Assembly (NCBI GenBank): GCA_026646885.1
Contig: JAPKHK010000008.1
Span: forward strand, 1-64,000
Length of the DNA: 64,000 nucleotides
Reading direction: 5' to 3'
Source of the DNA: Casimicrobiaceae bacterium
Lineage (GTDB): Bacteria > Pseudomonadota > Gammaproteobacteria > Burkholderiales > Casimicrobiaceae
Shown: positions 1 through 64,000 of the stretch, piece by piece
How positions within the stretch are numbered: the stretch's first letter is position 1
How the letters are laid out: each line of letters opens with the position of its first letter
The notes under the pieces: generated by a model
Seen by the model: only the letters and a program-made list of their open reading frames with translations
Told to the model about the DNA's origin: nothing
Database searches by the model: none
Program-made: the position numbers and the translations under genes

Positions 1-3000
1 GTGATGGTGGTGAGGCGGCCACGCGGGTCGTAGCTGTAGTTCACGGGGGCGATGCCGGGGATTTCTGAGCGGGTGGGTCGGCCTTGGACATCCACACTCA
101 GCGTGCTCACCCGGCCGGCGGCGCTGGTGTTCGTGAAGCGCCGCGCGGCGGCATCGAACACGCTGCTGAAGCTGCGGCCGTTGATGCTGCGCGTGGTGGT
201 TTCGTCGATGAGACTCAGGGGGTTGTTGGCGTCGGCGAGGTTGGCGGTGACGCTGGTTTGGGTGACGGAGGTGAGCCCGCTCGGGAGGGCAACGCGCGTT
301 TCGGTGTTGATGGGCGACTGCAAACCAAAGCGCGGGTCGGGGCCTTTGGTGACGGTGGTGACGGTGCCGTCGGCCGCGGTGCTGCGGGTGACACCGTCGA
401 TGCCGATTTCGGCGATGCTGACCGTGCCATCGGCCGCGGTGTTGGTGCGGCGTTCGTCGCCGGTGGGGAGGTTTTCGATGCGGTAGGTTCGGGCGCGGCC
501 TTCGGCGGAGCTCAAGGCGACGACCCGGCCATTCGATTCGGCGGTTTCCGCGAGACTCCAAAAGCCTCCGGCAGCATTTTCGTCTTTGATGAGGCGGCCG
601 GAAGCATCGTAGCTCATGGTCGAGGCTTGCCCGCGCGGACTCTCGAATCGTGTCAGCAACCCGCTGGCAGTGTAGGCCATGCGATGCGTTTCCCCCGCCG
701 GGTTGACGATTGAGGCCAGCCAGCCGTTCTGGTCCAGGCTCAAGGTCGTGCGCTGTCCGTCGGGCGCCACTATGGCTAGGGGGTTCCCGACAGCATCGCG
801 TTCGATGCGGGTCGAGTTGCCGTCGCCGTCTTGAATTCCGGTTAGCAGGCCGTTGGTGTAGCTGAAACTCTGTAGAACCGTGCCGATTCTGGCGTTCAGC
901 GTCTCCGTATGCCTCCCCATACCGTCGAATCGATAGAGCTCTGTTCCGTCCTTAGATGAAACGTCGAAGTCCCCCGCATTAAACCCGGGGAGCGCTGGTT
1001 CAACACGAACAAGGCGGTGGTGGGCGTCGTCGGCAACGTAAAGGACTCCTTCGGGCCCTACCGCGATGCAGGAGGGTTGAAGGCTCTGCTTCGCACCTGT
1101 TGCTCCCTCGACAAATGGTCCCCAGCCCTGCGAGCTATGCGCGAGCGCCGAGATCCTTCCGTCCGGTGTAACTCGCCTCAGCGTCTTTGCTGAGCTATCA
1201 CCAATGAAAAGGGTTCCGTCCCGGGCCACCGCGAGGCTGCTGGCCAGAAGCGTTGCATCTACCGCCGGGCCACCATCCCCGCTGCCCGGTTCCTGATAAC
1301 CCCACTTTCCGGCGACGGTTCGAATTCTTCCGAATGCATTGACTCTCCGAACGCGCTGCCAGTCCGCAATGTAGATGTCATCATCCGGACCTACACCGAT
1401 GGCGCTGGCGGCAAGTGACAAACCAGCGAGAGCTGCGGGCCCACCATCACCATTGTCGACGCCCGGCTCGCCGTAATCGCCCGTCGCCGGCTCCTCGCCA
1501 CTTCCGACGATAGTAACTATGTTGCCATCCGTCCCCACACGCCGAACGCGGCGATAGTCCAATATGAGGAGACTCCCATCGCGCGTGACCGCAAGTGAGC
1601 GCAAGTAGTCACCATTAAGGCTCGCCTCTGTAGCAGGACCTCCGTCACCGCTGAAACCCTGAAGTCCATTGCCGGCGATTGTTCGAATGCTGCCGTCGCC
1701 GCCGACGCGACGAACGCTGTGGGTCCCGCGATCCGCAATGTACAAGACGCCGTCACCCCCTACCGCGAGCGCTGTTGGCTTGAGATCCACCTGCGTGGCC
1801 GGAACCCCCTCCTCATTCTTCAAGGTCGCTTTGCGCGCCCGCTTGCCGCCTGATGCCGCTCCTACCGGCTCGGCGGAAGGCGCTTTCGCATCCTCGCCTC
1901 CTGAACTCCGGGGTTTCCCAGCAACCGTTCGGAGAATGCCATGCGGGTCTACCGAACGGACAGTGTCGGTGAAAGCATCGACGAAGTAGACGGTACCGTC
2001 CGCGGCAACAGCAATCGCCGATGGCGTTGCAGCCGCCTCGCGCGCCAATCTGCCGTCATCGGCAATCGAGGACAGATGATCCCCAGTGCCGGCATGTGTG
2101 CGAACAACGGCGCGATTCTTGGGATCCGAGATGCCCCGCGTGATGCCGTCACCATCGCGAAGGCTTCTAGCAACCGGGTCGAACACCTTGTGGGCGTCCA
2201 GGCTCCAACCACCGAACCCCAGGGGCCGCGAGTCAAGATGTGGAATTGGTCGAGTCTTTTCGAAAGACGCACCGGAATATTTTCCTAGAGCCGCATCGAC
2301 GGTCCATAGGTAGGGGATGATCGGCTCAACGCAGAACTCTCGAAACGATGATACGAAGCGGCTGAATATGGCTTTGTCCCCTCTTGTATCCGTTGGGACC
2401 GCCGAGCCCGCACTGACGGTGGGCCTTCGGTAGAAACGAGGCCAGCAGAAGAACGACGGATAGACGTATTCAACCAGAACGTCTAAGTATTGTCCGCCAT
2501 AGGGTTGGCGCCCGAACGCGTCAAGCCCGTCCCACTCGAAGTAGTAACGCTGGTTGGGTTGTGGTGGGAAGTGATGTACGAGTTGCTTTCCCGCGATTTC
2601 CAGGGTTAGAACGATCTGCTTAAGGCTAGCTGGAACTCGATCGCCACTGAGTTGGATACTGAGCCCCTTTCCACGCCCAGGAACTCTGTCGCTTCGGTAA
2701 TTCAGTGTATATGCCGTGCCGAGAACTGCGACACGTTCGCCCAATACCCTATTCTGAACAGTTACTATTGACCCCGGACAGTCGTCACAATCCTCCTTCG
2801 GATCTTCATCAGACGGGGGCGGTTCCTTCGGAGGTTCAGCGTCAGGGGGTACGTCATGAGGCCAATTGCAGTCGAAGGGCGAGAAATGATCTGTCTGAAA
2901 GCGCCAGAAGGAGTCACCGATGGCAAAATGCTCGGCGATTCGTGTTAGTTCGTTTGAATCTATTCCGACTTCTATAAGTAACTGCGGCGTTGCTGCCGAA

Positions 3001-6000
3001 CCAGAACCGTCAACATCGAGTTCTGCCTTGCCGTTCTGGACCCCGAGCAGTGCGATCACCCGGCCATCTGTAGTCGGTATCCAAGCGGGACGCTCCCGGT
3101 CATACCACCCGACCGGGACTGGCCCGCCAACCGGGAAGCCGATAAAGTTGTCCACATACACCGCCACCGGCTGGCTGAACTGCACGCTCTTGGCGCCCGC
3201 GTAGAAGGCTTCGTCGGCCGACAACTCGACGGCGTAGGTGTAGGCGCTGGCCGGCGGCAGTTCGCCAGGCATGGCTTGCGGGCCGTTGGGGCGGACGGTG
3301 TATTCGGTGGCGCGGAAATGCAGGGTGTCGAGCGGCACCTGGCTACCATCCGGGAGCACCATTGCCGCCGTGGTGCCGGCGGGGAAGAAGACGGTGGCCG
3401 AGCGCGTTCCCCGCTCGTCGCTCACCACACCGCCACGGGCCAGCTGCGGCACGTTTGAAGAAAGCGTAATGGGGGTGACGTTGTGGTCCAGCGGAATCAG
3501 CACCACCTCGGGGGCGATGGCATAGTCCTGCCATGGCACTTGCAATTGCCGCTGCGCGGGCAAATAGCCTGGCTTCTCGAAGTTCAGCGTCAGCGTGCCG
3601 CCGCCGTTGACCACCATGTCGAACATGCCATCGGCGCGCGAGCGCGTTTGCCCGAACTCCGGGTGCCCGAGAATGGTGACGGTGGCGCCGGAGAGCGGCT
3701 GATTGTCGCGGGAGAGGAGTTTGCCGCGCATCACCGCCGCGCGCTTGGCGTCGATGGTGTCGGGGTTTACCCCGGTTTGAACGGGGTTGGCGCCGGTGTA
3801 GAGAAACTTGGCGGTGATGCCCGGTACCGCGGGCAGGGTGGGGTCGATGGGCGGGGCGATGGTGGCCGGATCGGGCGGTAACGGGGGCTCCGTCACTCGC
3901 ACTTCGGTCGTTGCGGTGGCGGAAAGCTCGCCATCGGACACCGTGACCCGAAACACATACACGCCGGCCTGCACGAAATGGGCGGTGGTCCTCGCCTCAT
4001 TGCGACGGGCAATCCACGCCGCCGCGGGACCGGACTCCTGCACCCAGGCGTAGCTGAGCGGCCCGGGCAGGCCATCATCATTGGCCGTGGCCTGGAGCGT
4101 TGCCACGCTGGGCAAGACGATGTTTTGCGAGGGCGAAAGACTCAGCGTCGGGGCCTGATTGCCCGAAGTGCGATGCACCTGGCGCGTTTGCGTTTGCACC
4201 TGCCCATCATCCGCACGCGTGGCGGTGATAGTCAGTGTGTTGGGCCCCAGAGCGAGCGGCACTTCGACGCTGAAATCTTGACCGGTGATGCTCGCCGCAA
4301 TGCCGTTGACGCTGACACTCGCACTCGTGGCGTTGCTGAAGCTGCCGCGCACCATCACGGTGGCGGTGCTCACGGTGGCGTGGTCCTCCGGCGCGCTAAG
4401 GGTGAGGGCGAAGGCGGCATAGGTGAGGTTCACCACCGCCGTGGTGCTATTGGCAGCGGGGTCGGTAGCGACCAGGCTTTGGGTATTGAGCCCGGCGTTG
4501 AGCGTCAGCGGGAAGTTGAAATTCGGCCCGGCTTGCGGCGTGGCACCCCCCAGGGTGATGGTGGCGTTGGCCTCATCGACGCTGCCGGTGAGATTAGTGT
4601 TCGGGCGAAAGAGCACGCTGCCCGAAGGCGGGCTGATGGTGGTGAAGCGCGGCGCGATGGTGTCGATGGTAAAGCTCGCGCTCACGGTGTTGGAGGTAGC
4701 GCCGTCGCGGTCAGTGAGCCAGGCGGAGAATTGGTTCAGCCCCTCGGGCAGCGGGCTGACGGTTTGCCAGCGGGCTTGCCCGGCGCCGGCGCTGCCTTCG
4801 AAGGCTGCGCCGTTGATGAGGCCCAGCAGGCGGTAGCCGGGGTCGTAGTTCGCCGCCAGTTGGCAGGGCAGCCCTTGGCAGCGGGTCTGGTAGGTGAATT
4901 GCAAGGCCGGAGTGGCCTGGTTCAATAAGGCGCCGGCCGCGGGCTGGACCAGCACCAGGTTGGCCTGGGGCAGGCCGATGCCCAGGGCGTAGGGGTTGCT
5001 GCCGACATTGAGGGTTTTGTTGATGGCGCCGCTGGTGATGTCGAGTACATAGACTTTGCCGCTGGAGTGCCCGGCGGCATACACCCGGCTGCCTTCGGGG
5101 TGCACGCCCAGGCCCAGCGGATAGGCGCCGGCAGGCAGCAGCGTGGGGGTGAATGCGCCGCTGGCCAGATCCACCCGGGCGATGCTGCCGGCACCGCTGC
5201 CGGTGAAGTTGGCGACATAGAGCGCGGTTTCTTCGGGGTCGAGCGCAAGGCCCGCGGGCTGGGTGCCTACCGCCAGGGTTTGCAGCACTTGGCCGCTGGC
5301 CCCATCGAGCACATAAACGGCGTTGCTACCGCGGCCGCCGACGTACACCCGGCTGCCGTCGCGCTTGACCGCCACCGCGGCCGCTTGGCTGCCGGGCGGC
5401 AAGGGCCAGACGGTGTGGGCGAAGGTGGCGGCATCGATGACGCTGACGCCGGCGCCGGTAGCGACGAAGATGCGCGCGCCGTCGCGGCTCACCGCCACGC
5501 CTTGGGGCTCAGTGCCGACCGGCACTCGGGCGGTGAGGCTCAAGCTTACGGTGTCGATCACCAGCAGGTGATCGGCGGCGTCGGCGCTGACATAAACACG
5601 GGTGCCGTTGGGGGAAACGGCGACCCCCAAGGGCCGGTAGGGCAGCGCCAGGGTATCGAGGACGGTGAGCGTTTCGGCATCGTACACCGCCAGGCTGTTG
5701 GCGCCGCTCAGGGCGACATAAACCCGCCGGGCGTCGGGGCTCACCGCCAGGCCCTTGGGGACGGGGCCGGTGGGCACGGTGGCGCGCAGGGCATCGGCGC
5801 CGGTGTCGATGACGCTCAAGGTTTTGCCGCCCGCGTTGCTGAGGTAGGCCAGCGGTCCGGGCGCGGGCGGGGGTGCCGCGGCGGCGGCCACTTGCAGGTG
5901 TGCGGTGGCGGAGCTGGCGTTGGTGCCCAGGCGGTTGTAGGCGATGGCGGTGACACTGGCCGCACCGAGGCTCGGGAAGGAGTAGCTGGCGGTATAGGCG

Positions 6001-6524
6001 CCGTTGCTCGGGGCGCTGGCGCCGCCGATCCAGCTCCCGGCGGCGTTCTTGAAGACGACATTGTCGATGCCGATGCCATCGGGGTCGCTGACCACGGCGC
6101 TCAAGGGGGTGGGCACACCCTTGGCGACAGTGCTGCCGGCGCTCGGCGATATCACGCGGATGCGCGGCGTGTGCCGCACGGTGATCGCCGGGGCGTCGGC
6201 GCGGGCTTGCTGGCCCAAGCTGTCGGTGACCACCACGGCAAGCTCGTAACTGCCCGGCGGCACGTGCGTCCAGTGGTAGTTGGGCGCGCTGCTCGCGAAG
6301 CTCGCCAAGGGCACGGGTTCGCCGGCGCGGAAGAACTCGACCTTGGCCAGCGTGGCCGGGGCTGTGGCACGAACCGTGGCCCCCAGGCGTATGGTGGCGG
6401 GGTCGAGGCAAGGGGCGACGCAGTTGGCTTGGAAGGAAGTGACTTGCGGCGGGCCGGCCAATACCCCGGCCGCCGGAACAGCCACCAAAAACAGCAGCGC
6501 CAGCCGGGAGAGCCGGCACGACAC
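1..6524 (-). CDS. Giant secreted beta-propeller / NHL / RHS-repeat protein, 3' end beyond window
   Basis: One uninterrupted frame of about 2174 codons runs from a GTG at 6524 to the left edge; I checked the phase at several points. Residues 1-23 form a signal peptide with hydrophobic core LALLFLVAVPAAG. Then come Ig-like segments (~25-220), a seven-bladed-type YVTN propeller (~223-525, repeated 'SPDGTRVYV'-like motifs), more Ig/PKD-like segments (~530-900), a carboxypeptidase-regulatory-like domain (~929-990), several NHL repeats with the GFSGDGGPAT signature (~1481-1838), and RHS/YD repeats such as YDASGRL and DPRGRL from ~1846 to the edge. RHS proteins form a shell around a variable C-terminal domain, often a toxin; that end is not visible. 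The GTG start has no convincing Shine-Dalgarno; the well-placed one is at ATG 6750 in another phase (see leader ORF). It is probably surface-exposed or secreted. Confidence 0.85.
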   Translation of the reverse strand, partial: MSCRLSRLALLFLVAVPAAGVLAGPPQVTSFQANCVAPCLDPATIRLGATVRATAPATLAKVEFFRAGEPVPLASFASSAPNYHWTHVPPGSYELAVVVTDSLGQQARADAPAITVRHTPRIRVISPSAGSTVAKGVPTPLSAVVSDPDGIGIDNVVFKNAAGSWIGGASAPSNGAYTASYSFPSLGAASVTAIAYNRLGTNASSATAHLQVAAAAAPPPAPGPLAYLSNAGGKTLSVIDTGADALRATVPTGPVPKGLAVSPDARRVYVALSGANSLAVYDAETLTVLDTLALPYRPLGVAVSPNGTRVYVSADAADHLLVIDTVSLSLTARVPVGTEPQGVAVSRDGARIFVATGAGVSVIDAATFAHTVWPLPPGSQAAAVAVKRDGSRVYVGGRGSNAVYVLDGASGQVLQTLAVGTQPAGLALDPEETALYVANFTGSGAGSIARVDLASGAFTPTLLPAGAYPLGLGVHPEGSRVYAAGHSSGKVYVLDITSGAINKTLNVGSNPYALGIGLPQANLVLVQPAAGALLNQATPALQFTYQTRCQGLPCQLAANYDPGYRLLGLINGAAFEGSAGAGQARWQTVSPLPEGLNQFSAWLTDRDGATSNTVSASFTIDTIAPRFTTISPPSGSVLFRPNTNLTGSVDEANATITLGGATPQAGPNFNFPLTLNAGLNTQSLVATDPAANSTTAVVNLTYAAFALTLSAPEDHATVSTATVMVRGSFSNATSASVSVNGIAASITGQDFSVEVPLALGPNTLTITATRADDGQVQTQTRQVHRTSGNQAPTLSLSPSQNIVLPSVATLQATANDDGLPGPLSYAWVQESGPAAAWIARRNEARTTAHFVQAGVYVFRVTVSDGELSATATTEVRVTEPPLPPDPATIAPPIDPTLPAVPGITAKFLYTGANPVQTGVNPDTIDAKRAAVMRGKLLSRDNQPLSGATVTILGHPEFGQTRSRADGMFDMVVNGGGTLTLNFEKPGYLPAQRQLQVPWQDYAIAPEVVLIPLDHNVTPITLSSNVPQLARGGVVSDERGTRSATVFFPAGTTAAMVLPDGSQVPLDTLHFRATEYTVRPNGPQAMPGELPPASAYTYAVELSADEAFYAGAKSVQFSQPVAVYVDNFIGFPVGGPVPVGWYDRERPAWIPTTDGRVIALLGVQNGKAELDVDGSGSAATPQLLIEVGIDSNELTRIAEHFAIGDSFWRFQTDHFSPFDCNWPHDVPPDAEPPKEPPPSDEDPKEDCDDCPGSIVTVQNRVLGERVAVLGTAYTLNYRSDRVPGRGKGLSIQLSGDRVPASLKQIVLTLEIAGKQLVHHFPPQPNQRYYFEWDGLDAFGRQPYGGQYLDVLVEYVYPSFFCWPRFYRRPTVSAGSAVPTDTRGDKAIFSRFVSSFREFCVEPIIPYLWTVDAALGKYSGASFEKTRPIPHLDSRPLGFGGWSLDAHKVFDPVARSLRDGDGITRGISDPKNRAVVRTHAGTGDHLSSIADDGRLAREAAATPSAIAVAADGTVYFVDAFTDTVRSVDPHGILRTVAGKPRSSGGEDAKAPSAEPVGAASGGKRARKATLKNEEGVPATQVDLKPTALAVGGDGVLYIADRGTHSVRRVGGDGSIRTIAGNGLQGFSGDGGPATEASLNGDYLRSLAVTRDGSLLILDYRRVRRVGTDGNIVTIVGSGEEPATGDYGEPGVDNGDGGPAALAGLSLAASAIGVGPDDDIYIADWQRVRRVNAFGRIRTVAGKWGYQEPGSGDGGPAVDATLLASSLAVARDGTLFIGDSSAKTLRRVTPDGRISALAHSSQGWGPFVEGATGAKQSLQPSCIAVGPEGVLYVADDAHHRLVRVEPALPGFNAGDFDVSSKDGTELYRFDGMGRHTETLNARIGTVLQSFSYTNGLLTGIQDGDGNSTRIERDAVGNPLAIVAPDGQRTTLSLDQNGWLASIVNPAGETHRMAYTASGLLTRFESPRGQASTMSYDASGRLIKDENAAGGFWSLAETAESNGRVVALSSAEGRARTYRIENLPTGDERRTNTAADGTVSIAEIGIDGVTRSTAADGTVTTVTKGPDPRFGLQSPINTETRVALPSGLTSVTQTSVTANLADANNPLSLIDETTTRSINGRSFSSVFDAAARRFTNTSAAGRVSTLSVDVQGRPTRSEIPGIAPVNYSYDPRGRLTTI

Positions 6525-6552
6525 GGCGGTCGCTAAGCGCTGGAGGAGACGC

Positions 6553-6750
6553 TCAGCAACGCGCGACGCGGCGCTTGCGGCTTGCGGCTTGCGGCTTGCG
6601 GCTTGCGGCTTGCGGCTTGCGGCTTGCGGCTTGCGGCTTGCGGCTTGCGGCTTGCGGCTTGCGGCTTGCGGCTTGTGGCTTGTGGCTTGTGGCTTGGGCG
6701 TCGGAAAGGTCGAGACGGTTCCGCGATGTGTAAACCCGTGCCGTGTTCAT
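6553..6750 (-). other. Out-of-frame leader ORF carrying the heptanucleotide tract; likely phase-variable 5' end of the RHS gene
   Basis: An ATG at 6750 has a strong Shine-Dalgarno (GGGAGG at 6762-6757, 6-nt spacer). It opens 65 codons that encode a basic segment followed by repeats of AASRKPQ, then hits TGA at 6553-6555. The downstream RHS frame is one nucleotide out of phase. Removing one 7-bp unit, or adding two, joins this ATG to the RHS frame with no stop between. In the present sequence the only in-frame start for the RHS gene is GTG 6524, 29 nt after the leader stop, so translational coupling is a second possibility. A caveat is that the joined product would carry about 73 residues ahead of the signal peptide, which is long. 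Confidence 0.6.
6574..6692. repeat. Heptanucleotide tandem repeat, 17 units
   Basis: The plus strand shows 14 perfect copies of CTTGCGG (6574-6671) followed by three copies of CTTGTGG (6672-6692), 119 nt in all. Read on the minus strand, three units encode the seven residues AASRKPQ, and no phase of the tract contains a stop. Because 7 is not a multiple of 3, each unit gained or lost shifts the downstream frame. Tracts of this kind mutate by slipped-strand mispairing. The three variant units at the promoter-proximal end suggest point mutations accumulating at the edge of an otherwise homogenised array. Confidence 0.95.
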
Positions 6751-7237
6751 GCCAAACCTCCCTGCCGGTATTCGATTGACCGTTGCCGATTTGTTTCTGG
6801 TTGTCGCTGCTGTCGGAATCCTTGCCGCTCAGTAGCTGGTTGTCAGCCTATCATATGTCAACATTGTTTCGCAAGTAGGCATATTTGCACCACACTCGAA
6901 CTAGATCGACTTCCTTTCTTGAGCGCCTAGTCTCATCGGCCTCTTTTGCTCTCACCAGCGAGGCCCCTTGCTTTCCGTGCTAGCTAGTGTGCCGCGCCTC
7001 TGCGAGTGCGATTCCCGTCGATAGGGCACGCTCCGCGGCGGCTGCCCGATTTCCTCAACGACAATACGGCGCGTCGCGTTGCAATGTCACAATTGCAGGT
7101 CGAGCGACAAGGGTAAGGGCAGGGCAGTCGGCAGGCGACCGAGCTTCATGCACGATCGCCGGGCCAGGTCCACGGCCCGATACCGCACATGTCCTCAGGG
7201 GAAGCCATGGGGAACATGGCTTGTTGGCAAATCGCGA
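6751..7237. other. Intergenic region between the RHS locus and rlpA
   Basis: About 490 nt with no convincing coding sequence on either strand and visibly lower GC around 6830-6900. On the minus strand a TTGACA lies at 6861-6856, abutting a TATGAT at 6855-6850. They are too close together to be a -35/-10 pair, but they mark the only AT-rich stretch suitable for a promoter of the RHS locus. No tRNA or CRISPR repeat is seen. Confidence 0.4.
7202..7222 (-). terminator. Hairpin downstream of rlpA
   Basis: A perfect 8-bp inverted repeat (AAGCCATG / CATGGCTT) with a 5-nt loop begins about 16 nt past the rlpA stop. There is no T-tract, so intrinsic termination is uncertain; it could instead protect the 3' end of the operon transcript. 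Confidence 0.35.
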
Positions 7238-8143
7238 TCATTGCGCCTCGCGCAGAGTCGGCTCGAGGTCCATCGCCTCGCGCACCAAATCGCCCACACG
7301 GCGCGCTTCGCCTGCTTCCGTGTAGGGCCCCATCTGCACCCTGAACAAACCTTGTCCTTGCACGATGTGCGCATTCTCGCCCAGCCAAACCACGTGCGAC
7401 TGCACGTGTTTCAAAAAGGTTTCGGCATTGGCGAAGTTGCCGAAGGCGCCCAATTGCAGGTAGTAGCCGGCGCGCTCCTCGGCCACGGGAAGGGCCACTG
7501 GACGAGTCGCGGCAAGCGGCGGCGAAATTGGCGCTGGTGGCGGCAAGCGCGGTGTCGCTGCCGCCGCCGTAACCGGCTCGCTCTTTTCACCGGGAAGAAT
7601 CGCCTCCACCAGCACTTCGCCGCTACCTTTCTGGGCAATGCCCAGCTTGTGCGCCGCGGCGTACGAGAGGTCGATGACGCGCCCGGCGTGAAACGGTCCC
7701 CGATCGTTCACCCGCAGCACCACGCTGCGGCCATTGGCGGGATTGGTCACGCGCGCGTAGCTGGGCAGGGGCAGCGTGGGGTGGGCGGCGCTCATGGCAT
7801 ACATGTCGTAGGTTTCGCCAATGGCGGTCTTTTGGCCGTGAAATTGCCGCCCGTACCACGAAGCGATGCCGCGTTCTTGGTAGGGCCGGTGCGCCGTCGC
7901 CGGCACGTACTCGCGTCCGAACACGGTGTAGGGCCGGTTGGCGAAACGATGCAAGGGCTCGTAGCGCGGCTGGAGGTCGGGTATGGCGTCCAGGTTTGCC
8001 GGCGGGTTTGAACCCGGGCCGTCGTTTTGATAATAGGCACCGCGATGGGCTGCTCCGGGTGCCGCGGCACTGGCCGACTCGCGCGGGCTCGGCCCGGCAC
8101 AGGCGGTCAACAACAGGGCATACACGGCAAGCCAGCGTACCAT
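7238..8143 (-). CDS. rlpA: RlpA septal-ring lytic transglycosylase lipoprotein
   Basis: 301 residues. The start ATG shares its A with the rodA stop (TGATG). The N-terminus is a lipoprotein signal with lipobox LLTAC (Cys15), so it is probably anchored in the outer membrane. A double-psi beta-barrel domain (roughly residues 95-180) contains GIASWYG, AAHPTLPLPS, TNPANGRSVVLRVNDRGPF and RVIDLS motifs typical of RlpA. A C-terminal SPOR domain (about 225-295) binds denuded glycan at the septum. In characterised species RlpA cleaves naked glycan strands. It is the last gene of the mreBCD-mrdA-rodA operon, the usual position in proteobacteria. Confidence 0.95.
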   Translation of the reverse strand: MVRWLAVYALLLTACAGPSPRESASAAAPGAAHRGAYYQNDGPGSNPPANLDAIPDLQPRYEPLHRFANRPYTVFGREYVPATAHRPYQERGIASWYGRQFHGQKTAIGETYDMYAMSAAHPTLPLPSYARVTNPANGRSVVLRVNDRGPFHAGRVIDLSYAAAHKLGIAQKGSGEVLVEAILPGEKSEPVTAAAATPRLPPPAPISPPLAATRPVALPVAEERAGYYLQLGAFGNFANAETFLKHVQSHVVWLGENAHIVQGQGLFRVQMGPYTEAGEARRVGDLVREAMDLEPTLREAQ

Positions 8144-9237
8144 CAAGATTTCACCAGCTTGCGATGGGTCTGCACGCTCATGAGGATGCCGATGCCAAGA
8201 AACAGCGTCACCAGCGCCGTACCTCCATAGCTCACCAGCGGCAGGGGTACCCCCACCACGGGCAGAATGCCGCTGACCATGCCCATGTTCACGAAGGCGT
8301 AGGTGAAGAACATCAGGCTGATCGAGCCGGCAAGCAGCCGCCCAAACAGGGTCGAGGCGTTGGCGGTGATCAGCAGACCGCGGCCAATGAGCAACGTGTA
8401 GAGCGCGAGCAGCACGATATTGCCCAAGAGACCGAACTCTTCGCCGTAGACCGCAAAAATGAAATCGGTGTGGCGCTCGGGAAGAAAGTCGAGATGCGCC
8501 TGCGTGCCTTGTAGCCAGCCTTTGCCCAGCACGCCGCCGGAGCCGATGGCAATGGTGGACTGGATGATGTGGTAGCCCGCCCCCAAAGCGTCGCGAGTGG
8601 GGTCGAACAGCGTGAGGATGCGCTCGCGTTGGTAGCCATGGAGCAGCGGCCATAACAGGGGCAAAGTCGCGCAAGCGGCAGTTCCAAGCACGGCGATGAC
8701 TTTCCAGGAAAGACCCGCCAGGAACAACACATATGCCCCGGCCGCCGCAATCAGCAACGCGGTGCCCAGATCGGGCTGGCGAACAATCAGGAACATGGGG
8801 AGTCCGATCAGCAGCGCCGCTACCGCGAAATCGCGCAACCTGAGACTTGCTTCGCGCTTTTCAAAATACCAGGCAAGCATCAGCGGCAGGGCAATCTTCA
8901 TCAGCTCCGAGGGCTGAATGCGCGTGACCCCGATGTGTAGCCAGCGTCGCGCGCCGTTGACGACATCACCAAACAGCGCCACCGCGATCAGCAAGAAGAT
9001 GCCAGCGAGATACAATGGCACGGCGAAGCGCTTGAGGTTCTGCGGTGAGACGTTTGCCACCATCCACATCGCCGCCAAGGCGACGCCCAGGTTCATGAGT
9101 TGCGCCAAGAAGCGCGCGAAACTCTGGCTCGACGCGCTGTAAAGGACGCCCAAACCCAGACCGGCAATGCAGAGCGCCACACCAAGCAAGAAACCATCGA
9201 TGTGCCGAGAGGCCAGCAGCCAGAGGCGTTCAATCAT
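8143..9237 (-). CDS. rodA: RodA, SEDS peptidoglycan glycosyltransferase of the elongasome
   Basis: 364 residues with about ten hydrophobic transmembrane segments and SEDS motifs, including the C-terminal PLPLVSYGGT and the loop with GSGGVLGKGWLQGTQ and FLPERHTDFIFAVYGEE. It polymerises lipid II in the inner membrane together with PBP2. I chose ATG 9237 because a GAGGAGG Shine-Dalgarno lies 9 nt upstream; a TTG at 9255 would add six residues. The start overlaps the mrdA stop by 8 nt, which implies translational coupling of the two partner enzymes. Confidence 0.97.
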   Translation of the reverse strand: MIERLWLLASRHIDGFLLGVALCIAGLGLGVLYSASSQSFARFLAQLMNLGVALAAMWMVANVSPQNLKRFAVPLYLAGIFLLIAVALFGDVVNGARRWLHIGVTRIQPSELMKIALPLMLAWYFEKREASLRLRDFAVAALLIGLPMFLIVRQPDLGTALLIAAAGAYVLFLAGLSWKVIAVLGTAACATLPLLWPLLHGYQRERILTLFDPTRDALGAGYHIIQSTIAIGSGGVLGKGWLQGTQAHLDFLPERHTDFIFAVYGEEFGLLGNIVLLALYTLLIGRGLLITANASTLFGRLLAGSISLMFFTYAFVNMGMVSGILPVVGVPLPLVSYGGTALVTLFLGIGILMSVQTHRKLVKS

Positions 9238-11119
9238 GATGCACCGCCTCCTCAAGCGAGGTGGCTGGCCGTGTGCTCACTTTGCCCAGCAAAAAATAGT
9301 CCAGCACGGCGCGCGCCAGCGGAGCGGCGTGCTGCGCGCCGAACCCGGCGTTTTCCACCAGTACCGCCAAAGCAATGCGTGGCTTCACTGCGGGTGCGAA
9401 GGCGATGAACCAGGCGTGGTCGCGAAACCGCTCCTCCACCTTGCTCGCGTCGTAGGGCCCTTCCTTCATCGCCACGACCTGCGCGGTTCCGGTCTTCCCA
9501 CCACTTTCGTAAGGCGCGCCGGCAAAGGCACGCGCGCCGGTACCCTCCTTGTTGACACCGACCAGCGCGCGCTTGACAACCTGTAAGTTCGCTTCCTTGA
9601 GCGGTACCGTGTGCGTGGGGGCAGGGGCAACCGCCCGCACTTCGCCGGTGCGGATATTCTCGATCGCCTTCACCAAGTGCGGACGAAAGGCGACGCCATC
9701 GTTAGCCAGTATCGCCGTTGCGGTGGCGAGTTGCAGGGGCGTGAAAGTGTTGAAGCCTTGCCCGATGGCCGCGGATACGCTATCGCCTGCCTGCCACTTG
9801 GGCTCACGCTTGAAACGCTGCCGCTTCCATTCGCGCGAAGGGAGCACGCCAGTCAGTTCGCCCTCGATGTCGACGCCGGTCTGCTGTCCAAAACTGAACT
9901 GTTGCATGAAGGCGTGGATGTCGTCGATCTCCGTCTCGGAGCCGAGCTTGTAGTAGTAGGTGTCACAGGAATGAACGATCGAGGCGTACATGTCCACCCA
10001 GCCGTGCCCGCCCTTCTTGTCATCGCGCCAGGTATGGTTGCCAAGGGTAAAATAGCCAGGGTCGGCGATACCCTGCGAGGGTGTGCGCTTCCCGGCTTCG
10101 AGAGCCCAAAGCGCCATGAAGGGCTTGTAAGTGGACCCCGGCGGATAGGCGCCGCGCATCGGACGGTTCAAGAGCGGCTTGTCCGGCGAGGTATTGAGTG
10201 CCTCCCAATTCTGCGCGTCGATGCCCTCGACGAACAGGTTCGGGTCGTAACCGGGCTTGCTCACATAGGCGATGATGTCGCCGCTGGTTGGATCGACGGC
10301 CACCAGGGCACCGCGCCTCTCGCCAAAGAGGTCCTCGACGTATTGCTGTAGTCTGATGTCCAAGGAGAGCTTGAGGTTGTTGCCCGACGTGGGGGCGCTG
10401 CGCGAGAGCGTACGTACCGCGCGCCCGCCGGCGTCGATCTCCACTTCCTCGACCCCGGTTTGGCCGTGCAACTCGTGCTCATAGGAGAGCTCGATTCCCA
10501 CCTTGCCGATGTAATCCGTGCCCTTATAGTTGGCGGTTTGCTCGGCGCGAGCGATGCGCTCCAAGTCCTTGTCATTGACCCGTCCAATGTAGCCCAGAAC
10601 GTGCGAGGCCACCTCGCCAAAGGGATATTGCCGAAAGAGGCGGGCCTTGATTTCGACGCCGGGAAAGCGAAAGCGGTTGGCGGCGAAGCGGGCTACCTCT
10701 TCGTCGGTCAACCGCGTACGGATTGGCAGGCTTTCGAAGTTCTTCGATTCTTCGAGGAGCTTCTTGAAACGCTTGCGGTCCCGCACGGTGATTTCGATCA
10801 CGGTGCCAAGCTCATCGAGGGTGGCCTCGACATCCTTGATTCGCGATGGCGTGATTTCAATGGTGTAGGCGGAATAGTTGCTTGCCAATACGATGCCATT
10901 GCGATCGGTGATGATGCCACGGTTGGGCGTCACCGGAACGACGGAGATGCGGTTGCTCTCGGCCAGGGTGCGGAACTCTTCGTGCTTGATCACCTGCAGG
11001 TAGACAAAACGCGCCAGCAGCCCGAGAAAGGCGACCACCACGAGCACCGCCGCGACCACTAGACGGCGGCGAAACAAAAAGAGCTCGCGCTCTGGATTTT
11101 TTATTTCTGTGAATTTCAC
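9230..11119 (-). CDS. mrdA: Penicillin-binding protein 2, elongasome transpeptidase
   Basis: 629 residues starting at GTG 11119. One N-terminal transmembrane helix (around residues 20-42) precedes the pedestal domain and the transpeptidase domain. The active-site SxxK is STYK with Ser329; the SxN-type motif is SCD (in HSCDTYYYKLG); KTG occurs in GGKTGTAQV. Length and motif spacing match PBP2 (MrdA), which cross-links glycan made by RodA. It lies 28 nt after mreD and overlaps rodA by 8 nt. Confidence 0.97.
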   Translation of the reverse strand: MKFTEIKNPERELFLFRRRLVVAAVLVVVAFLGLLARFVYLQVIKHEEFRTLAESNRISVVPVTPNRGIITDRNGIVLASNYSAYTIEITPSRIKDVEATLDELGTVIEITVRDRKRFKKLLEESKNFESLPIRTRLTDEEVARFAANRFRFPGVEIKARLFRQYPFGEVASHVLGYIGRVNDKDLERIARAEQTANYKGTDYIGKVGIELSYEHELHGQTGVEEVEIDAGGRAVRTLSRSAPTSGNNLKLSLDIRLQQYVEDLFGERRGALVAVDPTSGDIIAYVSKPGYDPNLFVEGIDAQNWEALNTSPDKPLLNRPMRGAYPPGSTYKPFMALWALEAGKRTPSQGIADPGYFTLGNHTWRDDKKGGHGWVDMYASIVHSCDTYYYKLGSETEIDDIHAFMQQFSFGQQTGVDIEGELTGVLPSREWKRQRFKREPKWQAGDSVSAAIGQGFNTFTPLQLATATAILANDGVAFRPHLVKAIENIRTGEVRAVAPAPTHTVPLKEANLQVVKRALVGVNKEGTGARAFAGAPYESGGKTGTAQVVAMKEGPYDASKVEERFRDHAWFIAFAPAVKPRIALAVLVENAGFGAQHAAPLARAVLDYFLLGKVSTRPATSLEEAVHHD

Positions 11120-11147
11120 GGCAGCTTCCCCAAGCTTTTGCCGGCCT

Positions 11148-11681
11148 TCAAAGTTCCCCGGGAGACCGGGGTGGTCGCTGTGGCAACTGATACAAGACCG
11201 AGATTACCGGCCAGAGCAGGGCGCCGCTCGCGGCGGGCAGGAAGTAGGTCCATGACACTCCGGCGGACCCGCCCATCAAGCGCACGATCAGGACCAAGGC
11301 ACTGCACAGGAAAAGCAGCGCGGCGACATGTGCCGCTTGGTGCCAAAGCGCAAAGCGCAGCACCCGCCGACGGAAGTACTCGGCGGCATACGCCAGCGCC
11401 GAATAGGCCAAGGCGTGTTGTCCGAAGAGCGTTCCATCACCCACATCCATCACCAAGCCGAGGATCCACGCCGCGCCCACACCCATGAGGCGTGGCTGCT
11501 GAATGCACCAGTAAAGCAAAGTGAGGGCCAAGAAATCCGGGCGCAGCGCCAGCCACACCCCGCTGATCGGAAGCAGATTTAGAAGCAGGGCGCCGATCAG
11601 CGTACCCGCTACGAACCACAGCCTCACCGGAAGCAAGATTTCCTCGGCGCGTGCGGGTGTGAAGCGCGGCAGCGCAGGCAT
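11148..11681 (-). CDS. mreD: MreD rod-shape-determining membrane protein
   Basis: 177 residues, about five predicted membrane helices and little soluble sequence, as expected for MreD. The ATG at 11681 shares a base with the mreC stop (TGATG), fixing this start over longer in-frame extensions that would run back into mreC. It contains the family-typical RPDFLALTLLYW and GLVMDVGDGTLFGQHAL stretches. MreD works in the inner membrane with MreC and RodA/PBP2 to position lateral-wall synthesis. Confidence 0.93.
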   Translation of the reverse strand: MPALPRFTPARAEEILLPVRLWFVAGTLIGALLLNLLPISGVWLALRPDFLALTLLYWCIQQPRLMGVGAAWILGLVMDVGDGTLFGQHALAYSALAYAAEYFRRRVLRFALWHQAAHVAALLFLCSALVLIVRLMGGSAGVSWTYFLPAASGALLWPVISVLYQLPQRPPRSPGEL

Positions 11682-12595
11682 CAGCGTCTCCGACCGCGCG
11701 CGCCTTTGGCCCGCTGCTCGGCTGGCGATTCGGTCTCCGGGCGCGCCGGCAGCGCCGCCACCGGCGCGAGCACCAGCACATGGCGGCTTCGGTCTACTCC
11801 GGCCACCGGCAGGCAAACGATGCGTGCAAACATCTGCCCAGTTTCCCGCTCCACGCTGGCGACGGTGGCCACGGCCAAGTCCGGCGGATAGACCCCATCG
11901 ATGCCCGAGGTCACGAGCACGTCGCCGGGTTGTATGTCCGCATTGGCGGCGATGAAGCGCAGCTCCGGCGCTCGCCCGGCTCCGCCTCCGTAGAGCACCG
12001 AGCGCAGCCCGCTGCGCCGCACGCGTACCGGCACGGCGTGGTCCTTGTCGGTCAGAAGCGTGACTTCAGCCATGCCGGTGAAACTGCGCGTGACCTGCCC
12101 AATGACGCCAATCTCGTCGATCACCGCTTGGCCGGGCTTAACCTCCGCGCTGCCCGGAAATCCGATCACCAGTTTTTGTCGAAACGGATCTCGGCCGCCG
12201 AAGAGCACGTCGCCGGCGACGCTGCTGCCAACATAGCGATCGCGCACTTGCAGGAGCGCGCGCAACCGCGCGTTTTCGCGGACCAGCTCTTCATAACCCT
12301 GTACTGCCTTGGCTTGCCCCATCAACCGGTCGCGCAAGACCCGGTTGTCCTCCTCCAGGCTCTTCTGCGAGGCAAAGTAGTCGGCGATTCTGTCCATCAC
12401 CGCTCCGGGCCAGGTGGCCACCTGCTGGAGTGGCTGCAAGGTGGCGCCGATCCATTCGCGCGCACTCTCCAGATAGGCCCAGCGGCTGTCCGCGACCAAG
12501 AGCGCAAGCGAAAGCAGGCCGAAGAAGGCAAATCGAGCCAGCGGGCTAGGCCCGCGCCGAAAGAAAGGTGGCGGCTCGTGGGCGTATGCGGGCAC
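11681..12595 (-). CDS. mreC: MreC rod-shape-determining protein
   Basis: 304 residues from GTG 12595. It has a short cytoplasmic N-terminus, one transmembrane helix (about 22-40), a periplasmic coiled coil (about 75-115, KSLEEDNRVLRDRL) and the two-barrel MreC core with GRDPFRQKLVIGFP and DVLVTSGIDGVYPPDLAVA. The C-terminus is a low-complexity basic/acidic tail. MreC activates PBP2 in the elongasome. The start codon lies 41 nt after the mreB stop and lacks a strong ribosome site. Confidence 0.94.
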   Translation of the reverse strand: MPAYAHEPPPFFRRGPSPLARFAFFGLLSLALLVADSRWAYLESAREWIGATLQPLQQVATWPGAVMDRIADYFASQKSLEEDNRVLRDRLMGQAKAVQGYEELVRENARLRALLQVRDRYVGSSVAGDVLFGGRDPFRQKLVIGFPGSAEVKPGQAVIDEIGVIGQVTRSFTGMAEVTLLTDKDHAVPVRVRRSGLRSVLYGGGAGRAPELRFIAANADIQPGDVLVTSGIDGVYPPDLAVATVASVERETGQMFARIVCLPVAGVDRSRHVLVLAPVAALPARPETESPAEQRAKGARGRRR

Positions 12596-12636
12596 GTGGC
12601 TTATTCAGGACCGGCTGGCGAATACGCGCCCGCCGC

Positions 12637-14098
<1,462 letters not shown>

Positions 14099-14123
14099 CC
14101 GCCCTCTTGCCGCGAAATACTCC

Positions 14124-15578
14124 ATGCATCAGCACACCCTCGCCGAGCTTTCGCGCCTGCTGCGCGAGCGCAAGATCTCAAGCCAGGAATTGACCCGGCA
14201 CTTCCTGGCTCGCGCCAAGGCGCACAATCCGCGGCTCAACGCCTTCATCACTTTGGATGAGGAGAAAACCCTGGCGGCGGCCCGGGCCGCCGACGCGCGC
14301 CTGGCCCGAGGCGAGGGCACGGCCTTGACCGGCATGCCTATAGCGCACAAGGATATCTTCCTCGCCGACGGCTGGCGCACTACCTGCGGCTCGCGCATGC
14401 TGGAGAACTTCGTCGCCCCCTACGACGCCGGGGTGATCGAGCGCTTCAACCAGGCCGGGGCGGTGAACTTGGGCAAGACCAACATGGACGAATTCGCCAT
14501 GGGTTCTTCCAACGAGACCTCACACTTCGGGCCGGTGAAGAACCCCTGGGACGAAACTCGGGTGCCCGGCGGCAGTTCTGGCGGCTCCGCTGCCGCGGTG
14601 GCGGCGAGGCTGGCGCCCGGCGCCACCGGCACCGATACCGGCGGCTCGATTCGGCAACCGGCCGCCCTGACCGGCATCTGCGGTTTGAAACCCACCTACG
14701 GCGTGTGCTCGCGCTGGGGCATGATCGCCTTCGCCTCGAGCCTCGACCAGGCCGGGCCGCTGGCCAGAACCGCCGAAGACTGCGCCCTGCTGCTCAACGT
14801 CATGGCGGGGCACGACACCCGAGATTCCACCAGCGTCGCCCGCCCCGCCGAGGATTACACCCGCGACCTCGACAAGCCCTTGAGCGGCTTGCGCGTCGGC
14901 CTACCCGAGGAATACTTTGGTGCGGGCATCGCCGCGGACGTTGCCCAAGCTGTCGAAGGCGCCATCGCGGAACTCAAGCGCCTGGGGGCTGCAACCGTCG
15001 CAATTTCTCTGCCCAACGTCAAGCTTTCGGTTCCAGTCTATTACGTGATTGCTCCGGCCGAAGCGTCGTCCAACCTCTCGCGCTTCGATGGCGTGCGCTA
15101 TGGCCATCGCAGCGCCGACTACGCCGATCTCCTCGACATGTACTGTAAGAGCCGCGCGCAAGGTTTCGGGGCCGAAGTGAAGCGGCGCATCCTGATCGGC
15201 ACCTATGTTCTCTCTCACGGCTACTACGACGCGTATTACCTGCAAGCTCTGAAAGTGCGGCGCCTCATTGCCGAGGACCACGCCCGCGCCTTCCGCGAGG
15301 TCGACGTGATCCTCGGCGCCACTGCCCCTTCCACCGCTTTCCGGCTGGGCGACAAGACCGACGACCCGGTGCAGATGTATTTGAACGATATTTTTACCAT
15401 CGCCGCGCCTTTGGCGGGACTGCCGGCAATGTCCATTCCCTGCGGCTTGGGCGAGGGCGAGCTTCCGGTCGGCTTGCACCTGGTGGGAAATTATTTTGCC
15501 GAAGCCAAGCTCCTCAATGTAGCGCATCAATATCAACGCGCCACAGATTGGCACACGCGCGGGCCGGAGGGTTTCTAG
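14124..15578 (+). CDS. gatA: Asp/Glu-tRNA amidotransferase subunit A (amidase)
   Basis: 484 residues of the amidase-signature family. The Lys of AHKDIFL and the Ser-cis-Ser-Lys signature in [15 protein letters not shown] and [14 protein letters not shown] are intact, so the glutaminase site that releases ammonia should be active. It ends one nucleotide before gatB. The genome therefore likely uses the indirect route for Gln-tRNA and/or Asn-tRNA. Confidence 0.98.
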
Positions 15579-15579
15579 C

Positions 15580-17016
15580 ATGAACTGGGAAATCATCGTC
15601 GGCATCGAAACCCATGCCCAGCTCTCGACGCGCTCGAAGATCTTTTCCGGCTCCAGCACCGCGTTCGGAGCCGCTCCCAATAGCCAAGCTTCGGCGATCG
15701 ACCTCGCCTTGCCAGGTGTGCTGCCCACGCTCAATCGCGGCGCCGTCGAGCGCGCCATCCGCTTCGGCCTGGCCGTCGGCGCGCAAATTTCCCCACGATC
15801 GGTGTTCGCGCGCAAGAACTATTTCTACCCCGATCTCCCCAAGGGCTACCAGATCAGTCAATACGAACTGCCCATCGTGGTGGGCGGCACCATCGGCATC
15901 GTCACTGCGGACGGCGAGAAGACTATTCGCCTCACTCGCGCGCATCTCGAAGAAGACGCCGGCAAATCACTGCATGAAGATTTCCACGGCATGTCGGGCA
16001 TAGACCTCAACCGTGCCGGCACGCCGCTCCTGGAAATCGTCTCCGAACCCGACTTGCGCGGCGCGCAGGAAGCCGTCTCCTATGCCAAGACCTTGCACGC
16101 CTTGGTGCGCTGGATCGGCATTTGCGACGGCAACATGCAGGAAGGCTCTTTCCGTTGCGACGCTAACGTTTCGGTACGCCGCAAGGGTGACACCACTCTG
16201 GGCACGCGCTGCGAAATCAAGAACCTCAACTCTTTCCGCTTTCTGGAGAGGGCAATCGAATACGAAGCACGTCGCCAGATTGAATTGATACAGGACGGCG
16301 GAAAAGTTGTACAGGAAACGCGCCTTTTTGATCCCGACAAAAACGAGACGCGCTCCATGCGCTCGAAGGAAGATGCGCAGGATTACCGCTATTTCCCCGA
16401 CCCCGATCTGCCGCCGCTGGCCGTGGACGCGGCCTGGATCGAGCGCGTGCGCGGCGAATTGCCGGAGCTGCCGGCGGCGAAGAGAGCGCGCTTCATGAGC
16501 CAATACGGCCTGACCGCCTACGACGCGCACACGCTCACCGCCAGCCGCGAAATCGCCGATTACTTTGAGGCCGCTGCCGCAGCATTGCAACAGGAGCCCA
16601 AGCTCGCCGCCAATTGGGTGATGGGTGAACTCTCGGCTGCGCTGAACCGCAGCGAAATCGACCTCTCTGCCTCACCCATAGTGCCGGCGCAGCTCGCCAA
16701 GCTCTTGGCGCGCGTTCTAGACAACACCATTTCCGGCAAAATCGCCAAGGACGTCTTTGAAGCCATGTGGTCCGGGGAGCAAGGCGGCGATGCCGATGCC
16801 ATCATAGCGGCGCGCGGTTTGAAGCAGATCTCCGACAGCGGTGCCATCGAAGGCATCGTCGAGGAAGTGCTCAAAGCCAACGCCAAATCCGTGGAAGAAT
16901 TCCGTGCCGGCAAGGAAAAGGCTTTCAACGCGCTCGTCGGGCAGGTCATGAAAGCCTCGCGCGGCAAGGCCAACCCGGCGCAGGTGAATGAGATCTTGAA
17001 GAAGAAGCTGGGCTAG
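15580..17016 (+). CDS. gatB: Asp/Glu-tRNA amidotransferase subunit B
   Basis: 478 residues. The N-terminal kinase/transferase domain begins [13 protein letters not shown] and contains the [17 protein letters not shown] and [17 protein letters not shown] blocks. The C-terminal YqeY-like tail domain (from about residue 330) binds tRNA. GatB phosphorylates the misacylated tRNA and transfers ammonia from GatA. It is the last gene of gatCAB and convergent with proA, with a 21-nt gap that shows no clear terminator. Confidence 0.98.
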
Positions 17017-17037
17017 GACGCGCCCGATTCCCGGCGC

Positions 17038-18327
17038 TCAGCCCCTGATTTCCCCATTTCCCAGCACCACCCACTTCTGACTGGTGAGGCCTTCGAGGCC
17101 CACCGGGCCGCGGGCGTGGATTTTGTCGGTAGAGATGCCGATCTCGGCACCCAAGCCGTATTCGAAGCCGTCGGCAAAACGCGTCGAGGCATTGACCATC
17201 ACCGAGGCAGAATCGACTTCGCGCAAAAACTGTCGTGCCCGCGCGTAATCCTGGGTGACGATGCTGTCGGTGTGGTGAGAACCGAAAACGTTGATGTGCG
17301 CAATCGCTTCTTCCACACCCGGCACCGTGCCGATGGCGACGATGGGCGCGAGAAACTCGGTGCGGAAATCCGCTTCCGTAGCCGCAACCACTTTGGGAAT
17401 GTGCGCCGCTTCGAGAATCACCTTGGACTCGGGACAGCAGCGCATTTCCACGCCCTTCTTGGCATAGACCTCGCCCAGATGCGGCAGGAAGAGCCCGGCG
17501 ATACCCTGCGCCACCAGCAGCGATTCCATGGTGTTGCAGGTGCCGTAGCGTTGCGTCTTGGCGTTGTCGCAGATCGCCAGCGCCATTTCGAGATCGGCGC
17601 GGTCGTCGACATACACGTGGCAAATGCCGTCGAGATGCTTGATCACCGGCACTTTCGCCTCGCGCGAAATGCGCTCGATCAGGCCCTTGCCGCCGCGCGG
17701 CACGATCACATCCACATACTCCGGCATGCTGATCAGTGCGCCCACGGCAGCGCGATCGGGTGTTTCCACCACTTGCACGCCCGCCTCGGGCAAGCCGGCA
17801 CAGCGCAGACCCTCGCGCACGCAGGCGGCAATCGCTTGGTTGCAGTGCAGGGCTTCCGAACCGCCACGCAGAATGGCCGCGTTGCCCGCTTTTAGGCATA
17901 GCGCCGCGGCGTCCGCGGTGACGTTTGGCCGGGCTTCATAGACGATGCCGATCACGCCCAGCGGCACGCGCATCTTGCCCACTTGAATTCCCGAAGGGCG
18001 GAATTTCAGATCGGTGATTTCACCGATCGGGTCGGGCAACGCCGCCACTTGCCGCACGCCTTCTGCCATGGCGGCGACGCCTTTGGCGCTCAAGCTCAAA
18101 CGATCGAGCATGGCCGCATCGAGCCCCGCGACCTTGGCCGCGGAGAGATCGGCGGTATTGGCGGCGATGAGCTGGTCGGCATCACGCTCGATCGCTGCCG
18201 CCACGGCAAGGAGTGCCGCGTTCTTCTGGCTGGTGTCGGCGCGCGCCAATCGAGCCGCCGCGGCGCGCGCCCAACGGCCCAGCTCTTGCATGTATTCGAG
18301 CACGCCCTGGGCGCCGGGAGCATTCAT
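17038..18327 (-). CDS. proA: Gamma-glutamyl phosphate reductase
   Basis: 429 residues of the aldehyde dehydrogenase superfamily, catalysing the second step of proline synthesis. The catalytic Cys264 lies in YGTCNTME; the NADPH-binding region includes [16 protein letters not shown] and LRGGSEA. The ATG at 18327 follows a GAGGAG element at a 6-nt spacing, which decides this start over a longer frame. It lies 10 nt after rpiA and is probably cotranscribed with it. The proB/glutamate kinase gene is not in this window. Confidence 0.97.
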
Positions 18328-18337
18328 CCGATTCTCC

Positions 18338-19000
18338 TCAAGGCCACTGCAGTGTGCGCACGCCATCGGCGCCGCCCAAGAGCAGCACGTCCGCGCAGCG
18401 CCGGGCAAACAGGCCGTTCTCGACGATACCGACGATATTGTTTAACTGGCTCTCTAGTTCAACCGGATTGATGATTTCCAGCCCATGCACATCCAGGATC
18501 ACATTGCCGTTGTCGGTAGTGAAGCCCTCGCGCAGCTGCGGCCTGCCGCCAAGTTTCACGAGCTGCCGCGCGACATGGCTTCGCGCCATGGGTAGCACCT
18601 CCACTGGCAACGGAAAGCGCCCCAGCACGTCGACGAGTTTGCTGGCGTCGGCGATACAAACGAATTTCTTGGCCACCGCCGCGACGATTTTTTCCCGGGT
18701 GAGCGCACCACCGCCCCCCTTGATGAGCATGAGATGGCGGGTCGCTTCGTCGGCCCCGTCGATATACACCGGCAGCTCGTTGACGCCGTTCAAGTCGAGC
18801 ACGGCGATGCCATGGCGCTTCAAGCGCTCGGTGCTGGCCGTCGAACTCGATACCGCGCCAGCGATGCGCCCCTTGATCTTGGCCAGCTCGTCGATGAAGA
18901 AATTGACCGTCGAGCCGGTGCCTACACCGACAACGGCGTCGTCCACCACATACCGGATCGCCTCGCGAGCGACCGCCTGCTTCAACTCATCTTGCGTCAT
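18338..19000 (-). CDS. rpiA: Ribose-5-phosphate isomerase A
   Basis: 220 residues, matching RpiA from other proteobacteria from its first residues [10 protein letters not shown]. Signature stretches are [24 protein letters not shown] and [16 protein letters not shown]. It interconverts ribose 5-phosphate and ribulose 5-phosphate in the pentose phosphate and Calvin cycles. An in-frame ATG at 19012 would add four residues; I prefer 19000 by similarity. It is the middle gene of the exporter-rpiA-proA unit. Confidence 0.96.
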
Positions 19001-19017
19001 GACCGATTCCATCGCTT

Positions 19018-19644
19018 TCAGCGTTCTAGCGCAAGCTTTGCCGCGAGCCCGACAAAGAGCGCGCCGGTGGCACGCTTCAACCACGCCCCTACCGCCTGGC
19101 TGCGGCGCAGGCGCACCGTGAATTGATCCGCCGCCAGCACGACTACCGTGATCCAAACCAAGCCGATGCCCACGAAGGTCACTCCGAGAAAGGCGAAGGG
19201 CCAGGGCCCGCTGGCCTGATGGCTGACAAACTGCGGCAGGAAAGAGATGAAGAATAGCCCCACCTTGGGGTTGAGCACGTTGGTGATGAAACCTTGGCGG
19301 AAGATTCGCCTTCCGTCGACCGGGCCCTCGCTTGGCACTTCGCTCGCCGGTGCCGCCGCGTGACGCAGCAGCTCGACGCCCAGCCAGGCGAGGTACGCCG
19401 CACCCAGCCACTTCACTGCCTGGAAAGCCACGGGAGAGTTTGCCAGCAAGGCCGACAGGCCGAGTGCCGAAAGGGCAATGTGCACCATGCAACCGGTGCC
19501 GATTCCCGCCACCGACCATAGACCCGCGCGCCGGCCCCCAGCCAAGGTGCGCCCCAAGGCATACAGCGTATCGGGGCCGGGCATCAGCGCCAAACCGAGA
19601 GCGGCGACGACAAATACCGGGTAGTTTTGTATCCCTTCAAACAT
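19018..19644 (-). CDS. LysE/RhtB-family amino-acid exporter
   Basis: 208 residues with about six membrane helices. It has the LysE-family signature [21 protein letters not shown] and the conserved [22 protein letters not shown]. The ATG at 19644 follows a GGGAGC element and precedes the hydrophobic N-terminus; the frame continues upstream but homology does not. Family members export amino acids such as homoserine, threonine or leucine; the substrate cannot be told. It lies 17 nt before rpiA. It is divergent from the hydrogenase operon, so 19645-19879 is a shared intergenic region. Confidence 0.9.
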
Positions 19645-19753
19645 GGCTTGCTCCCTAGGAATTCGCATTGTAGTCCGGCCGGCCACCGCGCTGAAAGTCG
19701 CCGTGGAATGACTGGCGGAATTGCAAGCGGCACTGGCAACTGTGTTTCCACTA

Positions 19754-19797
19754 TGCAAGCCTGGTTTGCAGGAGATCCCGTGACAAAGCGCTTTTGT
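19754..19797. promoter_or_regulatory. Two dyads upstream of the hydrogenase operon, candidate activator sites
   Basis: A perfect 5-7-5 inverted repeat TGCAA-N7-TTGCA lies at 19754-19770, and a second palindromic element centred on AAAGCGCTTT lies at 19783-19797. They sit about 60-105 nt upstream of the predicted transcription start, where NtrC-type activators usually bind. HoxA, encoded in the same operon, is the obvious candidate. Neither matches a published HupR/HoxA site closely enough to assert it. Confidence 0.35.
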
Positions 19798-19831
19798 GTT
19801 TAACATTTATGGAGTTAGCTTCGCAAAGCGG

Positions 19832-19848
19832 CTGGTATGGTTCTTGTA
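19832..19848 (+). promoter_or_regulatory. Sigma-54-like -24/-12 promoter of hupH operon
   Basis: CTGGTATGGTTCTTGTA aligns over its full length with the RpoN consensus YTGGCACGRNNNTTGCW: the -24 GG and TTG of the -12 block are in place with correct spacing. The -12 GC is GT here, which is a real weakness. The start of transcription would be near 19858, 22 nt before the hupH ATG. Context supports it, because the operon encodes an NtrC-family activator (HoxA), and hydrogenase promoters in related bacteria use sigma-54. Confidence 0.55.
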
Positions 19849-19879
19849 CTGTTACGCCGCAGGTTACAGTTTGACCCCC

Positions 19880-20689
19880 ATGAGCCCCGTCACCCTCCTC
19901 ACCCGCCCCAAAACGACGGCGGCCACCGCCAAGTCTCGCAGCGGCAAAACGAAGCCGGTTTTTTTCTCTGCGGAGGAGATCCTGCCCCAGTTACTGCATA
20001 CCTGGGACGCCTGCGCGGCGGCCACGCACGGCGCCTGCGTCGAACTGCCGGCCGAGGTCGAACTGGCCGCGCCGGTCGCGGAGCTTTTTCCCGCGACCAG
20101 CCTGCAGATTCGCGTCGACCCTCGGGGCGCGACTCGTGAGGGAACGTGGACACTGCGCGAGGCGCGCCTAGGGGGCCTCTGGATCGCGCAGGAACACAAA
20201 GAGGGCGGCACCATCATCCGGCAAGCGCTCTATCTGGGCCCTTGCCCACAGCGGGTGGCGTCAAGTGCCGCGGCGGCCAGCTCGGCGCGAGTCGCCGCCC
20301 TCGACGCTCCGGCACCGGGGCTGACCGGGATGTGGCGGCAACTGCACCAGGGCTCGGCGGCGCCGGGGCGCCGCACACCCTGGAGGGCATACAACCTCAG
20401 CCAAATCGACTTGGACGCGGCGGATCGAAACGCCTTGGACCTCGCCTTGGGCCAGGGGCCGGTCTCGGGCAGCCTGGATGGGCTGCATCTGACTCGGGTG
20501 CGAAGCACCTCTTTGCCCCGGGTCTGGCGCGTGCAATATCTGAGCGCCGCCGGACACCTGCTGCTGGATACCCTGGAGATCGGTGCCCTGCCCGAGTGCT
20601 TCACCCGCTTGCCGGAGGACCTCGCGGCGAGTGTTGCCGCTTTGCGGCGACGCTGGCGCAGCTTTGCCGGGAAAGCGGCGGCAGCGTGA
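19880..20689 (+). CDS. hupH: HupH/HyaF-family hydrogenase assembly protein
   Basis: 269 residues. The C-terminal half carries the HupH family signature VWRVQYLSAAGHLLLDTLEIG followed by PEDLAASVAALRRRW. HupH/HoxT-type proteins assist maturation or protection of the hydrogenase small subunit under oxygen. ATG 19880 lies downstream of the sigma-54-like promoter; a GTG at 19796 would put that promoter inside the gene and is rejected. The N-terminal 40 residues are basic and low complexity. It ends in a GTGA overlap with hupK. Confidence 0.85.
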   Translation: MSPVTLLTRPKTTAATAKSRSGKTKPVFFSAEEILPQLLHTWDACAAATHGACVELPAEVELAAPVAELFPATSLQIRVDPRGATREGTWTLREARLGGLWIAQEHKEGGTIIRQALYLGPCPQRVASSAAAASSARVAALDAPAPGLTGMWRQLHQGSAAPGRRTPWRAYNLSQIDLDAADRNALDLALGQGPVSGSLDGLHLTRVRSTSLPRVWRVQYLSAAGHLLLDTLEIGALPECFTRLPEDLAASVAALRRRWRSFAGKAAAA

Positions 20690-21843
20690 ATCTCGAAGGT
20701 CGATTGCGGCTGTCGATCCAGCTCGACGCCGGAAAGATCGTCGCGGCAAGCGTCCTCTCCGAGCGGCCGGTCTACGCCGGACGCGTCTTGGAAGGGCGCC
20801 CTCCGGCCTGGGCTCTGGCGACCATCGCGCTGCTCTTCAGCCTCTGTGGCAAGGCGCAAACGGTGGCCCTGGCGGAAGCGCTGGATGCCGCGAGCAGGCG
20901 GGAAGCAGACCCGGCGGTGCGCTCTCAGCGGCAGCTGCTGGTCGAGGCCGAAGCGGCGCGAGAGCATTTATGGCGGCTCGCCGTGGATGTGCCTCGGCAC
21001 CTCGGAACGGCCCCGCAGCCCGGCAAGCTGACCGCGCTGCGCCGCTTGTTCGATCAAGTCGCGGCTGCCGGGGGGCCAAGCGAAGCCTGGTGGGATCTCG
21101 CATTGACTACGTCACGGGCAAGCGCGTGGCAGGAACTTGCCGATGCGCTGGATGCATTTCTAGCAGAGGCGGTTTTTGGCGAACCCCCGGCGCGGTGGTC
21201 GAACGACCGCGACAGCGGCGGGTTTGAGGCTTGGCTCGCGCAAGCACCCGCGCAACTGGCGCGCAACCTGACCGAAGTGCTGCGGCGCGACTTCGGTGAT
21301 TGCGCCGTTTCGCTATTGGCGCTGCCCGAAGCCTTGTCGGCAGTGCCGGACTTGGCGCGCGATCGCACCTTTGCCAAGACACCCAGTTCCCGGGGCGAGC
21401 CCGCGGAAACCGGAGCGCTGGCACGGCAGCGTGATGCGCCGCTGCTGCGTGGCTGGCTCGCCCAGCATGGGCGCGGACCGGCGGCCCGCTTATTGGCTCG
21501 GCTCGTCGAACTGGCGCAAGCGCCAGCGCGGCTGCGCCACCTCGCGGCGGGAACGCTGGACCCGGCACGCATGCAAGCCGTCACCATCGGAGAAGGCGGA
21601 GCCGCCCTGGTGGAGACAGCGCGCGGTGTCTTGATGCACTATGTGCGCTTGAACGGCGACGAGCTCGCCCAGCTGAGAATCGTCGCACCCACCGAGTGGA
21701 ATTTTCATCCGCAAGGCGCGTGGGTGCGGGGCTTGCTCGGCGAGCCGGCACCCGACCCGGCAAGCGCGCACCAAAAGGCGGCACTTCTGGCGCACGCGCT
21801 CGACCCCTGTGTGGCGTGGGAGCTTGCGGTGCACCATGCATGA
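20686..21843 (+). CDS. hupK: HupK/HoxV hydrogenase large-subunit-like assembly scaffold
   Basis: 385 residues from a GTG overlapping the hupH stop. It resembles a degenerate hydrogenase large subunit. Where HoxC in this window has RICGIC, HupK has FSLCGKAQ (Cys54); where HoxC ends DPCMVCTVH, HupK ends [13 protein letters not shown] (Cys375). Thus one cysteine of each metal-binding pair survives. The region RIVAPTEWNFHPQGAWVRG is also large-subunit-like. Known family members hold the Fe(CN)2CO group in transit to the apo large subunit. It overlaps the hypA start by 8 nt. Confidence 0.85.
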   Translation: MNLEGRLRLSIQLDAGKIVAASVLSERPVYAGRVLEGRPPAWALATIALLFSLCGKAQTVALAEALDAASRREADPAVRSQRQLLVEAEAAREHLWRLAVDVPRHLGTAPQPGKLTALRRLFDQVAAAGGPSEAWWDLALTTSRASAWQELADALDAFLAEAVFGEPPARWSNDRDSGGFEAWLAQAPAQLARNLTEVLRRDFGDCAVSLLALPEALSAVPDLARDRTFAKTPSSRGEPAETGALARQRDAPLLRGWLAQHGRGPAARLLARLVELAQAPARLRHLAAGTLDPARMQAVTIGEGGAALVETARGVLMHYVRLNGDELAQLRIVAPTEWNFHPQGAWVRGLLGEPAPDPASAHQKAALLAHALDPCVAWELAVHHA

Positions 21844-22177
21844 GATGTCGCTGGCTGAAGGCATGCTGCAAGTGATCGAGGATCATGCCCGCCGCGAGGG
21901 CTTTTCCCGAGTCACTCAAGTGCGCCTCGAAATCGGCCGGCTTTCCGGTGTCGAACCCGAGTCGCTGCGCTTTTGTTTCGACGCGGTCACTCGCGGGAGC
22001 CTCGCCGAAGGCGCGGATTTGGAGATTCTGCTTGCCCCCGGGCGGGCATGGTGTTTCGCCTGCGCCCAGGCAGTCGAGATTGCCGAGGACATCGCCGCGT
22101 GCCCGCGCTGCGGCGGCGTGGAACTGCAAGTACAGGGCGGGAACGAAATGCGGATCAAGGATCTCCTGGTCGATTGA
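21836..22177 (+). CDS. hypA: HypA nickel-insertion metallochaperone
   Basis: 113 residues beginning MHEMSLAEG, with the essential nickel-binding His2. The zinc ribbon is visible as CFAC and CPRC separated by 14 residues (about residues 73-93). HypA delivers nickel with HypB to the hydrogenase large subunit after iron insertion. It overlaps hupK and lies 13 nt before hypB. Confidence 0.96.
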
Positions 22178-22190
22178 AAGAGGAAACATC

Positions 22191-23183
22191 ATGTGTACGG
22201 TTTGCGGTTGTGGCGAAGGCGAAACCAAGATCGAAGGCGGCGAGCACGCCCACGTTGCCGCCGATGGCACGGTCTACACTCACGTCCACGACGCGGGGGC
22301 GAGCCACGACCATGCCCAGGCGCCGGTGATCGGGCGCTTTCATGCCCACACGCACACTCACGCCGACGGCACGAGTCACCAGCACCCGCATGTGCATCTG
22401 GGCGAACACGGCCACGCGCATGCGCCGGTGGAGGCCCCCGGACGGGCGGACCTGCACTATGGTCTGGGCCCAGCGGGCGCGCACGCCCCTGGGTTGTCGC
22501 AGCAGCGCATGGTGCAAATCGAAACCGACATTCTCTCCAAGAATGATGCCTTGGCCGAAACCAACCGAAGTCATTTCGCCGCCCATGGCGTCTTTGCCGT
22601 AAACCTCGTCTCAAGCCCTGGATCGGGCAAGACGACACTGCTGGTAAAGACCCTCGAGACCCTGCGCGGCGAGATCCCGGCGGCGGTGATCGAAGGCGAT
22701 CAGCAGACCTCGGTAGACGCCGAGCGCATCCGCGCCACCGGTGCGCCGGCGATCCAAGTGAATACTGGGAAGGGCTGTCATCTCGACGCGCACATGGTCG
22801 GCCAAGCCTTCGAGCGCCTGCCGCTGGCCGCGGGCGGTTTGCTGCTCATCGAAAACGTCGGCAATCTCGTTTGCCCCGCGGACTTCGATTTGGGCGAAGC
22901 GCACAAGGTCGTGATCCTTTCGGTCACCGAGGGCGAAGACAAGCCGCTCAAATACCCCAACATGTTTCGGGCGGCCGATCTGATGATCGTCACCAAGACC
23001 GATCTGTTGCCCTTTCTGTGCTTCGATCTCGCCGCCTGTCTCGCCAATGCGCGACGCGTCAATCCGCGCATGCAGATTTTGCAGGTGTCTTCGACCACGG
23101 GCGAGGGCTTGCCAGAGTGGGTGAACTGGCTTCGGGCCGGCGTCGCCAGGGCCCGCTCAGGCGCGGTACCCCACGATCATTGA
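22191..23183 (+). CDS. hypB: HypB GTPase with histidine-rich nickel-binding region
   Basis: 330 residues, preceded by AGAGGAAAC at good spacing. The N-terminal MCTVCGCG is the high-affinity Ni site of the CxxCGCG type. Residues about 17-93 contain some 18 histidines, as in nickel-storing HypB forms. The GTPase domain has [10 protein letters not shown] (P-loop), [18 protein letters not shown] and TKTDLLP. It powers nickel transfer with HypA. The gene is followed by a loose 117-nt gap before hypF. Confidence 0.97.
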
Positions 23184-23300
23184 ACGCAATCCGAGCATAT
23201 CGCTGGATTGAACCGGCCCGAGACCGCGCCTGCGCCCATGCACCTCTCACGAAATTGTTCTGACGCCTCGACACCGCCGGCGCCGGCGAGAAACCCCGCC

Positions 23301-25586
23301 ATGCGTCGACTCTTGGTGCGCGGGCGCGTGCAGGGCGTGGGGTTCCGGCCTTTCGTCTATCGCCTCGCCCGCGATCGCGCGCTCGCCGGGTGGGTGCGCA
23401 ATGCCGCCGCCGGGGTGGAAATACTGGTGAGCGGCGAGGCGGCGGCGCTCGCCACCTTCGCGCGCAGCTTGCGCGAAGACGCGCCGCCTGGCGCGCGTAT
23501 CGACGCGATCGACGACCTGCCGGTAAGTGCGGCGCCCCTGCCCAGCGGTTTCGCGATTCTGGATAGCCGCGGCGGGCCGAACCGGACCGAGATCGGCCCG
23601 GATCGGGCAACCTGCCCGGCCTGCCTCGCCGAGTTATTCGATTCGAGGAACCGGCGCTATCGCCATGCCTTCATCAACTGCACTTACTGCGGCCCGCGCT
23701 ACACGCTCACGCGCGGCCTGCCCTATGATCGCCCGCAAACCACTATGGCCGGGTTTGCCTTGTGCGCGCGCTGTGCCGCGGAATATGCCGACCCCGCCGA
23801 CCGGCGCTTCCATGCCCAGGCCAATTGCTGTCCGGATTGCGGGCCGCGGTTGGCGCTTTACGACGCCAGCGGACGGGAACTGGCCGAAGTCGACCGGATC
23901 GCGGCGACGCTGCGGCGCTTGCAGCAGGGCGAAATCGTTGCCATCAAAGGCTTGGGCGGCTTTCACCTCGCCTGCGACGCGCGCAACCCACAGGCCGTGG
24001 CGCGCTTGCGCGCACGCAAGCGGCGCGAGGAAAAGCCGTTTGCGCTGATGCTCGCCAACAGTGCGAGCGCCGCCGAGTTCGCCGAAGTCGATGCCGCCGC
24101 GCAAGCGCTATTGCACAGCCCCGAGGCGCCCATCGTGTTGCTCAGGAAGCGCGAAGCGGCGGATGCGGTCTTTCCCGCGGTGGCGCCCGGCATCGCCTGG
24201 CTGGGCGTGATGCGGCCCTACGCCCCTTTGCATTGGCTGCTCTTTTTCGAGGCGGCCGGGCGGCCTCGGCAGGAAGCATGGCAGGGTGCACCGCAAGCCC
24301 TTGCTTTGGTGATGACCAGCGCCAATCCGCTGGATGAGCCGCTGGTCACCGATGTGGTCGAAGCGTTCGCGCGCCTCGATGGCATCGCCGACGCTTACCT
24401 CGCGCACGACCGGGGCATCGCCGTGCGCGCCGACGATTCAGTGCTGCGCGCTTCGCCCGACGGCGCGCCCGCCTTCGTGCGCCGCGCCCGCGGTTATACC
24501 CCGGAAGCCATCGACCTTGCCTGCGAAGGCCCCGCCGTGCTCGCCCTGGGAGCGCACCTCAAGAACACGGTATGCGTCACGCGCGGCGCCGCGGCCTATT
24601 TGTCACAACACATCGGCGACCTCGATCACCCCAAGGCGCGCGACGCCCAGCGAGCGGCCGCCGAGCATCTGCTCGCGGTGTTGGAGGTCGAACCGGCGCT
24701 CATCGCCTGCGACCAGCACCCGGACTACGCCAGCACGCGGCTTGCTCAGGGTGTCGCTCAAGCTTGGCGGGTGCCCCTGGTCACGGTGCAACATCATCAT
24801 GCGCACCTGGCCGCCATTGCCGCCGAGCATCGGCACGCCGGGCCGCTTCTGGGTCTGGCGCTAGACGGCACGGGTTATGGCGCGGACGGCGGCATTTGGG
24901 GCGGCGAGCTGCTGGGCATCGATGGGGCGCGCATGGAGCGCATCGGCCATCTCGCGCCCCTGCCACTGCCCGGCGGGGAGCGCGCCGCGCGCGAACCATG
25001 GCGCATGGCGGCTGCGGCGCTGCATCGCTTGGGCCGCAATGCCAACATCGCCGGACGCTTTCCGCAACGCCCAGCCGCGGCTCTGGCGGGGCTGCTCGCA
25101 AGCGGCCGGCATTGCCCTCCGACCAGCAGCGCCGGCCGGCTGTTCGATGCCGCGGCGGGTTTGCTGGGCCTGCAGGACGTCGCGAGCTTCGAGGGGCAAG
25201 CGGCAATGCGCCTCGAAGGCCTGGCGGAGCGGCACGGTCGGTTTCGCGCGCTGGCCGAGGGATTCGTCTTGCGCCAAGAGGAACTCGATTTCCTACCCCT
25301 GCTTGCTTATCTGGCTGAAGCCGGAGATCCGCAAGAGGCCGCCGCCACCTTCCACGCGACACTCGCAGAAGGCCTTGCGCAATGGGTGCTTGCGGCCACC
25401 GGCAAATCTCAAACCATCGCGCTGGGCGGGGGTTGCTTCTTGAATCAGGTGCTCTCCCGCGAACTGGGGCGCCGTCTGCGCGCGGCCGGGATGAGGGTGC
25501 TCGAGGCGCGCGCCGCGCCACCCAACGACGGTGGTATCGCCCTGGGCCAAGCCTGGGTTGCGCAGAGAACTACAGTGAGAGAGTGA
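23301..25586 (+). CDS. hypF: HypF carbamoyltransferase for cyanide ligand synthesis
   Basis: 761 residues from ATG 23301. Domains in order: acylphosphatase (VRGRVQGVGFRPFVYRLA), two zinc-finger pairs (CPACLAEL, CTYCGPR, CARCAAEY, CCPDCG), a YrdC-like nucleotidyl domain (IKGLGGFHLACDA, KRREEKPFALML), and a Kae1-like domain with QHHHAHLAAIAAEH and ALGGGCFLNQ. It makes carbamoyl-AMP and moves the carbamoyl group to HypE. In-frame ATG 23238 and TTG 23208 would add up to 31 residues, but acylphosphatase homology begins at the chosen Met. It stops 1 nt before hypC. Confidence 0.96.
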   Translation: MRRLLVRGRVQGVGFRPFVYRLARDRALAGWVRNAAAGVEILVSGEAAALATFARSLREDAPPGARIDAIDDLPVSAAPLPSGFAILDSRGGPNRTEIGPDRATCPACLAELFDSRNRRYRHAFINCTYCGPRYTLTRGLPYDRPQTTMAGFALCARCAAEYADPADRRFHAQANCCPDCGPRLALYDASGRELAEVDRIAATLRRLQQGEIVAIKGLGGFHLACDARNPQAVARLRARKRREEKPFALMLANSASAAEFAEVDAAAQALLHSPEAPIVLLRKREAADAVFPAVAPGIAWLGVMRPYAPLHWLLFFEAAGRPRQEAWQGAPQALALVMTSANPLDEPLVTDVVEAFARLDGIADAYLAHDRGIAVRADDSVLRASPDGAPAFVRRARGYTPEAIDLACEGPAVLALGAHLKNTVCVTRGAAAYLSQHIGDLDHPKARDAQRAAAEHLLAVLEVEPALIACDQHPDYASTRLAQGVAQAWRVPLVTVQHHHAHLAAIAAEHRHAGPLLGLALDGTGYGADGGIWGGELLGIDGARMERIGHLAPLPLPGGERAAREPWRMAAAALHRLGRNANIAGRFPQRPAAALAGLLASGRHCPPTSSAGRLFDAAAGLLGLQDVASFEGQAAMRLEGLAERHGRFRALAEGFVLRQEELDFLPLLAYLAEAGDPQEAAATFHATLAEGLAQWVLAATGKSQTIALGGGCFLNQVLSRELGRRLRAAGMRVLEARAAPPNDGGIALGQAWVAQRTTVRE

Positions 25587-25587
25587 T

Positions 25588-25821
25588 ATGTGTCTGGCCA
25601 TACCCGTGCGCGTCATCGCGTTGACTGACGGTGATCAAGCCGTCGCCGACCTCGGCGGCGTGAAGAAGGAAATCTCCCTCGCCCTGGTGGAGGGCGTGGC
25701 AGTCGGCGACTATGTCATCGTGCACGTCGGTTATGCCATTTCCAAGCTCGACCCCGAAGAGGCTCAGCGCACTTTGGCCTTGTTCAAGCAGATGGGCGAA
25801 TTGTCGGCGGAGGCTTCGTGA
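25588..25821 (+). CDS. hypC: HypC chaperone
   Basis: 77 residues starting MCLAIPVRV; Cys2 and the following CLAIP are the defining HypC feature. It carries the Fe(CN)2CO precursor with HypD and docks on the large subunit. It overlaps hypD by 4 nt (GTGA). Confidence 0.97.
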   Translation: MCLAIPVRVIALTDGDQAVADLGGVKKEISLALVEGVAVGDYVIVHVGYAISKLDPEEAQRTLALFKQMGELSAEAS

Positions 25822-26966
25822 AGTTCGTCGACGAGTTCCGCGACGGCGAAACGGCGCGAGCGCTGGCGCGCACCATCGCCACCGAAATCGAGCCCGGACG
25901 CGACTATCGCATCATGGAGTTCTGCGGCGGCCACACCCACGCGATTTCGCGCTATGGCATCGCCGAACTGCTGCCCGAGGCGATCCGCTTCATCCACGGG
26001 CCCGGCTGTCCGGTCTGCGTGCTGCCGATCGGGCGCATCGACAACGCGATCGCCTTGGCAACGCAGCAAGGGGTGATCCTCTGCACTTACGGCGACACCT
26101 TGCGCGTGCCCGCCTCCAAGGGCATGAGTCTCTTGAAGGCGAAGGCGCAAGGCGCGGACATTCGTATGGTCTACTCCTCGGCCGACGCGCTGAGAATCGC
26201 GCGGGAGAATCCCCAGCGCGAGGTGGTGTTTTTCGCCATCGGCTTCGAGACCACCACCCCCCCCACCGCGGTGGCTATCCAGGCGGCCTCGCGCGACGGG
26301 CTCGCCAATTTCAGCGTGTTTTGCAATCACGTGCTCACCCCGGCGGCCATCCAAAACATTCTCGATGCGCCGCAGGTGCGCCGCCTCGAGACCGTGCCGC
26401 TCGATGCCTTCATCGGGCCGTCGCACGTTTCCACCATCATCGGCAGCCAGCCTTATGAATTTTTCGCCGAGGAGTATCAAAAGCCGGTGGTGATTGCCGG
26501 CTTCGAACCCCTCGACGTCTTGCAGGCCACGCTGATGCTGGTGCGCCAGATCAATGCGGGGCGTTGCGAGGTCGAGAATGAATTCTCCCGCGCGGTCACC
26601 CGCGAGGGCAATCGCAAGGCGCAGAAGCTCGTGGCCGAAGTCTTCGAACTGCGACCCAGCTTCGAATGGCGCGGCCTGGGTGAAGTGCCTTACGGCGCGC
26701 TGCGCATTCACCGCCGCTACGCCGCTTTCGACGCCGAGCCGCGCTTTGGCATTCGCTACCGCTCGGTGCCCGACAACAAGGCCTGCGAGTGCGGCGCCAT
26801 TCTGCGCGGCGTCAAGACCCCCAAGGACTGCCAGGCCTTCGGCACGGTCTGCACGCCGCAAACACCTATCGGCTCCTGCATGGTGTCCAACGAAGGCGCC
26901 TGTGCGGCGTATTACAGTTACGGCCGCTATCGCGACGCCGTGCAGACCTCGGGAGCACCGGCATGA
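25818..26966 (+). CDS. hypD: HypD iron-sulfur scaffold for Fe(CN)2CO
   Basis: 382 residues from a GTG overlapping hypC. All signature blocks are present: MEFCGGHTHAISRYG, HGPGCPVCVLPIGR, and the C-terminal cysteine cluster in ACECGAILRG, DCQAFGTVCTP and GSCMVSNEGACAAYY that hold the 4Fe-4S cluster. It is the platform on which the iron centre receives cyanide and CO. It overlaps hypE by 4 nt (ATGA). Confidence 0.98.
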   Translation: MKFVDEFRDGETARALARTIATEIEPGRDYRIMEFCGGHTHAISRYGIAELLPEAIRFIHGPGCPVCVLPIGRIDNAIALATQQGVILCTYGDTLRVPASKGMSLLKAKAQGADIRMVYSSADALRIARENPQREVVFFAIGFETTTPPTAVAIQAASRDGLANFSVFCNHVLTPAAIQNILDAPQVRRLETVPLDAFIGPSHVSTIIGSQPYEFFAEEYQKPVVIAGFEPLDVLQATLMLVRQINAGRCEVENEFSRAVTREGNRKAQKLVAEVFELRPSFEWRGLGEVPYGALRIHRRYAAFDAEPRFGIRYRSVPDNKACECGAILRGVKTPKDCQAFGTVCTPQTPIGSCMVSNEGACAAYYSYGRYRDAVQTSGAPA

Positions 26967-28009
26967 GCCGCAAGCGCGATTACCTTCGCCCGGTCGATTT
27001 CAAGCATGGGCTGGTCGATATGTCGCACGGCGCCGGCGGACGCGCCATGGCGCAATTGATCGAAGAGTTGTTTCTGGCCGAATTCGACAACGAATTCCTG
27101 CGCCAGGCCAACGATCAGGCGCGGCTCGCGGCCTTGTCAGGGCGCGTGGTCATGGCCACCGACAGCCATGTGGTGAGTCCGCTGTTCTTTCCCGGTGGCG
27201 ACATCGGTTGCCTATCGGTGCACGGCACGGTCAACGACGTGGCGATGTGCGGCGCGCGACCGGTGGCACTGGCGGCCGGTTTCATTTTGGAAGAGGGTTT
27301 TCCGCTGTCGGATTTGCGGCGCATCGTGTTGTCCATGGCGCAAGCGGCGCGCGAAGCCGGTGTGCCTATCGTCACTGGCGACACCAAGGTGGTGGAGCGC
27401 GGCAAAGGCGACGGCGTTTTCATCACCACCACGGGTATCGGCGTGGTGCCGGAAGGGGTGGAAATCTCCGGCGATCGTGCGCGGCCCGGAGACGCCATTC
27501 TGGTCAGCGGCTTTCTGGGCGACCACGGCATGGCCATCCTGTCGCTGCGCGAGAACCTGCAATTCGAGACCAGCATCGTTTCCGACACCGCGGCCTTGCA
27601 TGGTCTGGTGGCCGCGATGCTGGTCGCGGTGCCGGGCATTCGCTGCCTGCGCGATCCAACTCGGGGCGGGCTCGCCACCACGCTCAATGAAATCGCGCAG
27701 CAATCGGGCGTGGGCATGGTGCTCGACGAGCGCGCCTTGCCGGTGCGGGAAGAGGTGGCGGCCGCCTGCGAGTTGCTGGGGCTCGATCCCTTGTACGTCG
27801 CCAATGAAGGCAAACTCGTCGCCATCTGTCCGGTAGAAGACGCACACACCCTGTTGGCCGCCTTGCGCGCCCACCCCCTGGGGCGCAACGCCGCTCTCGT
27901 CGGCCGGGTGATCGAAGACGCGCAACACTTCGTGCAAATGGAAACCGCCTTCGGCGGCCGGCGCGTGGTGGATTGGCTCACCGGCGAACAACTGCCACGC
28001 ATTTGCTGA
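26963..28009 (+). CDS. hypE: HypE carbamoyl dehydratase
   Basis: 348 residues of the PurM/SelD-like fold, with GAGGRAMAQLI, DSHVVSPLFFPGGDIG, GTVNDVAMCGA and RDPTRGGLATTLNE. It ends in PRIC, so the C-terminal cysteine that is carbamoylated by HypF and dehydrated to thiocyanate is present. It precedes hypX by only 2 nt. Confidence 0.98.
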   Translation: MSRKRDYLRPVDFKHGLVDMSHGAGGRAMAQLIEELFLAEFDNEFLRQANDQARLAALSGRVVMATDSHVVSPLFFPGGDIGCLSVHGTVNDVAMCGARPVALAAGFILEEGFPLSDLRRIVLSMAQAAREAGVPIVTGDTKVVERGKGDGVFITTTGIGVVPEGVEISGDRARPGDAILVSGFLGDHGMAILSLRENLQFETSIVSDTAALHGLVAAMLVAVPGIRCLRDPTRGGLATTLNEIAQQSGVGMVLDERALPVREEVAAACELLGLDPLYVANEGKLVAICPVEDAHTLLAALRAHPLGRNAALVGRVIEDAQHFVQMETAFGGRRVVDWLTGEQLPRIC

Positions 28010-28011
28010 TC

Positions 28012-29748
28012 ATGCGCATTCTGCTTCTGACTCACAGTTTCAACAGCCTCACGCAGCGCCTTGCTGTCGAGCTTTCGGCGCGGGGCCACGAAGTGTCGAT
28101 CGAGTTCGATGTCAACGACGCCGTCAGTTGCGAGGCGGTGGCCTTGTTTCAACCCGACCTCATCATCGCTCCCTTCCTCAAACGCGCCATTCCAGAGGCG
28201 ATCTGGGGCAAAGTCCTCACTTGGATCGTGCATCCGGGCATCGAAGGGGACCGCGGCCCCTCGTCGCTCGACTGGGCCATCCAGGAGGGCGAAAAGGAAT
28301 GGGGTGTGACCTTGTTGCAAGCCAATGCCGAAATGGACGCCGGCGACATTTGGGCCACCGCCACCTTTGCCCTGCGCCCGGCGCGCAAAAGCAGCATCTA
28401 TCGCCAGGAGGTGACCGAGGCGGCACTGGCCTGCGTGCTCGAAGCCTTGCCCCAATTGGGGCAGGGCAACTTCCAACCGCGCCCGCTCGATTACGCCCGC
28501 CCGCAGGTGCGCGGGCGTCTGCGGCCGCTGATGAAACAAGAGGATAGGCGCATCGACTGGGCGAACCACGACACGCGGGAAGTGTTGGCGCGTCTGCGTG
28601 CCGCCGATGGCACGCCAGGGGTGCTCGACCGGCTGATGGGCAAGGAGTGGTATCTCTTCGACGCGCACCCGGAATCGCAGCATCGTGGCCTGCCTGGCGC
28701 GCTGCTGGGTCGCCGCGAAGAAGCCGTGCTGCGCGCCACGCGCGATGGTGCGGTGTGGCTGGGGCATCTCAAGGAAAAGCGCGAGGACGGCTTGGCGCTC
28801 AAGCTGCCGGCCACCCTGGCCTTGGGCGAGGCCGCGCTGGCTTTGCCGGAACTGCAACTTCCGGATGCGGACGCCGCGCACGAGACCTATCGCGACATCG
28901 TTTATCGCGAAACGGACGGTGTAGGCTTGTTGTCTTTCGAGTTCTACAACGGCGCCATGTCCACCCGCCAATGTCAGCGCCTTGCCGCAGCGGTACGTGC
29001 CGCCAAGGAGCGACCCACCCGCGTGTTGCTGCTGTTGGGCGGCGGAGATTTCTGGTCCAACGGCATTCATCTCAACACCATCGAGGCGTCGGGTTACGGG
29101 GCCGACGAATCCTGGGAGAACATCAATGCCATGGATGATCTGGCCTTGGAAATTCTCACCGCCCATCGGCAATGGACCATTGCGGCGATGCGCGGTAATG
29201 CCGGGGCCGGCGGCGTGTTTCTGGCGCTGGCCGCCGACCAGGTTTATGCCGCGCCCGGCGTAGTCTTGAATCCGCACTACAAGAGCATGGGCAATTTGTA
29301 TGGTTCGGAGTACTGGACTTACCTCTTGCCCCGCCGCATCGGTTGGGAGAAGGCGCGCCGCATCATGTCGCACCGCCTGCCCATGGGCGCGACCGAGGCC
29401 GCGAATTTGGGTTTGATCGATGGCGTCCTGGGGCGCGACCGCGCCGATTTCGCGCAGCGCATAGCGGCCTATGCGGCGGGGCTGGCCGCCTCCATCACGC
29501 TCGACGGACGTCTGGCGGTGAAGCGCGAGAACCGGGCCGCGGACGAGGCGGCCAAACCCTTGGCCGCTTATCGTGCCGAGGAACTGGAACGCATGCGGCT
29601 GAATTTCTACGGCTTCGACCCGAGTTATCACGTTGCCCGCTACAATTTCGTCTACAACGTGCCGTATTCGCGCACTCCCCTGCATTTAGCCAAGCACCGG
29701 CGGCTCGACTGGCGCATGCCGGGTGCTGCGGCGGTGCATGGCGGGTAA
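28012..29748 (+). CDS. hypX: HypX/HoxX, CO-ligand-forming maturation protein
   Basis: 578 residues. The N-terminal half resembles formyl-tetrahydrofolate-dependent transferases (HPGIEGDRGPSSLDWAI, GDIWAT). The C-terminal half is enoyl-CoA-hydratase-like (GGGDFWSNGIHLN, GNAGAGGVFLALAADQV, LNPHYKSMGNLYGSEYW). In Ralstonia, HypX makes the active-site CO from formyl-tetrahydrofolate via formyl-CoA and is needed under air. Its presence suggests that the hydrogenase of this organism matures aerobically. ATG 28012 is two bases past the hypE stop. Confidence 0.95.
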   Translation: MRILLLTHSFNSLTQRLAVELSARGHEVSIEFDVNDAVSCEAVALFQPDLIIAPFLKRAIPEAIWGKVLTWIVHPGIEGDRGPSSLDWAIQEGEKEWGVTLLQANAEMDAGDIWATATFALRPARKSSIYRQEVTEAALACVLEALPQLGQGNFQPRPLDYARPQVRGRLRPLMKQEDRRIDWANHDTREVLARLRAADGTPGVLDRLMGKEWYLFDAHPESQHRGLPGALLGRREEAVLRATRDGAVWLGHLKEKREDGLALKLPATLALGEAALALPELQLPDADAAHETYRDIVYRETDGVGLLSFEFYNGAMSTRQCQRLAAAVRAAKERPTRVLLLLGGGDFWSNGIHLNTIEASGYGADESWENINAMDDLALEILTAHRQWTIAAMRGNAGAGGVFLALAADQVYAAPGVVLNPHYKSMGNLYGSEYWTYLLPRRIGWEKARRIMSHRLPMGATEAANLGLIDGVLGRDRADFAQRIAAYAAGLAASITLDGRLAVKRENRAADEAAKPLAAYRAEELERMRLNFYGFDPSYHVARYNFVYNVPYSRTPLHLAKHRRLDWRMPGAAAVHGG

Positions 29749-29776
29749 GCGAAGCGCAACGCGAGAGGATCGCCCT

Positions 29777-31234
29777 ATGAACGCCGAAGAACTGCCTCTG
29801 GTGCTGGTCGTCGATGACGAACAGCGCTCCCTCGAGGCTTTGCGCCGAACGCTCGAAGAAGAGTTTCGCGTCGTCATGGCAGCCAGCGCCGAAGACGCCT
29901 TGCGCGTGCTGGAGTCGGAATTCGTGCAAGTGGTGCTCTCCGATCAGCGCATGCCCAATATGAGCGGTGTGGAGTTTCTGCGCCAGGTGCGCGCACAGTG
30001 GCCGGACGTCATTCGCGTGATCATCTCGGGCTACACCGACCCCGCCGATATCATCGCCGCGGTCAACGATGCCGGCATCTATCAGTTCATCCACAAGCCG
30101 TGGCTGCCCGATTCACTGCTGCTGTCGGTGCGCGGCGCGGCCCAGCTCTACCAGTTGCAGCGCGAGAACCAACTGCTCAACGTCGAACTGCGCGCCACCG
30201 AGCCGGTGTTGCGCGGGCGAGTGGAGGCCAAGCGCGAAGCCTTGCTCAAGAAGAACGCCCATGACGGCATCGCCCGCGCCAAGGACAGCCCCATGAATGC
30301 GCTCTGTGCCATTGCGCACAAAGTCGCGCGTTACGACATTCCCGTTTTGTTGACCGGCGAATCCGGCACCGGCAAGGAGCTTCTGGCCCGCGCCATCCAT
30401 TACCACAGCACGCGCGCGGGCCGCGCTTTCGTGGTGGAGAACTGCGCCGCCCTGCCCGAGCAGTTGCTGGAAAGCGAACTCTTCGGGCACAAGCGCGGCT
30501 CATTTACCGGCGCCTATGAAGACCGCATCGGACTTTTTCAGCAGGCCGATGGCGGCACAATTTTTCTGGATGAAATCGGCGACACCTCGCCCGGCTTTCA
30601 AGTCAAGATGTTGCGCGTTCTACAGGAGGGCGAAATTCGTCCGGTGGGGGGCGCCCGGCCCTTGAAGATCAACGTCCGGGTGATTTCCGCCACCAATGCC
30701 GATTTGCAAGAGGCGGTGCGCACTGGGCGCTTCCGCGCCGACCTTTATTATCGCCTTTCGGCTTTCTCACTGGTGCTGCCGAGTTTGCGCGAGCGCCCCA
30801 TGGACATTCCGCTGATTGCCACTCAGCTCTTGGCCGATGTCGGCAAAGCGCTGGGCAAACCGGTGTCGGGCTTCAGCCGTGAAGCCATGGATTTCCTGTG
30901 TCGCTACCATTGGCCCGGCAATGTGCGCCAACTGCAAAACGAGATCTATCGCATGGTGGCGCTGACCGAGAACCAAACCTTGGGAGCCGATTTGCTTTCG
31001 GCCGCCATCGTGCGCGGCGCCGACCTCGACGACGAACCCGAGCTCGAGCACCTCGCGCGCTTGAATGGCAGTCTCAAGGATCGGTTGGAGACCTTGGAAA
31101 GCCGCCTGATTCGCGAAGTGATGGTGCGCCATCGCTGGAACAAGACCAAAGCCGCAGAGGAGCTGGGGCTCTCGCGCGTGGGCTTGCGCGGCAAACTCCT
31201 GCGTTACGGCATGGAAAAAACGGAGCGTCAGTGA
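29777..31234 (+). CDS. hoxA: HoxA/HupR NtrC-type response regulator of hydrogenase genes
   Basis: 485 residues. The receiver domain (1-125) has acidic pocket DDE at 13-15 and acceptor Asp56 in LSDQRMP. The AAA+ domain has Walker A GESGTGKE and a sigma-54-contact loop that reads GSFTGA at 241-246, where the usual motif is GAFTGA. A Fis-type helix-turn-helix ends the protein (KTKAAEELGLSRVGLRGKL). Characterised homologues activate hydrogenase promoters when unphosphorylated and are silenced by the HoxJ/HupT kinase. GAGAGG precedes ATG 29777. It overlaps hoxB by 4 nt. Confidence 0.95.
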   Translation: MNAEELPLVLVVDDEQRSLEALRRTLEEEFRVVMAASAEDALRVLESEFVQVVLSDQRMPNMSGVEFLRQVRAQWPDVIRVIISGYTDPADIIAAVNDAGIYQFIHKPWLPDSLLLSVRGAAQLYQLQRENQLLNVELRATEPVLRGRVEAKREALLKKNAHDGIARAKDSPMNALCAIAHKVARYDIPVLLTGESGTGKELLARAIHYHSTRAGRAFVVENCAALPEQLLESELFGHKRGSFTGAYEDRIGLFQQADGGTIFLDEIGDTSPGFQVKMLRVLQEGEIRPVGGARPLKINVRVISATNADLQEAVRTGRFRADLYYRLSAFSLVLPSLRERPMDIPLIATQLLADVGKALGKPVSGFSREAMDFLCRYHWPGNVRQLQNEIYRMVALTENQTLGADLLSAAIVRGADLDDEPELEHLARLNGSLKDRLETLESRLIREVMVRHRWNKTKAAEELGLSRVGLRGKLLRYGMEKTERQ

Positions 31235-32238
31235 ACCGGGAGCTGAACGTTCTCTGGCTCCAATCCGGCGGCTGCGGCGGCTGCTCGATGTCTTGGTTGT
31301 GTGCCGATGGCCGCGACTTCTTCAGCAATCTGGCAAGCGCCGGCATACGCCTTCTGTGGCACCCTGCGCTCGCCGAAGAAAACGGCGCCGAGATGCAAGG
31401 CATTCTTGCCGATTGCTTCGCCGGCCGCCTAAGGCTCGATGTGCTCTGCCTCGAAGGGGCGGTGATGCGCGGCCCGGCGAACACCGGGCGCTTTCATTTG
31501 ATGGCCGGTTCGGGCGAACCGATGATGGCTTGGATCACCAAGCTCGCCGCCGCGGCACAGCATGTGATCGCCGTCGGCAGTTGCGCCGCTTTCGGAGGTT
31601 TGCCCGCCGGGCCGGGTTCCATCACCGATGCCTGCGGTCTGCAATATGAAGGCGAGCAACCCGGCGGTCTCCTGGGTGCGGACTGGGTGTCACGCGGCGG
31701 TTTGCCGGTCATCAACGTCTCGGGCTGCCCGGTACACCCCAATTGGGTACTGGAAACGCTCTATGCCCTGGCCCTGGAAGAAGTCAATGCCAATGCGCTG
31801 GACGCTTTGGGCCGGCCGCGCCATTACGCCGATCAGTTGGTTCATCACGGCTGCGCTCGCAACGAATATTACGAATTCAAGGCCAGTGCCGAGAAACCCT
31901 CGAACTTGGGTTGCCTCATGGAGCATTTGGGCTGCAAAGGCACGCAAGCGCACGCCGATTGCAACACGAGGCTGTGGAACGGCGAAGGCTCTTGCACACG
32001 CGGGGGTTACGCCTGCGTCAGTTGCACCGAGCCCGGATTCGAAAACCCCGGCCACCCTTTCCAGCAAACCCCTAAGGTCGCCGGCATTCCAGTGGGCCTG
32101 CCCACCGACATGCCCAAGGCCTGGTTCGTGGCGCTGGCGGCATTGTCGAAATCGGCAACGCCCAAACGCGTGCGCGAAAACGCCGTCGCCGACCACTTGG
32201 TGGTTTCGCCGACACAGAAGAAAACGGGCTTGCGATGA
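31231..32238 (+). CDS. hoxB: H2-sensing regulatory hydrogenase small subunit
   Basis: 335 residues from GTG 31231, overlapping the hoxA stop. Cluster-binding cysteines start with GGCGGC (Cys15, Cys18) and include VGSCAAFGG, SGCPVHPNW, and the C-terminal HHGCARNEYYEFK, GCLMEHLGCKG and CVSCTEPGF. There is no Tat signal or membrane anchor, which separates sensor (HupU/HoxB) subunits from exported uptake subunits. It pairs with HoxC and relays the H2 signal to HoxJ. Confidence 0.95.
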   Translation: MNRELNVLWLQSGGCGGCSMSWLCADGRDFFSNLASAGIRLLWHPALAEENGAEMQGILADCFAGRLRLDVLCLEGAVMRGPANTGRFHLMAGSGEPMMAWITKLAAAAQHVIAVGSCAAFGGLPAGPGSITDACGLQYEGEQPGGLLGADWVSRGGLPVINVSGCPVHPNWVLETLYALALEEVNANALDALGRPRHYADQLVHHGCARNEYYEFKASAEKPSNLGCLMEHLGCKGTQAHADCNTRLWNGEGSCTRGGYACVSCTEPGFENPGHPFQQTPKVAGIPVGLPTDMPKAWFVALAALSKSATPKRVRENAVADHLVVSPTQKKTGLR

Positions 32239-33686
32239 GCCGTCGGGTTGTCGGGCCCTTCAATCGCGTCGAGGGTGACCTCGAAATCGCGCTTGACATC
32301 GTTGCTGGCCAAGTACGCGAAGCGCGCATCAACGCGCCGCTTTTCCGCGGCTTCGAAAGCCTGCTGGTTGGACGACCGGCGCTCGATGCGCTGGTGATCG
32401 TGCCGCGCATCTGCGGCATTTGTTCGGTTTCTCAATCCATCGCCGCGGCCTCGGCCATCGCCAACGCCTGCGGCGCGGTACCGCCACCCAATGGCGAACG
32501 CGCGCTCAATTTGATGCATGCGGCGGAAAATCTCGCCGACCACTTCACCCATTTCTATCTCTTCTTCATGCCGGATTTCGCCCGCGAAGTCTATTCCGGC
32601 CGAACTTGGTTTGCCGCCGCCGAGCAGCGCTTCAAAGCCATGCGCGGCAGTGCCGCGCGCGAAGTGCCGGCGGTACGAGCCGACTTTCTGCACGTCATGG
32701 GTTATCTGGCGGGGAAGTGGCCGCACAGCCTTTCGATTCAGCCCGGGGGCTCCTCGCGGGCGGTCAAAGCGGCGGAAAGAGTGCGCCTTCTGGCACTGGT
32801 GCGCGAATTGCGCAGCTATCTCGAAACCCGCACCTTCGGCGATGCGCTGGAGCATATCGCCGCGATCGATAGCGTCGAAGCGCTCACGAATTGGCGCGAC
32901 ACCAGGGCACCCGCAAGCAGCGATTTTCGGCTGTTCCTGGAAATCGCCCGCGACTGCGCACTTCAAGACCTGGGTCGCGCGACCGACCACTTCCTTTCCT
33001 TTGGTGCTTATCGCAAGGGCGACAGCCCGGTGTTCGCGCGCGGGCATTGGTATCAGCATGTGGTGCATGCCTTGGACCCGGCCGGCATCACCGAGGACCA
33101 TAGCCACGCCTGGCTAACCGCCACCGAAGCACCGCTCGCGCCCGCTCAAGGAGTGACCCAGCCGGTATTGGACAAGCCCGATGCCTACACCTGGTGCAAA
33201 GCGCCGCGGCTCTATGGTGCGGTGGTGGAAACCGGCGCCCTGGCGAGGCAGTTGATCGACGGCCATCCGTTGGCGCGCGCTTTGGTCGAAGAAAGCGGCG
33301 GCAATGTGCGCAATCGCGTGCTCGCGCGCCTTTTGGAAGTGGCGCGCTTGGTTCCGCTGATCGAGGGCTGGCTGCAAGAACTGGAAGCCGGCGCGCCTTA
33401 TTTCGCGCCGCTGGAAATGCCCCGCCACGCCGAGGGCATGGGGCTGGTGGAAGCGGCGCGCGGCAGCCTCGGGCACTGGATAACCATTGACGACGGGCGC
33501 TTGGCACATTACCAAATCATCTCGCCCACCACTTGGAATTTTTCCCCGCGCGACCGCAACGGCCAGCCCGGCGCCGCCGAGCTGGCGCTGCAAGGCGCGC
33601 CGGTGCAGGCGGGCGAAGACACGCCGGTCGCGGTGCAACACGTCGTGCGGTCGTTTGATCCGTGTATGGTGTGTACGGTGCATTGA
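32235..33686 (+). CDS. hoxC: H2-sensing regulatory hydrogenase large subunit
   Basis: 483 residues. Nickel ligands are Cys60 and Cys63 in RICGICS and Cys477 and Cys480 in DPCMVC. The protein ends DPCMVCTVH, with nothing after the conserved His. The C-terminal extension that a protease normally removes is absent, as in sensor hydrogenases (HupV/HoxC). The start overlaps hoxB by 4 nt (ATGA). It is the last gene before the interruption that separates it from hoxJ. Confidence 0.96.
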   Translation: MSRRVVGPFNRVEGDLEIALDIVAGQVREARINAPLFRGFESLLVGRPALDALVIVPRICGICSVSQSIAAASAIANACGAVPPPNGERALNLMHAAENLADHFTHFYLFFMPDFAREVYSGRTWFAAAEQRFKAMRGSAAREVPAVRADFLHVMGYLAGKWPHSLSIQPGGSSRAVKAAERVRLLALVRELRSYLETRTFGDALEHIAAIDSVEALTNWRDTRAPASSDFRLFLEIARDCALQDLGRATDHFLSFGAYRKGDSPVFARGHWYQHVVHALDPAGITEDHSHAWLTATEAPLAPAQGVTQPVLDKPDAYTWCKAPRLYGAVVETGALARQLIDGHPLARALVEESGGNVRNRVLARLLEVARLVPLIEGWLQELEAGAPYFAPLEMPRHAEGMGLVEAARGSLGHWITIDDGRLAHYQIISPTTWNFSPRDRNGQPGAAELALQGAPVQAGEDTPVAVQHVVRSFDPCMVCTVH

Positions 33687-33744
33687 CAAAGAAGTTAACC
33701 GAAAAAGGACGTGCCTTGCTCGCCACTCTGCCGGGGGCGGCGGC

Positions 33745-33955
33745 ATGATGCGGCGCGTGTTCAATGCGCAGATGGGGCGGCCGGTCGACCGCATTGGCCA
33801 CGACTATGGCGCGCTCTGGCAAAAGAGGTAATTGGCGTGCAAGAGTGTAGAAAGGGGTATTTGCGGTGCTGACCACGCTCATCAATCGTAAGGCGCTCGA
33901 AGCACTGGCTGGCGGCACCGGCTTCCAGCGCGGCGCATGTGTTCAATGGCGATGA
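33745..33955 (+). pseudogene. Short gene remnants between hoxC and the Fic gene
   Basis: Two small open frames occupy a stretch that otherwise shows no gene. The first, 33745-33831, encodes 28 residues including MGRPVDRIGHDYGALWQKR; I do not recognise it. The second, 33866-33955, encodes 29 residues with ALEALAGGTGFQRG, which resembles the segment just ahead of SWIM zinc fingers in larger proteins. Both look like fragments rather than genes. They suggest decay or insertion at this point. The remaining sequence of the 380-nt gap holds only the dyads listed next. Confidence 0.3.
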
Positions 33956-33985
33956 GCACACGGACCCTGTATCGTGCCCAATCGA

Positions 33986-34055
33986 TGGCGCGTTTATGGA
34001 CAAATCGCGCCAATCCGAGTAGTGTATTGGCGCGTAAGCGTTTTACGCGCCAATA
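33986..34055. promoter_or_regulatory. Paired operator-like dyads upstream of the Fic-fold gene
   Basis: A perfect 13-bp inverted repeat, TATTGGCGCGTAA (34025-34037) and its complement (34043-34055), has a 5-nt spacer and ends 12 nt before the start codon. A second, looser dyad of the same element lies just upstream: TGGCGCG near 33987 and CGCGCCA near 34007. So four copies of the half-site TTGGCGCG or its complement occur within 70 nt. No T-tract follows, so an operator is likelier than a terminator; the winged-helix domain of the adjacent gene could be the ligand. Confidence 0.6.
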
Positions 34056-34067
34056 AAAGGCTGAATC

Positions 34068-35489
34068 GTGCCAAAAAAGCTGCCTGGAGATTTGTCAGCA
34101 CAAATCATCGCCGCGCTTGCCCGGTATTCCGAGGGGGCCGGCATGGATGAGCTGCATGCCGCTCTAGGCCCCATCGTCAGCCGCCGCAGCTTGCAACGCC
34201 GGCTGGCCGAGCTTTTGGCGCGGCAACAGGTTCGGACAGAGGGCGTTGGGCGAGCGACCAAGTATCGCGTTTCGGTGATCCATGCCACCGCGAGCGCCTC
34301 CTTGAAGCTCGCACTTTCATCTTGGGCGATCGGCGAAGTCTACGTGCCGACCTCGCCCGAAGGCGAGCAGATCAAAGCCTACGTTCGCCAGCCCGTCCAG
34401 CTTCGCGAGCCGGTGGGCTATGTCCCGAAATTTCTCGAAGCTTATCGTCCCAACGAAACGCACTACCTGCCCGAGGTCTTGCGCGTGCAACTGCATTCCT
34501 TGGGGCGTTCGCCGGCTGAGCAAACCGCCGCCGGCACCTTTGCTCGCGACATCTTGAACCGGCTGCTGATCGACCTCTCGTGGGCTTCGTCGCGGCTGGA
34601 GGGCAATACCTACACCCGGCTCGACACCGAGCGCCTGATCGAATACGGCCAAGCCGCCGAGGGCAAGGATGCCCTGGAAACCCAGATGATCCTCAATCAC
34701 AAGGCCGCCATCGAATACTTGGTGCGCGAGGTGGATCGAGTCGGTGTGGACACCGCAACCATGCGCGCCCTCCATGCCTTGCTTTCCGATGGTCTTTTGC
34801 ACGAGGCTCAGGCCGGCGGGCGGGTGCGCAATCGGGCCGTGGAAATCGGGAGCAGTGTCTATTTGCCCGTGGCAGTGCCGCAGCGCCTGGAGGAGCTGTT
34901 CGGCGTTGTCCTTAGCATGGCAGCGGAAATCAGCGATCCCTTCGAGCAAGCATTCTTTCTCATGGTGCATCTGCCTTACCTGCAGCCCTTCGTGGACGTG
35001 AACAAACGCGTGGCACGCCTGGCGGCAAACATTCCGCTGATTCGCCGCAACCTTTGCCCGCTGTCCTTCATCGACGTTCCCGAGCAGGCCTACATCGATG
35101 CCATGTTAGGCGTTTATGAGCTGAACCGAATCGAATTGCTGCGCGACGTGTTCGTCTCGGCCTACGCACGGTCCTGTCAGCAATACGTGGCGGTGCGACA
35201 ACAATTGATGCCACCCGATACTTTCCGCTTGCGTTACCGGGCAGAGCTCACCGAAACGGTGCGAGCGATCGTGCGCCGTGGTCTCGACGCAAGTGCGGCA
35301 ACCATTCGGGCAGCCACGCCGGTCAAGGTGGCCGAGGACGATCGGGAGCGGTTCCTCGCCGTAGTTGAGGAAGAGTTCAAGAACCTGCATGAAGACAACG
35401 CCATCCGTTTCGGGCTCAGACCTTTGGAGTTTGCTGCCTGGAAGCGGGCGCGCCGCGACGCCGGTAAAAAGCGCGAGAAATTGCCTTGA
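34068..35489 (+). CDS. Winged-helix Fic-fold protein lacking the catalytic histidine
   Basis: 473 residues from GTG 34068, with AAAGG 8 nt upstream. Residues about 10-70 form a winged helix (ISRRSLQRRLAELLARQQV-like). Residues about 155-345 match the Fic core. The Fic motif HxFx(D/E)GNGRxxR is degenerate: QPFVDVNKRVAR, residues 306-317, with Gln306 in place of the catalytic His and DVNK in place of DGNG. An inhibitory-helix-like motif (S/T)xxxE(G/N) appears as SSRLEG at 174-179. AMP transfer is therefore doubtful; a transcriptional or antitoxin-like role is possible. It sits inside the hox cluster but has no evident link to hydrogenase. Confidence 0.8.
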   Translation: MPKKLPGDLSAQIIAALARYSEGAGMDELHAALGPIVSRRSLQRRLAELLARQQVRTEGVGRATKYRVSVIHATASASLKLALSSWAIGEVYVPTSPEGEQIKAYVRQPVQLREPVGYVPKFLEAYRPNETHYLPEVLRVQLHSLGRSPAEQTAAGTFARDILNRLLIDLSWASSRLEGNTYTRLDTERLIEYGQAAEGKDALETQMILNHKAAIEYLVREVDRVGVDTATMRALHALLSDGLLHEAQAGGRVRNRAVEIGSSVYLPVAVPQRLEELFGVVLSMAAEISDPFEQAFFLMVHLPYLQPFVDVNKRVARLAANIPLIRRNLCPLSFIDVPEQAYIDAMLGVYELNRIELLRDVFVSAYARSCQQYVAVRQQLMPPDTFRLRYRAELTETVRAIVRRGLDASAATIRAATPVKVAEDDRERFLAVVEEEFKNLHEDNAIRFGLRPLEFAAWKRARRDAGKKREKLP

Positions 35490-35601
35490 GACCCTTTACG
35501 ATCGACTTGGCGCGGGCCGGATTCCGGTGCAGACGTATACTGCTTCGGTGTCGCCCTTGTTGTGGCGGCAGTGCGATCTCGGCTAGTTCAGTGAGCTGCC
35601 C

Positions 35602-36993
35602 ATGACCCCGACCCGCAAAAACCGCCCTCCGCATCCCCGCCGCCGCGTCGCGCCCATGGCGTCGATGCTGCGCGGGCTGCATCTCGATGCCGGGCGAGAA
35701 AGCCTGGCCGCCAGTATCAATGAAGAAACCTGGCTTGACGTCATTCGCAAGATGGACGAGGTGTACAGCGAACTGGTACACAACGAAATCGAGCTCGAAG
35801 AAAAAAACGCCGAACTCGAACGCTCGCACCGTTTCGTCTACAGCGTGCTGGAGGCGATGTCTGACGTACTCGTGGTCTGCGACCGGCGCGGCAAGGTGCA
35901 GGAAGTGAACCGCGCCTTCTTGAAGTTGGTCGGGCGCGGCGAAGCGGAGCTGGTGGGCGCCGATCTCGCCAGCCTGTTTGCCGATGAGGCCTCGCGGGAA
36001 AAGGTGTTGCCTTTGGGCGCGGCGCCAGGGCCCTTGACCGACTGCGAACTACGTTTTCTTGCGGCCGACGGCAAAGCCATCGCCGTGGCGGTGAACGGCT
36101 CGGAGTTGCGCGACGCCAGCCATCATCTGCAAGGCATGGTGCTGATTGGCCGCCCCACGGGTGAGCTGCGACGCGCCTATCAGCAGCTCACCGAAGCGCA
36201 CGAAACGCTGAAACGCACGCAACAGCAATTGGTGCAAACCGAAAAAATGGCGAGCCTCGGCCAATTGGTGGCCGGCGTGGCGCACGAGCTCAACAACCCG
36301 ATCAGCTTCATTTTGGGCAATGTATTTTCGCTGCAACGCTATTTGCAAAGAGTCGAGAGCTATCTCGAACTGGTGCATGAAGGCGCACCGTCCGATGCGC
36401 TGGCGGAAGCGCGCCTGCGCTTGCGCATCGACCACATTCTCAAAGACTTGCCGTCGCTGCTCGACGGCACCATCGAAGGCGCCGAACGCTCGCGCGACAT
36501 CGTCGATGCCTTGAAGCGTTTTTCCGCCGCCGACCGCGGCGAAGAGTTGGTGTTCGATCTCGCCGAAGTGGTGCAGCGCGCCGTGCATTGGGTGAGCAAA
36601 GCCGCTTCGCATCGCTTCCAAGTGAGCGTCGAGCTGCCCGAACGTTTGCCGGTCAAAGGTTCGCCGGGCCAATTGCAGCAAGTGTTTATCAACCTGGTGC
36701 AAAACGCCGCCGATGCTACCGCCAAACAAGTCGCCCCCGCCCTGGTGGTGAAGGGCAGGATCGAAGGCGAAATGCTGCATCTGAGCTTTCACGACAACGG
36801 CCCCGGCATTCCGCCCGAGACCTTGAGCAAAATTTTCGATCCCTTCTTCACCACCAAACCCATAGGCAAAGGCACCGGGCTTGGCCTGTCAATCAGCTAC
36901 GGCATCGTCGAGCGCCACGGCGGCAGCCTGAGTGTCGCCAACCATCCGCAGGGCGGGGCGGAATTCGAGTTGAGGCTGCCGCTGGCGGGGTGA
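35602..36993 (+). CDS. hoxJ: HoxJ/HupT hydrogenase sensor histidine kinase
   Basis: 463 residues with no membrane segment. An N-terminal coiled coil and PAS domain (about 75-185) precede the dimerisation/H-box ([14 protein letters not shown], His228) and the ATPase domain (N box [15 protein letters not shown]1 NDGPGIPP-like, F box FDPFFTTK, G2 [11 protein letters not shown]). All kinase boxes look intact. In H2-sensing systems it docks on HoxBC and controls HoxA phosphorylation. It is separated from hoxC by 1.9 kb that hold the Fic-fold gene, so its transcription may depend on a local promoter within 35490-35601. Confidence 0.93.
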
Positions 36994-37084
36994 GCGGCTG
37001 GAGGGTCAGGGGGTGCACTTTGCCCAGACTACTTCGTGGCGACACACGCAACACACTGAAAATAGACACAAAACACGCAATATT

Positions 37085-37114
37085 CAAATAAGCTCACAAT
37101 ACTGCTCTTATTTG
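37085..37114. promoter_or_regulatory. AT-rich dyad upstream of the DUF4143 ATPase
   Basis: CAAATAAG at 37085-37092 and CTTATTTG at 37107-37114 form a perfect 8-bp inverted repeat with a 14-nt spacer, 39 nt before the ATPase start. The flanking 37020-37150 is clearly poorer in GC than the surroundings. It probably holds the promoter and operator of the next gene. Confidence 0.4.
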
Positions 37115-37153
37115 CTGTATTCTTGCATCCATTCTCTGATCCTGTCCGCAAGA

Positions 37154-38599
37154 ATGCTGCAAGTCTCTGAAAAAGAAATAGAAGGCCGCTTGCGCCTGGA
37201 CAACCCCTGGTGGCAGGCCGGGAGCGGCATCGATGCCGACTTCCAGGCTTTTCCCCGGCGCGCCTATTTGGACGACTTCCTGCATCTCGTGCACGGCACG
37301 GAAGTCAATCGGGCCGTCGTGCTGCTCGGCCCGAGGCGGGTGGGCAAGACGATTCTCGTCTATCACACGATCCAGGAGATGATGGATCGGGGCGGGGTGA
37401 GCGGGCGGGACATCCTGTATGTGTCCTTGGAAACGCCGCTTTATACCGGCCTGGCTCTGGGCGCCCTGGTGGATCGCTTCCGGCGCCTGTTCCATCGCCC
37501 GGAGGAACCGCGCCTCTATGTGTTCTTCGATGAAATCCAGTATCTGAAGGGCTGGGAAGTGCATCTGAAGTCGCTCGTCGATTCCTACCGTGGCATCCGC
37601 TTCGTGGCGACCGGCTCGGCCGCCGCGGCGCTGAAGACGAAAAGCGCGGAATCCGGTGCGGGGCGCTTCACCGAGTTCGTCCTGCCGCCCCTGACCTTTG
37701 CCGAATACCTGTACTTCGTCGACCGCGAATCGACCCTGATTCGCGCCGCCGGCGAAGAGCACGGCGCGCCGCGCTACGTCACCGAGGACATCCACGGACT
37801 GAACGACGCTTTCGTCGATTACCTAAATTTCGGCGGTTATCCGGAGGCGGTGTTTTCCGGAGCGGTGCGCCGCAACCCGCGCCGCTTCATCAAGAGCGAC
37901 ATCATCGACAAGGTGCTGCTGCGCGATCTGCCCATCCTCTATGGCATCACCGACATCCAGGAGCTGAACAGTCTGTTCAACACGCTGGCCTACAACACCG
38001 GGCAGGAGCTAAGCATCGAGGGCCTTTCAAAAACCTCGCATGTCGCCAAGAACACGCTCAACAAATATTTGGAGTACCTCGAAGCGGCTTTCCTCATTCG
38101 CCGCGTACGCCGTGTGGACCAGGACGCTACGCATTTCAAGCGCATGACCACGTTTAAGGTCTATCTCACCAACCCGACCATGCGCGCGGCTCTCTTCGGA
38201 CCAGTCGACGAGCACCACGAGGCCATGGGCCAATTGGTCGAGTCGGCGGTGTTCAGCCAGTGGTTGCACAATGCGGCCTTCGTCGACTCGCTCTATTACT
38301 CGCGCTGGCGCAGCGGGGAAGTCGACCTGGTCAGCCTCGACCCGCAGCAGCGTCCACGCTTTGCCGTTGAAGTGAAATGGTCGGATCGACCTATCGATGA
38401 CCCTAAGGCGATCAAGGGCCTGCTGGAATTCGCCCGCATCCACGCATTGATCCGTACACCGCTAGTAACCACGCTCGCCACCAGTGGGGTCAAAGAAGTG
38501 AATGGGGTGACTGTCGAGTTCATGCCCAGCAGCCTGCATTGCTATACCATTGCCCGCAACACGCTGGAGCGAAGACAGAACCGGTCGGTTCACGATTGA
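37154..38599 (+). CDS. AAA_14 / DUF4143 ATPase
   Basis: 481 residues from ATG 37154. Walker A is GPRRVGKT and Walker B is YVFFDEIQ, followed by a sensor-like FVATGSAAAAL. A winged-helix-like middle segment (IEGLSKTSHVAKNTLNKYLEYLE) precedes the C-terminal DUF4143 domain, where GEVDLVSL and FAVEVKW form a PD-(D/E)xK-like pattern. The family is widespread and often mobile; its cellular role is unknown. A frame extending upstream to 37013 crosses the AT-rich leader and is rejected. No partner gene is evident. Confidence 0.85.
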   Translation: MLQVSEKEIEGRLRLDNPWWQAGSGIDADFQAFPRRAYLDDFLHLVHGTEVNRAVVLLGPRRVGKTILVYHTIQEMMDRGGVSGRDILYVSLETPLYTGLALGALVDRFRRLFHRPEEPRLYVFFDEIQYLKGWEVHLKSLVDSYRGIRFVATGSAAAALKTKSAESGAGRFTEFVLPPLTFAEYLYFVDRESTLIRAAGEEHGAPRYVTEDIHGLNDAFVDYLNFGGYPEAVFSGAVRRNPRRFIKSDIIDKVLLRDLPILYGITDIQELNSLFNTLAYNTGQELSIEGLSKTSHVAKNTLNKYLEYLEAAFLIRRVRRVDQDATHFKRMTTFKVYLTNPTMRAALFGPVDEHHEAMGQLVESAVFSQWLHNAAFVDSLYYSRWRSGEVDLVSLDPQQRPRFAVEVKWSDRPIDDPKAIKGLLEFARIHALIRTPLVTTLATSGVKEVNGVTVEFMPSSLHCYTIARNTLERRQNRSVHD

Positions 38600-38658
38600 C
38601 CTTGTCTTGAGCGTTGAGTGCGCCCCGCTCATTGTCCACGACCAAGGCAGCCTCGAAA

Positions 38659-39843
38659 ATGAACTCAAAGAACGCCACGCCGCCGCCCATTCCCCGCGCC
38701 ATCTGGGCGCTCGGTTTCGTCAGTTTGCTGATGGATGTTTCCTCGGAGCTCATCCATAGCCTGCTGCCGGTGTTCATGTTCACCGCGCTGGGCATCTCGG
38801 CCACGGCCATCGGTTTCATCGAAGGCGCGGCGGAGGCGACGGCGCTGATCGTCAAGGTGTTTTCCGGGGCGCTCTCCGACTGGTGGGGCAAACGCAAACC
38901 GCTGGCGGTGCTGGGTTATGGTTTGGGCGCGCTGTCCAAGCCGCTTTTCGCCATCGCCGGCGGGGCGGGGCTGATCGTCGCCGCGCGCTTGATCGATCGC
39001 GTCGGCAAAGGTATACGCGGTGCGCCGCGCGATGCGCTGGTCGCCGACCTGACGCCGCCGGAAATTCGCGGCGCCGCCTTCGGCCTGCGCCAAGCGCTCG
39101 ACACCGTCGGTGCTTTTCTCGGCCCCTTGCTGGCCATGGGCCTCATGCTGTGGTGGGCCGACGATTTTCGGGCCGTTTTTTGGGTGGCGGTCATCCCCGC
39201 ACTTCTGGCCGTGGCCCTGCTGTTCTTCGGCGTTGACGAACCCGAGCGCCAAGGCGATGGCAAACGCGTCAATCCGATCAAGCGGGACAACCTGCGTCGG
39301 CTGCCGGCGGCTTACTGGTGGGTGGTGGGCATCGGCGCCGTTTTCACCTTGGCGCGTTTTTCCGAAGCCTTCCTCGTGCTGCGCGTCCAGTCGGGCGGTT
39401 TGCCGCTGGCCTTGGTGCCGCTGGTGCTGATCGTGATGAATGGGGTCTACGCTCTGGCAGCCTATCCTTGCGGCAAACTCGCGGACGCCATGAGCCACCG
39501 CAGGCTGCTCGCTTGGGGCCTATTGCTCCTAATTGCCGCCGATGCGGCCTTGGCATGCGACGGGCATTGGAGCGTGGCCTGGTTCGGCGTGGTGCTTTGG
39601 GGTCTGCATCTAGCCATGACGCAAGGCTTGCTGGCCGCCATGATTGCGCACACCGCACCCGCCGATCTGCGCGGCACGGCTTACGGGTTTTTTTATTTGA
39701 CCAGCGGCCTGGCCATGCTTTTGGCAAGCGTGGTGGCGGGATTGCTATGGGACGGTTACGGCGCCCGCGCCACTTTCGTGGCGGGAGCGTGTTTTAGCGC
39801 CGCGGCGCTGCTGCTCGTCGCGTTGCGGCGGGCGGAGTCTTAA
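38659..39843 (+). CDS. Major facilitator superfamily transporter
   Basis: 394 residues, about twelve hydrophobic segments. The loop 2-3 motif is GALSDWWGKRKPLAVLGYGLG, and a second signature is RLIDRVGKGIRGAPRDALVAD. That GKGIRGAPRDAL block is typical of a subgroup of uncharacterised MFS proteins. Substrate unknown. ATG 38659 precedes the hydrophobic region; a frame from 38614 would add 15 residues. It lies 59 nt after the ATPase on the same strand. Confidence 0.88.
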   Translation: MNSKNATPPPIPRAIWALGFVSLLMDVSSELIHSLLPVFMFTALGISATAIGFIEGAAEATALIVKVFSGALSDWWGKRKPLAVLGYGLGALSKPLFAIAGGAGLIVAARLIDRVGKGIRGAPRDALVADLTPPEIRGAAFGLRQALDTVGAFLGPLLAMGLMLWWADDFRAVFWVAVIPALLAVALLFFGVDEPERQGDGKRVNPIKRDNLRRLPAAYWWVVGIGAVFTLARFSEAFLVLRVQSGGLPLALVPLVLIVMNGVYALAAYPCGKLADAMSHRRLLAWGLLLLIAADAALACDGHWSVAWFGVVLWGLHLAMTQGLLAAMIAHTAPADLRGTAYGFFYLTSGLAMLLASVVAGLLWDGYGARATFVAGACFSAAALLLVALRRAES

Positions 39844-39877
39844 TACCAGCCGCCGCGCACGCAGGGCGTAGCGCGAA

Positions 39878-41044
39878 TTACAAACCCGCTTCCGAGCGCA
39901 ACAAGGCCGCCTTGTCGGTATCTTCCCAGGAGAACTCCGGTTCGTCGCGGCCGAAGTGGCCATAAGCCGCGGTCTTGCCGTAGATGGGCCGCAAGAGGTC
40001 GAGCGTTTGGATGATGCCCTTGGGCCGCAGGTCGAAGTGCTTCTGGATGAGCGCGGCGATTTTGTCGTCAGCGATTTTGCCGGTGCCATAGGTGTACACC
40101 GTGACGCTCACCGGGTGAGCCACGCCGATCGCATACGAGACCTGGATTTCGCACTGGCGCGCGATGCCCGCCGCCACCACGTTCTTGGCGGCATACCGCG
40201 CGGCATAGGCGGCGGAGCGGTCGACCTTGGAGGGGTCTTTACCGGAAAAGGCACCACCGCCATGCGGTGCGGCGCCGCCGTAGGTGTCGACGATGATCTT
40301 GCGCCCGGTGAGGCCGCAGTCGCCCATCGGCCCGCCGATGACGAAACGCCCGGTGGGGTTGATGAGGTAACGCACGTCCTTGGAAATCAGCTCCTGGGGC
40401 AACACCGGTTTGATGATTTCTTCGATCACGCCTTCTTCGATTTGTTTGTGGGTGACGTCGGGCTCGTGTTGGGTGGAAAGCACCACGGTTTCGATGCTGG
40501 CCGGCCGGCCGCCGACGTAGCGCACGGTGATTTGCGACTTGGCGTCGGGTCTGAGCCAGGGCAGGCGCCCGTCTTTCCGGACCTCGGACTGGCGCTGCAT
40601 CAGCCGATGGGCGTAGTAAATCGGAAAAGGCATCAGGGTCGGGGTTTCGTCGCAGGCGTAACCGAACATCAGGCCCTGGTCGCCCGCGCCCTGGTCGAGG
40701 TTATCGTCGGAGGCGTGATCGACACCCTGAGCGATATCCGGTGACTGCTTGTCGTAGGTGACCAGCACCCCGCAACCGCGGTAATCGATACCGAATTCAG
40801 AGTTGTCGTAACCGATGCGCTTGATGGTAGATCGCGCCACCTGGGCGTAGTCGATATCTTTGGCCGTTGTGGTAATTTCGCCCGCCAGCACCACCAAACC
40901 GGTGGTCACCAGCGTCTCCGCGGCTACCCGGCCGTATTTGTCATGCGTTAGAATCGCATCCAGAATGGCATCCGAGATTTGGTCCGCGACTTTGTCGGGA
41001 TGGCCTTCCGAAACTGATTCCGACGTAAACAAAAACTCACTCAT
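39878..41044 (-). CDS. metK: S-adenosylmethionine synthetase
   Basis: 388 residues. Diagnostic stretches are [27 protein letters not shown] and [20 protein letters not shown]. It makes SAM from methionine and ATP. Two ATGs stand side by side at 41047 and 41044; the second has the better distance from AGAGG. It is divergent from the lipid A acyltransferases across a 132-nt gap in which I see no riboswitch. Confidence 0.98.
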
Positions 41045-41176
41045 CATCGCCTCTGAAAAAATCGCGCCAATGCGGGCGCGAAACCCCGTAATGTTACCAA
41101 ATCCCGCTTCGCCCCGCCGCTTTGCCCTTAGACCGCGTTTTCACGTGCATATGCCGCAGCGCCAGGCCGGAGCGTC

Positions 41177-42037
41177 ATGACGCGCCTTTTGCTGCTTCCG
41201 CTGGCTTGGCTGCCTCTGGCCTGGATCCACGCCTTGGGCGGTTTCTTCGGCCGTCTGGGTTATCGGCGCGGCGGCAAGTTTGCCCGACGCATCCGCGATA
41301 ACCTCGTTATCAGTGGGCTCGGCGGTGACGATTTGGAGGGGTTGGCACTGCGCGTCGCCGAGGAGACCGGCAAAGCGGCGCTGGAGGCGATCGCCATCTG
41401 GCTACAGCCGGTCGCGACGGTGCAATCCTGGACCCGCCCCGACGAGCATTGGCCGGCGGTGGAAGCGCAATACCGCGAGGGTCGGGGGCTCATTTTGCTC
41501 GTGCCTCATCTGGGCTCCTGGGAGATCTGCGGCCAGTTCTTTTCCCATAACTTCCCCATGACCACGATGTACCGCGAGCCGAAGCTGCGCGCGCTCGATC
41601 CTTTGATGCGCGCCGGCCGTGAGCGCGACGGCTGCAAGCTCGTCAATGCCGACGTGCGCGGCGTGCGCGCGCTTTTGCGTGCCCTCAAAAAAGGCGAGGC
41701 GGTGGGCATACTGCCCGATCAGGCGCCGAGCCGCGGCGAAGGCATTTGGGCGGAGTTCTTCGGCAAGTTGGCCTACACCATGACCCTGGCGATCAAGCTG
41801 CAGCAATCGACCGGTTGCGCGATTGCGCTCGGTTATGCCGAACGCCTGCCGCGCGGCGAAGGCTTCATCGTGCGCATGAAACCCCTGGACGGCGACCTGC
41901 AAGGCTCACTGGCTCAGGCCGCGCGCAGCATGAACGCGGCCATCGAGGAGGCAGTCCGCCGCCAGCCCGAGCAATACCTCTGGTCCTACAACCGCTACAA
42001 AGTGCCGGCCGGAGTAACGCCGCCGCCGGCCCGGTGA
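41177..42037 (+). CDS. lpxL: LpxL-type lipid A late acyltransferase
   Basis: 286 residues of the lysophospholipid acyltransferase family, with an N-terminal hydrophobic anchor. The catalytic HxxxxE motif is HLGSWE, and the second block is GILPDQAPSRGEG. It adds a secondary acyl chain to Kdo2-lipid A at the inner membrane. It lies 1 nt before a paralogue, and the pair probably supplies both secondary acyl groups. Which position it acylates cannot be told from sequence. Confidence 0.9.
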   Translation: MTRLLLLPLAWLPLAWIHALGGFFGRLGYRRGGKFARRIRDNLVISGLGGDDLEGLALRVAEETGKAALEAIAIWLQPVATVQSWTRPDEHWPAVEAQYREGRGLILLVPHLGSWEICGQFFSHNFPMTTMYREPKLRALDPLMRAGRERDGCKLVNADVRGVRALLRALKKGEAVGILPDQAPSRGEGIWAEFFGKLAYTMTLAIKLQQSTGCAIALGYAERLPRGEGFIVRMKPLDGDLQGSLAQAARSMNAAIEEAVRRQPEQYLWSYNRYKVPAGVTPPPAR

Positions 42038-42038
42038 C

Positions 42039-42911
42039 GTGGCAGCGCGGCTCACCATCGGCTTGCTGTGGCTGTTGAGTCGCCTGCCCTACCGCTGGCA
42101 GGCGGGCTTCAGCCGCGCCCTGGGCAGCCTGCTCTATCACCTCGCCCGTGAGCGGCGGCGGGTGGGCAGCATCAACCTGCGGCAGTGTTTTCCGGCACTG
42201 TCGGAAAAGGAGCGCCAAGACCTTCTAAAAGCGCACTTTCGCGCCTTCACCCAGGCTGCCTTGGAACGCGGCTTTTTGTGGTGGGCGAGCCGAGAGGAGC
42301 TGATGCAAAAAATTCGCTTCGAAGATTTGCATCATTGGCGCGACACCGCTGATCGACCAACGATCCTCTTCGCACCGCACTTCGTCGGCCTCGATGCTGC
42401 GGGCACGCGTATCGTGTGTGAATTTCCCGGCGCGTCGATCTATTCCATGCAGAAGAACCGAGCGCTCGACGGGCAGATGCGCAAGGGCCGGGAACGCTTC
42501 GGCAATGCCACGCTGTTTTCACGGCAAGATGGCATACGCCCGGTCATCCGCGCGCTGCGCGAAGTCAAGATGCTCTACTATTTGCCGGATCTCGACTACG
42601 GCCCGCGCGACGCGGTTTTCGTGCCCTTTTTCGGCGTGCCTGCCGCAACGATCACCGGGTTGTCGCGCCTGGCCGCCGTGGGGCGCGCGCGGGTGGTTCC
42701 CTGCGTCACCCGCCAACTGCCGCAGGGTGGCGGCTATGTGGTGCGCCTTTATCCGGCGTGGGAGAATTTTCCCAGCGGCGACGAAGTGGCCGATGCGCGC
42801 CGCATGAATGCCTTCATCGAAGAGCGGGTGCGCGAAATGCCCGAGCAATATTTCTGGCTGCACAAACGCTTCAAGACGCGCCCGCCCGGCGAGGCGAGGT
42901 TCTACGCGTGA
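42039..42911 (+). CDS. Second lipid A acyltransferase, LpxL/LpxM family
   Basis: 290 residues from GTG 42039. Same family as the preceding gene but clearly diverged: the catalytic motif is HFVGLD (HxxxxD) and the second block is YYLPDLDYGPRDAVFVPFFG. Hydrophobic N-terminus. Presumably it works after LpxL on the same substrate. Its stop overlaps the next start by 4 nt (GTGA). Confidence 0.88.
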   Translation: MAARLTIGLLWLLSRLPYRWQAGFSRALGSLLYHLARERRRVGSINLRQCFPALSEKERQDLLKAHFRAFTQAALERGFLWWASREELMQKIRFEDLHHWRDTADRPTILFAPHFVGLDAAGTRIVCEFPGASIYSMQKNRALDGQMRKGRERFGNATLFSRQDGIRPVIRALREVKMLYYLPDLDYGPRDAVFVPFFGVPAATITGLSRLAAVGRARVVPCVTRQLPQGGGYVVRLYPAWENFPSGDEVADARRMNAFIEERVREMPEQYFWLHKRFKTRPPGEARFYA

Positions 42912-43864
42912 TTCGCCCGGCCGACACGGCGGCGGTCAACCAGGCGGCGGCGCTTTTGCGTGCCGGCCAACTGGTGGCCTTCCCCACCGAAACGGTCTAT
43001 GGCCTGGGCGCGGATGCCAGCCAACCGCTGGCGGTGGCGCGCATTTTCGCGGCCAAAGGCCGACCCGCCGATCATCCGCTGATCGTCCACCTGGCCGACC
43101 TCTCCGCCTTGCCGAATTGGGCGGCTCAAACCCCCGGAGATGCGCAAAAACTTGCCGAACGATTTTGGCCCGGCCCCTTGACGCTGATCTTGCAGAAGCG
43201 CCCGGAAGTGCCCGCTGCGGTGAGCGGCGGACAAAACAGCGTGGGTCTGCGCGTGCCTTCGCATCCGGTGGCCTTGGCTTTGCTTGAGGCCTTCGGCGGC
43301 GGCATTGCCGCGCCCTCGGCCAATCGTTTCGGGCGCATCAGCCCCACCACCGCGGCGCATGTGGCGCAGGAGTTTCCTGACGGTCTGCCGCTGATTCTCG
43401 ATGGCGGCCCCTGCCAGGTCGGCATCGAATCGACCATCGTCGATTTCACCAGCGGGCGCGCCGTGCTGCTGCGCCCGGGCGGCATTGCCCTCGACGCGCT
43501 CGCTGCGGTACTGGGTTATCGTCCGGGCGCGCCGACGCACGCAAGCCCGCGCGCGTCCGGCACGTTGGCGCAGCATTATGCACCGCACACCCCCACCGAT
43601 CTCGTGCAATCCAGTGCGCTGGATGCTCGTGCTGCCGAGTTGAGTGCATCGCTTGCCGTGCTCGCGCGTCGCGAGGCACCCGCGCACTTCTCCGGCCTCT
43701 GGCTTCGAGCACCGGAAGGCGCCGAGGCCTACGCCGCGCAGCTCTATGCCGCTTTGCGCCTGATGGATGCCGCGGGCGTTGCGCGCATTTTGGTCGAAGC
43801 GCCCCCACACGGCCCGGAATGGGCTGCGGTGAACGACCGCCTGCGGCGCGCCAGCAGTCGATGA
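42908..43864 (+). CDS. Sua5/YciO/YrdC-family threonylcarbamoyl-AMP synthase
   Basis: 318 residues from GTG 42908. The YrdC domain has PTETVYGLGADAS, KGRPADHPLIVHL, GLRVPSHP and SANRFGRISPT; CQVGIESTIVD precedes a C-terminal Sua5 domain (about 200-318). The length is that of two-domain Sua5 rather than single-domain TsaC. It makes threonylcarbamoyl-AMP for the t6A37 modification of tRNAs. Overlaps at both ends imply one transcript with the acyltransferases and glycerate kinase. Confidence 0.92.
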   Translation: MIRPADTAAVNQAAALLRAGQLVAFPTETVYGLGADASQPLAVARIFAAKGRPADHPLIVHLADLSALPNWAAQTPGDAQKLAERFWPGPLTLILQKRPEVPAAVSGGQNSVGLRVPSHPVALALLEAFGGGIAAPSANRFGRISPTTAAHVAQEFPDGLPLILDGGPCQVGIESTIVDFTSGRAVLLRPGGIALDALAAVLGYRPGAPTHASPRASGTLAQHYAPHTPTDLVQSSALDARAAELSASLAVLARREAPAHFSGLWLRAPEGAEAYAAQLYAALRLMDAAGVARILVEAPPHGPEWAAVNDRLRRASSR

Positions 43865-45027
43865 AAGCACCGCGCATCGTTTTGGCGCCCGATTCCTTCA
43901 AAGGCTCGCTGAGCGCTTCCGAAGCGGCCCAAGCCTTGGCGCAGGGTTTGCTCGCCGTCTGGCCGCAAGCGGAAGTATTGCAGCGGCCGCTGGCCGATGG
44001 CGGTGAAGGTACGCTGGACGCGGTGCTGGCGCGGGGCGGCAGCTGCCATAGCGCCACGGTGACCGGTGCCGCCGGTGCACCGCGCGAGGCGCTATGGGCG
44101 AGCGTGCCTTGGCAAGGCCCATCCGCCGCACTCCTGGAAGCAGCCCAAGTCGTGCCCATCACCGACGCCACGGCGCTGCGAACCCCGGTCACGGAGCGCA
44201 GCACGCTGGGTTTAGGACAGCTGGCGCGCTGTGCGCTCGACGCGGGCCATAGACACCTCTTGTTTGCCCTGGGCGGCACATCGACCAACGACGGCGGCGC
44301 GGGCTTGTTGAGCGCGCTGGGGCTGCAACTCGTCGACGCGCAGGGGCGGACCCTGGCGCCCACGCCGGAAGGCCTCGCGCAATTGCATTCAGTCGACGCC
44401 TCGGGGCTCGACGCCCGCCTCGCTGAATGCCAAATCACGGTGCTATCCGATGTCAACAATCCGCTCTGCGGTGAACATGGCGCCACGGCGATTTTTGGCC
44501 CGCAAAAGGGTGTGCAGGCGGCGGAAGTCAACCTCCTGGACCGGCACCTCGAACGCTTTGCGCAGGGCTGCGAAACCGCGTTGGGCCGGTCGGTGCAATC
44601 GCTGCCGGGCTCCGGCGCGGCGGGAGGATTGGGCTTTGCCCTGCAACTACTCGGCGCGCGCTTGCGTAGCGGCGCCGAAGTCGTCGCCGATCTGGTCGAT
44701 CTCGATGCGGCGCTCGCCGACGCGGACTGGCTCATCACCGGAGAAGGCCGCAGCGACGCGCAGACACTCCTGGGCAAAACACCCTGGGTCGCCGCGCAGC
44801 GGGCCGCACGCCTTGGCGTGCCGGCAACGCTCGTATCGGGCAGTATCGATCGGGCGGCCCTGCCGCAGCTGGAGCAACATTTCGCCGGGTGTTTCGCGCT
44901 GCCCTTTGGCCCGCTGAGTTTGGCCGAGGCAATCGCGCAAGCTCGGCCCCTGCTCCAAGACACTGCGCGGCAGCTGGCTCAGTTTCTTGCGGCCAGTCGC
45001 TCCAGTTCGGCGACCGACCAAGACTGA
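43861..45027 (+). CDS. glxK: Glycerate kinase, GK-I family
   Basis: 388 residues. Family blocks are APDSFKGSLSASEAAQAL, PLADGGEGTLDA, ALGGTSTNDGGAGLL, SDVNNPLCG, FGPQKG and LITGEGRSDAQTLLGK. It phosphorylates glycerate to a phosphoglycerate, feeding glyoxylate-derived carbon into glycolysis. The start overlaps the previous stop (ATGA). Its last 49 nt overlap the convergent carboxyltransferase gene. Confidence 0.95.
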   Translation: MKAPRIVLAPDSFKGSLSASEAAQALAQGLLAVWPQAEVLQRPLADGGEGTLDAVLARGGSCHSATVTGAAGAPREALWASVPWQGPSAALLEAAQVVPITDATALRTPVTERSTLGLGQLARCALDAGHRHLLFALGGTSTNDGGAGLLSALGLQLVDAQGRTLAPTPEGLAQLHSVDASGLDARLAECQITVLSDVNNPLCGEHGATAIFGPQKGVQAAEVNLLDRHLERFAQGCETALGRSVQSLPGSGAAGGLGFALQLLGARLRSGAEVVADLVDLDAALADADWLITGEGRSDAQTLLGKTPWVAAQRAARLGVPATLVSGSIDRAALPQLEQHFAGCFALPFGPLSLAEAIAQARPLLQDTARQLAQFLAASRSSSATDQD

Positions 45028-46337
45028 AGCCTTCCCGCCAGAGCGCCCCAGCTTTGCAGGTGGCGCGCCTCCTGGCCGAACACCGGATCGTCGGCAAGGA
45101 GTTTTTCCACTTCGCTGCGCGGCAAACCGGTGACGCGCTCCATCGCCCGCAAGTCCATCAGACGCACGCGGCCGTTTGCCGTGGCATAAAGCGCAGGCGC
45201 TTGCAGCGCGTTGGAAAAAAATGCCGCCGAAACCCCGGTGCCGGTGAGAATCCCGATCTCCTTACGCCCCGCAGCGCGCGCCTCGGCGTGGCACAGAGCG
45301 AGAAACGCGAGGTATTGCGACAGGCCCAAGGCCTCCGCCTCGCGTGAGACTTCGTGGCCGGGAGCATCCTCCAGCACAAACAATGTTGAATGCGGCGCTG
45401 CCTCGCGCGTCCATTGCCGCAGGGCAAGGCCCATGGCCAGCGCCTGTGCCGGCCCTAAGGGGGCGGGTGCGACTTCATGCAAGGCGCCGATGTCGCCGGC
45501 ACCGCTGGAGGTAATCCAGCCTTGCTGATCCAGCGAACGTCCGGGCGCAAAGAGACCTGGGCTGAGCGGGCCTGCGGGCTCTTTGCCAGTTTCGTGCAAA
45601 CGCGACAAAAGTTGGTTTTCCAGCACCTCCAGCGCCAGCGACAGGGGTGCTGCGGCGCCAAATGCTGCGGCGATTGCCGCTTTAGCCGCTTCCGGCGCGG
45701 CGGGCAGTTGCCGACCCATGCCCTGCGCTGCACGGGCCGTTGCACCGAAAACGCCCTCGACGCTCGGCTCAGGGTCGGCATCGAAAGCCGCTTGGCCGCG
45801 CAAGGTTTCCAGCACCTTGGGCCCGGAGACGCCTAGGCGCGCGTTGGCTCCAAAGAAGAGCGCGCTACACGCGCAGGCGATGACGCTCATGCCGCCGAAA
45901 GCCCCGCCGCTACCGGGTATCACCGCGACCACGGGCACCGCGGCGGCGCGTAAATCGGTCACAGTCCGCAAGACCTCGGCCAGACCCAGAAGCGCCGGGT
46001 TGGCTTCGTGCAGTCGCACGCCGCCCGATTCGATAAGCAACAGCACGCCGGATATTTCGCCAAGGCGGAATGCGTGCAAAGCCTCGCGCAGATGCTTCGC
46101 GAGTCGCTGCGCCTGCACGGCGCCAACCGCACCGCCCAAAAAGCTCGGTTCCTGAGCGGCGACGAAAATCTTGCGTCCGGCGAGGCGCGCTCGCCCCAGC
46201 ACCACACCATCACCCGGCAGCGGCGAAATCCCCCAGCGTTTGAGATGCGGGCTCAGCGCAGCGGAGGGCTGGGGGACAAAACTCTGCGCATCGCAAAGTT
46301 CGAGGATGCGGGCGCTGGCGTTGGGCGCGAACTTCAT
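44979..46337 (-). CDS. Fused malonate decarboxylase beta/gamma-like carboxyltransferase
   Basis: 452 residues from ATG 46337. The N-terminal half (to about 250) resembles MdcD and other crotonase-fold carboxyltransferase beta subunits, with GVLLLIESGGVRLHEANPAL and IPGSGGAFGGMSVIACACS. The C-terminal half resembles MdcE, with GLALRQW, LVLEDAPGHE-like and ILTGTGVSAAFFSNAL. In malonate decarboxylase these subunits decarboxylate malonyl-ACP. No mdcA, mdcC, mdcB or mdcG lies nearby, so the true substrate is open. It lies 17 nt after the TauE gene. Confidence 0.75.
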   Translation of the reverse strand: MKFAPNASARILELCDAQSFVPQPSAALSPHLKRWGISPLPGDGVVLGRARLAGRKIFVAAQEPSFLGGAVGAVQAQRLAKHLREALHAFRLGEISGVLLLIESGGVRLHEANPALLGLAEVLRTVTDLRAAAVPVVAVIPGSGGAFGGMSVIACACSALFFGANARLGVSGPKVLETLRGQAAFDADPEPSVEGVFGATARAAQGMGRQLPAAPEAAKAAIAAAFGAAAPLSLALEVLENQLLSRLHETGKEPAGPLSPGLFAPGRSLDQQGWITSSGAGDIGALHEVAPAPLGPAQALAMGLALRQWTREAAPHSTLFVLEDAPGHEVSREAEALGLSQYLAFLALCHAEARAAGRKEIGILTGTGVSAAFFSNALQAPALYATANGRVRLMDLRAMERVTGLPRSEVEKLLADDPVFGQEARHLQSWGALAGRLQSWSVAELERLAARN

Positions 46338-46354
46338 AGCCAAGGTAGCACCGG

Positions 46355-47164
46355 TCACCCGGTTTGCACCGCTTTCCAGAGCATGTAGGCGGAAAGCACG
46401 AAGAGCATGTAGGCAAAAGCCTTTTTCAACTTCTTCACCGGCCAGGCATGCGCCACGCGCGCCCCCATGGGAGCAAAAAGCACGCTGGCACAGACGATGC
46501 CCAATAGCGCGGGCCAATGTACGTAACCCAGAGTATGCGACGGCAGACCATCGGCGCGCAGACCTGCGATGACGTAACCCACGGTACCGGCCACGGCAAT
46601 AGGCAGCCCGAGAGCCGCCGAGGTCGCCACCGCGTTGTGCACTTTCACATTACACCAGGCCATGAACGGGACGGAGATGAAGCCGCCGCCCGCGCCCACC
46701 ATGCTCGAAATGAAACCGATGCCGTTGCCGGCGGCGAATAGCCCCCAGCGCCCCGGTAATTGCCGGGTGGGTTTGGGCTTTTTGTCGAGCAGCATTTGCA
46801 CCGCGGAAAACGAGGCGAATAGGCCGAAGAAGCCCGCCACCCAAGGTGTCTTCATGGCGCCCACCACCTGCGGCCCGAGCACCGAGGCCAGTAGAATTCC
46901 TGGCGCGATGGCCCGGAAAACCGGCCACAACACGGCGCCATGGGCATGATGGGCGCGCACGCTAGAGATGGAGGTGAACATGATGGTGGCCATCGATGTG
47001 CCGATGGCCAAATGCACCACGTGTGCGACGGGAAAGCCTTCGCGCATGTACAGATAGGTGAGCACCGGCACGATGGTCATGCCGCCGCCGATGCCCAGTA
47101 GCCCGGCGAGAAAACCCACCACGCAGCCCAACAAAAGAAAAACCGGCAGCAGCGACCAGTCCAT
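46355..47164 (-). CDS. TauE/SafE-family membrane permease
   Basis: 269 residues, about eight membrane helices. The family repeats are visible as VVGFLAGLLGIGGGMTIVPVL and GFISSMVGAGGGFISVPFM. Members export or import sulfonates, sulfite or organic anions. Cotranscription with the malonate-decarboxylase-like gene would allow a carboxylate substrate, but that is inference. ATG 47164 is 1 nt past the EVE stop. Confidence 0.88.
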   Translation of the reverse strand: MDWSLLPVFLLLGCVVGFLAGLLGIGGGMTIVPVLTYLYMREGFPVAHVVHLAIGTSMATIMFTSISSVRAHHAHGAVLWPVFRAIAPGILLASVLGPQVVGAMKTPWVAGFFGLFASFSAVQMLLDKKPKPTRQLPGRWGLFAAGNGIGFISSMVGAGGGFISVPFMAWCNVKVHNAVATSAALGLPIAVAGTVGYVIAGLRADGLPSHTLGYVHWPALLGIVCASVLFAPMGARVAHAWPVKKLKKAFAYMLFVLSAYMLWKAVQTG

Positions 47165-47165
47165 G

Positions 47166-47624
47166 CTAGACGAGAAGTCCCATGAGGTAATCCCATTCGG
47201 CCGGCTCGACCGGCGTGATCGACAAACGATTCCCTTTCTGCAAGAGTCGCATGCCGGCAAGCGCCGCGTGCTGGCGCAGCTCGGCGAGCGGCACGAGGCG
47301 CGTCTTTTTCACCAGAGTGACTTCGACGTTTTGCCAGCGTGGATTCCTGCGGTCGGATTTGGCGTCGTAATAGGGGCTCCGGCGATCGAACTGCGTTGCG
47401 TCGGGAAAAGCTTCGCGACTCACTTTGACGACCCCGACGATGCCGGGCTCGGCGCAACTCGAGTGATAGAAAAAGGCGAGGTCCCCCACCCGCATGTCAT
47501 CGCGCATGAAATTGCGCGCCTGGTAATTGCGCACCCCGAACCAAGGCAGCGTGGCGCCTGGCGCCGCGGCGAGATCATCGATCGACACCTCGCTGGGTTC
47601 GGACTTCATCAGCCAATGGCGCAT
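47166..47624 (-). CDS. EVE-domain protein
   Basis: 152 residues, whole-length EVE domain: WLMKSEPSEVSIDDL, GVRNYQARNFMRDDMRVGDLAFFYHS and GIVGVVKV. EVE domains are PUA-like and bind modified bases in DNA or RNA in characterised cases. The start lies only 17 nt past the terminator of 6S RNA, so its transcript must begin inside or read through the 6S unit. It is followed closely by the TauE gene. Confidence 0.93.
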   Translation of the reverse strand: MRHWLMKSEPSEVSIDDLAAAPGATLPWFGVRNYQARNFMRDDMRVGDLAFFYHSSCAEPGIVGVVKVSREAFPDATQFDRRSPYYDAKSDRRNPRWQNVEVTLVKKTRLVPLAELRQHAALAGMRLLQKGNRLSITPVEPAEWDYLMGLLV

Positions 47625-47641
47625 TTCGAATCACCAAAAAA

Positions 47642-47664
47642 GAACGCGGCATAAAGCCGCGTTC
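47642..47664 (-). terminator. Rho-independent terminator of the 6S RNA unit
   Basis: A perfect 9-bp stem, GAACGCGGC / GCCGCGTTC, with a 5-nt loop is followed on the minus strand by a run of T residues (plus-strand A tract 47635-47641). This is the clearest intrinsic terminator in the window. Confidence 0.9.
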
Positions 47665-47667
47665 CGT

Positions 47668-47858
47668 GTTGCGAGTCCCCCGCCGGAGAGGTGTGGCCCT
47701 CATCTTGAACCGAAGGTTCAAGGCGGTCGCCTGCCCGATCCATTAGGCGCTTCCGACGAGGGACGCGCACACCGGAATCGTCATTGGCCCGGCAACCTGG
47801 GCATACGATATTGGTTCGAAGAGTATCTGGCCAAGCACCAACACCGCAGGGGACAACC
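47668..47858 (-). ncRNA. ssrS: 6S RNA
   Basis: About 190 nt between zapA and its terminator. The ends can pair: GUCCCCUGC (47854-47846) with GCGGGGGAC (47683-47675). Near the 3' side CCUUGAACC...GGUUCAAG forms the hairpin also found in Escherichia coli 6S RNA, and GUCGGAAGCGCCU resembles its central region. 6S RNA binds sigma-70 RNA polymerase and dampens transcription in stationary phase. Location directly after zapA is conserved in proteobacteria. The exact 5' end is uncertain by 10 nt or so. Confidence 0.88.
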
Positions 47859-47876
47859 GGCGCAGGCTAAGCCAGG

Positions 47877-48197
47877 TCAGAAGAGCTTTTCCTGGCCCGC
47901 CATCGATGCCTCGATAGCGTCCTGCATGGCATCGATTCTACGCCGAAATTCAGTGCTGTCAAAGTTGGTGACATCGCTATCGCTGCGCCCTTTGAGCAGT
48001 TCGTTGGCGAGGTTGAGCGCAGTCAGCACCGCCACCCTTTCAGCCGTCGAAGCCCTGCTCCCATCACGCACCTCGCGCATGCGCGCTTGCAGCAATTCCA
48101 CCGCGGCAAGCAAGTCTTCTCGCTCGTTCTCGGCGCAGCCAACGCGATATTCGCGCCCCAGGAGATTGACCGTCAGCGTGACAGGAGAGGCACTCAC
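47877..48197 (-). CDS. zapA: ZapA cell-division protein
   Basis: 106 residues from GTG 48197. N-terminal VTLTVNLLGREYRVGCAENER and LLAAVELLQARMREV followed by a C-terminal coiled coil. ZapA bundles FtsZ filaments at midcell. The start overlaps the upstream gene stop by GTGA. It lies about 20 nt before 6S RNA. Confidence 0.94.
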   Translation of the reverse strand: MSASPVTLTVNLLGREYRVGCAENEREDLLAAVELLQARMREVRDGSRASTAERVAVLTALNLANELLKGRSDSDVTNFDSTEFRRRIDAMQDAIEASMAGQEKLF

Positions 48198-48394
48198 GCG
48201 TTTTCCTCCGGCAGGTTTTCGAGCAGCGTATCAAGGCGTTGCGCGGCTTCGTTCATGCGTAGGGTAATTCGGTCATGTTCCTTGCGCAGGCTGTTGAGCT
48301 GGGCGCGCAGATCGGCATTCTCCGCACGCAGCTGCGCGTAATGCCGAAGCAAATCTTCGAGTTTGCGTTCCAGCGCCCCCAGTTCCGCGTCCAT
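48194..48394 (-). CDS. Small coiled-coil protein upstream of zapA, ZapB-like
   Basis: 66 residues from ATG 48394, nearly all coiled coil (LERKLEDLLRHYAQLRAEN and continuing leucine heptads to the end). This matches the TIGR02449-type protein that accompanies zapA in many beta- and gammaproteobacteria and is thought to act like ZapB. A frame from 48433 would add 13 non-coiled residues. Translationally coupled to zapA. Confidence 0.8.
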   Translation of the reverse strand: MDAELGALERKLEDLLRHYAQLRAENADLRAQLNSLRKEHDRITLRMNEAAQRLDTLLENLPEENA

Positions 48395-48504
48395 GCGGCA
48401 ACTATAGGGGCAGAAATCTCGATCCGTCAACAAATAAGCTAGCGAAGCCGAGAAACCGCTTGAACTCCTTGCGCGGCCAGATCGAGGCCGCGTGGCGCCC
48501 TGCT

Positions 48505-49080
48505 TCAGCCTGTGGCCAGGTCCTGATAGCGCACGTCGATGATTTCCAGTTCCTCGTCGCCCCCAGGGGTACGGAATACCACAAACTCGCCTACCCGAGC
48601 CTTCATCAGCGCCCGGGCCATCGGCGACACCCAGCTGATATAGCCCTTGGCCGCGTCGGTTTCATCCAATCCGACGATGGCGACGGTTCGCTCACGGCCC
48701 TGGCGGTCCGCGACGGTCACGGTTGCACCGAAAAAAACCTGATCGGCGTTTTCCGCCTGGGCGCGGGTCAGGGGATCGACCACTTCGGCAATATCCAGCC
48801 GCTTGACCAGGTGGCGGATGCGCCGGTCGATCTCGCGGAGACGCTTCTTGCCGTAGATGTAGTCGCCGTTTTCCGATCGATCACCGTTGCCTGCCGCCCA
48901 AGCCACCACGCTGACCACCTCGGGGCGCTCCTTTTCCACAAGCTGGGCAAGTTCGGCCTTGAGGCGCGAAAACCCCCCCGGAGTGAGGTAGTTCTTGCTA
49001 CCTGCTGGCAGTGGCGGCAAGTCCGCCGCATCGTCGTCCTCGGGTGGGGCGACGGTTTCGCGGGTGAAGGCCTTGTTCAT
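48505..49080 (-). CDS. greB: Transcription elongation factor GreB
   Basis: 191 residues. The N-terminal coiled-coil finger contains the acidic tip NGDRSENGDYIYGKKRLREIDRRI, whose two-acid DxxxE arrangement stimulates RNA polymerase cleavage. The C-terminal FKBP-like domain includes ISWVSPMARALMKARVGEFV. The length and the basic finger favour GreB over GreA. ATG 49080 was preferred to TTG 49104. The N-terminal 35 residues are an acidic linker. It lies 24 nt after the B12-binding gene. Confidence 0.93.
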   Translation of the reverse strand: MNKAFTRETVAPPEDDDAADLPPLPAGSKNYLTPGGFSRLKAELAQLVEKERPEVVSVVAWAAGNGDRSENGDYIYGKKRLREIDRRIRHLVKRLDIAEVVDPLTRAQAENADQVFFGATVTVADRQGRERTVAIVGLDETDAAKGYISWVSPMARALMKARVGEFVVFRTPGGDEELEIIDVRYQDLATG

Positions 49081-49104
49081 GGCGGATGACACGGAATTGG
49101 CCAA

Positions 49105-50013
49105 TCATTTTAGCGCTTTGCCGCGCTCTTGTTCGAGAGCGGCGCACAACCCGGCGAGGCCCTCGATGAAACGGGGACTATGGCGATTCAAGAGATCGGC
49201 GTCCACCAAGAGCAGCGCATCTTGCCGCGCGGCCCGCAACTGCGGCCAGCGCCTCCAAAATTCCAGCCAGGCGGGCCGTTGCCTGCCCTCGGCGGCCGCG
49301 ACGATGACATCCGGGTCGCGGCGCAAGACGGTTTCGATTTCGATCACTGCGGCTAGTGCCTGCAAATCGGCAAACACATTGCGCGCCCCGCATAGCCGAA
49401 GAGCGCTGCTCAGCAGATGCGAGCCGCCCAGGGTGTAGAGCGGTTGCCCCCAGACCTGGTAGAAGACGGACAAGGTTGCCTTTCCGCGGTAGCGCAACTC
49501 GAGTTCGCGCAGGCGCGCGCGCAACTCCCGCCCCCGCGACTGCGCAAGCGGCGCCGCCGTCAACTCTCCCAAGCGCTCTATGGTGCTGGCGATGCCAGCA
49601 GGCTCCCGGATATCACTCAGATACACCGTGAGTCCCAGCGCCCGCAGGCGCGCCAAGTGTTGCGGCGCGTTGCCGCCCGCCCAGCCGAGAACGAGGTCGG
49701 GCCGCAGCGCGAGGATGCGCTCGAAGTCCAGACCGTGCGCATCTCCCACGCGCGGCAGCCTTTGGGCCGCTTGCGGAAAATCGCTGTGCTCGGCCACACC
49801 AACCAGCCGCTCGCCGGCACCAGCGGCGAACATGATTTCGGCCAGATCGGGAGCCAAGCTCACCACGCGCTGCGCCGGTCGCGCCAGGCGTAGTGTCTGG
49901 CCCGCGTCATCGACCACCACGAGATCGGCGGCGCCAGCCGCAGAAGCCGCCAATGCGGCCGCCGCGAGCAGCGGCATGGCGCGCTGGAGCATGTGACTGC
50001 ACCAACCTGGCAT
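49105..50013 (-). CDS. Periplasmic cobalamin-binding protein, BtuF-like
   Basis: 302 residues. N-terminal signal peptide (core MPLLAAAALAASAAGA). The periplasmic-binding fold of the TroA/BtuF type has RVVSLAPDLAEIMFAAGAGERLVG, GLDFERILALRPDLVLGW and QALAAVIEIETVLRRDPDVI. The start ATG shares its A with the btuB stop (TGATG). Position behind btuB and the B12 riboswitch supports cobalamin as ligand, though iron-chelate binding proteins look alike. No btuC/btuD permease genes lie in this window. Confidence 0.85.
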   Translation of the reverse strand: MPGWCSHMLQRAMPLLAAAALAASAAGAADLVVVDDAGQTLRLARPAQRVVSLAPDLAEIMFAAGAGERLVGVAEHSDFPQAAQRLPRVGDAHGLDFERILALRPDLVLGWAGGNAPQHLARLRALGLTVYLSDIREPAGIASTIERLGELTAAPLAQSRGRELRARLRELELRYRGKATLSVFYQVWGQPLYTLGGSHLLSSALRLCGARNVFADLQALAAVIEIETVLRRDPDVIVAAAEGRQRPAWLEFWRRWPQLRAARQDALLLVDADLLNRHSPRFIEGLAGLCAALEQERGKALK

Positions 50014-51845
50014 CACGACGAACGGTACTGCACAGCCAGAAAGAAGTGACGCCCGGCGGTGGCGTAATCCTTGGCCAGTTCGTAATCCCGGTCGAGCGCG
50101 TTGTTCAACCTTGCCAACAGACGCCAGCGTTTGCCCAATTTATAACTCGCCGACAAATTGAGCAGGCCGTAGCCCGCCATGGAACGACGATTGGCGGTGT
50201 CTTCGAAGCGCGGGCCAGAGGCGAGCCACTGTGCACCCCAGCGCCACGGCCCCCGTTGCTGAGTGATGCTGATGCCGCCATGCTGCCGCGCCCGCCTGGG
50301 CAGCCAGAGCCCCGAATCCGCGTCTTCGGCCCGCTGCAAGTCGAGATGCGCCGCCAGGCGTGTCTGTTCTCCCTGCCAGGCGCCGCGCAGGCCAAGGCCG
50401 CTTAGCGTGGCGCGGGCGACATTGAACGGCGCGCAGTTGAAATCGAGATCACATTGAACCACGATAAGGTCCTCGACACGGTTGCGGTAGGCCAGCGCCT
50501 TGGCCTCCCAAGCGCCCGACGCAAAGCCGAGGCCCACTTCGACATTGCGCCCAACCTCCGGACGCAGCTGCGGATTGCCGAAACCGGGATAGTAGAGGTC
50601 ATTGAAACCAGGCGCCTTGAACGCTGTCCCTGCGCCCGCGCTCAGGCGCCAGGCCGGAGTGAACCGCCAAGCGTAGCTCAGACTGCCCGTGCCCTCGCCG
50701 CCGTACTGCGAACTGTCGTCGTGGCGCAAGCCCGCCTGCACCCCGTGGCTGCCTGCTTGCAGCCGGTAGGTCATGGTCAGCGAATCGGTGTCGCGCCGAT
50801 CCAGCGCGTAGCCGCTGTTCGAATCGACTCGCTCCTCGCGCCGCTCCAGGGCCACTTGCAACTCGCCCAGCGGCAGCCGCAAGTCGTTTTGCCACAGATA
50901 CGCTTGCTGGCGCGTGCGCACCCGGAATCGCCCCCAGGCCGACTCGGTGGTGCTGTCGTCCTGGCTCTGGGCGACGCGCAGCAGTTGGCGCCAATTGGTG
51001 GCAAACGTACCGCGCAAATCGACGGCGGTGCCTTGCAGCACGCTGCGCGTGCGGTCATCGAAGTTCAATCCCGCGTCGAACTGACTCTGCAGCCGGCTCT
51101 GCCAGGCACGCGCGGCAAGCTCGTACGCCGCGCCGAAGCGGTAGGCGAGTTGACCGCTGGCTTGCTCGCGCCGGTAACCATCCCGGTCCGGATTGTAGTT
51201 GTAGTTGCCGGGGGCGCGGATGGCCGAAAACCCGTCCTCTTCCTCGCGGCCTAGCGCGAGGGAATAGCTCCAAGCACCGGTGCTACCGCTCACGCTACCC
51301 TGCACCTCGCGACGACGCTCGTCACCCGCCGCGAAGCGGACTTGCCCCTGCGTGGTCGCATCGCCGCGCCGGGTGAAGAGTTGGATCACGCCACCCAGGG
51401 CATCGGCACCGTAGAGGCTGCTTGCGGGTCCGCGCAGGATTTCGATGCGCTCGATCCCCGCCAGCGGCAAGGCTTCGAGCGCAGTCGCGCCCAGCGTCGA
51501 GGAATCGACTCGCACCCCGTCGACCAGCACCAGCGTGTGCCCGGCGTTGGCGCCGCGCAGAAAAATCCCTGAGGCGGTTCCCGGCCCGCCATTGTTGGTG
51601 ATCTCGACGCCAGCTTGGCCGCGCAGCAGATCGGCCAAGCTGGCCGCCCCGGAGAGCTCGATATCCTCGCGCTCGAGCACGCTGAGGTCGGCCAAGACCT
51701 CTTCGTGAGGCTGCGGCCCCCGCGCCGCGGTGACGACCATTGTGCCGACCTTCGGCGGCGCTTCTTCGGCCAGGGCCGAAGAAGCGAGCAATAGGGCAGC
51801 CAGCGGGCCCAGGACTAGCAACTTCCTTGAGATTGTTTTGTTCAC
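50013..51845 (-). CDS. btuB: TonB-dependent vitamin B12 outer-membrane receptor
   Basis: 610 residues from GTG 51845. Signal peptide core LLVLGPLAALLLASSALA. A TonB-box-like TMVVTAAR precedes the plug domain (about 40-150: LADLLRGQAGVEITNNGG, FLRGANAGHTLVLVDGVRV, IERIEILRGPASSLYGADALGGV). The 22-strand barrel ends in a terminal aromatic YRSS-type end. The start is placed at the codon just before the signal peptide; longer frames run back into the riboswitch. Regulation by the cobalamin riboswitch upstream marks it as BtuB. Confidence 0.94.
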   Translation of the reverse strand: MNKTISRKLLVLGPLAALLLASSALAEEAPPKVGTMVVTAARGPQPHEEVLADLSVLEREDIELSGAASLADLLRGQAGVEITNNGGPGTASGIFLRGANAGHTLVLVDGVRVDSSTLGATALEALPLAGIERIEILRGPASSLYGADALGGVIQLFTRRGDATTQGQVRFAAGDERRREVQGSVSGSTGAWSYSLALGREEEDGFSAIRAPGNYNYNPDRDGYRREQASGQLAYRFGAAYELAARAWQSRLQSQFDAGLNFDDRTRSVLQGTAVDLRGTFATNWRQLLRVAQSQDDSTTESAWGRFRVRTRQQAYLWQNDLRLPLGELQVALERREERVDSNSGYALDRRDTDSLTMTYRLQAGSHGVQAGLRHDDSSQYGGEGTGSLSYAWRFTPAWRLSAGAGTAFKAPGFNDLYYPGFGNPQLRPEVGRNVEVGLGFASGAWEAKALAYRNRVEDLIVVQCDLDFNCAPFNVARATLSGLGLRGAWQGEQTRLAAHLDLQRAEDADSGLWLPRRARQHGGISITQQRGPWRWGAQWLASGPRFEDTANRRSMAGYGLLNLSASYKLGKRWRLLARLNNALDRDYELAKDYATAGRHFFLAVQYRSS

Positions 51846-52002
51846 GACCAGACTCCGATCCTCCGCGCATCCCCGCGCGGGATTAGTGGAAAGGAACGAA
51901 GACGGGTTCTGAACGTGGGACGAAGGCGCAAAAACCTGCGCCTGGATTTCGCCAACCCGCGACCGTTCCAGGAAAATCGCCGCGCACTTCACGCGCTTCG
52001 GC

Positions 52003-52190
52003 GTCTTGCGGGCCGGTCTCCGGGCTGCGGAGCGATTCTGCCGCGCCGCCTTCCCGCGCATTGCTGCGCAGTGGCGTCTGGCGTGGCTGTTTCTCCGTTA
52101 CCGTTGCGGGGGCAGCACAGGCCTCTCACCTGTTTCCCGTTTCACCCGTGCGCCAAGGGGCGGCGGCACGAGCACCTGCAAGTCGCCAAT
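52003..52190 (-). promoter_or_regulatory. Cobalamin riboswitch
   Basis: On the minus strand the elements come in the canonical order: GGTGAAACGGGAA (near 52146-52134), GAGGCCTGTGCTGCCCCCGC and AACGGT (about 52123-52100), GCCACTG (about 52074-52068), and the B12 box AGCCCGGAGACCGGCC (52026-52011). A GC-rich hairpin-prone stretch follows, 51870-51900, near the btuB start, where ligand binding could hide the ribosome site. It controls btuB and probably the downstream btuF-like gene. Confidence 0.95.
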
Positions 52191-52237
52191 TCTAGCATCG
52201 TTTGCGCGGCCTCCCGGCTTTTTGTTATCGTTGCCCG

Positions 52238-53332
52238 ATGCCTCCGGACCGAATCGACTTCTCCGCGCTGCGCCGCGCCCTGGTCATCAAACTGCGGCAC
52301 CACGGCGACGTGCTGCTCACCTCCCCGGTGTTTACCGTGCTCAAGGCCTATGCGCCGCAGATCGAGATCGACGCTCTGGTCTATGCCGACACGGCGCCGC
52401 TGCTGCGGCACCACCCAGCGATCAATGAGGTGCTGGGCATCGATCGCCAATGGAAACACGCTGGCCCGATCGGCCAGGCTCGCGCGGAGTGGCGGCTCTT
52501 GTCGCGTCTGCGCGCCGCGGGCTACGATCTCATCATCCATCTCACCGAGCATCCACGCGGCGCCTGGCTCACACGACTCTTGCGACCACGCTTTTCGGTG
52601 GCATGCCAACAAGGCGATCGTTCCGGCTGGTGGGCGGGTAGCTTCACTCACCTCTACCGTCTGCCCAAAAGCACTCCTCGGCACACGGTCGAGGCGCATC
52701 TCGACGCACTGCGCCGCCTGGGCATTTATCCGCGCTCCGAAGACAAGCGCCTGGTACTGCGACCTAGCGCCCTGGCCGAGCAGCGCGCGGCTCGGGCACT
52801 GGCTGCGGCTGGGCTGACCGAGCGCCCCTTCTTGCACGTGCATCCGGGCTCGCGCTGGCTATTCAAATGCTGGCCGATCGAGAACTTCGCCTCGCTTTTG
52901 CAGAGCCTTTCCGCCAGTGGCTGGGCACTGGTCGTTACGGCCGCACCCGACCCGCGCGAGGCGGCACTGATCGAAGCCCTGCGCGTCCTAGTCGGCACCG
53001 CCGCACATTTCGATCTTGCCGGCCGCTTGCAACTCGACGAGCTTGCGGCCCTCACCCAGCGCGCCCGGCTCTTCGTCGGCGTCGATTCCGCCCCCATGCA
53101 CATCGCTGCCGCGGTGGGTACGCCCACGGTGGCGCTGTTCGGACCCAGTCGCGAACTCGAATGGGGGCCCTGGATGGTGGACCATCGCGTCCTCGCTTCC
53201 CGCCAGCACCCTTGCCGCCCCTGCGCACTCGACGGTTGCGGTGGCGGCAAGCGCGCCGAATGTCTGGATGCGATCACGGTCGAGGAAGTGCGCGCCGCCG
53301 TGAACGAGTTGCTGGGCGCAAGCGCGAGCTGA
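52238..53332 (+). CDS. GT9-family heptosyltransferase (RfaQ/WaaQ-like)
   Basis: 364 residues. GT-B fold of family GT9: N-terminal ALVIKLRHHGDVLLTSPVF and C-terminal FLHVHPGSRWLFKCWP, FVGVDSAPMHIAAAVGTPTVALFG. The HPGSRWLFKCW block is characteristic of the RfaQ/heptosyltransferase III branch. It transfers a heptose to the LPS inner core in the cytoplasm. ATG 52238 is preferred to an upstream in-frame start at 52202. It is divergent from the riboswitch by fewer than 50 nt. It is first of four LPS genes. Confidence 0.9.
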   Translation: MPPDRIDFSALRRALVIKLRHHGDVLLTSPVFTVLKAYAPQIEIDALVYADTAPLLRHHPAINEVLGIDRQWKHAGPIGQARAEWRLLSRLRAAGYDLIIHLTEHPRGAWLTRLLRPRFSVACQQGDRSGWWAGSFTHLYRLPKSTPRHTVEAHLDALRRLGIYPRSEDKRLVLRPSALAEQRAARALAAAGLTERPFLHVHPGSRWLFKCWPIENFASLLQSLSASGWALVVTAAPDPREAALIEALRVLVGTAAHFDLAGRLQLDELAALTQRARLFVGVDSAPMHIAAAVGTPTVALFGPSRELEWGPWMVDHRVLASRQHPCRPCALDGCGGGKRAECLDAITVEEVRAAVNELLGASAS

Positions 53333-54510
53333 TGGCGCCCACCCTCGCCCTGGTGCGGCAACGCTATACCGCGTTTGGCGGCGCCGAGCGCTTCCTCGCG
53401 GCGACTCTGGAAACTCTCGCGCGAGAAGGCGTCGCGCTGCGCCTCTATACCCGCGCTTGGCCCACGCAGCCGCTACCCTTCGAAGTCACCCGCCTCGACC
53501 CGCCCTACTTGGGGAGCCTCTGGCGCGATTGGTCCTTTGCTCGCGCCCTGCATCTTGCGCTGCAGCGCGATCGCCCGGCGCTGGTGCAGAGTCACGAGCG
53601 TATCCCCGGCTGCGCCATCTACCGCGCCGGCGACGGCGTTCATGCCACCTGGCTGGAACAGCGCCAGCGCGGCATGAACACGGTGAAGCGTCTGGCTATC
53701 GCCATCAACCCCTACCATCGCTACGTCCTCGCCGCGGAAGCGGCGCTGTTTTCCGACCCCCGTCTGCGGGCGGTGATCTGCAATTCGCGAATGGTCTTGG
53801 AGGACATCGCCCGCCGCTTTCCCGTGCCACGCCAGCGCTTGCATCTGATTTACAACGCCGTCGACAGCGCGCGTTATTCACCCGCGCTGCGCGCGCTGGG
53901 CGAGCCTCTGCGCCGCGGCCTCGGGCTTGGGAGCGAGGCCGTCGTCTGCCTCCTGCTGGGCTCGGGTTACGCCCGCAAAGGGCTGGCGGCAGCGATCGAG
54001 GCGCTGGCCGGTCTCGAGGCTCGCTTTCATTTGCTGGTCGTGGGCCGTGAGCGACACCTGACTCCCTGGAAGGCGCTGGCGGCAAGACTGGGGGTGGCCG
54101 ATAGGGTGTTCTTCCAGGGCGGCTTGGAAGATCCGCGGCCAGCTCTAGGTGCCGCCGACGCCCTGGTGCTGCCGACCCTCTACGACCCCTGCCCCAATGC
54201 CGTGCTGGAGGCCATGGCCTGTGGTTTGCCAGTAGTCACTAGCAGACAATGCGGCGCCGCGGAACTCTTGCAGGAACATGGCGGCGGGCTCGTTGCCGAT
54301 GCGCGCGATGTGCCGGCGTTGCGCGCCGCACTCGCCAGCCTGGGCGATGCCGACCGACGCGCGGCGTTGGGCCGCCAAGCGCGCGCAGCGGTACAGCCCC
54401 TCAATGCCGCGACTATGGGCGCGCAGCTTCTCGCGCTCTACCATCGCTTGCTCGACGAAGATGACCGGAACGACCCGCCGACGGGGCATAATCCTGGGAA
54501 ATTCAGTTGA
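53332..54510 (+). CDS. GT4-family glycosyltransferase, LPS core
   Basis: 392 residues, coupled to the previous gene (TGATG). N-terminal RQRYTAFGGAERFLAATLETLAREG and C-terminal GT4 signature LPTLYDPCPNAVLEAMACGLPVVTS, with QGGLEDPRPALGAADALVLP before it. The overall pattern is like WaaG-type core glycosyltransferases. Sugar donor not identifiable. Its end lies 40 nt before msbA. Confidence 0.9.
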   Translation: MAPTLALVRQRYTAFGGAERFLAATLETLAREGVALRLYTRAWPTQPLPFEVTRLDPPYLGSLWRDWSFARALHLALQRDRPALVQSHERIPGCAIYRAGDGVHATWLEQRQRGMNTVKRLAIAINPYHRYVLAAEAALFSDPRLRAVICNSRMVLEDIARRFPVPRQRLHLIYNAVDSARYSPALRALGEPLRRGLGLGSEAVVCLLLGSGYARKGLAAAIEALAGLEARFHLLVVGRERHLTPWKALAARLGVADRVFFQGGLEDPRPALGAADALVLPTLYDPCPNAVLEAMACGLPVVTSRQCGAAELLQEHGGGLVADARDVPALRAALASLGDADRRAALGRQARAAVQPLNAATMGAQLLALYHRLLDEDDRNDPPTGHNPGKFS

Positions 54511-54550
54511 CCTCCTGCCCATTCCCGTCCCAACTGACGCCGACCGCCTC

Positions 54551-56290
54551 ATGACCAGCGCCCAACTCTACCGTCGCCTGCTCGCCTATGTCCGCCCCTA
54601 TCGCTGGGTTTTTGCCGCGGCCATTCTCGGCATGGCCCTGGTGGCGGCTTCGGACGCGCTGCTCGCCTGGTTCACGGCGCCTCTGATCAACAATTTCGTG
54701 AGCCCCGACCCCTTGTGGGTCACTTGGGCACCGGTGGCGGTACTTGGCATCTTCCTTTTCCGTGGTTTGGGCTCTTACGTCTCCGACTTCGGCATGGCCT
54801 GGGTTGGCAACCGCGTCGTCGCCGATCTGCGCCGAGAAATGACTGCGCACCTGCTGCGCTTGCCCACGCCCTTTTACGATCATCAATCGCGCGGCACTCT
54901 GGTTTCCAAGCTCACCTGGGACGCCATGCAGGTCGCTTCGGCAACGTCCAGCGCCATCACCGCGCTGATTCGGGGCTCGCTCACCATCTTCGGACTGATG
55001 CTGTTTTTGCTCTACGAGAACTGGCATTTGACGCTTTTGATGATTGTAGTGGTGCCCCTGGTGGCGGTGGTGATTCGCTATTTCACCAAGCGCCTGCGCC
55101 GCAGCAGCCGCGATGTGCAGGACGCCGTCGGGCGCCTCACCCACATCCTCGAAGAGCTGGTGGGCGGCCACCGCGTGGTCAAGGTCTTCCGCGGCGAGGA
55201 TTACGAAACGCGCCGCAGCGGCGGCGCCTCCGAGGAGCTGCGGCACGCCATGACGCGCCAATCCTCGGCCGCCGCGGCCAGCACACCGATCACCCAGCTC
55301 TTGGCCGCGCTGGTCGTAGCGCTGGTACTGTTCGTCGCCCTCAAGCAAAGCGCCAGCGGCACCATCACCGTCGGTGGCTTCACCGCGTACATCTTCGCCA
55401 TGCTGCGCCTACTCGATCAGCTCAAGATGCTCACCGGTGTCAACGCCACGCTGCAGCGGGCCCTGGCCGCGGCAGAGAGCATCTTCAAGCTCCTCGACGA
55501 GGTTCCTGAACCTGACTGTGGCACCCTGCACCTTGGTCGGGCTCGCGGCGAGCTCGCATTTCAGAACGTGCGCATGCGCTATGGCGGCGCCGAACCCGCA
55601 CGTTGGGCGCTCGAGGGCATCGACCTCGACATTCGCGCCGGGGAAACCCTGGCGCTGGTCGGCCCTTCAGGCGGCGGCAAGACCACACTGGTCAACTTGA
55701 TCGCGCGCTTCTATCATCCCACCGAGGGAAGAGTGCTGCTCGACGGACATGATCTGCAAGAAATCCAGCTCGCGAGCCTCAGGGACAATATCGCCATGGT
55801 TAGCCAGGACGTGGTGCTGTTCAACGGCAGTGTTGCCGACAACATCGCCTATGGCGCCATGGCCGGCTATGCTCGCGAGGCCGTGGCCAAGGCAGCGCGC
55901 GCGGCACATGCCTTGGATTTCATCGAAGCCTTGCCCGGAGGTTTTGACACCCTGGTCGGCGAAAACGGCGTGCGCCTGTCGGGCGGGCAGCGGCAGCGCA
56001 TCGCCATCGCCCGTGCCATTCTCAAGGACGCGCCGATCCTCATACTCGACGAGGCAACCTCGGCCTTGGACTCTGAATCGGAGCGGCAAGTGCAAGCGGC
56101 CTTGGAGACCTTGATGCGCGGCCGCACCACCATCGTCATTGCCCACCGCCTGTCCACCATCGAGCATGCCGACCGCATCGCCGTATTGGACCGTGGCCGG
56201 GTGGCCGAGGTCGGCACGCACGCTGAGCTTCTCGCCCGCGAGGGCGTCTACGCGCGGCTACATCGCTTGCAGTTCTCCACCCTGGTATGA
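54551..56290 (+). CDS. msbA: Lipid A flippase MsbA
   Basis: 579 residues: six-helix ABC transmembrane domain (about 1-320), then the nucleotide-binding domain with Walker A GPSGGGKTT, signature LSGGQRQRIAIARAI, and Walker B ILILDEATSALD. Size and order match MsbA, which flips core-lipid A across the inner membrane. Longer frames upstream overlap the glycosyltransferase and are discarded. The gene sits in an LPS core cluster. Confidence 0.95.
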   Translation: MTSAQLYRRLLAYVRPYRWVFAAAILGMALVAASDALLAWFTAPLINNFVSPDPLWVTWAPVAVLGIFLFRGLGSYVSDFGMAWVGNRVVADLRREMTAHLLRLPTPFYDHQSRGTLVSKLTWDAMQVASATSSAITALIRGSLTIFGLMLFLLYENWHLTLLMIVVVPLVAVVIRYFTKRLRRSSRDVQDAVGRLTHILEELVGGHRVVKVFRGEDYETRRSGGASEELRHAMTRQSSAAAASTPITQLLAALVVALVLFVALKQSASGTITVGGFTAYIFAMLRLLDQLKMLTGVNATLQRALAAAESIFKLLDEVPEPDCGTLHLGRARGELAFQNVRMRYGGAEPARWALEGIDLDIRAGETLALVGPSGGGKTTLVNLIARFYHPTEGRVLLDGHDLQEIQLASLRDNIAMVSQDVVLFNGSVADNIAYGAMAGYAREAVAKAARAAHALDFIEALPGGFDTLVGENGVRLSGGQRQRIAIARAILKDAPILILDEATSALDSESERQVQAALETLMRGRTTIVIAHRLSTIEHADRIAVLDRGRVAEVGTHAELLAREGVYARLHRLQFSTLV

Positions 56291-56300
56291 GCAAACGGCC

Positions 56301-57407
56301 ATGACCACCGCGCGCGCACTCTCTATCCTTCACACAGAGGCTTCGCGCGGCTGGGGCGGGCAGGAAATCCGCATTCTCACCGAAGCCGCCGGCATGATCG
56401 CGCGCGGCCATCGGGTGTTGCTCGCCTGCCCCGGCGACGCACGCATCTACCGCGAAGCGACCCGCTTTCAGGTGCCGGCGGTGGAACTGCCCCTGGCTCG
56501 CAAGAGGCTCTCCGCGGCGTTCGAACTGCGGCGCTGGCTGGCCGACCAGCGCTTCGACGTGATCAACACGCACAGCTCCACGGATACCTGGCTGGTGGCT
56601 CTGGCGCGGCTTTTCCTGCATGCACCTCCACCGCTGGTGCGCACCCGCCACATCTCCGCGCCGGTGCCGCGCAACCTCATGACCTCATGGCTATACCGCC
56701 ATGCCAGCTCGCGCGTCGTAACCACCGGTGAGGCGCTGCGTACCCAGCTCCTGCGCGACAATCACCTCGACCCGGCGCGAGTCATATCGGTACCCACGGG
56801 CATCGACCCCAGCCATTTCCAGCCGGGCGATCGCCTGCTTGCGCGCCGCTTGCTCAACCTGCCCGCGGATGCCGAGCTGATCGGCATCGTCGCCACCCTG
56901 CGCAGCTGGAAAGGGCACCGTTTTCTCTTCGACGCGGTCAAGCGCGCCAATCGGCCCAACGCGCGTCTGGTCGTAGTGGGCGACGGGCCCCAGCGCAGCC
57001 CATTGTTCCGCCTCGCCGCCGATCTCGATATCCTCGACCGGGTGGTGTTCGCCGGCAATCAAAACGACGTCGCCCCCTGGCTGCGAGCCCTCGACGTCTT
57101 TGCGCTACCGTCTTACGCCAATGAAGGTGTGCCCCAAGCCCTATTGCAGGCGATGATGACTGGGCTACCCTGCGTCACCACTGCCGCTGGGGCGATCAGC
57201 GAAGTGGCTCAGAACGAGTTGACCGCTCTGATCGTGCCCATGCAGGATGCGGGCAGCCTCGCCAGAGCGCTGTTGCGGCTGTTGGACGATCCGGCGCTGC
57301 GCCAACGCCTGGGCGAAACCGCGCGCCAGTCTGTGCTGACCAGGCACAGTCTGGAGGCCATGCTGGATCGCATGGAGGTGGTGTTCTCGCTGGCCGCCCG
57401 CGCCTGA
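56301..57407 (+). CDS. GT4-family glycosyltransferase
   Basis: 368 residues, 10 nt after msbA. N-terminal LHTEASRGWGGQEIRILTEAAGM is a nucleotide-sugar GT-B pattern; C-terminal ALPSYANEGVPQALLQAMMTGLPCVTT is the GT4 donor-binding motif. It is likely a core or O-antigen glycosyltransferase. It converges with the O-antigen ligase gene across 82 nt without a clear terminator. Confidence 0.9.
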   Translation: MTTARALSILHTEASRGWGGQEIRILTEAAGMIARGHRVLLACPGDARIYREATRFQVPAVELPLARKRLSAAFELRRWLADQRFDVINTHSSTDTWLVALARLFLHAPPPLVRTRHISAPVPRNLMTSWLYRHASSRVVTTGEALRTQLLRDNHLDPARVISVPTGIDPSHFQPGDRLLARRLLNLPADAELIGIVATLRSWKGHRFLFDAVKRANRPNARLVVVGDGPQRSPLFRLAADLDILDRVVFAGNQNDVAPWLRALDVFALPSYANEGVPQALLQAMMTGLPCVTTAAGAISEVAQNELTALIVPMQDAGSLARALLRLLDDPALRQRLGETARQSVLTRHSLEAMLDRMEVVFSLAARA

Positions 57408-57489
57408 TCGCGTCTCGGCGCGGCGCTCACACTCGCGCTCCGGCAGTCCAACAGCCGCGGGACGCAACGGCGTCGCGCCACTCGTCGGT

Positions 57490-58782
57490 TCAGGCGCCGG
57501 CAATCATCTCGGGCACTGGCGCCCCTACTGGCTTCTTCGCCAAGCAGGCGATGCGCTGCGCATTGAGCCAGAGCCCCACCAGCAGCATGGTGAGCAGCGC
57601 GTGTTCATGGTGTAGCGTAGTGTTCAAAAAGCCTATGCCCAGGGTCGCGCCGATAGCGCTGAACGCACCGATCCACCGGCCCCATTCTTCTTCAGGCTCC
57701 CGCGCACGCGGCCAACGCATGAGCAAGAGGGCCAAGCCGGCGAACATGGGTAGAAGCGCCAGGGCGGCTCCAACCAAACCTCTCTCCGCCAGCAAATTCA
57801 GGTACAAGCTATGGGCGTGCGGATTGGCGCGATAGTGCTCAGGAACATATTGCGCCCCACGCGCTTCGACCCAGCGCTGCACCGTGGGCGGATCGATTTT
57901 CTTGAAGTTCTCCATCCCCACGCCAAACCACGGGTGCGCGCGGGCGGCCTCGCTCGCCTGCCGCCAGATTTCGGCGCGCGCGTAGAGCATGCCCGTCTCG
58001 CTCTGATTGGCCACCGCGAATTTGCGGCGCATGTCCTGATCGAAACCGTAAAGCAAGGAGACCGAAATCAGCGCCAGCCCCGCCATGACCAGCAGCGGCC
58101 AACGCGAGCGTCGCCACCACACCAAGCCGATGAAAACAGCCAGTGCGAGCATGAAGCCGGCGGCGGCGCGACTTCCAGAAAGGAGCAGCGCCGCCACGAT
58201 CAGAACCACCGTGCTCGCCAAGAACAGTCTCGCCGCAAGACCCAGGCTGCTCCAAAGGGCGCAGGCGGCTCCCGCAAGGGCGCCAAAGGCGATCACCAGG
58301 TAAATCGCACTGTGATTGACATGGCCGACCGAGGCGAGCTGAATACCTTCGTAGCTGTGTGGGCGGGTCCAATCCCACAGAGCCCAGGAAATGCCAAGGA
58401 TCAGCGATATCGCCGTAGCTGTGCCAAGAGCCCGCCACTCTGCCGTGCCATAGCCGGAACGCATGAGCAGCCAACCCAGTAAGACGTAGCGAAAGACGTC
58501 GGCACTCTCGCGCAGGCTGCTCGGAAAAGCCGCGCCGAAGTGAACGAGCAACGGCGAGGCCAGCCAGAGCGCGAATACGCTGTCCCAGGCGCGCCATGGG
58601 CCGCCAAAATCCCGCGAGCGCCAGCGGTTGTACACCCAGGTGGCAACCCAGCCCAGCCAAGCGAGGTTCTTGGGAGCCTCGAGATTGGGAAGGGTCAGTA
58701 CCAGCAAGAGCAGAGCGGTCAGCTCAACGGGGCGTCGAATGGAACCCCGGAATGGGACAAGCGAACCGAAAAGCAAGCTCAT
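57490..58782 (-). CDS. O-antigen ligase / WaaL-family membrane protein
   Basis: 430 residues, about eleven membrane helices. The Wzy_C-type periplasmic loop contains ARAHPWFGVGMENFKKI and HAHSLYLNLLAERGLVG, where the conserved His and GxG pattern of WaaL-like ligases lie; LLLSGSRAAAGFMLALA is also typical. It would join O-antigen or other glycans to the lipid A core. WaaL and Wzy are hard to tell apart by sequence; the LPS context favours a ligase. Confidence 0.82.
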   Translation of the reverse strand: MSLLFGSLVPFRGSIRRPVELTALLLLVLTLPNLEAPKNLAWLGWVATWVYNRWRSRDFGGPWRAWDSVFALWLASPLLVHFGAAFPSSLRESADVFRYVLLGWLLMRSGYGTAEWRALGTATAISLILGISWALWDWTRPHSYEGIQLASVGHVNHSAIYLVIAFGALAGAACALWSSLGLAARLFLASTVVLIVAALLLSGSRAAAGFMLALAVFIGLVWWRRSRWPLLVMAGLALISVSLLYGFDQDMRRKFAVANQSETGMLYARAEIWRQASEAARAHPWFGVGMENFKKIDPPTVQRWVEARGAQYVPEHYRANPHAHSLYLNLLAERGLVGAALALLPMFAGLALLLMRWPRAREPEEEWGRWIGAFSAIGATLGIGFLNTTLHHEHALLTMLLVGLWLNAQRIACLAKKPVGAPVPEMIAGA

Positions 58783-58916
58783 GAGTTCTTCAGCGCCCCA
58801 CTTCGATTTGGCGGACGATTCGTTGTTGGCAAGGAAGCCACGCGGGATGGCAGCCCTAGGTGAGTGAGCGAATCAAGCCGTGAAATTGTAGCACCCCGCG
58901 CCCGCGCTCCCCTGCG

Positions 58917-61900
58917 CTACGCAGGCGCGGTCGGAGCCGCTTGCCCTTTGCTCGGAGTCGAAGCAAGCGTGAAATAGAAGGCCGCCCCCTGCCCGGGCTT
59001 GCCTTCCGCCCAGCACCTGCCTCCATGCCTGTTGACGATGCGCTGTACCGTAGCCAAGCCGATGCCGGTGCCAGGGAACTCCTCGGGCTCGTGCAAGCGC
59101 TGGAACACCTCGAAGATCTTGTCCACGTAGGCCATGTCAAAACCTACGCCGTTGTCCCGCACCACGAAGCAAGTGTGCTCGCGGTATACGGTGCGTCGGA
59201 ATTCGATGCGGGCTTCGGCGCTGCGCCGTGTAAATTTCCAGGCGTTACCCAGCAGGTTCTCGAGCACCGCGCGCGCGAGCGTCGGGTCCGCCGAGGCGAC
59301 GAGATCCTCGTCGACTGCGACCGTCACCCGACGCTGCGGTTCGGCGGCCTGGAATTCCCCGAGTATGTGCCTGGCCAGTTGTCCGAGATTCAGGTGCTCG
59401 CGCTTGAGCGGTGCCCGTGTGAGCTGCGCGAGCTTGAGCAGATCGTCGATGAGTTGCCCCATGCGCACGGTGGCCTGGTTGATGCGCCGCAGGAAGTCGC
59501 GGCCTCGCTCGCCGAGTGTATCGGCGTGCAGCACCGCCAGTGCCTGAGCAAACCCGTTGATGCTGCGCAGAGGGCTGCGCAGGTCGTGCGAAACGGAATA
59601 GCTGAAGCTCTCCAGCTCACGCAGCGAAACCTGCAATTCCTCGGTCCGCTCGCGCACGCGCTGTTCCAACTCCCCGGCGAGGCGGCGCAAAGCGTCCTCG
59701 GCGTTGCGGCGGGCTTGGGCGCTGCGGAACGCCTCGATCAGCAGTGCGCAGGTCTTGAGCAGGGGGTCGAGTTGCTCCGCCACCGATTCGTCGTACCCGC
59801 CCTGCCGATTGGCCACGCCGACCATGCCAACCAGTGTCGTGCCCCGCCAGAGCGGCAGCCCCAGGAAGCAATCCAGGGGCCGGTGACCCTCGGGCAGACC
59901 GCCGCGCCGCGGGTCGTGCGCGGGGTCGTTGGCAATCACCGTCTCGCCGGTGGCGAGCACTCGCCCAAAGAGGGTCTTGAGATTGCGGAACTCGAAACTT
60001 CCGTCCACATAGCGCTGATAGAGCGCGCGGGAAGCGTCGTCCCAGGAGATGTCGGTGATGGCAAACGCGCGCAGATACGGTGCCCCGTCGGGGTCGCGCA
60101 GCACTTCGCCGATGAATCCGTATTCGCTCTCACAAGCGGCCAGCAAGTGCTCCAGCAATCGGCTGAAGGTGGCCTTGGGCTCGGCATCGAGAATGAAGTC
60201 CGCCTGTGCTCTCGCCAGGGCGCCCAGCAATGCGTTCTGGCGGCTCAGCTGCTCTTCCGTGGCCTTCAGCCTGCTGATGTCGCGAGTAATCGCAAGCATG
60301 CAAAGCTCGCCGTCGAGTTCGATCATGGTGGCGGAGAGCAGCGCGTTGAAGACGCGGCCGGAGCGATGCCGAAAACGCTGTTCGTAGTTGTGCACCCGCC
60401 CATCGCTTTGCACTTTGGCCACCAATTGGTCGCGCTCGTCAGGGGAAATCCACAGGCCGATGTCCACGGCCGGCCGGTTCAGCACTTCTTCCGGCTGCCA
60501 CCCGAAGACCTCGGCAAAGGACGGACTCGCTTCGACATAGCGGCCGGTGCGCACGGAGGAAATCGAAATCGCATCTGGACTTGCCGCGACGATGTTGGCC
60601 AGACGCTGCTCGGACCGGCGCAACGCGGCTTCGGTACGTTGCCGTTCCATAGCCGCAGCGACCACGCTGGCGACCGTGTTGAGCATCAGCACCTCGGCAT
60701 CCGACCAGGCCTCCTCCCAGCCACTGCGATCGGCGCCAAGACAGGCGCCCACGCGGCCGGCAAGACGCAGCGGCACCACCGCCCAAGTATCCACCCCGAG
60801 GGTTCCAATCGCTTCCGCGACGGCTGGCGGGGGCAAGTGGGCGCGGTCGATACACAGGCTATGCCTGGTCTGCAGCGACTCCGCCATCCAAGGAAGACCC
60901 TCATCTCGCAGCCAGTCAAACCGCCCAGGAATTTCGCGCGCCCCTTGGCGGTTCCATTCCCTGCCGAGATCCGAGCGCTCCCCGTACTGAGCAAGCGGCA
61001 GGAGGAAAAGGTGGTCCGCGCGCAGTAGCGGCCCCAGCTGGGTGAACAGGCCGTCGAGCGACTCCGCCCAGCCCAATGGCTGCGTGCGCGTGAGTTCACT
61101 GGCGAATTCCGCGATCAATCGCTCGAAACGCACGCGCTGTTCGAGCGTTTGATTGGCCGCGCTCAGAGCGGCGGTTCGCTGGGCGACGCGCTGTTCGAGT
61201 TCCTGGCTGAGCCGTCTTGCAGCGGCCTCGGTCTCTTTGATCGCCGTGATGTCGTTAGATACACCCAGCACACCCCACGACCCGTCGGGCAAGAGAATCG
61301 CCCTCTTGATGGTCTGGTAGATCACCGCGCTGCCATCCGGCAGCACGAAAGGTTCATCGGAAACGACGGGTCCGCCGGAGCGAAGCGCCTCCAGATCCTC
61401 CGCGAGATGCTGCACGGCGTACTGCGGCAAAGGGTGCACCTGCTCGTTAGTGAGACCCAGGAGTCCTTCATGGCTGGTTCCGTGGGCACGCGCCATTGCT
61501 TCGTTGACGAGCACGAAGCGACCCGCGTCGTCCTTCACGAAAATGACATTGGGGCAGCGATCGACCACATCTTGCAGGAAGCGCCGCACCGTCTCGAGCT
61601 GTCGCTCGGCCTCCTTGCGCGCCGAGATGTCGCGCACATGCACCATGATGGCGCGGCCACCGCAGGGCGCGGCGACCACCTCGACATCGATCGCCTCGCC
61701 GTCCAAGCGCTGGAAGACCTCCTCTTGCGGCGCAACGGGCTCTCCGGTAGCCAGCATCTCGCGAATGCGTTGTCCCACCACCGCCCGGCTCGACGGATGC
61801 ACGAAATCACTGGTCGCGCGCCCGACCACCTCTTCGGAGCTTGTCGCCCCCAACAAGCGCAGCAGCGCCGGGTTGGCGTAGAGCACGATGCCATCTTCGT

Positions 61901-62057
61901 GAAAAGCGATGCCATCGGGCGCGAGATCGGCCAAGTCCTTGAAGTGCGCGCTGGCGAGCCCCGCGCCACGTTCCGCGGGCGAGAGCGCGCCGCCCCCGGT
62001 GCCGCCCGGCAATGTACCCTTGCCGCCATCCGCTTGGGGATACGTCTCGTTGCTCAT
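58917..62057 (-). CDS. Large multi-PAS/GAF sensor histidine kinase
   Basis: 1046 residues, no membrane segment. Order: PAS (about 40-150), PAS/PAC (about 160-275), coiled coil, GAF (about 315-470), PAS (about 490-600), GAF (about 620-775), coiled coil, then HisKA (SVSHDLRSPLRSINGF, His824) and HATPase (NLLGNAWKFTRR, NGVGFDM, GTGIGLATVQRIVNRHGG). The kinase core is like that of phytochrome-type kinases. No response regulator gene is next to it. Signal unknown. It is encoded between the O-antigen ligase and the nucleotide-sugar dehydratase. Confidence 0.92.
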   Translation of the reverse strand: MSNETYPQADGGKGTLPGGTGGGALSPAERGAGLASAHFKDLADLAPDGIAFHEDGIVLYANPALLRLLGATSSEEVVGRATSDFVHPSSRAVVGQRIREMLATGEPVAPQEEVFQRLDGEAIDVEVVAAPCGGRAIMVHVRDISARKEAERQLETVRRFLQDVVDRCPNVIFVKDDAGRFVLVNEAMARAHGTSHEGLLGLTNEQVHPLPQYAVQHLAEDLEALRSGGPVVSDEPFVLPDGSAVIYQTIKRAILLPDGSWGVLGVSNDITAIKETEAAARRLSQELEQRVAQRTAALSAANQTLEQRVRFERLIAEFASELTRTQPLGWAESLDGLFTQLGPLLRADHLFLLPLAQYGERSDLGREWNRQGAREIPGRFDWLRDEGLPWMAESLQTRHSLCIDRAHLPPPAVAEAIGTLGVDTWAVVPLRLAGRVGACLGADRSGWEEAWSDAEVLMLNTVASVVAAAMERQRTEAALRRSEQRLANIVAASPDAISISSVRTGRYVEASPSFAEVFGWQPEEVLNRPAVDIGLWISPDERDQLVAKVQSDGRVHNYEQRFRHRSGRVFNALLSATMIELDGELCMLAITRDISRLKATEEQLSRQNALLGALARAQADFILDAEPKATFSRLLEHLLAACESEYGFIGEVLRDPDGAPYLRAFAITDISWDDASRALYQRYVDGSFEFRNLKTLFGRVLATGETVIANDPAHDPRRGGLPEGHRPLDCFLGLPLWRGTTLVGMVGVANRQGGYDESVAEQLDPLLKTCALLIEAFRSAQARRNAEDALRRLAGELEQRVRERTEELQVSLRELESFSYSVSHDLRSPLRSINGFAQALAVLHADTLGERGRDFLRRINQATVRMGQLIDDLLKLAQLTRAPLKREHLNLGQLARHILGEFQAAEPQRRVTVAVDEDLVASADPTLARAVLENLLGNAWKFTRRSAEARIEFRRTVYREHTCFVVRDNGVGFDMAYVDKIFEVFQRLHEPEEFPGTGIGLATVQRIVNRHGGRCWAEGKPGQGAAFYFTLASTPSKGQAAPTAPA

Positions 62058-62198
62058 GTCGTCCGCATCTTTGTTGCTTCCACCGCCGTTTACGGCCGGC
62101 TCGCCGCATTCCTCAGACCGTCGATGGCCGACTCAGGCGCCACGCAACCTCGCGGAACGCCACATTCCCCCGTGCGGCGCTCAGCGCCAGCGGCGGCG

Positions 62199-64000
62199 TC
62201 AGTTCGACATGCGCGCCGGCAGCGGCACGATCTGCGCCGCCGGGGTGTCGGCTGCGTCCATCGCAGCACCCCCTTCAGGCTGATACTCAGGAAGCCACCG
62301 ACACAGGCCGCTGCGCACCCCAGCATCGTCGAGGGGGCCACGCTGCTCCAGCCAGGCCAGCAACATCGGGTGCTGCACCGTATCCGCGATCCGCGCCAGG
62401 GCGACCCGCAGCTTGGGATGCGGCGTGGGTAGCGTCGCCTCGGTGTCGGCCAGCAGTTCTTCGTAGAGCTTTTCACCCGGGCGCAAGCCCACGTACTCGA
62501 TGGCGATTTGGTCCGGATCGGCGCCCGAGAGCCGGATCATGTCGCGGGCAAGGTCGGCGATGCGCACCGGCTCGCCCATGTCCAGCACGAGAATCTGCCC
62601 GCCCGCCCCCATGAGTCCAGCCTGCAACACGAGCTGCGCCGCTTCCGGAATGGACATGAAATACCTTGTGATCTCCGGGTGGGTCACGGTGATCGGGCCG
62701 CCTCGGGCGATCTGCTCCCGGAACTTGGGAATGACACTGCCGGTCGAGCCCAGCACATTGCCGAAGCGGACCATGACAAATTCTGTGCCTTGCCCCTGTA
62801 GCCCTTGACACACGATTTCCGCCAGGCGCTTGCTGGCGCCCATCACCGAACTCGGGTTCACCGCCTTGTCCGTGGAGATCAAGACGAACTTCTCCACCTT
62901 TGCCGCCACTGCTTCAGTAGCCAGCACCGCTGTGCCGAACGCGTTGTTGCGGACTGCTTCCCAAGCGTTCGCCACCTCCATGAGGGGGACGTGCTTGTAG
63001 GCAGCGGCATGGAACACCAGCGAGGGGCGGTGGAAGCGCAATGCCTCGGCCACGCGCACTCGGTTCTTGACATCGCCCACCAGGCAGACCAGTTCCAGAT
63101 CCGGATAACTGGCCGCAAGCTCCTGTTCGAGTTGGTAGAGCGCAAACTCGGACAGCTCGAAAAGTAGCAGGCGCGCAGGCGCAAACTGCGCCAGCTGGCG
63201 GCACAGTTCGGAGCCTATGGATCCCCCGGCTCCCGTCACCATGACCACATGTCCTCCCAGCCATTCCCGCAGACCGCCGCTGTCGAGAACAACGGGTTCG
63301 CGGCCAAGCAGGTCGTCAACTTCGAATTGCCGGACTTTGGTCGCCGACGCACGCCCGCTGATCAAGTCCTCATAGGAAGGAACGGTGAGCGCGCGCAATC
63401 CTGCCTCAGCACACGCTTTCGCCGCACGGCGCCGCGCCTCGCGACTGGCGGACGGCATGGCAATGATGGCATCCCGTGCGCTGTAGACCTCGGCACATTC
63501 CTTCACCTGCGCCAGCGGCCCGAAAACCCGCACGTCATGGATGAGCCTTCCATGCTTAACCGGGTCGTCGTCGAGATACGCAACCACCCGCCATTCGCGG
63601 CTCTGGGCAAGGTCCTTGGCGAGGCGAGTGCCGCAGGCGCCCGCGCCAAGCACGATGACCGGCTCACCCATGGCGGCCGTCAGGCCATAGAGGCGATGTT
63701 CTTTCCAGGAGCGATAGGCAAAGCGGCTGCCGCCCATCAGAAGAACCAGCAGTACTGGATCGAAAAGCAAAACCGAACGTGGGACTATGGATTGGATGCG
63801 GAACATCACCAAGATCAGCGGCACGAGCATCGCGGCAACGGCCACAGCCAGCACAATGCGTCGCAAGTCGTTGAGACTAGCGAATCGCCACAGCCCCCGA
63901 TAGAGGCCAAAAGTGAGGAAAATTGCGCCTTTCAAGGGTAACACCCAGACCAGCGTAGCCAACATGTCGTCGACAAAGGGCGTGGGGATCTCGAGGTTGA
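62199..64000 (-). CDS. FlaA1/WbpM-type nucleotide-sugar 4,6-dehydratase, 5' end beyond window
   Basis: At least 600 codons; the frame stays open to the right edge through PTPFVDDMLATLVW, so the start lies outside. N-terminal membrane helices (FLTFGLYRGLWRFASL and following) lead to a CoA-binding-like Rossmann domain, then the SDR domain with VTGAGGSIGSELCRQLAQF, HAAAYKHVPLME, and ISTDKAVNPSSVMGASKR carrying the atypical catalytic Lys. This architecture matches WbpM/PglF/CapD proteins that open UDP-GlcNAc for rare-sugar synthesis. A 24-residue low-complexity tail follows the domain. Confidence 0.92.
   Translation of the reverse strand, partial: NLEIPTPFVDDMLATLVWVLPLKGAIFLTFGLYRGLWRFASLNDLRRIVLAVAVAAMLVPLILVMFRIQSIVPRSVLLFDPVLLVLLMGGSRFAYRSWKEHRLYGLTAAMGEPVIVLGAGACGTRLAKDLAQSREWRVVAYLDDDPVKHGRLIHDVRVFGPLAQVKECAEVYSARDAIIAMPSASREARRRAAKACAEAGLRALTVPSYEDLISGRASATKVRQFEVDDLLGREPVVLDSGGLREWLGGHVVMVTGAGGSIGSELCRQLAQFAPARLLLFELSEFALYQLEQELAASYPDLELVCLVGDVKNRVRVAEALRFHRPSLVFHAAAYKHVPLMEVANAWEAVRNNAFGTAVLATEAVAAKVEKFVLISTDKAVNPSSVMGASKRLAEIVCQGLQGQGTEFVMVRFGNVLGSTGSVIPKFREQIARGGPITVTHPEITRYFMSIPEAAQLVLQAGLMGAGGQILVLDMGEPVRIADLARDMIRLSGADPDQIAIEYVGLRPGEKLYEELLADTEATLPTPHPKLRVALARIADTVQHPMLLAWLEQRGPLDDAGVRSGLCRWLPEYQPEGGAAMDAADTPAAQIVPLPARMSN

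What the first reader, a model, noticed from the sequence alone, without database searches (positions are those of the whole stretch)
6553..6762. Heptanucleotide tract that would switch a giant RHS protein on and off by frameshift
Seen directly: 17 seven-base units lie between an ATG with a strong Shine-Dalgarno and the RHS frame. In the sequence as given, that ATG is out of phase by one base. Loss of one unit or gain of two fuses it to the RHS frame with no stop. This is the layout of a contingency locus. The three variant units at one end show the array is old enough to carry point mutations. The alternative is initiation at GTG 6524 with the leader used for coupling.
Basis: partly seen in the sequence, partly recalled or inferred. 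Interest (0 to 1): 0.78.

Follow-up and report, generated by a model that had tools for sequence, protein, structure and literature searches.

The report
Heptamer frameshift switch before teneurin-like RHS
A 7-base unit repeated about 17 times lies between a strong start site and a giant surface-type RHS (teneurin-like) gene, so gain or loss of units would fuse or unfuse the two; the same repeat sits at the 5' ends of DNA-methylase and secreted-protein genes in other bacteria, which supports a slippage switch, although variation itself was not observed here.

Summary
The tract is real: (CGCAAGC)17.7 on the minus strand, window 6573-6696, the longest short-period array in 1.53 Mb of this genome that was read. 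ATG 6750 has a very strong Shine-Dalgarno (-11.7 kcal/mol) and an open frame through the tract, but meets a stop at 6553. Loss of one unit, or gain of two, fuses it to the RHS frame. The rival start, GTG 6524, has no Shine-Dalgarno (-0.1 kcal/mol) but begins a textbook signal peptide. The gene is a bacterial teneurin-like RHS protein, absent from this position in the one same-genus genome, and runs off the contig.

New evidence: the same heptamer, in the same coding sense, sits just after the start codon of EcoRI-family methyltransferases (three genomes) and of a HsdR_N/N6-methylase, and in the signal-peptide leader of three other secreted proteins: classic contingency-locus targets. Array-free methylase homologues start where the array lies. 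The closest proven case is neuO of E. coli K1.

Not shown: unit-number variation, or which start is used. The heptamer also occurs in untranslated and non-coding places, so the repeat alone does not prove a switch. Verdict: probable neuO-like translational contingency locus, a new member of a known kind.

The parts
6573..6696 (-). Heptanucleotide array, 17.7 units, coding sense (CAAGCCA)3(CAAGCCG)14 CAAGC; reads RKPQAAS in every frame, no stops
6676..6696 (-). Three identical variant units (CAAGCCA) at the ATG-proximal end
6757..6762 (-). Shine-Dalgarno GGGAGG, 6 nt before ATG 6750; duplex energy -11.7 kcal/mol
6553..6750 (-). Leader ORF as assembled: ATG 6750, 65 codons through the array, TGA 6555-6553 (out of phase with RHS by one base)
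6533..6535 (-). Stop (TAG) that ends the other out-of-phase reading, 8 nt before GTG 6524
6522..6524 (-). GTG, alternative start of the RHS frame; no Shine-Dalgarno (-0.1 kcal/mol)
6453..6524 (-). Signal-peptide-like stretch VSCRLSRLALLFLVAVPAAGVLAG (judged by eye)
   Evidence: sequence read directly
3..6524 (-). RHS / bacterial teneurin-like protein, incomplete: runs off the contig end. Big_7, YncE-like propeller, glucodextranase-B, PKD, teneurin TTR, teneurin NHL, start of YD shell
7238..8674 (-). Upstream RlpA-like gene (DPBB + SPOR); conserved in the same-genus genome G001, where no RHS gene follows

Best explanation
The tract is a translational contingency (phase-variation) element of the neuO type. 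Translation starts at ATG 6750 and passes through the repeat. Slipped-strand mispairing during replication changes the unit number. One phase in three (1.7, 4.7 ... 16.7, 19.7 units) fuses the leader to the RHS frame, so that the teneurin-like surface protein is made with a long, basic, repetitive n-region before its signal peptide. In the other two phases the ribosome stops early (at 65 or 74 codons for the unit numbers next to the present one) and the protein is off or strongly reduced. Shown: the tract, the start signals, the frame arithmetic, the open fusion frames, and the same heptamer in the same position and sense in other contingency-type genes. Inferred: that slippage happens here at a useful rate, that ATG 6750 is the start used, and that the long n-region still allows export.
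For: Frame logic and open fusion frames. Start strength: ATG 6750 -11.7 v GTG 6524 -0.1 kcal/mol; chance of such an ATG open to the array 0.18%. Only such array in 1.53 Mb of the genome read. Same heptamer and sense directly after the ATG of EcoRI-family methylases L087, L089, L150 and of HsdR_N/N6-methylase L142, with no usable start after the array; array-free homologues start where the array lies. Same heptamer between ATG and signal peptide in L140, L113 and L120. Three identical variant units imply past unit duplication. Proven precedent: neuO heptanucleotide tract (PMC13001214).
Against: No unit-number variation was observed at this locus. The same heptamer also lies in 5' untranslated or non-coding places, so its presence alone does not prove a frame switch. 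The fused form would have an n-region of about 80 residues, long for a Sec signal peptide. GTG 6524 begins a normal signal peptide. As assembled, this locus and all four methylases are out of phase.
Confidence: 0.62

Rival explanations
1. RHS is translated from GTG 6524 in all phases. The array lies in a translated leader or 5' untranslated region and at most tunes expression, by termination-reinitiation near the GTG or by mRNA length or structure. It is then not an on/off frameshift switch.
For: GTG 6524 gives a normal-length signal peptide. Out-of-phase stops lie 8 and 28 nt before it. In several other genomes the same heptamer lies upstream of a gene with its own start, e.g. L122, L144, L149.
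Against: No Shine-Dalgarno at GTG 6524, and a very strong one at ATG 6750 whose frame stays open to the array. The methylase and other secreted-protein cases have no usable start after the array.
Confidence: 0.22
2. A neutral microsatellite: this heptamer arises and expands in many genomes through polymerase slippage, and here happened to expand in a leader without being kept for switching.
For: Arrays of the same heptamer occur in many phyla, many between genes. Heptamers are known to be over-represented among bacterial simple repeats (PMC4692102). The heptamer was not clearly commoner than its letter-reversed control in the order or phylum.
Against: Placement exactly between a strong start and a surface-protein gene, repeated in methylases and secreted proteins, all in one sense. 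No other heptamer array in the 1.53 Mb read.
Confidence: 0.13
3. The unit number, and so the phase, is an assembly error; the true tract is fixed in the in-phase length.
For: Draft assembly of 83 contigs with the gene cut at a contig end; 124 bp is close to short-read length. A related contig has an N gap inside its array (L113), and several arrays lie at contig ends.
Against: Clean flanks and resolved variant units. Arrays also occur in complete genomes (L090, L118). An error in the count would not remove the tract itself.
Confidence: 0.03

Closest known systems
neuO (capsule O-acetyltransferase) of E. coli K1, (AAGACTC)n (PMC13001214)
   Same: Heptanucleotide tract in the 5' coding region; unit number decides the frame; one phase in three is full length; most genomes are out of phase (65.6%).
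   Different: Different unit and gene; neuO is prophage-borne and its variation is measured. Here the target is a secreted teneurin-like RHS protein, the tract precedes a signal peptide, and variation is not shown.
hmw1A/hmw2A heptanucleotide tracts of Haemophilus influenzae (PMC2651432, PMC11475388)
   Same: Heptanucleotide tract of similar length (13-38 units) that varies the expression of a large surface protein.
   Different: Tract in the promoter, graded effect; not a reading-frame switch.
Phase-variable methyltransferases (phasevarions) (PMC11475388)
   Same: Tracts at the 5' end of methyltransferase genes; matches the L087, L089, L150 and L142 cases found here with the same heptamer.
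   Different: The RHS gene is not a methyltransferase; no methylome data.
Bacterial teneurin-like proteins (PMC13018210)
   Same: Domain order with TTR, NHL and YD shell, signal peptide, accessory distribution.
   Different: A term search of that paper found no mention of phase variation; C-terminal toxin and immunity gene not seen here because the gene is cut.
Heptameric repeats of Xanthomonas and Nostoc, GGGAATC / GGGGA(T/C)T (PMC4692102)
   Same: Heptameric simple repeats with length variation between relatives.
   Different: Other units, intergenic, G-quadruplex-forming, many copies per genome; here one array in a leader ORF.

Membership tests
SSR translational contingency locus (neuO type) | Long uninterrupted tandem tract whose unit length is not a multiple of 3 | tested here: met
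   7-bp unit, 17.7 copies, 14.7 of them perfect
SSR translational contingency locus (neuO type) | Tract between a functional start and the gene body, so that unit changes join or part the frames | tested here: met
   Frame arithmetic and open fusions; strong start at ATG 6750. Use of that start in the cell not tested.
SSR translational contingency locus (neuO type) | Unit number varies between cells or strains | not testable with these tools
   One assembly, no reads; no orthologous leader found in 64 family genomes
SSR translational contingency locus (neuO type) | Phase-dependent expression | not testable with these tools
   Needs reporter or proteomics
Bacterial teneurin-like protein | Teneurin NHL and TTR domains over the curated cut-off | tested here: met
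   TEN_NHL 93.5 bits (cut-off 27.1), TTR_TEN1-4 89.4 (27.0)
Bacterial teneurin-like protein | FN-plug and YD shell | tested here: inconclusive
   FN-plug 22.1 bits (cut-off 27.8); YD shell 49.4 on the protein (cut-off 50) and 53.9 on the genome, only profile 9-237 of 909 because the gene is cut
Bacterial teneurin-like protein | C-terminal polymorphic toxin and immunity gene | not tested
   Gene cut at the contig end; a YD-shell C-terminal part lies on contig C67, not joined or examined

The most novel reading that the evidence does not exclude
One heptamer, CGCAAGC, is a recurrent contingency repeat used by unrelated bacterial phyla. It has no stop in any frame and reads as the mild linker RKPQAAS in this sense, so it is tolerated between the start codon and the body of methylases and inside signal-peptide leaders. 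It makes methylomes and giant surface proteins, including a teneurin-like RHS, phase-variable in bacteria not known as host-adapted pathogens. At the RHS locus the switch may even choose between two N-termini (a fused long leader, or a GTG-started normal signal peptide) rather than plain on/off.
Probability: 0.35. Interest if true: 0.75.

Novelty: new member of a known kind. Interest (0 to 1): 0.6.

Why it matters
Phase variation is mostly studied in host-adapted pathogens. A frameshift switch on a teneurin-like polymorphic surface protein of an apparently environmental bacterium would show bet-hedging in contact or competition proteins. The recurrence of one heptamer at methylase and surface-protein starts in unrelated bacteria gives a simple sequence handle for finding more such switches, testable with existing long-read data.

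Tried and rejected
Looked for an orthologue of the leader or N-terminus in relatives: none close enough. RHS homologues in the family are 44-49% identical, over the part after about residue 790 only, and have other N-termini. Tested whether the genome is generally rich in heptamer arrays: no, in the 1.53 Mb read. Tested whether this heptamer is common in the order or phylum against its letter-reversed control: 3 v 2 of 399 and 2 v 0 of 398, no strong enrichment at that sample size. Tried to find close relatives of the L113 gene with other unit numbers: only distant ones. A literature search for the unit by its letters (12 of the 14 rotations of both strands) found no paper on it as a repeat; one P. 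aeruginosa study reports a GCTTGCG 1 to 2 duplication in wbpM. A sigma-70-like promoter scan gave one weak site, far upstream. Looked at three further EcoRI-family methylase loci from the phylum for arrays at the start: I printed the wrong end of the gene and did not repeat it, so they say nothing either way.

Full report
What is there. The minus strand of window 6573-6696 holds 17.7 copies of a heptamer: three CAAGCCA units, fourteen CAAGCCG units and a partial one. It is by far the strongest tandem array of the window. In 1.53 Mb of the same draft genome that I read, it is the longest exact array of any period from 1 to 15, and the only period-7 array of three or more units. Three adjacent identical variant units are most simply explained by duplication of one mutated unit, i.e. 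past unit gain (inference).

Start signals and frames. ATG 6750 carries GGGAGG at a good distance; the anti-Shine-Dalgarno duplex is -11.7 kcal/mol, whereas GTG 6524 has -0.1. In sequences simulated from the local leader composition, an ATG with at least this energy and an open frame to the array occurs in 0.18% of cases. As assembled, ATG 6750 reads 65 codons and stops at TGA 6555-6553. Removing one unit or adding two opens an uninterrupted frame into the RHS protein; every third unit number does the same. The repeat has no stop in any frame and reads RKPQAAS. The two out-of-phase readings stop 28 nt and 8 nt before GTG 6524, so reinitiation there cannot be excluded.

The gene. The RHS frame runs from the tract to the contig end. 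It carries a signal-peptide-like start, Ig-like and beta-propeller regions, a teneurin TTR domain, a teneurin NHL domain and the start of a YD shell. Bacterial teneurin-like proteins have been described as accessory polymorphic toxins (PMC13018210); a term search of that paper found no mention of phase variation. The upstream rlpA-like gene and its neighbours are conserved in the one same-genus genome (76% DNA identity), but no RHS gene follows there, so the gene looks accessory. A C-terminal YD-shell piece lies on another contig, C67; the two were not joined.

The organism. A relative in the same order, G412, has an array at contig coordinates 1279-1313, as does PFJY01000203.1, a Hydrogenophilales MAG, and their sequence looks the same. 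So the window comes from the order that contains it, most likely Burkholderiales in GTDB (inference; the genome's name was not given).

The same heptamer elsewhere. Many lie between genes or upstream of genes with their own start. A clear subset has the window's layout, in each case with the coding strand reading CGCAAGC. Three EcoRI-family adenine methylases (L087, L089, L150; Pfam PF13651, E < 1e-120) and one HsdR_N/N6-methylase (L142) have an ATG 7-9 nt before the array, the conserved domain beginning 9 to 26 residues after it, and no start codon for 27 or more codons after it. In three array-free methylase homologues on plasmids, the annotated start falls where the array lies. Only 3 of 398 genomes of the phylum sample carry this methylase family at all, so three among 80 array loci is far above what I would expect by chance (inference). 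All four are out of phase as assembled; for neuO, 65.6% of genomes are out of phase (PMC13001214).

Secreted proteins with the same layout. L140 (Methylococcales, LamG domain, in frame), L113/G412 (Hydrogenophilales, outer-membrane-type protein, in frame but with an N gap inside the array) and L120 (Cytophagales lipoprotein, out of frame) each have ATG - array - signal peptide, with no usable start after the array. The ATGs there lack a clear Shine-Dalgarno, so those starts are less certain than the one in the window. The window RHS is the fourth of this group. R-M enzymes and surface proteins are the classic targets of contingency loci (established knowledge; PMC11475388).

How it most likely works. 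Slipped-strand mispairing changes the unit number; one phase in three connects the strong start at ATG 6750 to the RHS body, the other two end in early stops. This is the neuO mechanism (heptamer in the 5' coding region, units divisible by three for full length). The weak points are the lack of any observed variation, the alternative GTG, and an n-region of about 80 residues in the fused form.

Limits. One assembly; no reads; no close relatives with the gene; signal peptides judged by eye; gene starts in other genomes inferred from open frames and domain starts. The array set was fetched by one exact pattern and capped, so frequencies in it are not population estimates. The heptamer's abundance against other heptamers was tested only with its letter-reversed control in about 800 genomes and was not clearly raised. 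The 0.18% depends on a first-order Markov null built from 541 bases of local sequence that include the real start.

Noticed in passing
L092, L122, L143, L145, also L094, L105, L117, L138, L139: In termite-gut-type betaproteobacterial MAGs the same heptamer array follows directly on a sigma70-like promoter (TTGACA...ATAAT), and in several is followed by a strong hairpin; this could be a small RNA made of heptamer repeats. Unexplained.
   Followed up: partly
L087, L089, L142, L150, just upstream of the array: The four methylase genes share a TTGACa-N15-(c/a)ATAATG element in which the -10-like hexamer overlaps the start codon, although L142 encodes a different protein family.
   Followed up: partly
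L079, L100 (both in Spirochaetaceae bin Cf509_bin66), also L119: Spirochaete MAGs carry several copies of the array with related flanks, as if it were part of a dispersed element.
   Followed up: no
L303:7493 (G000:C12, about 327.5 kb): A 12-bp array (GCTAGAGTCACG)7.3 in the same genome, the second longest short-period array found.
   Followed up: no
G000:C67:286542-287477: A teneurin YD-shell C-terminal part (profile 570-893) whose fetched locus is cut short by a contig end; it may be the other end of the RHS gene cut at window base 1. Not joined.
   Followed up: no
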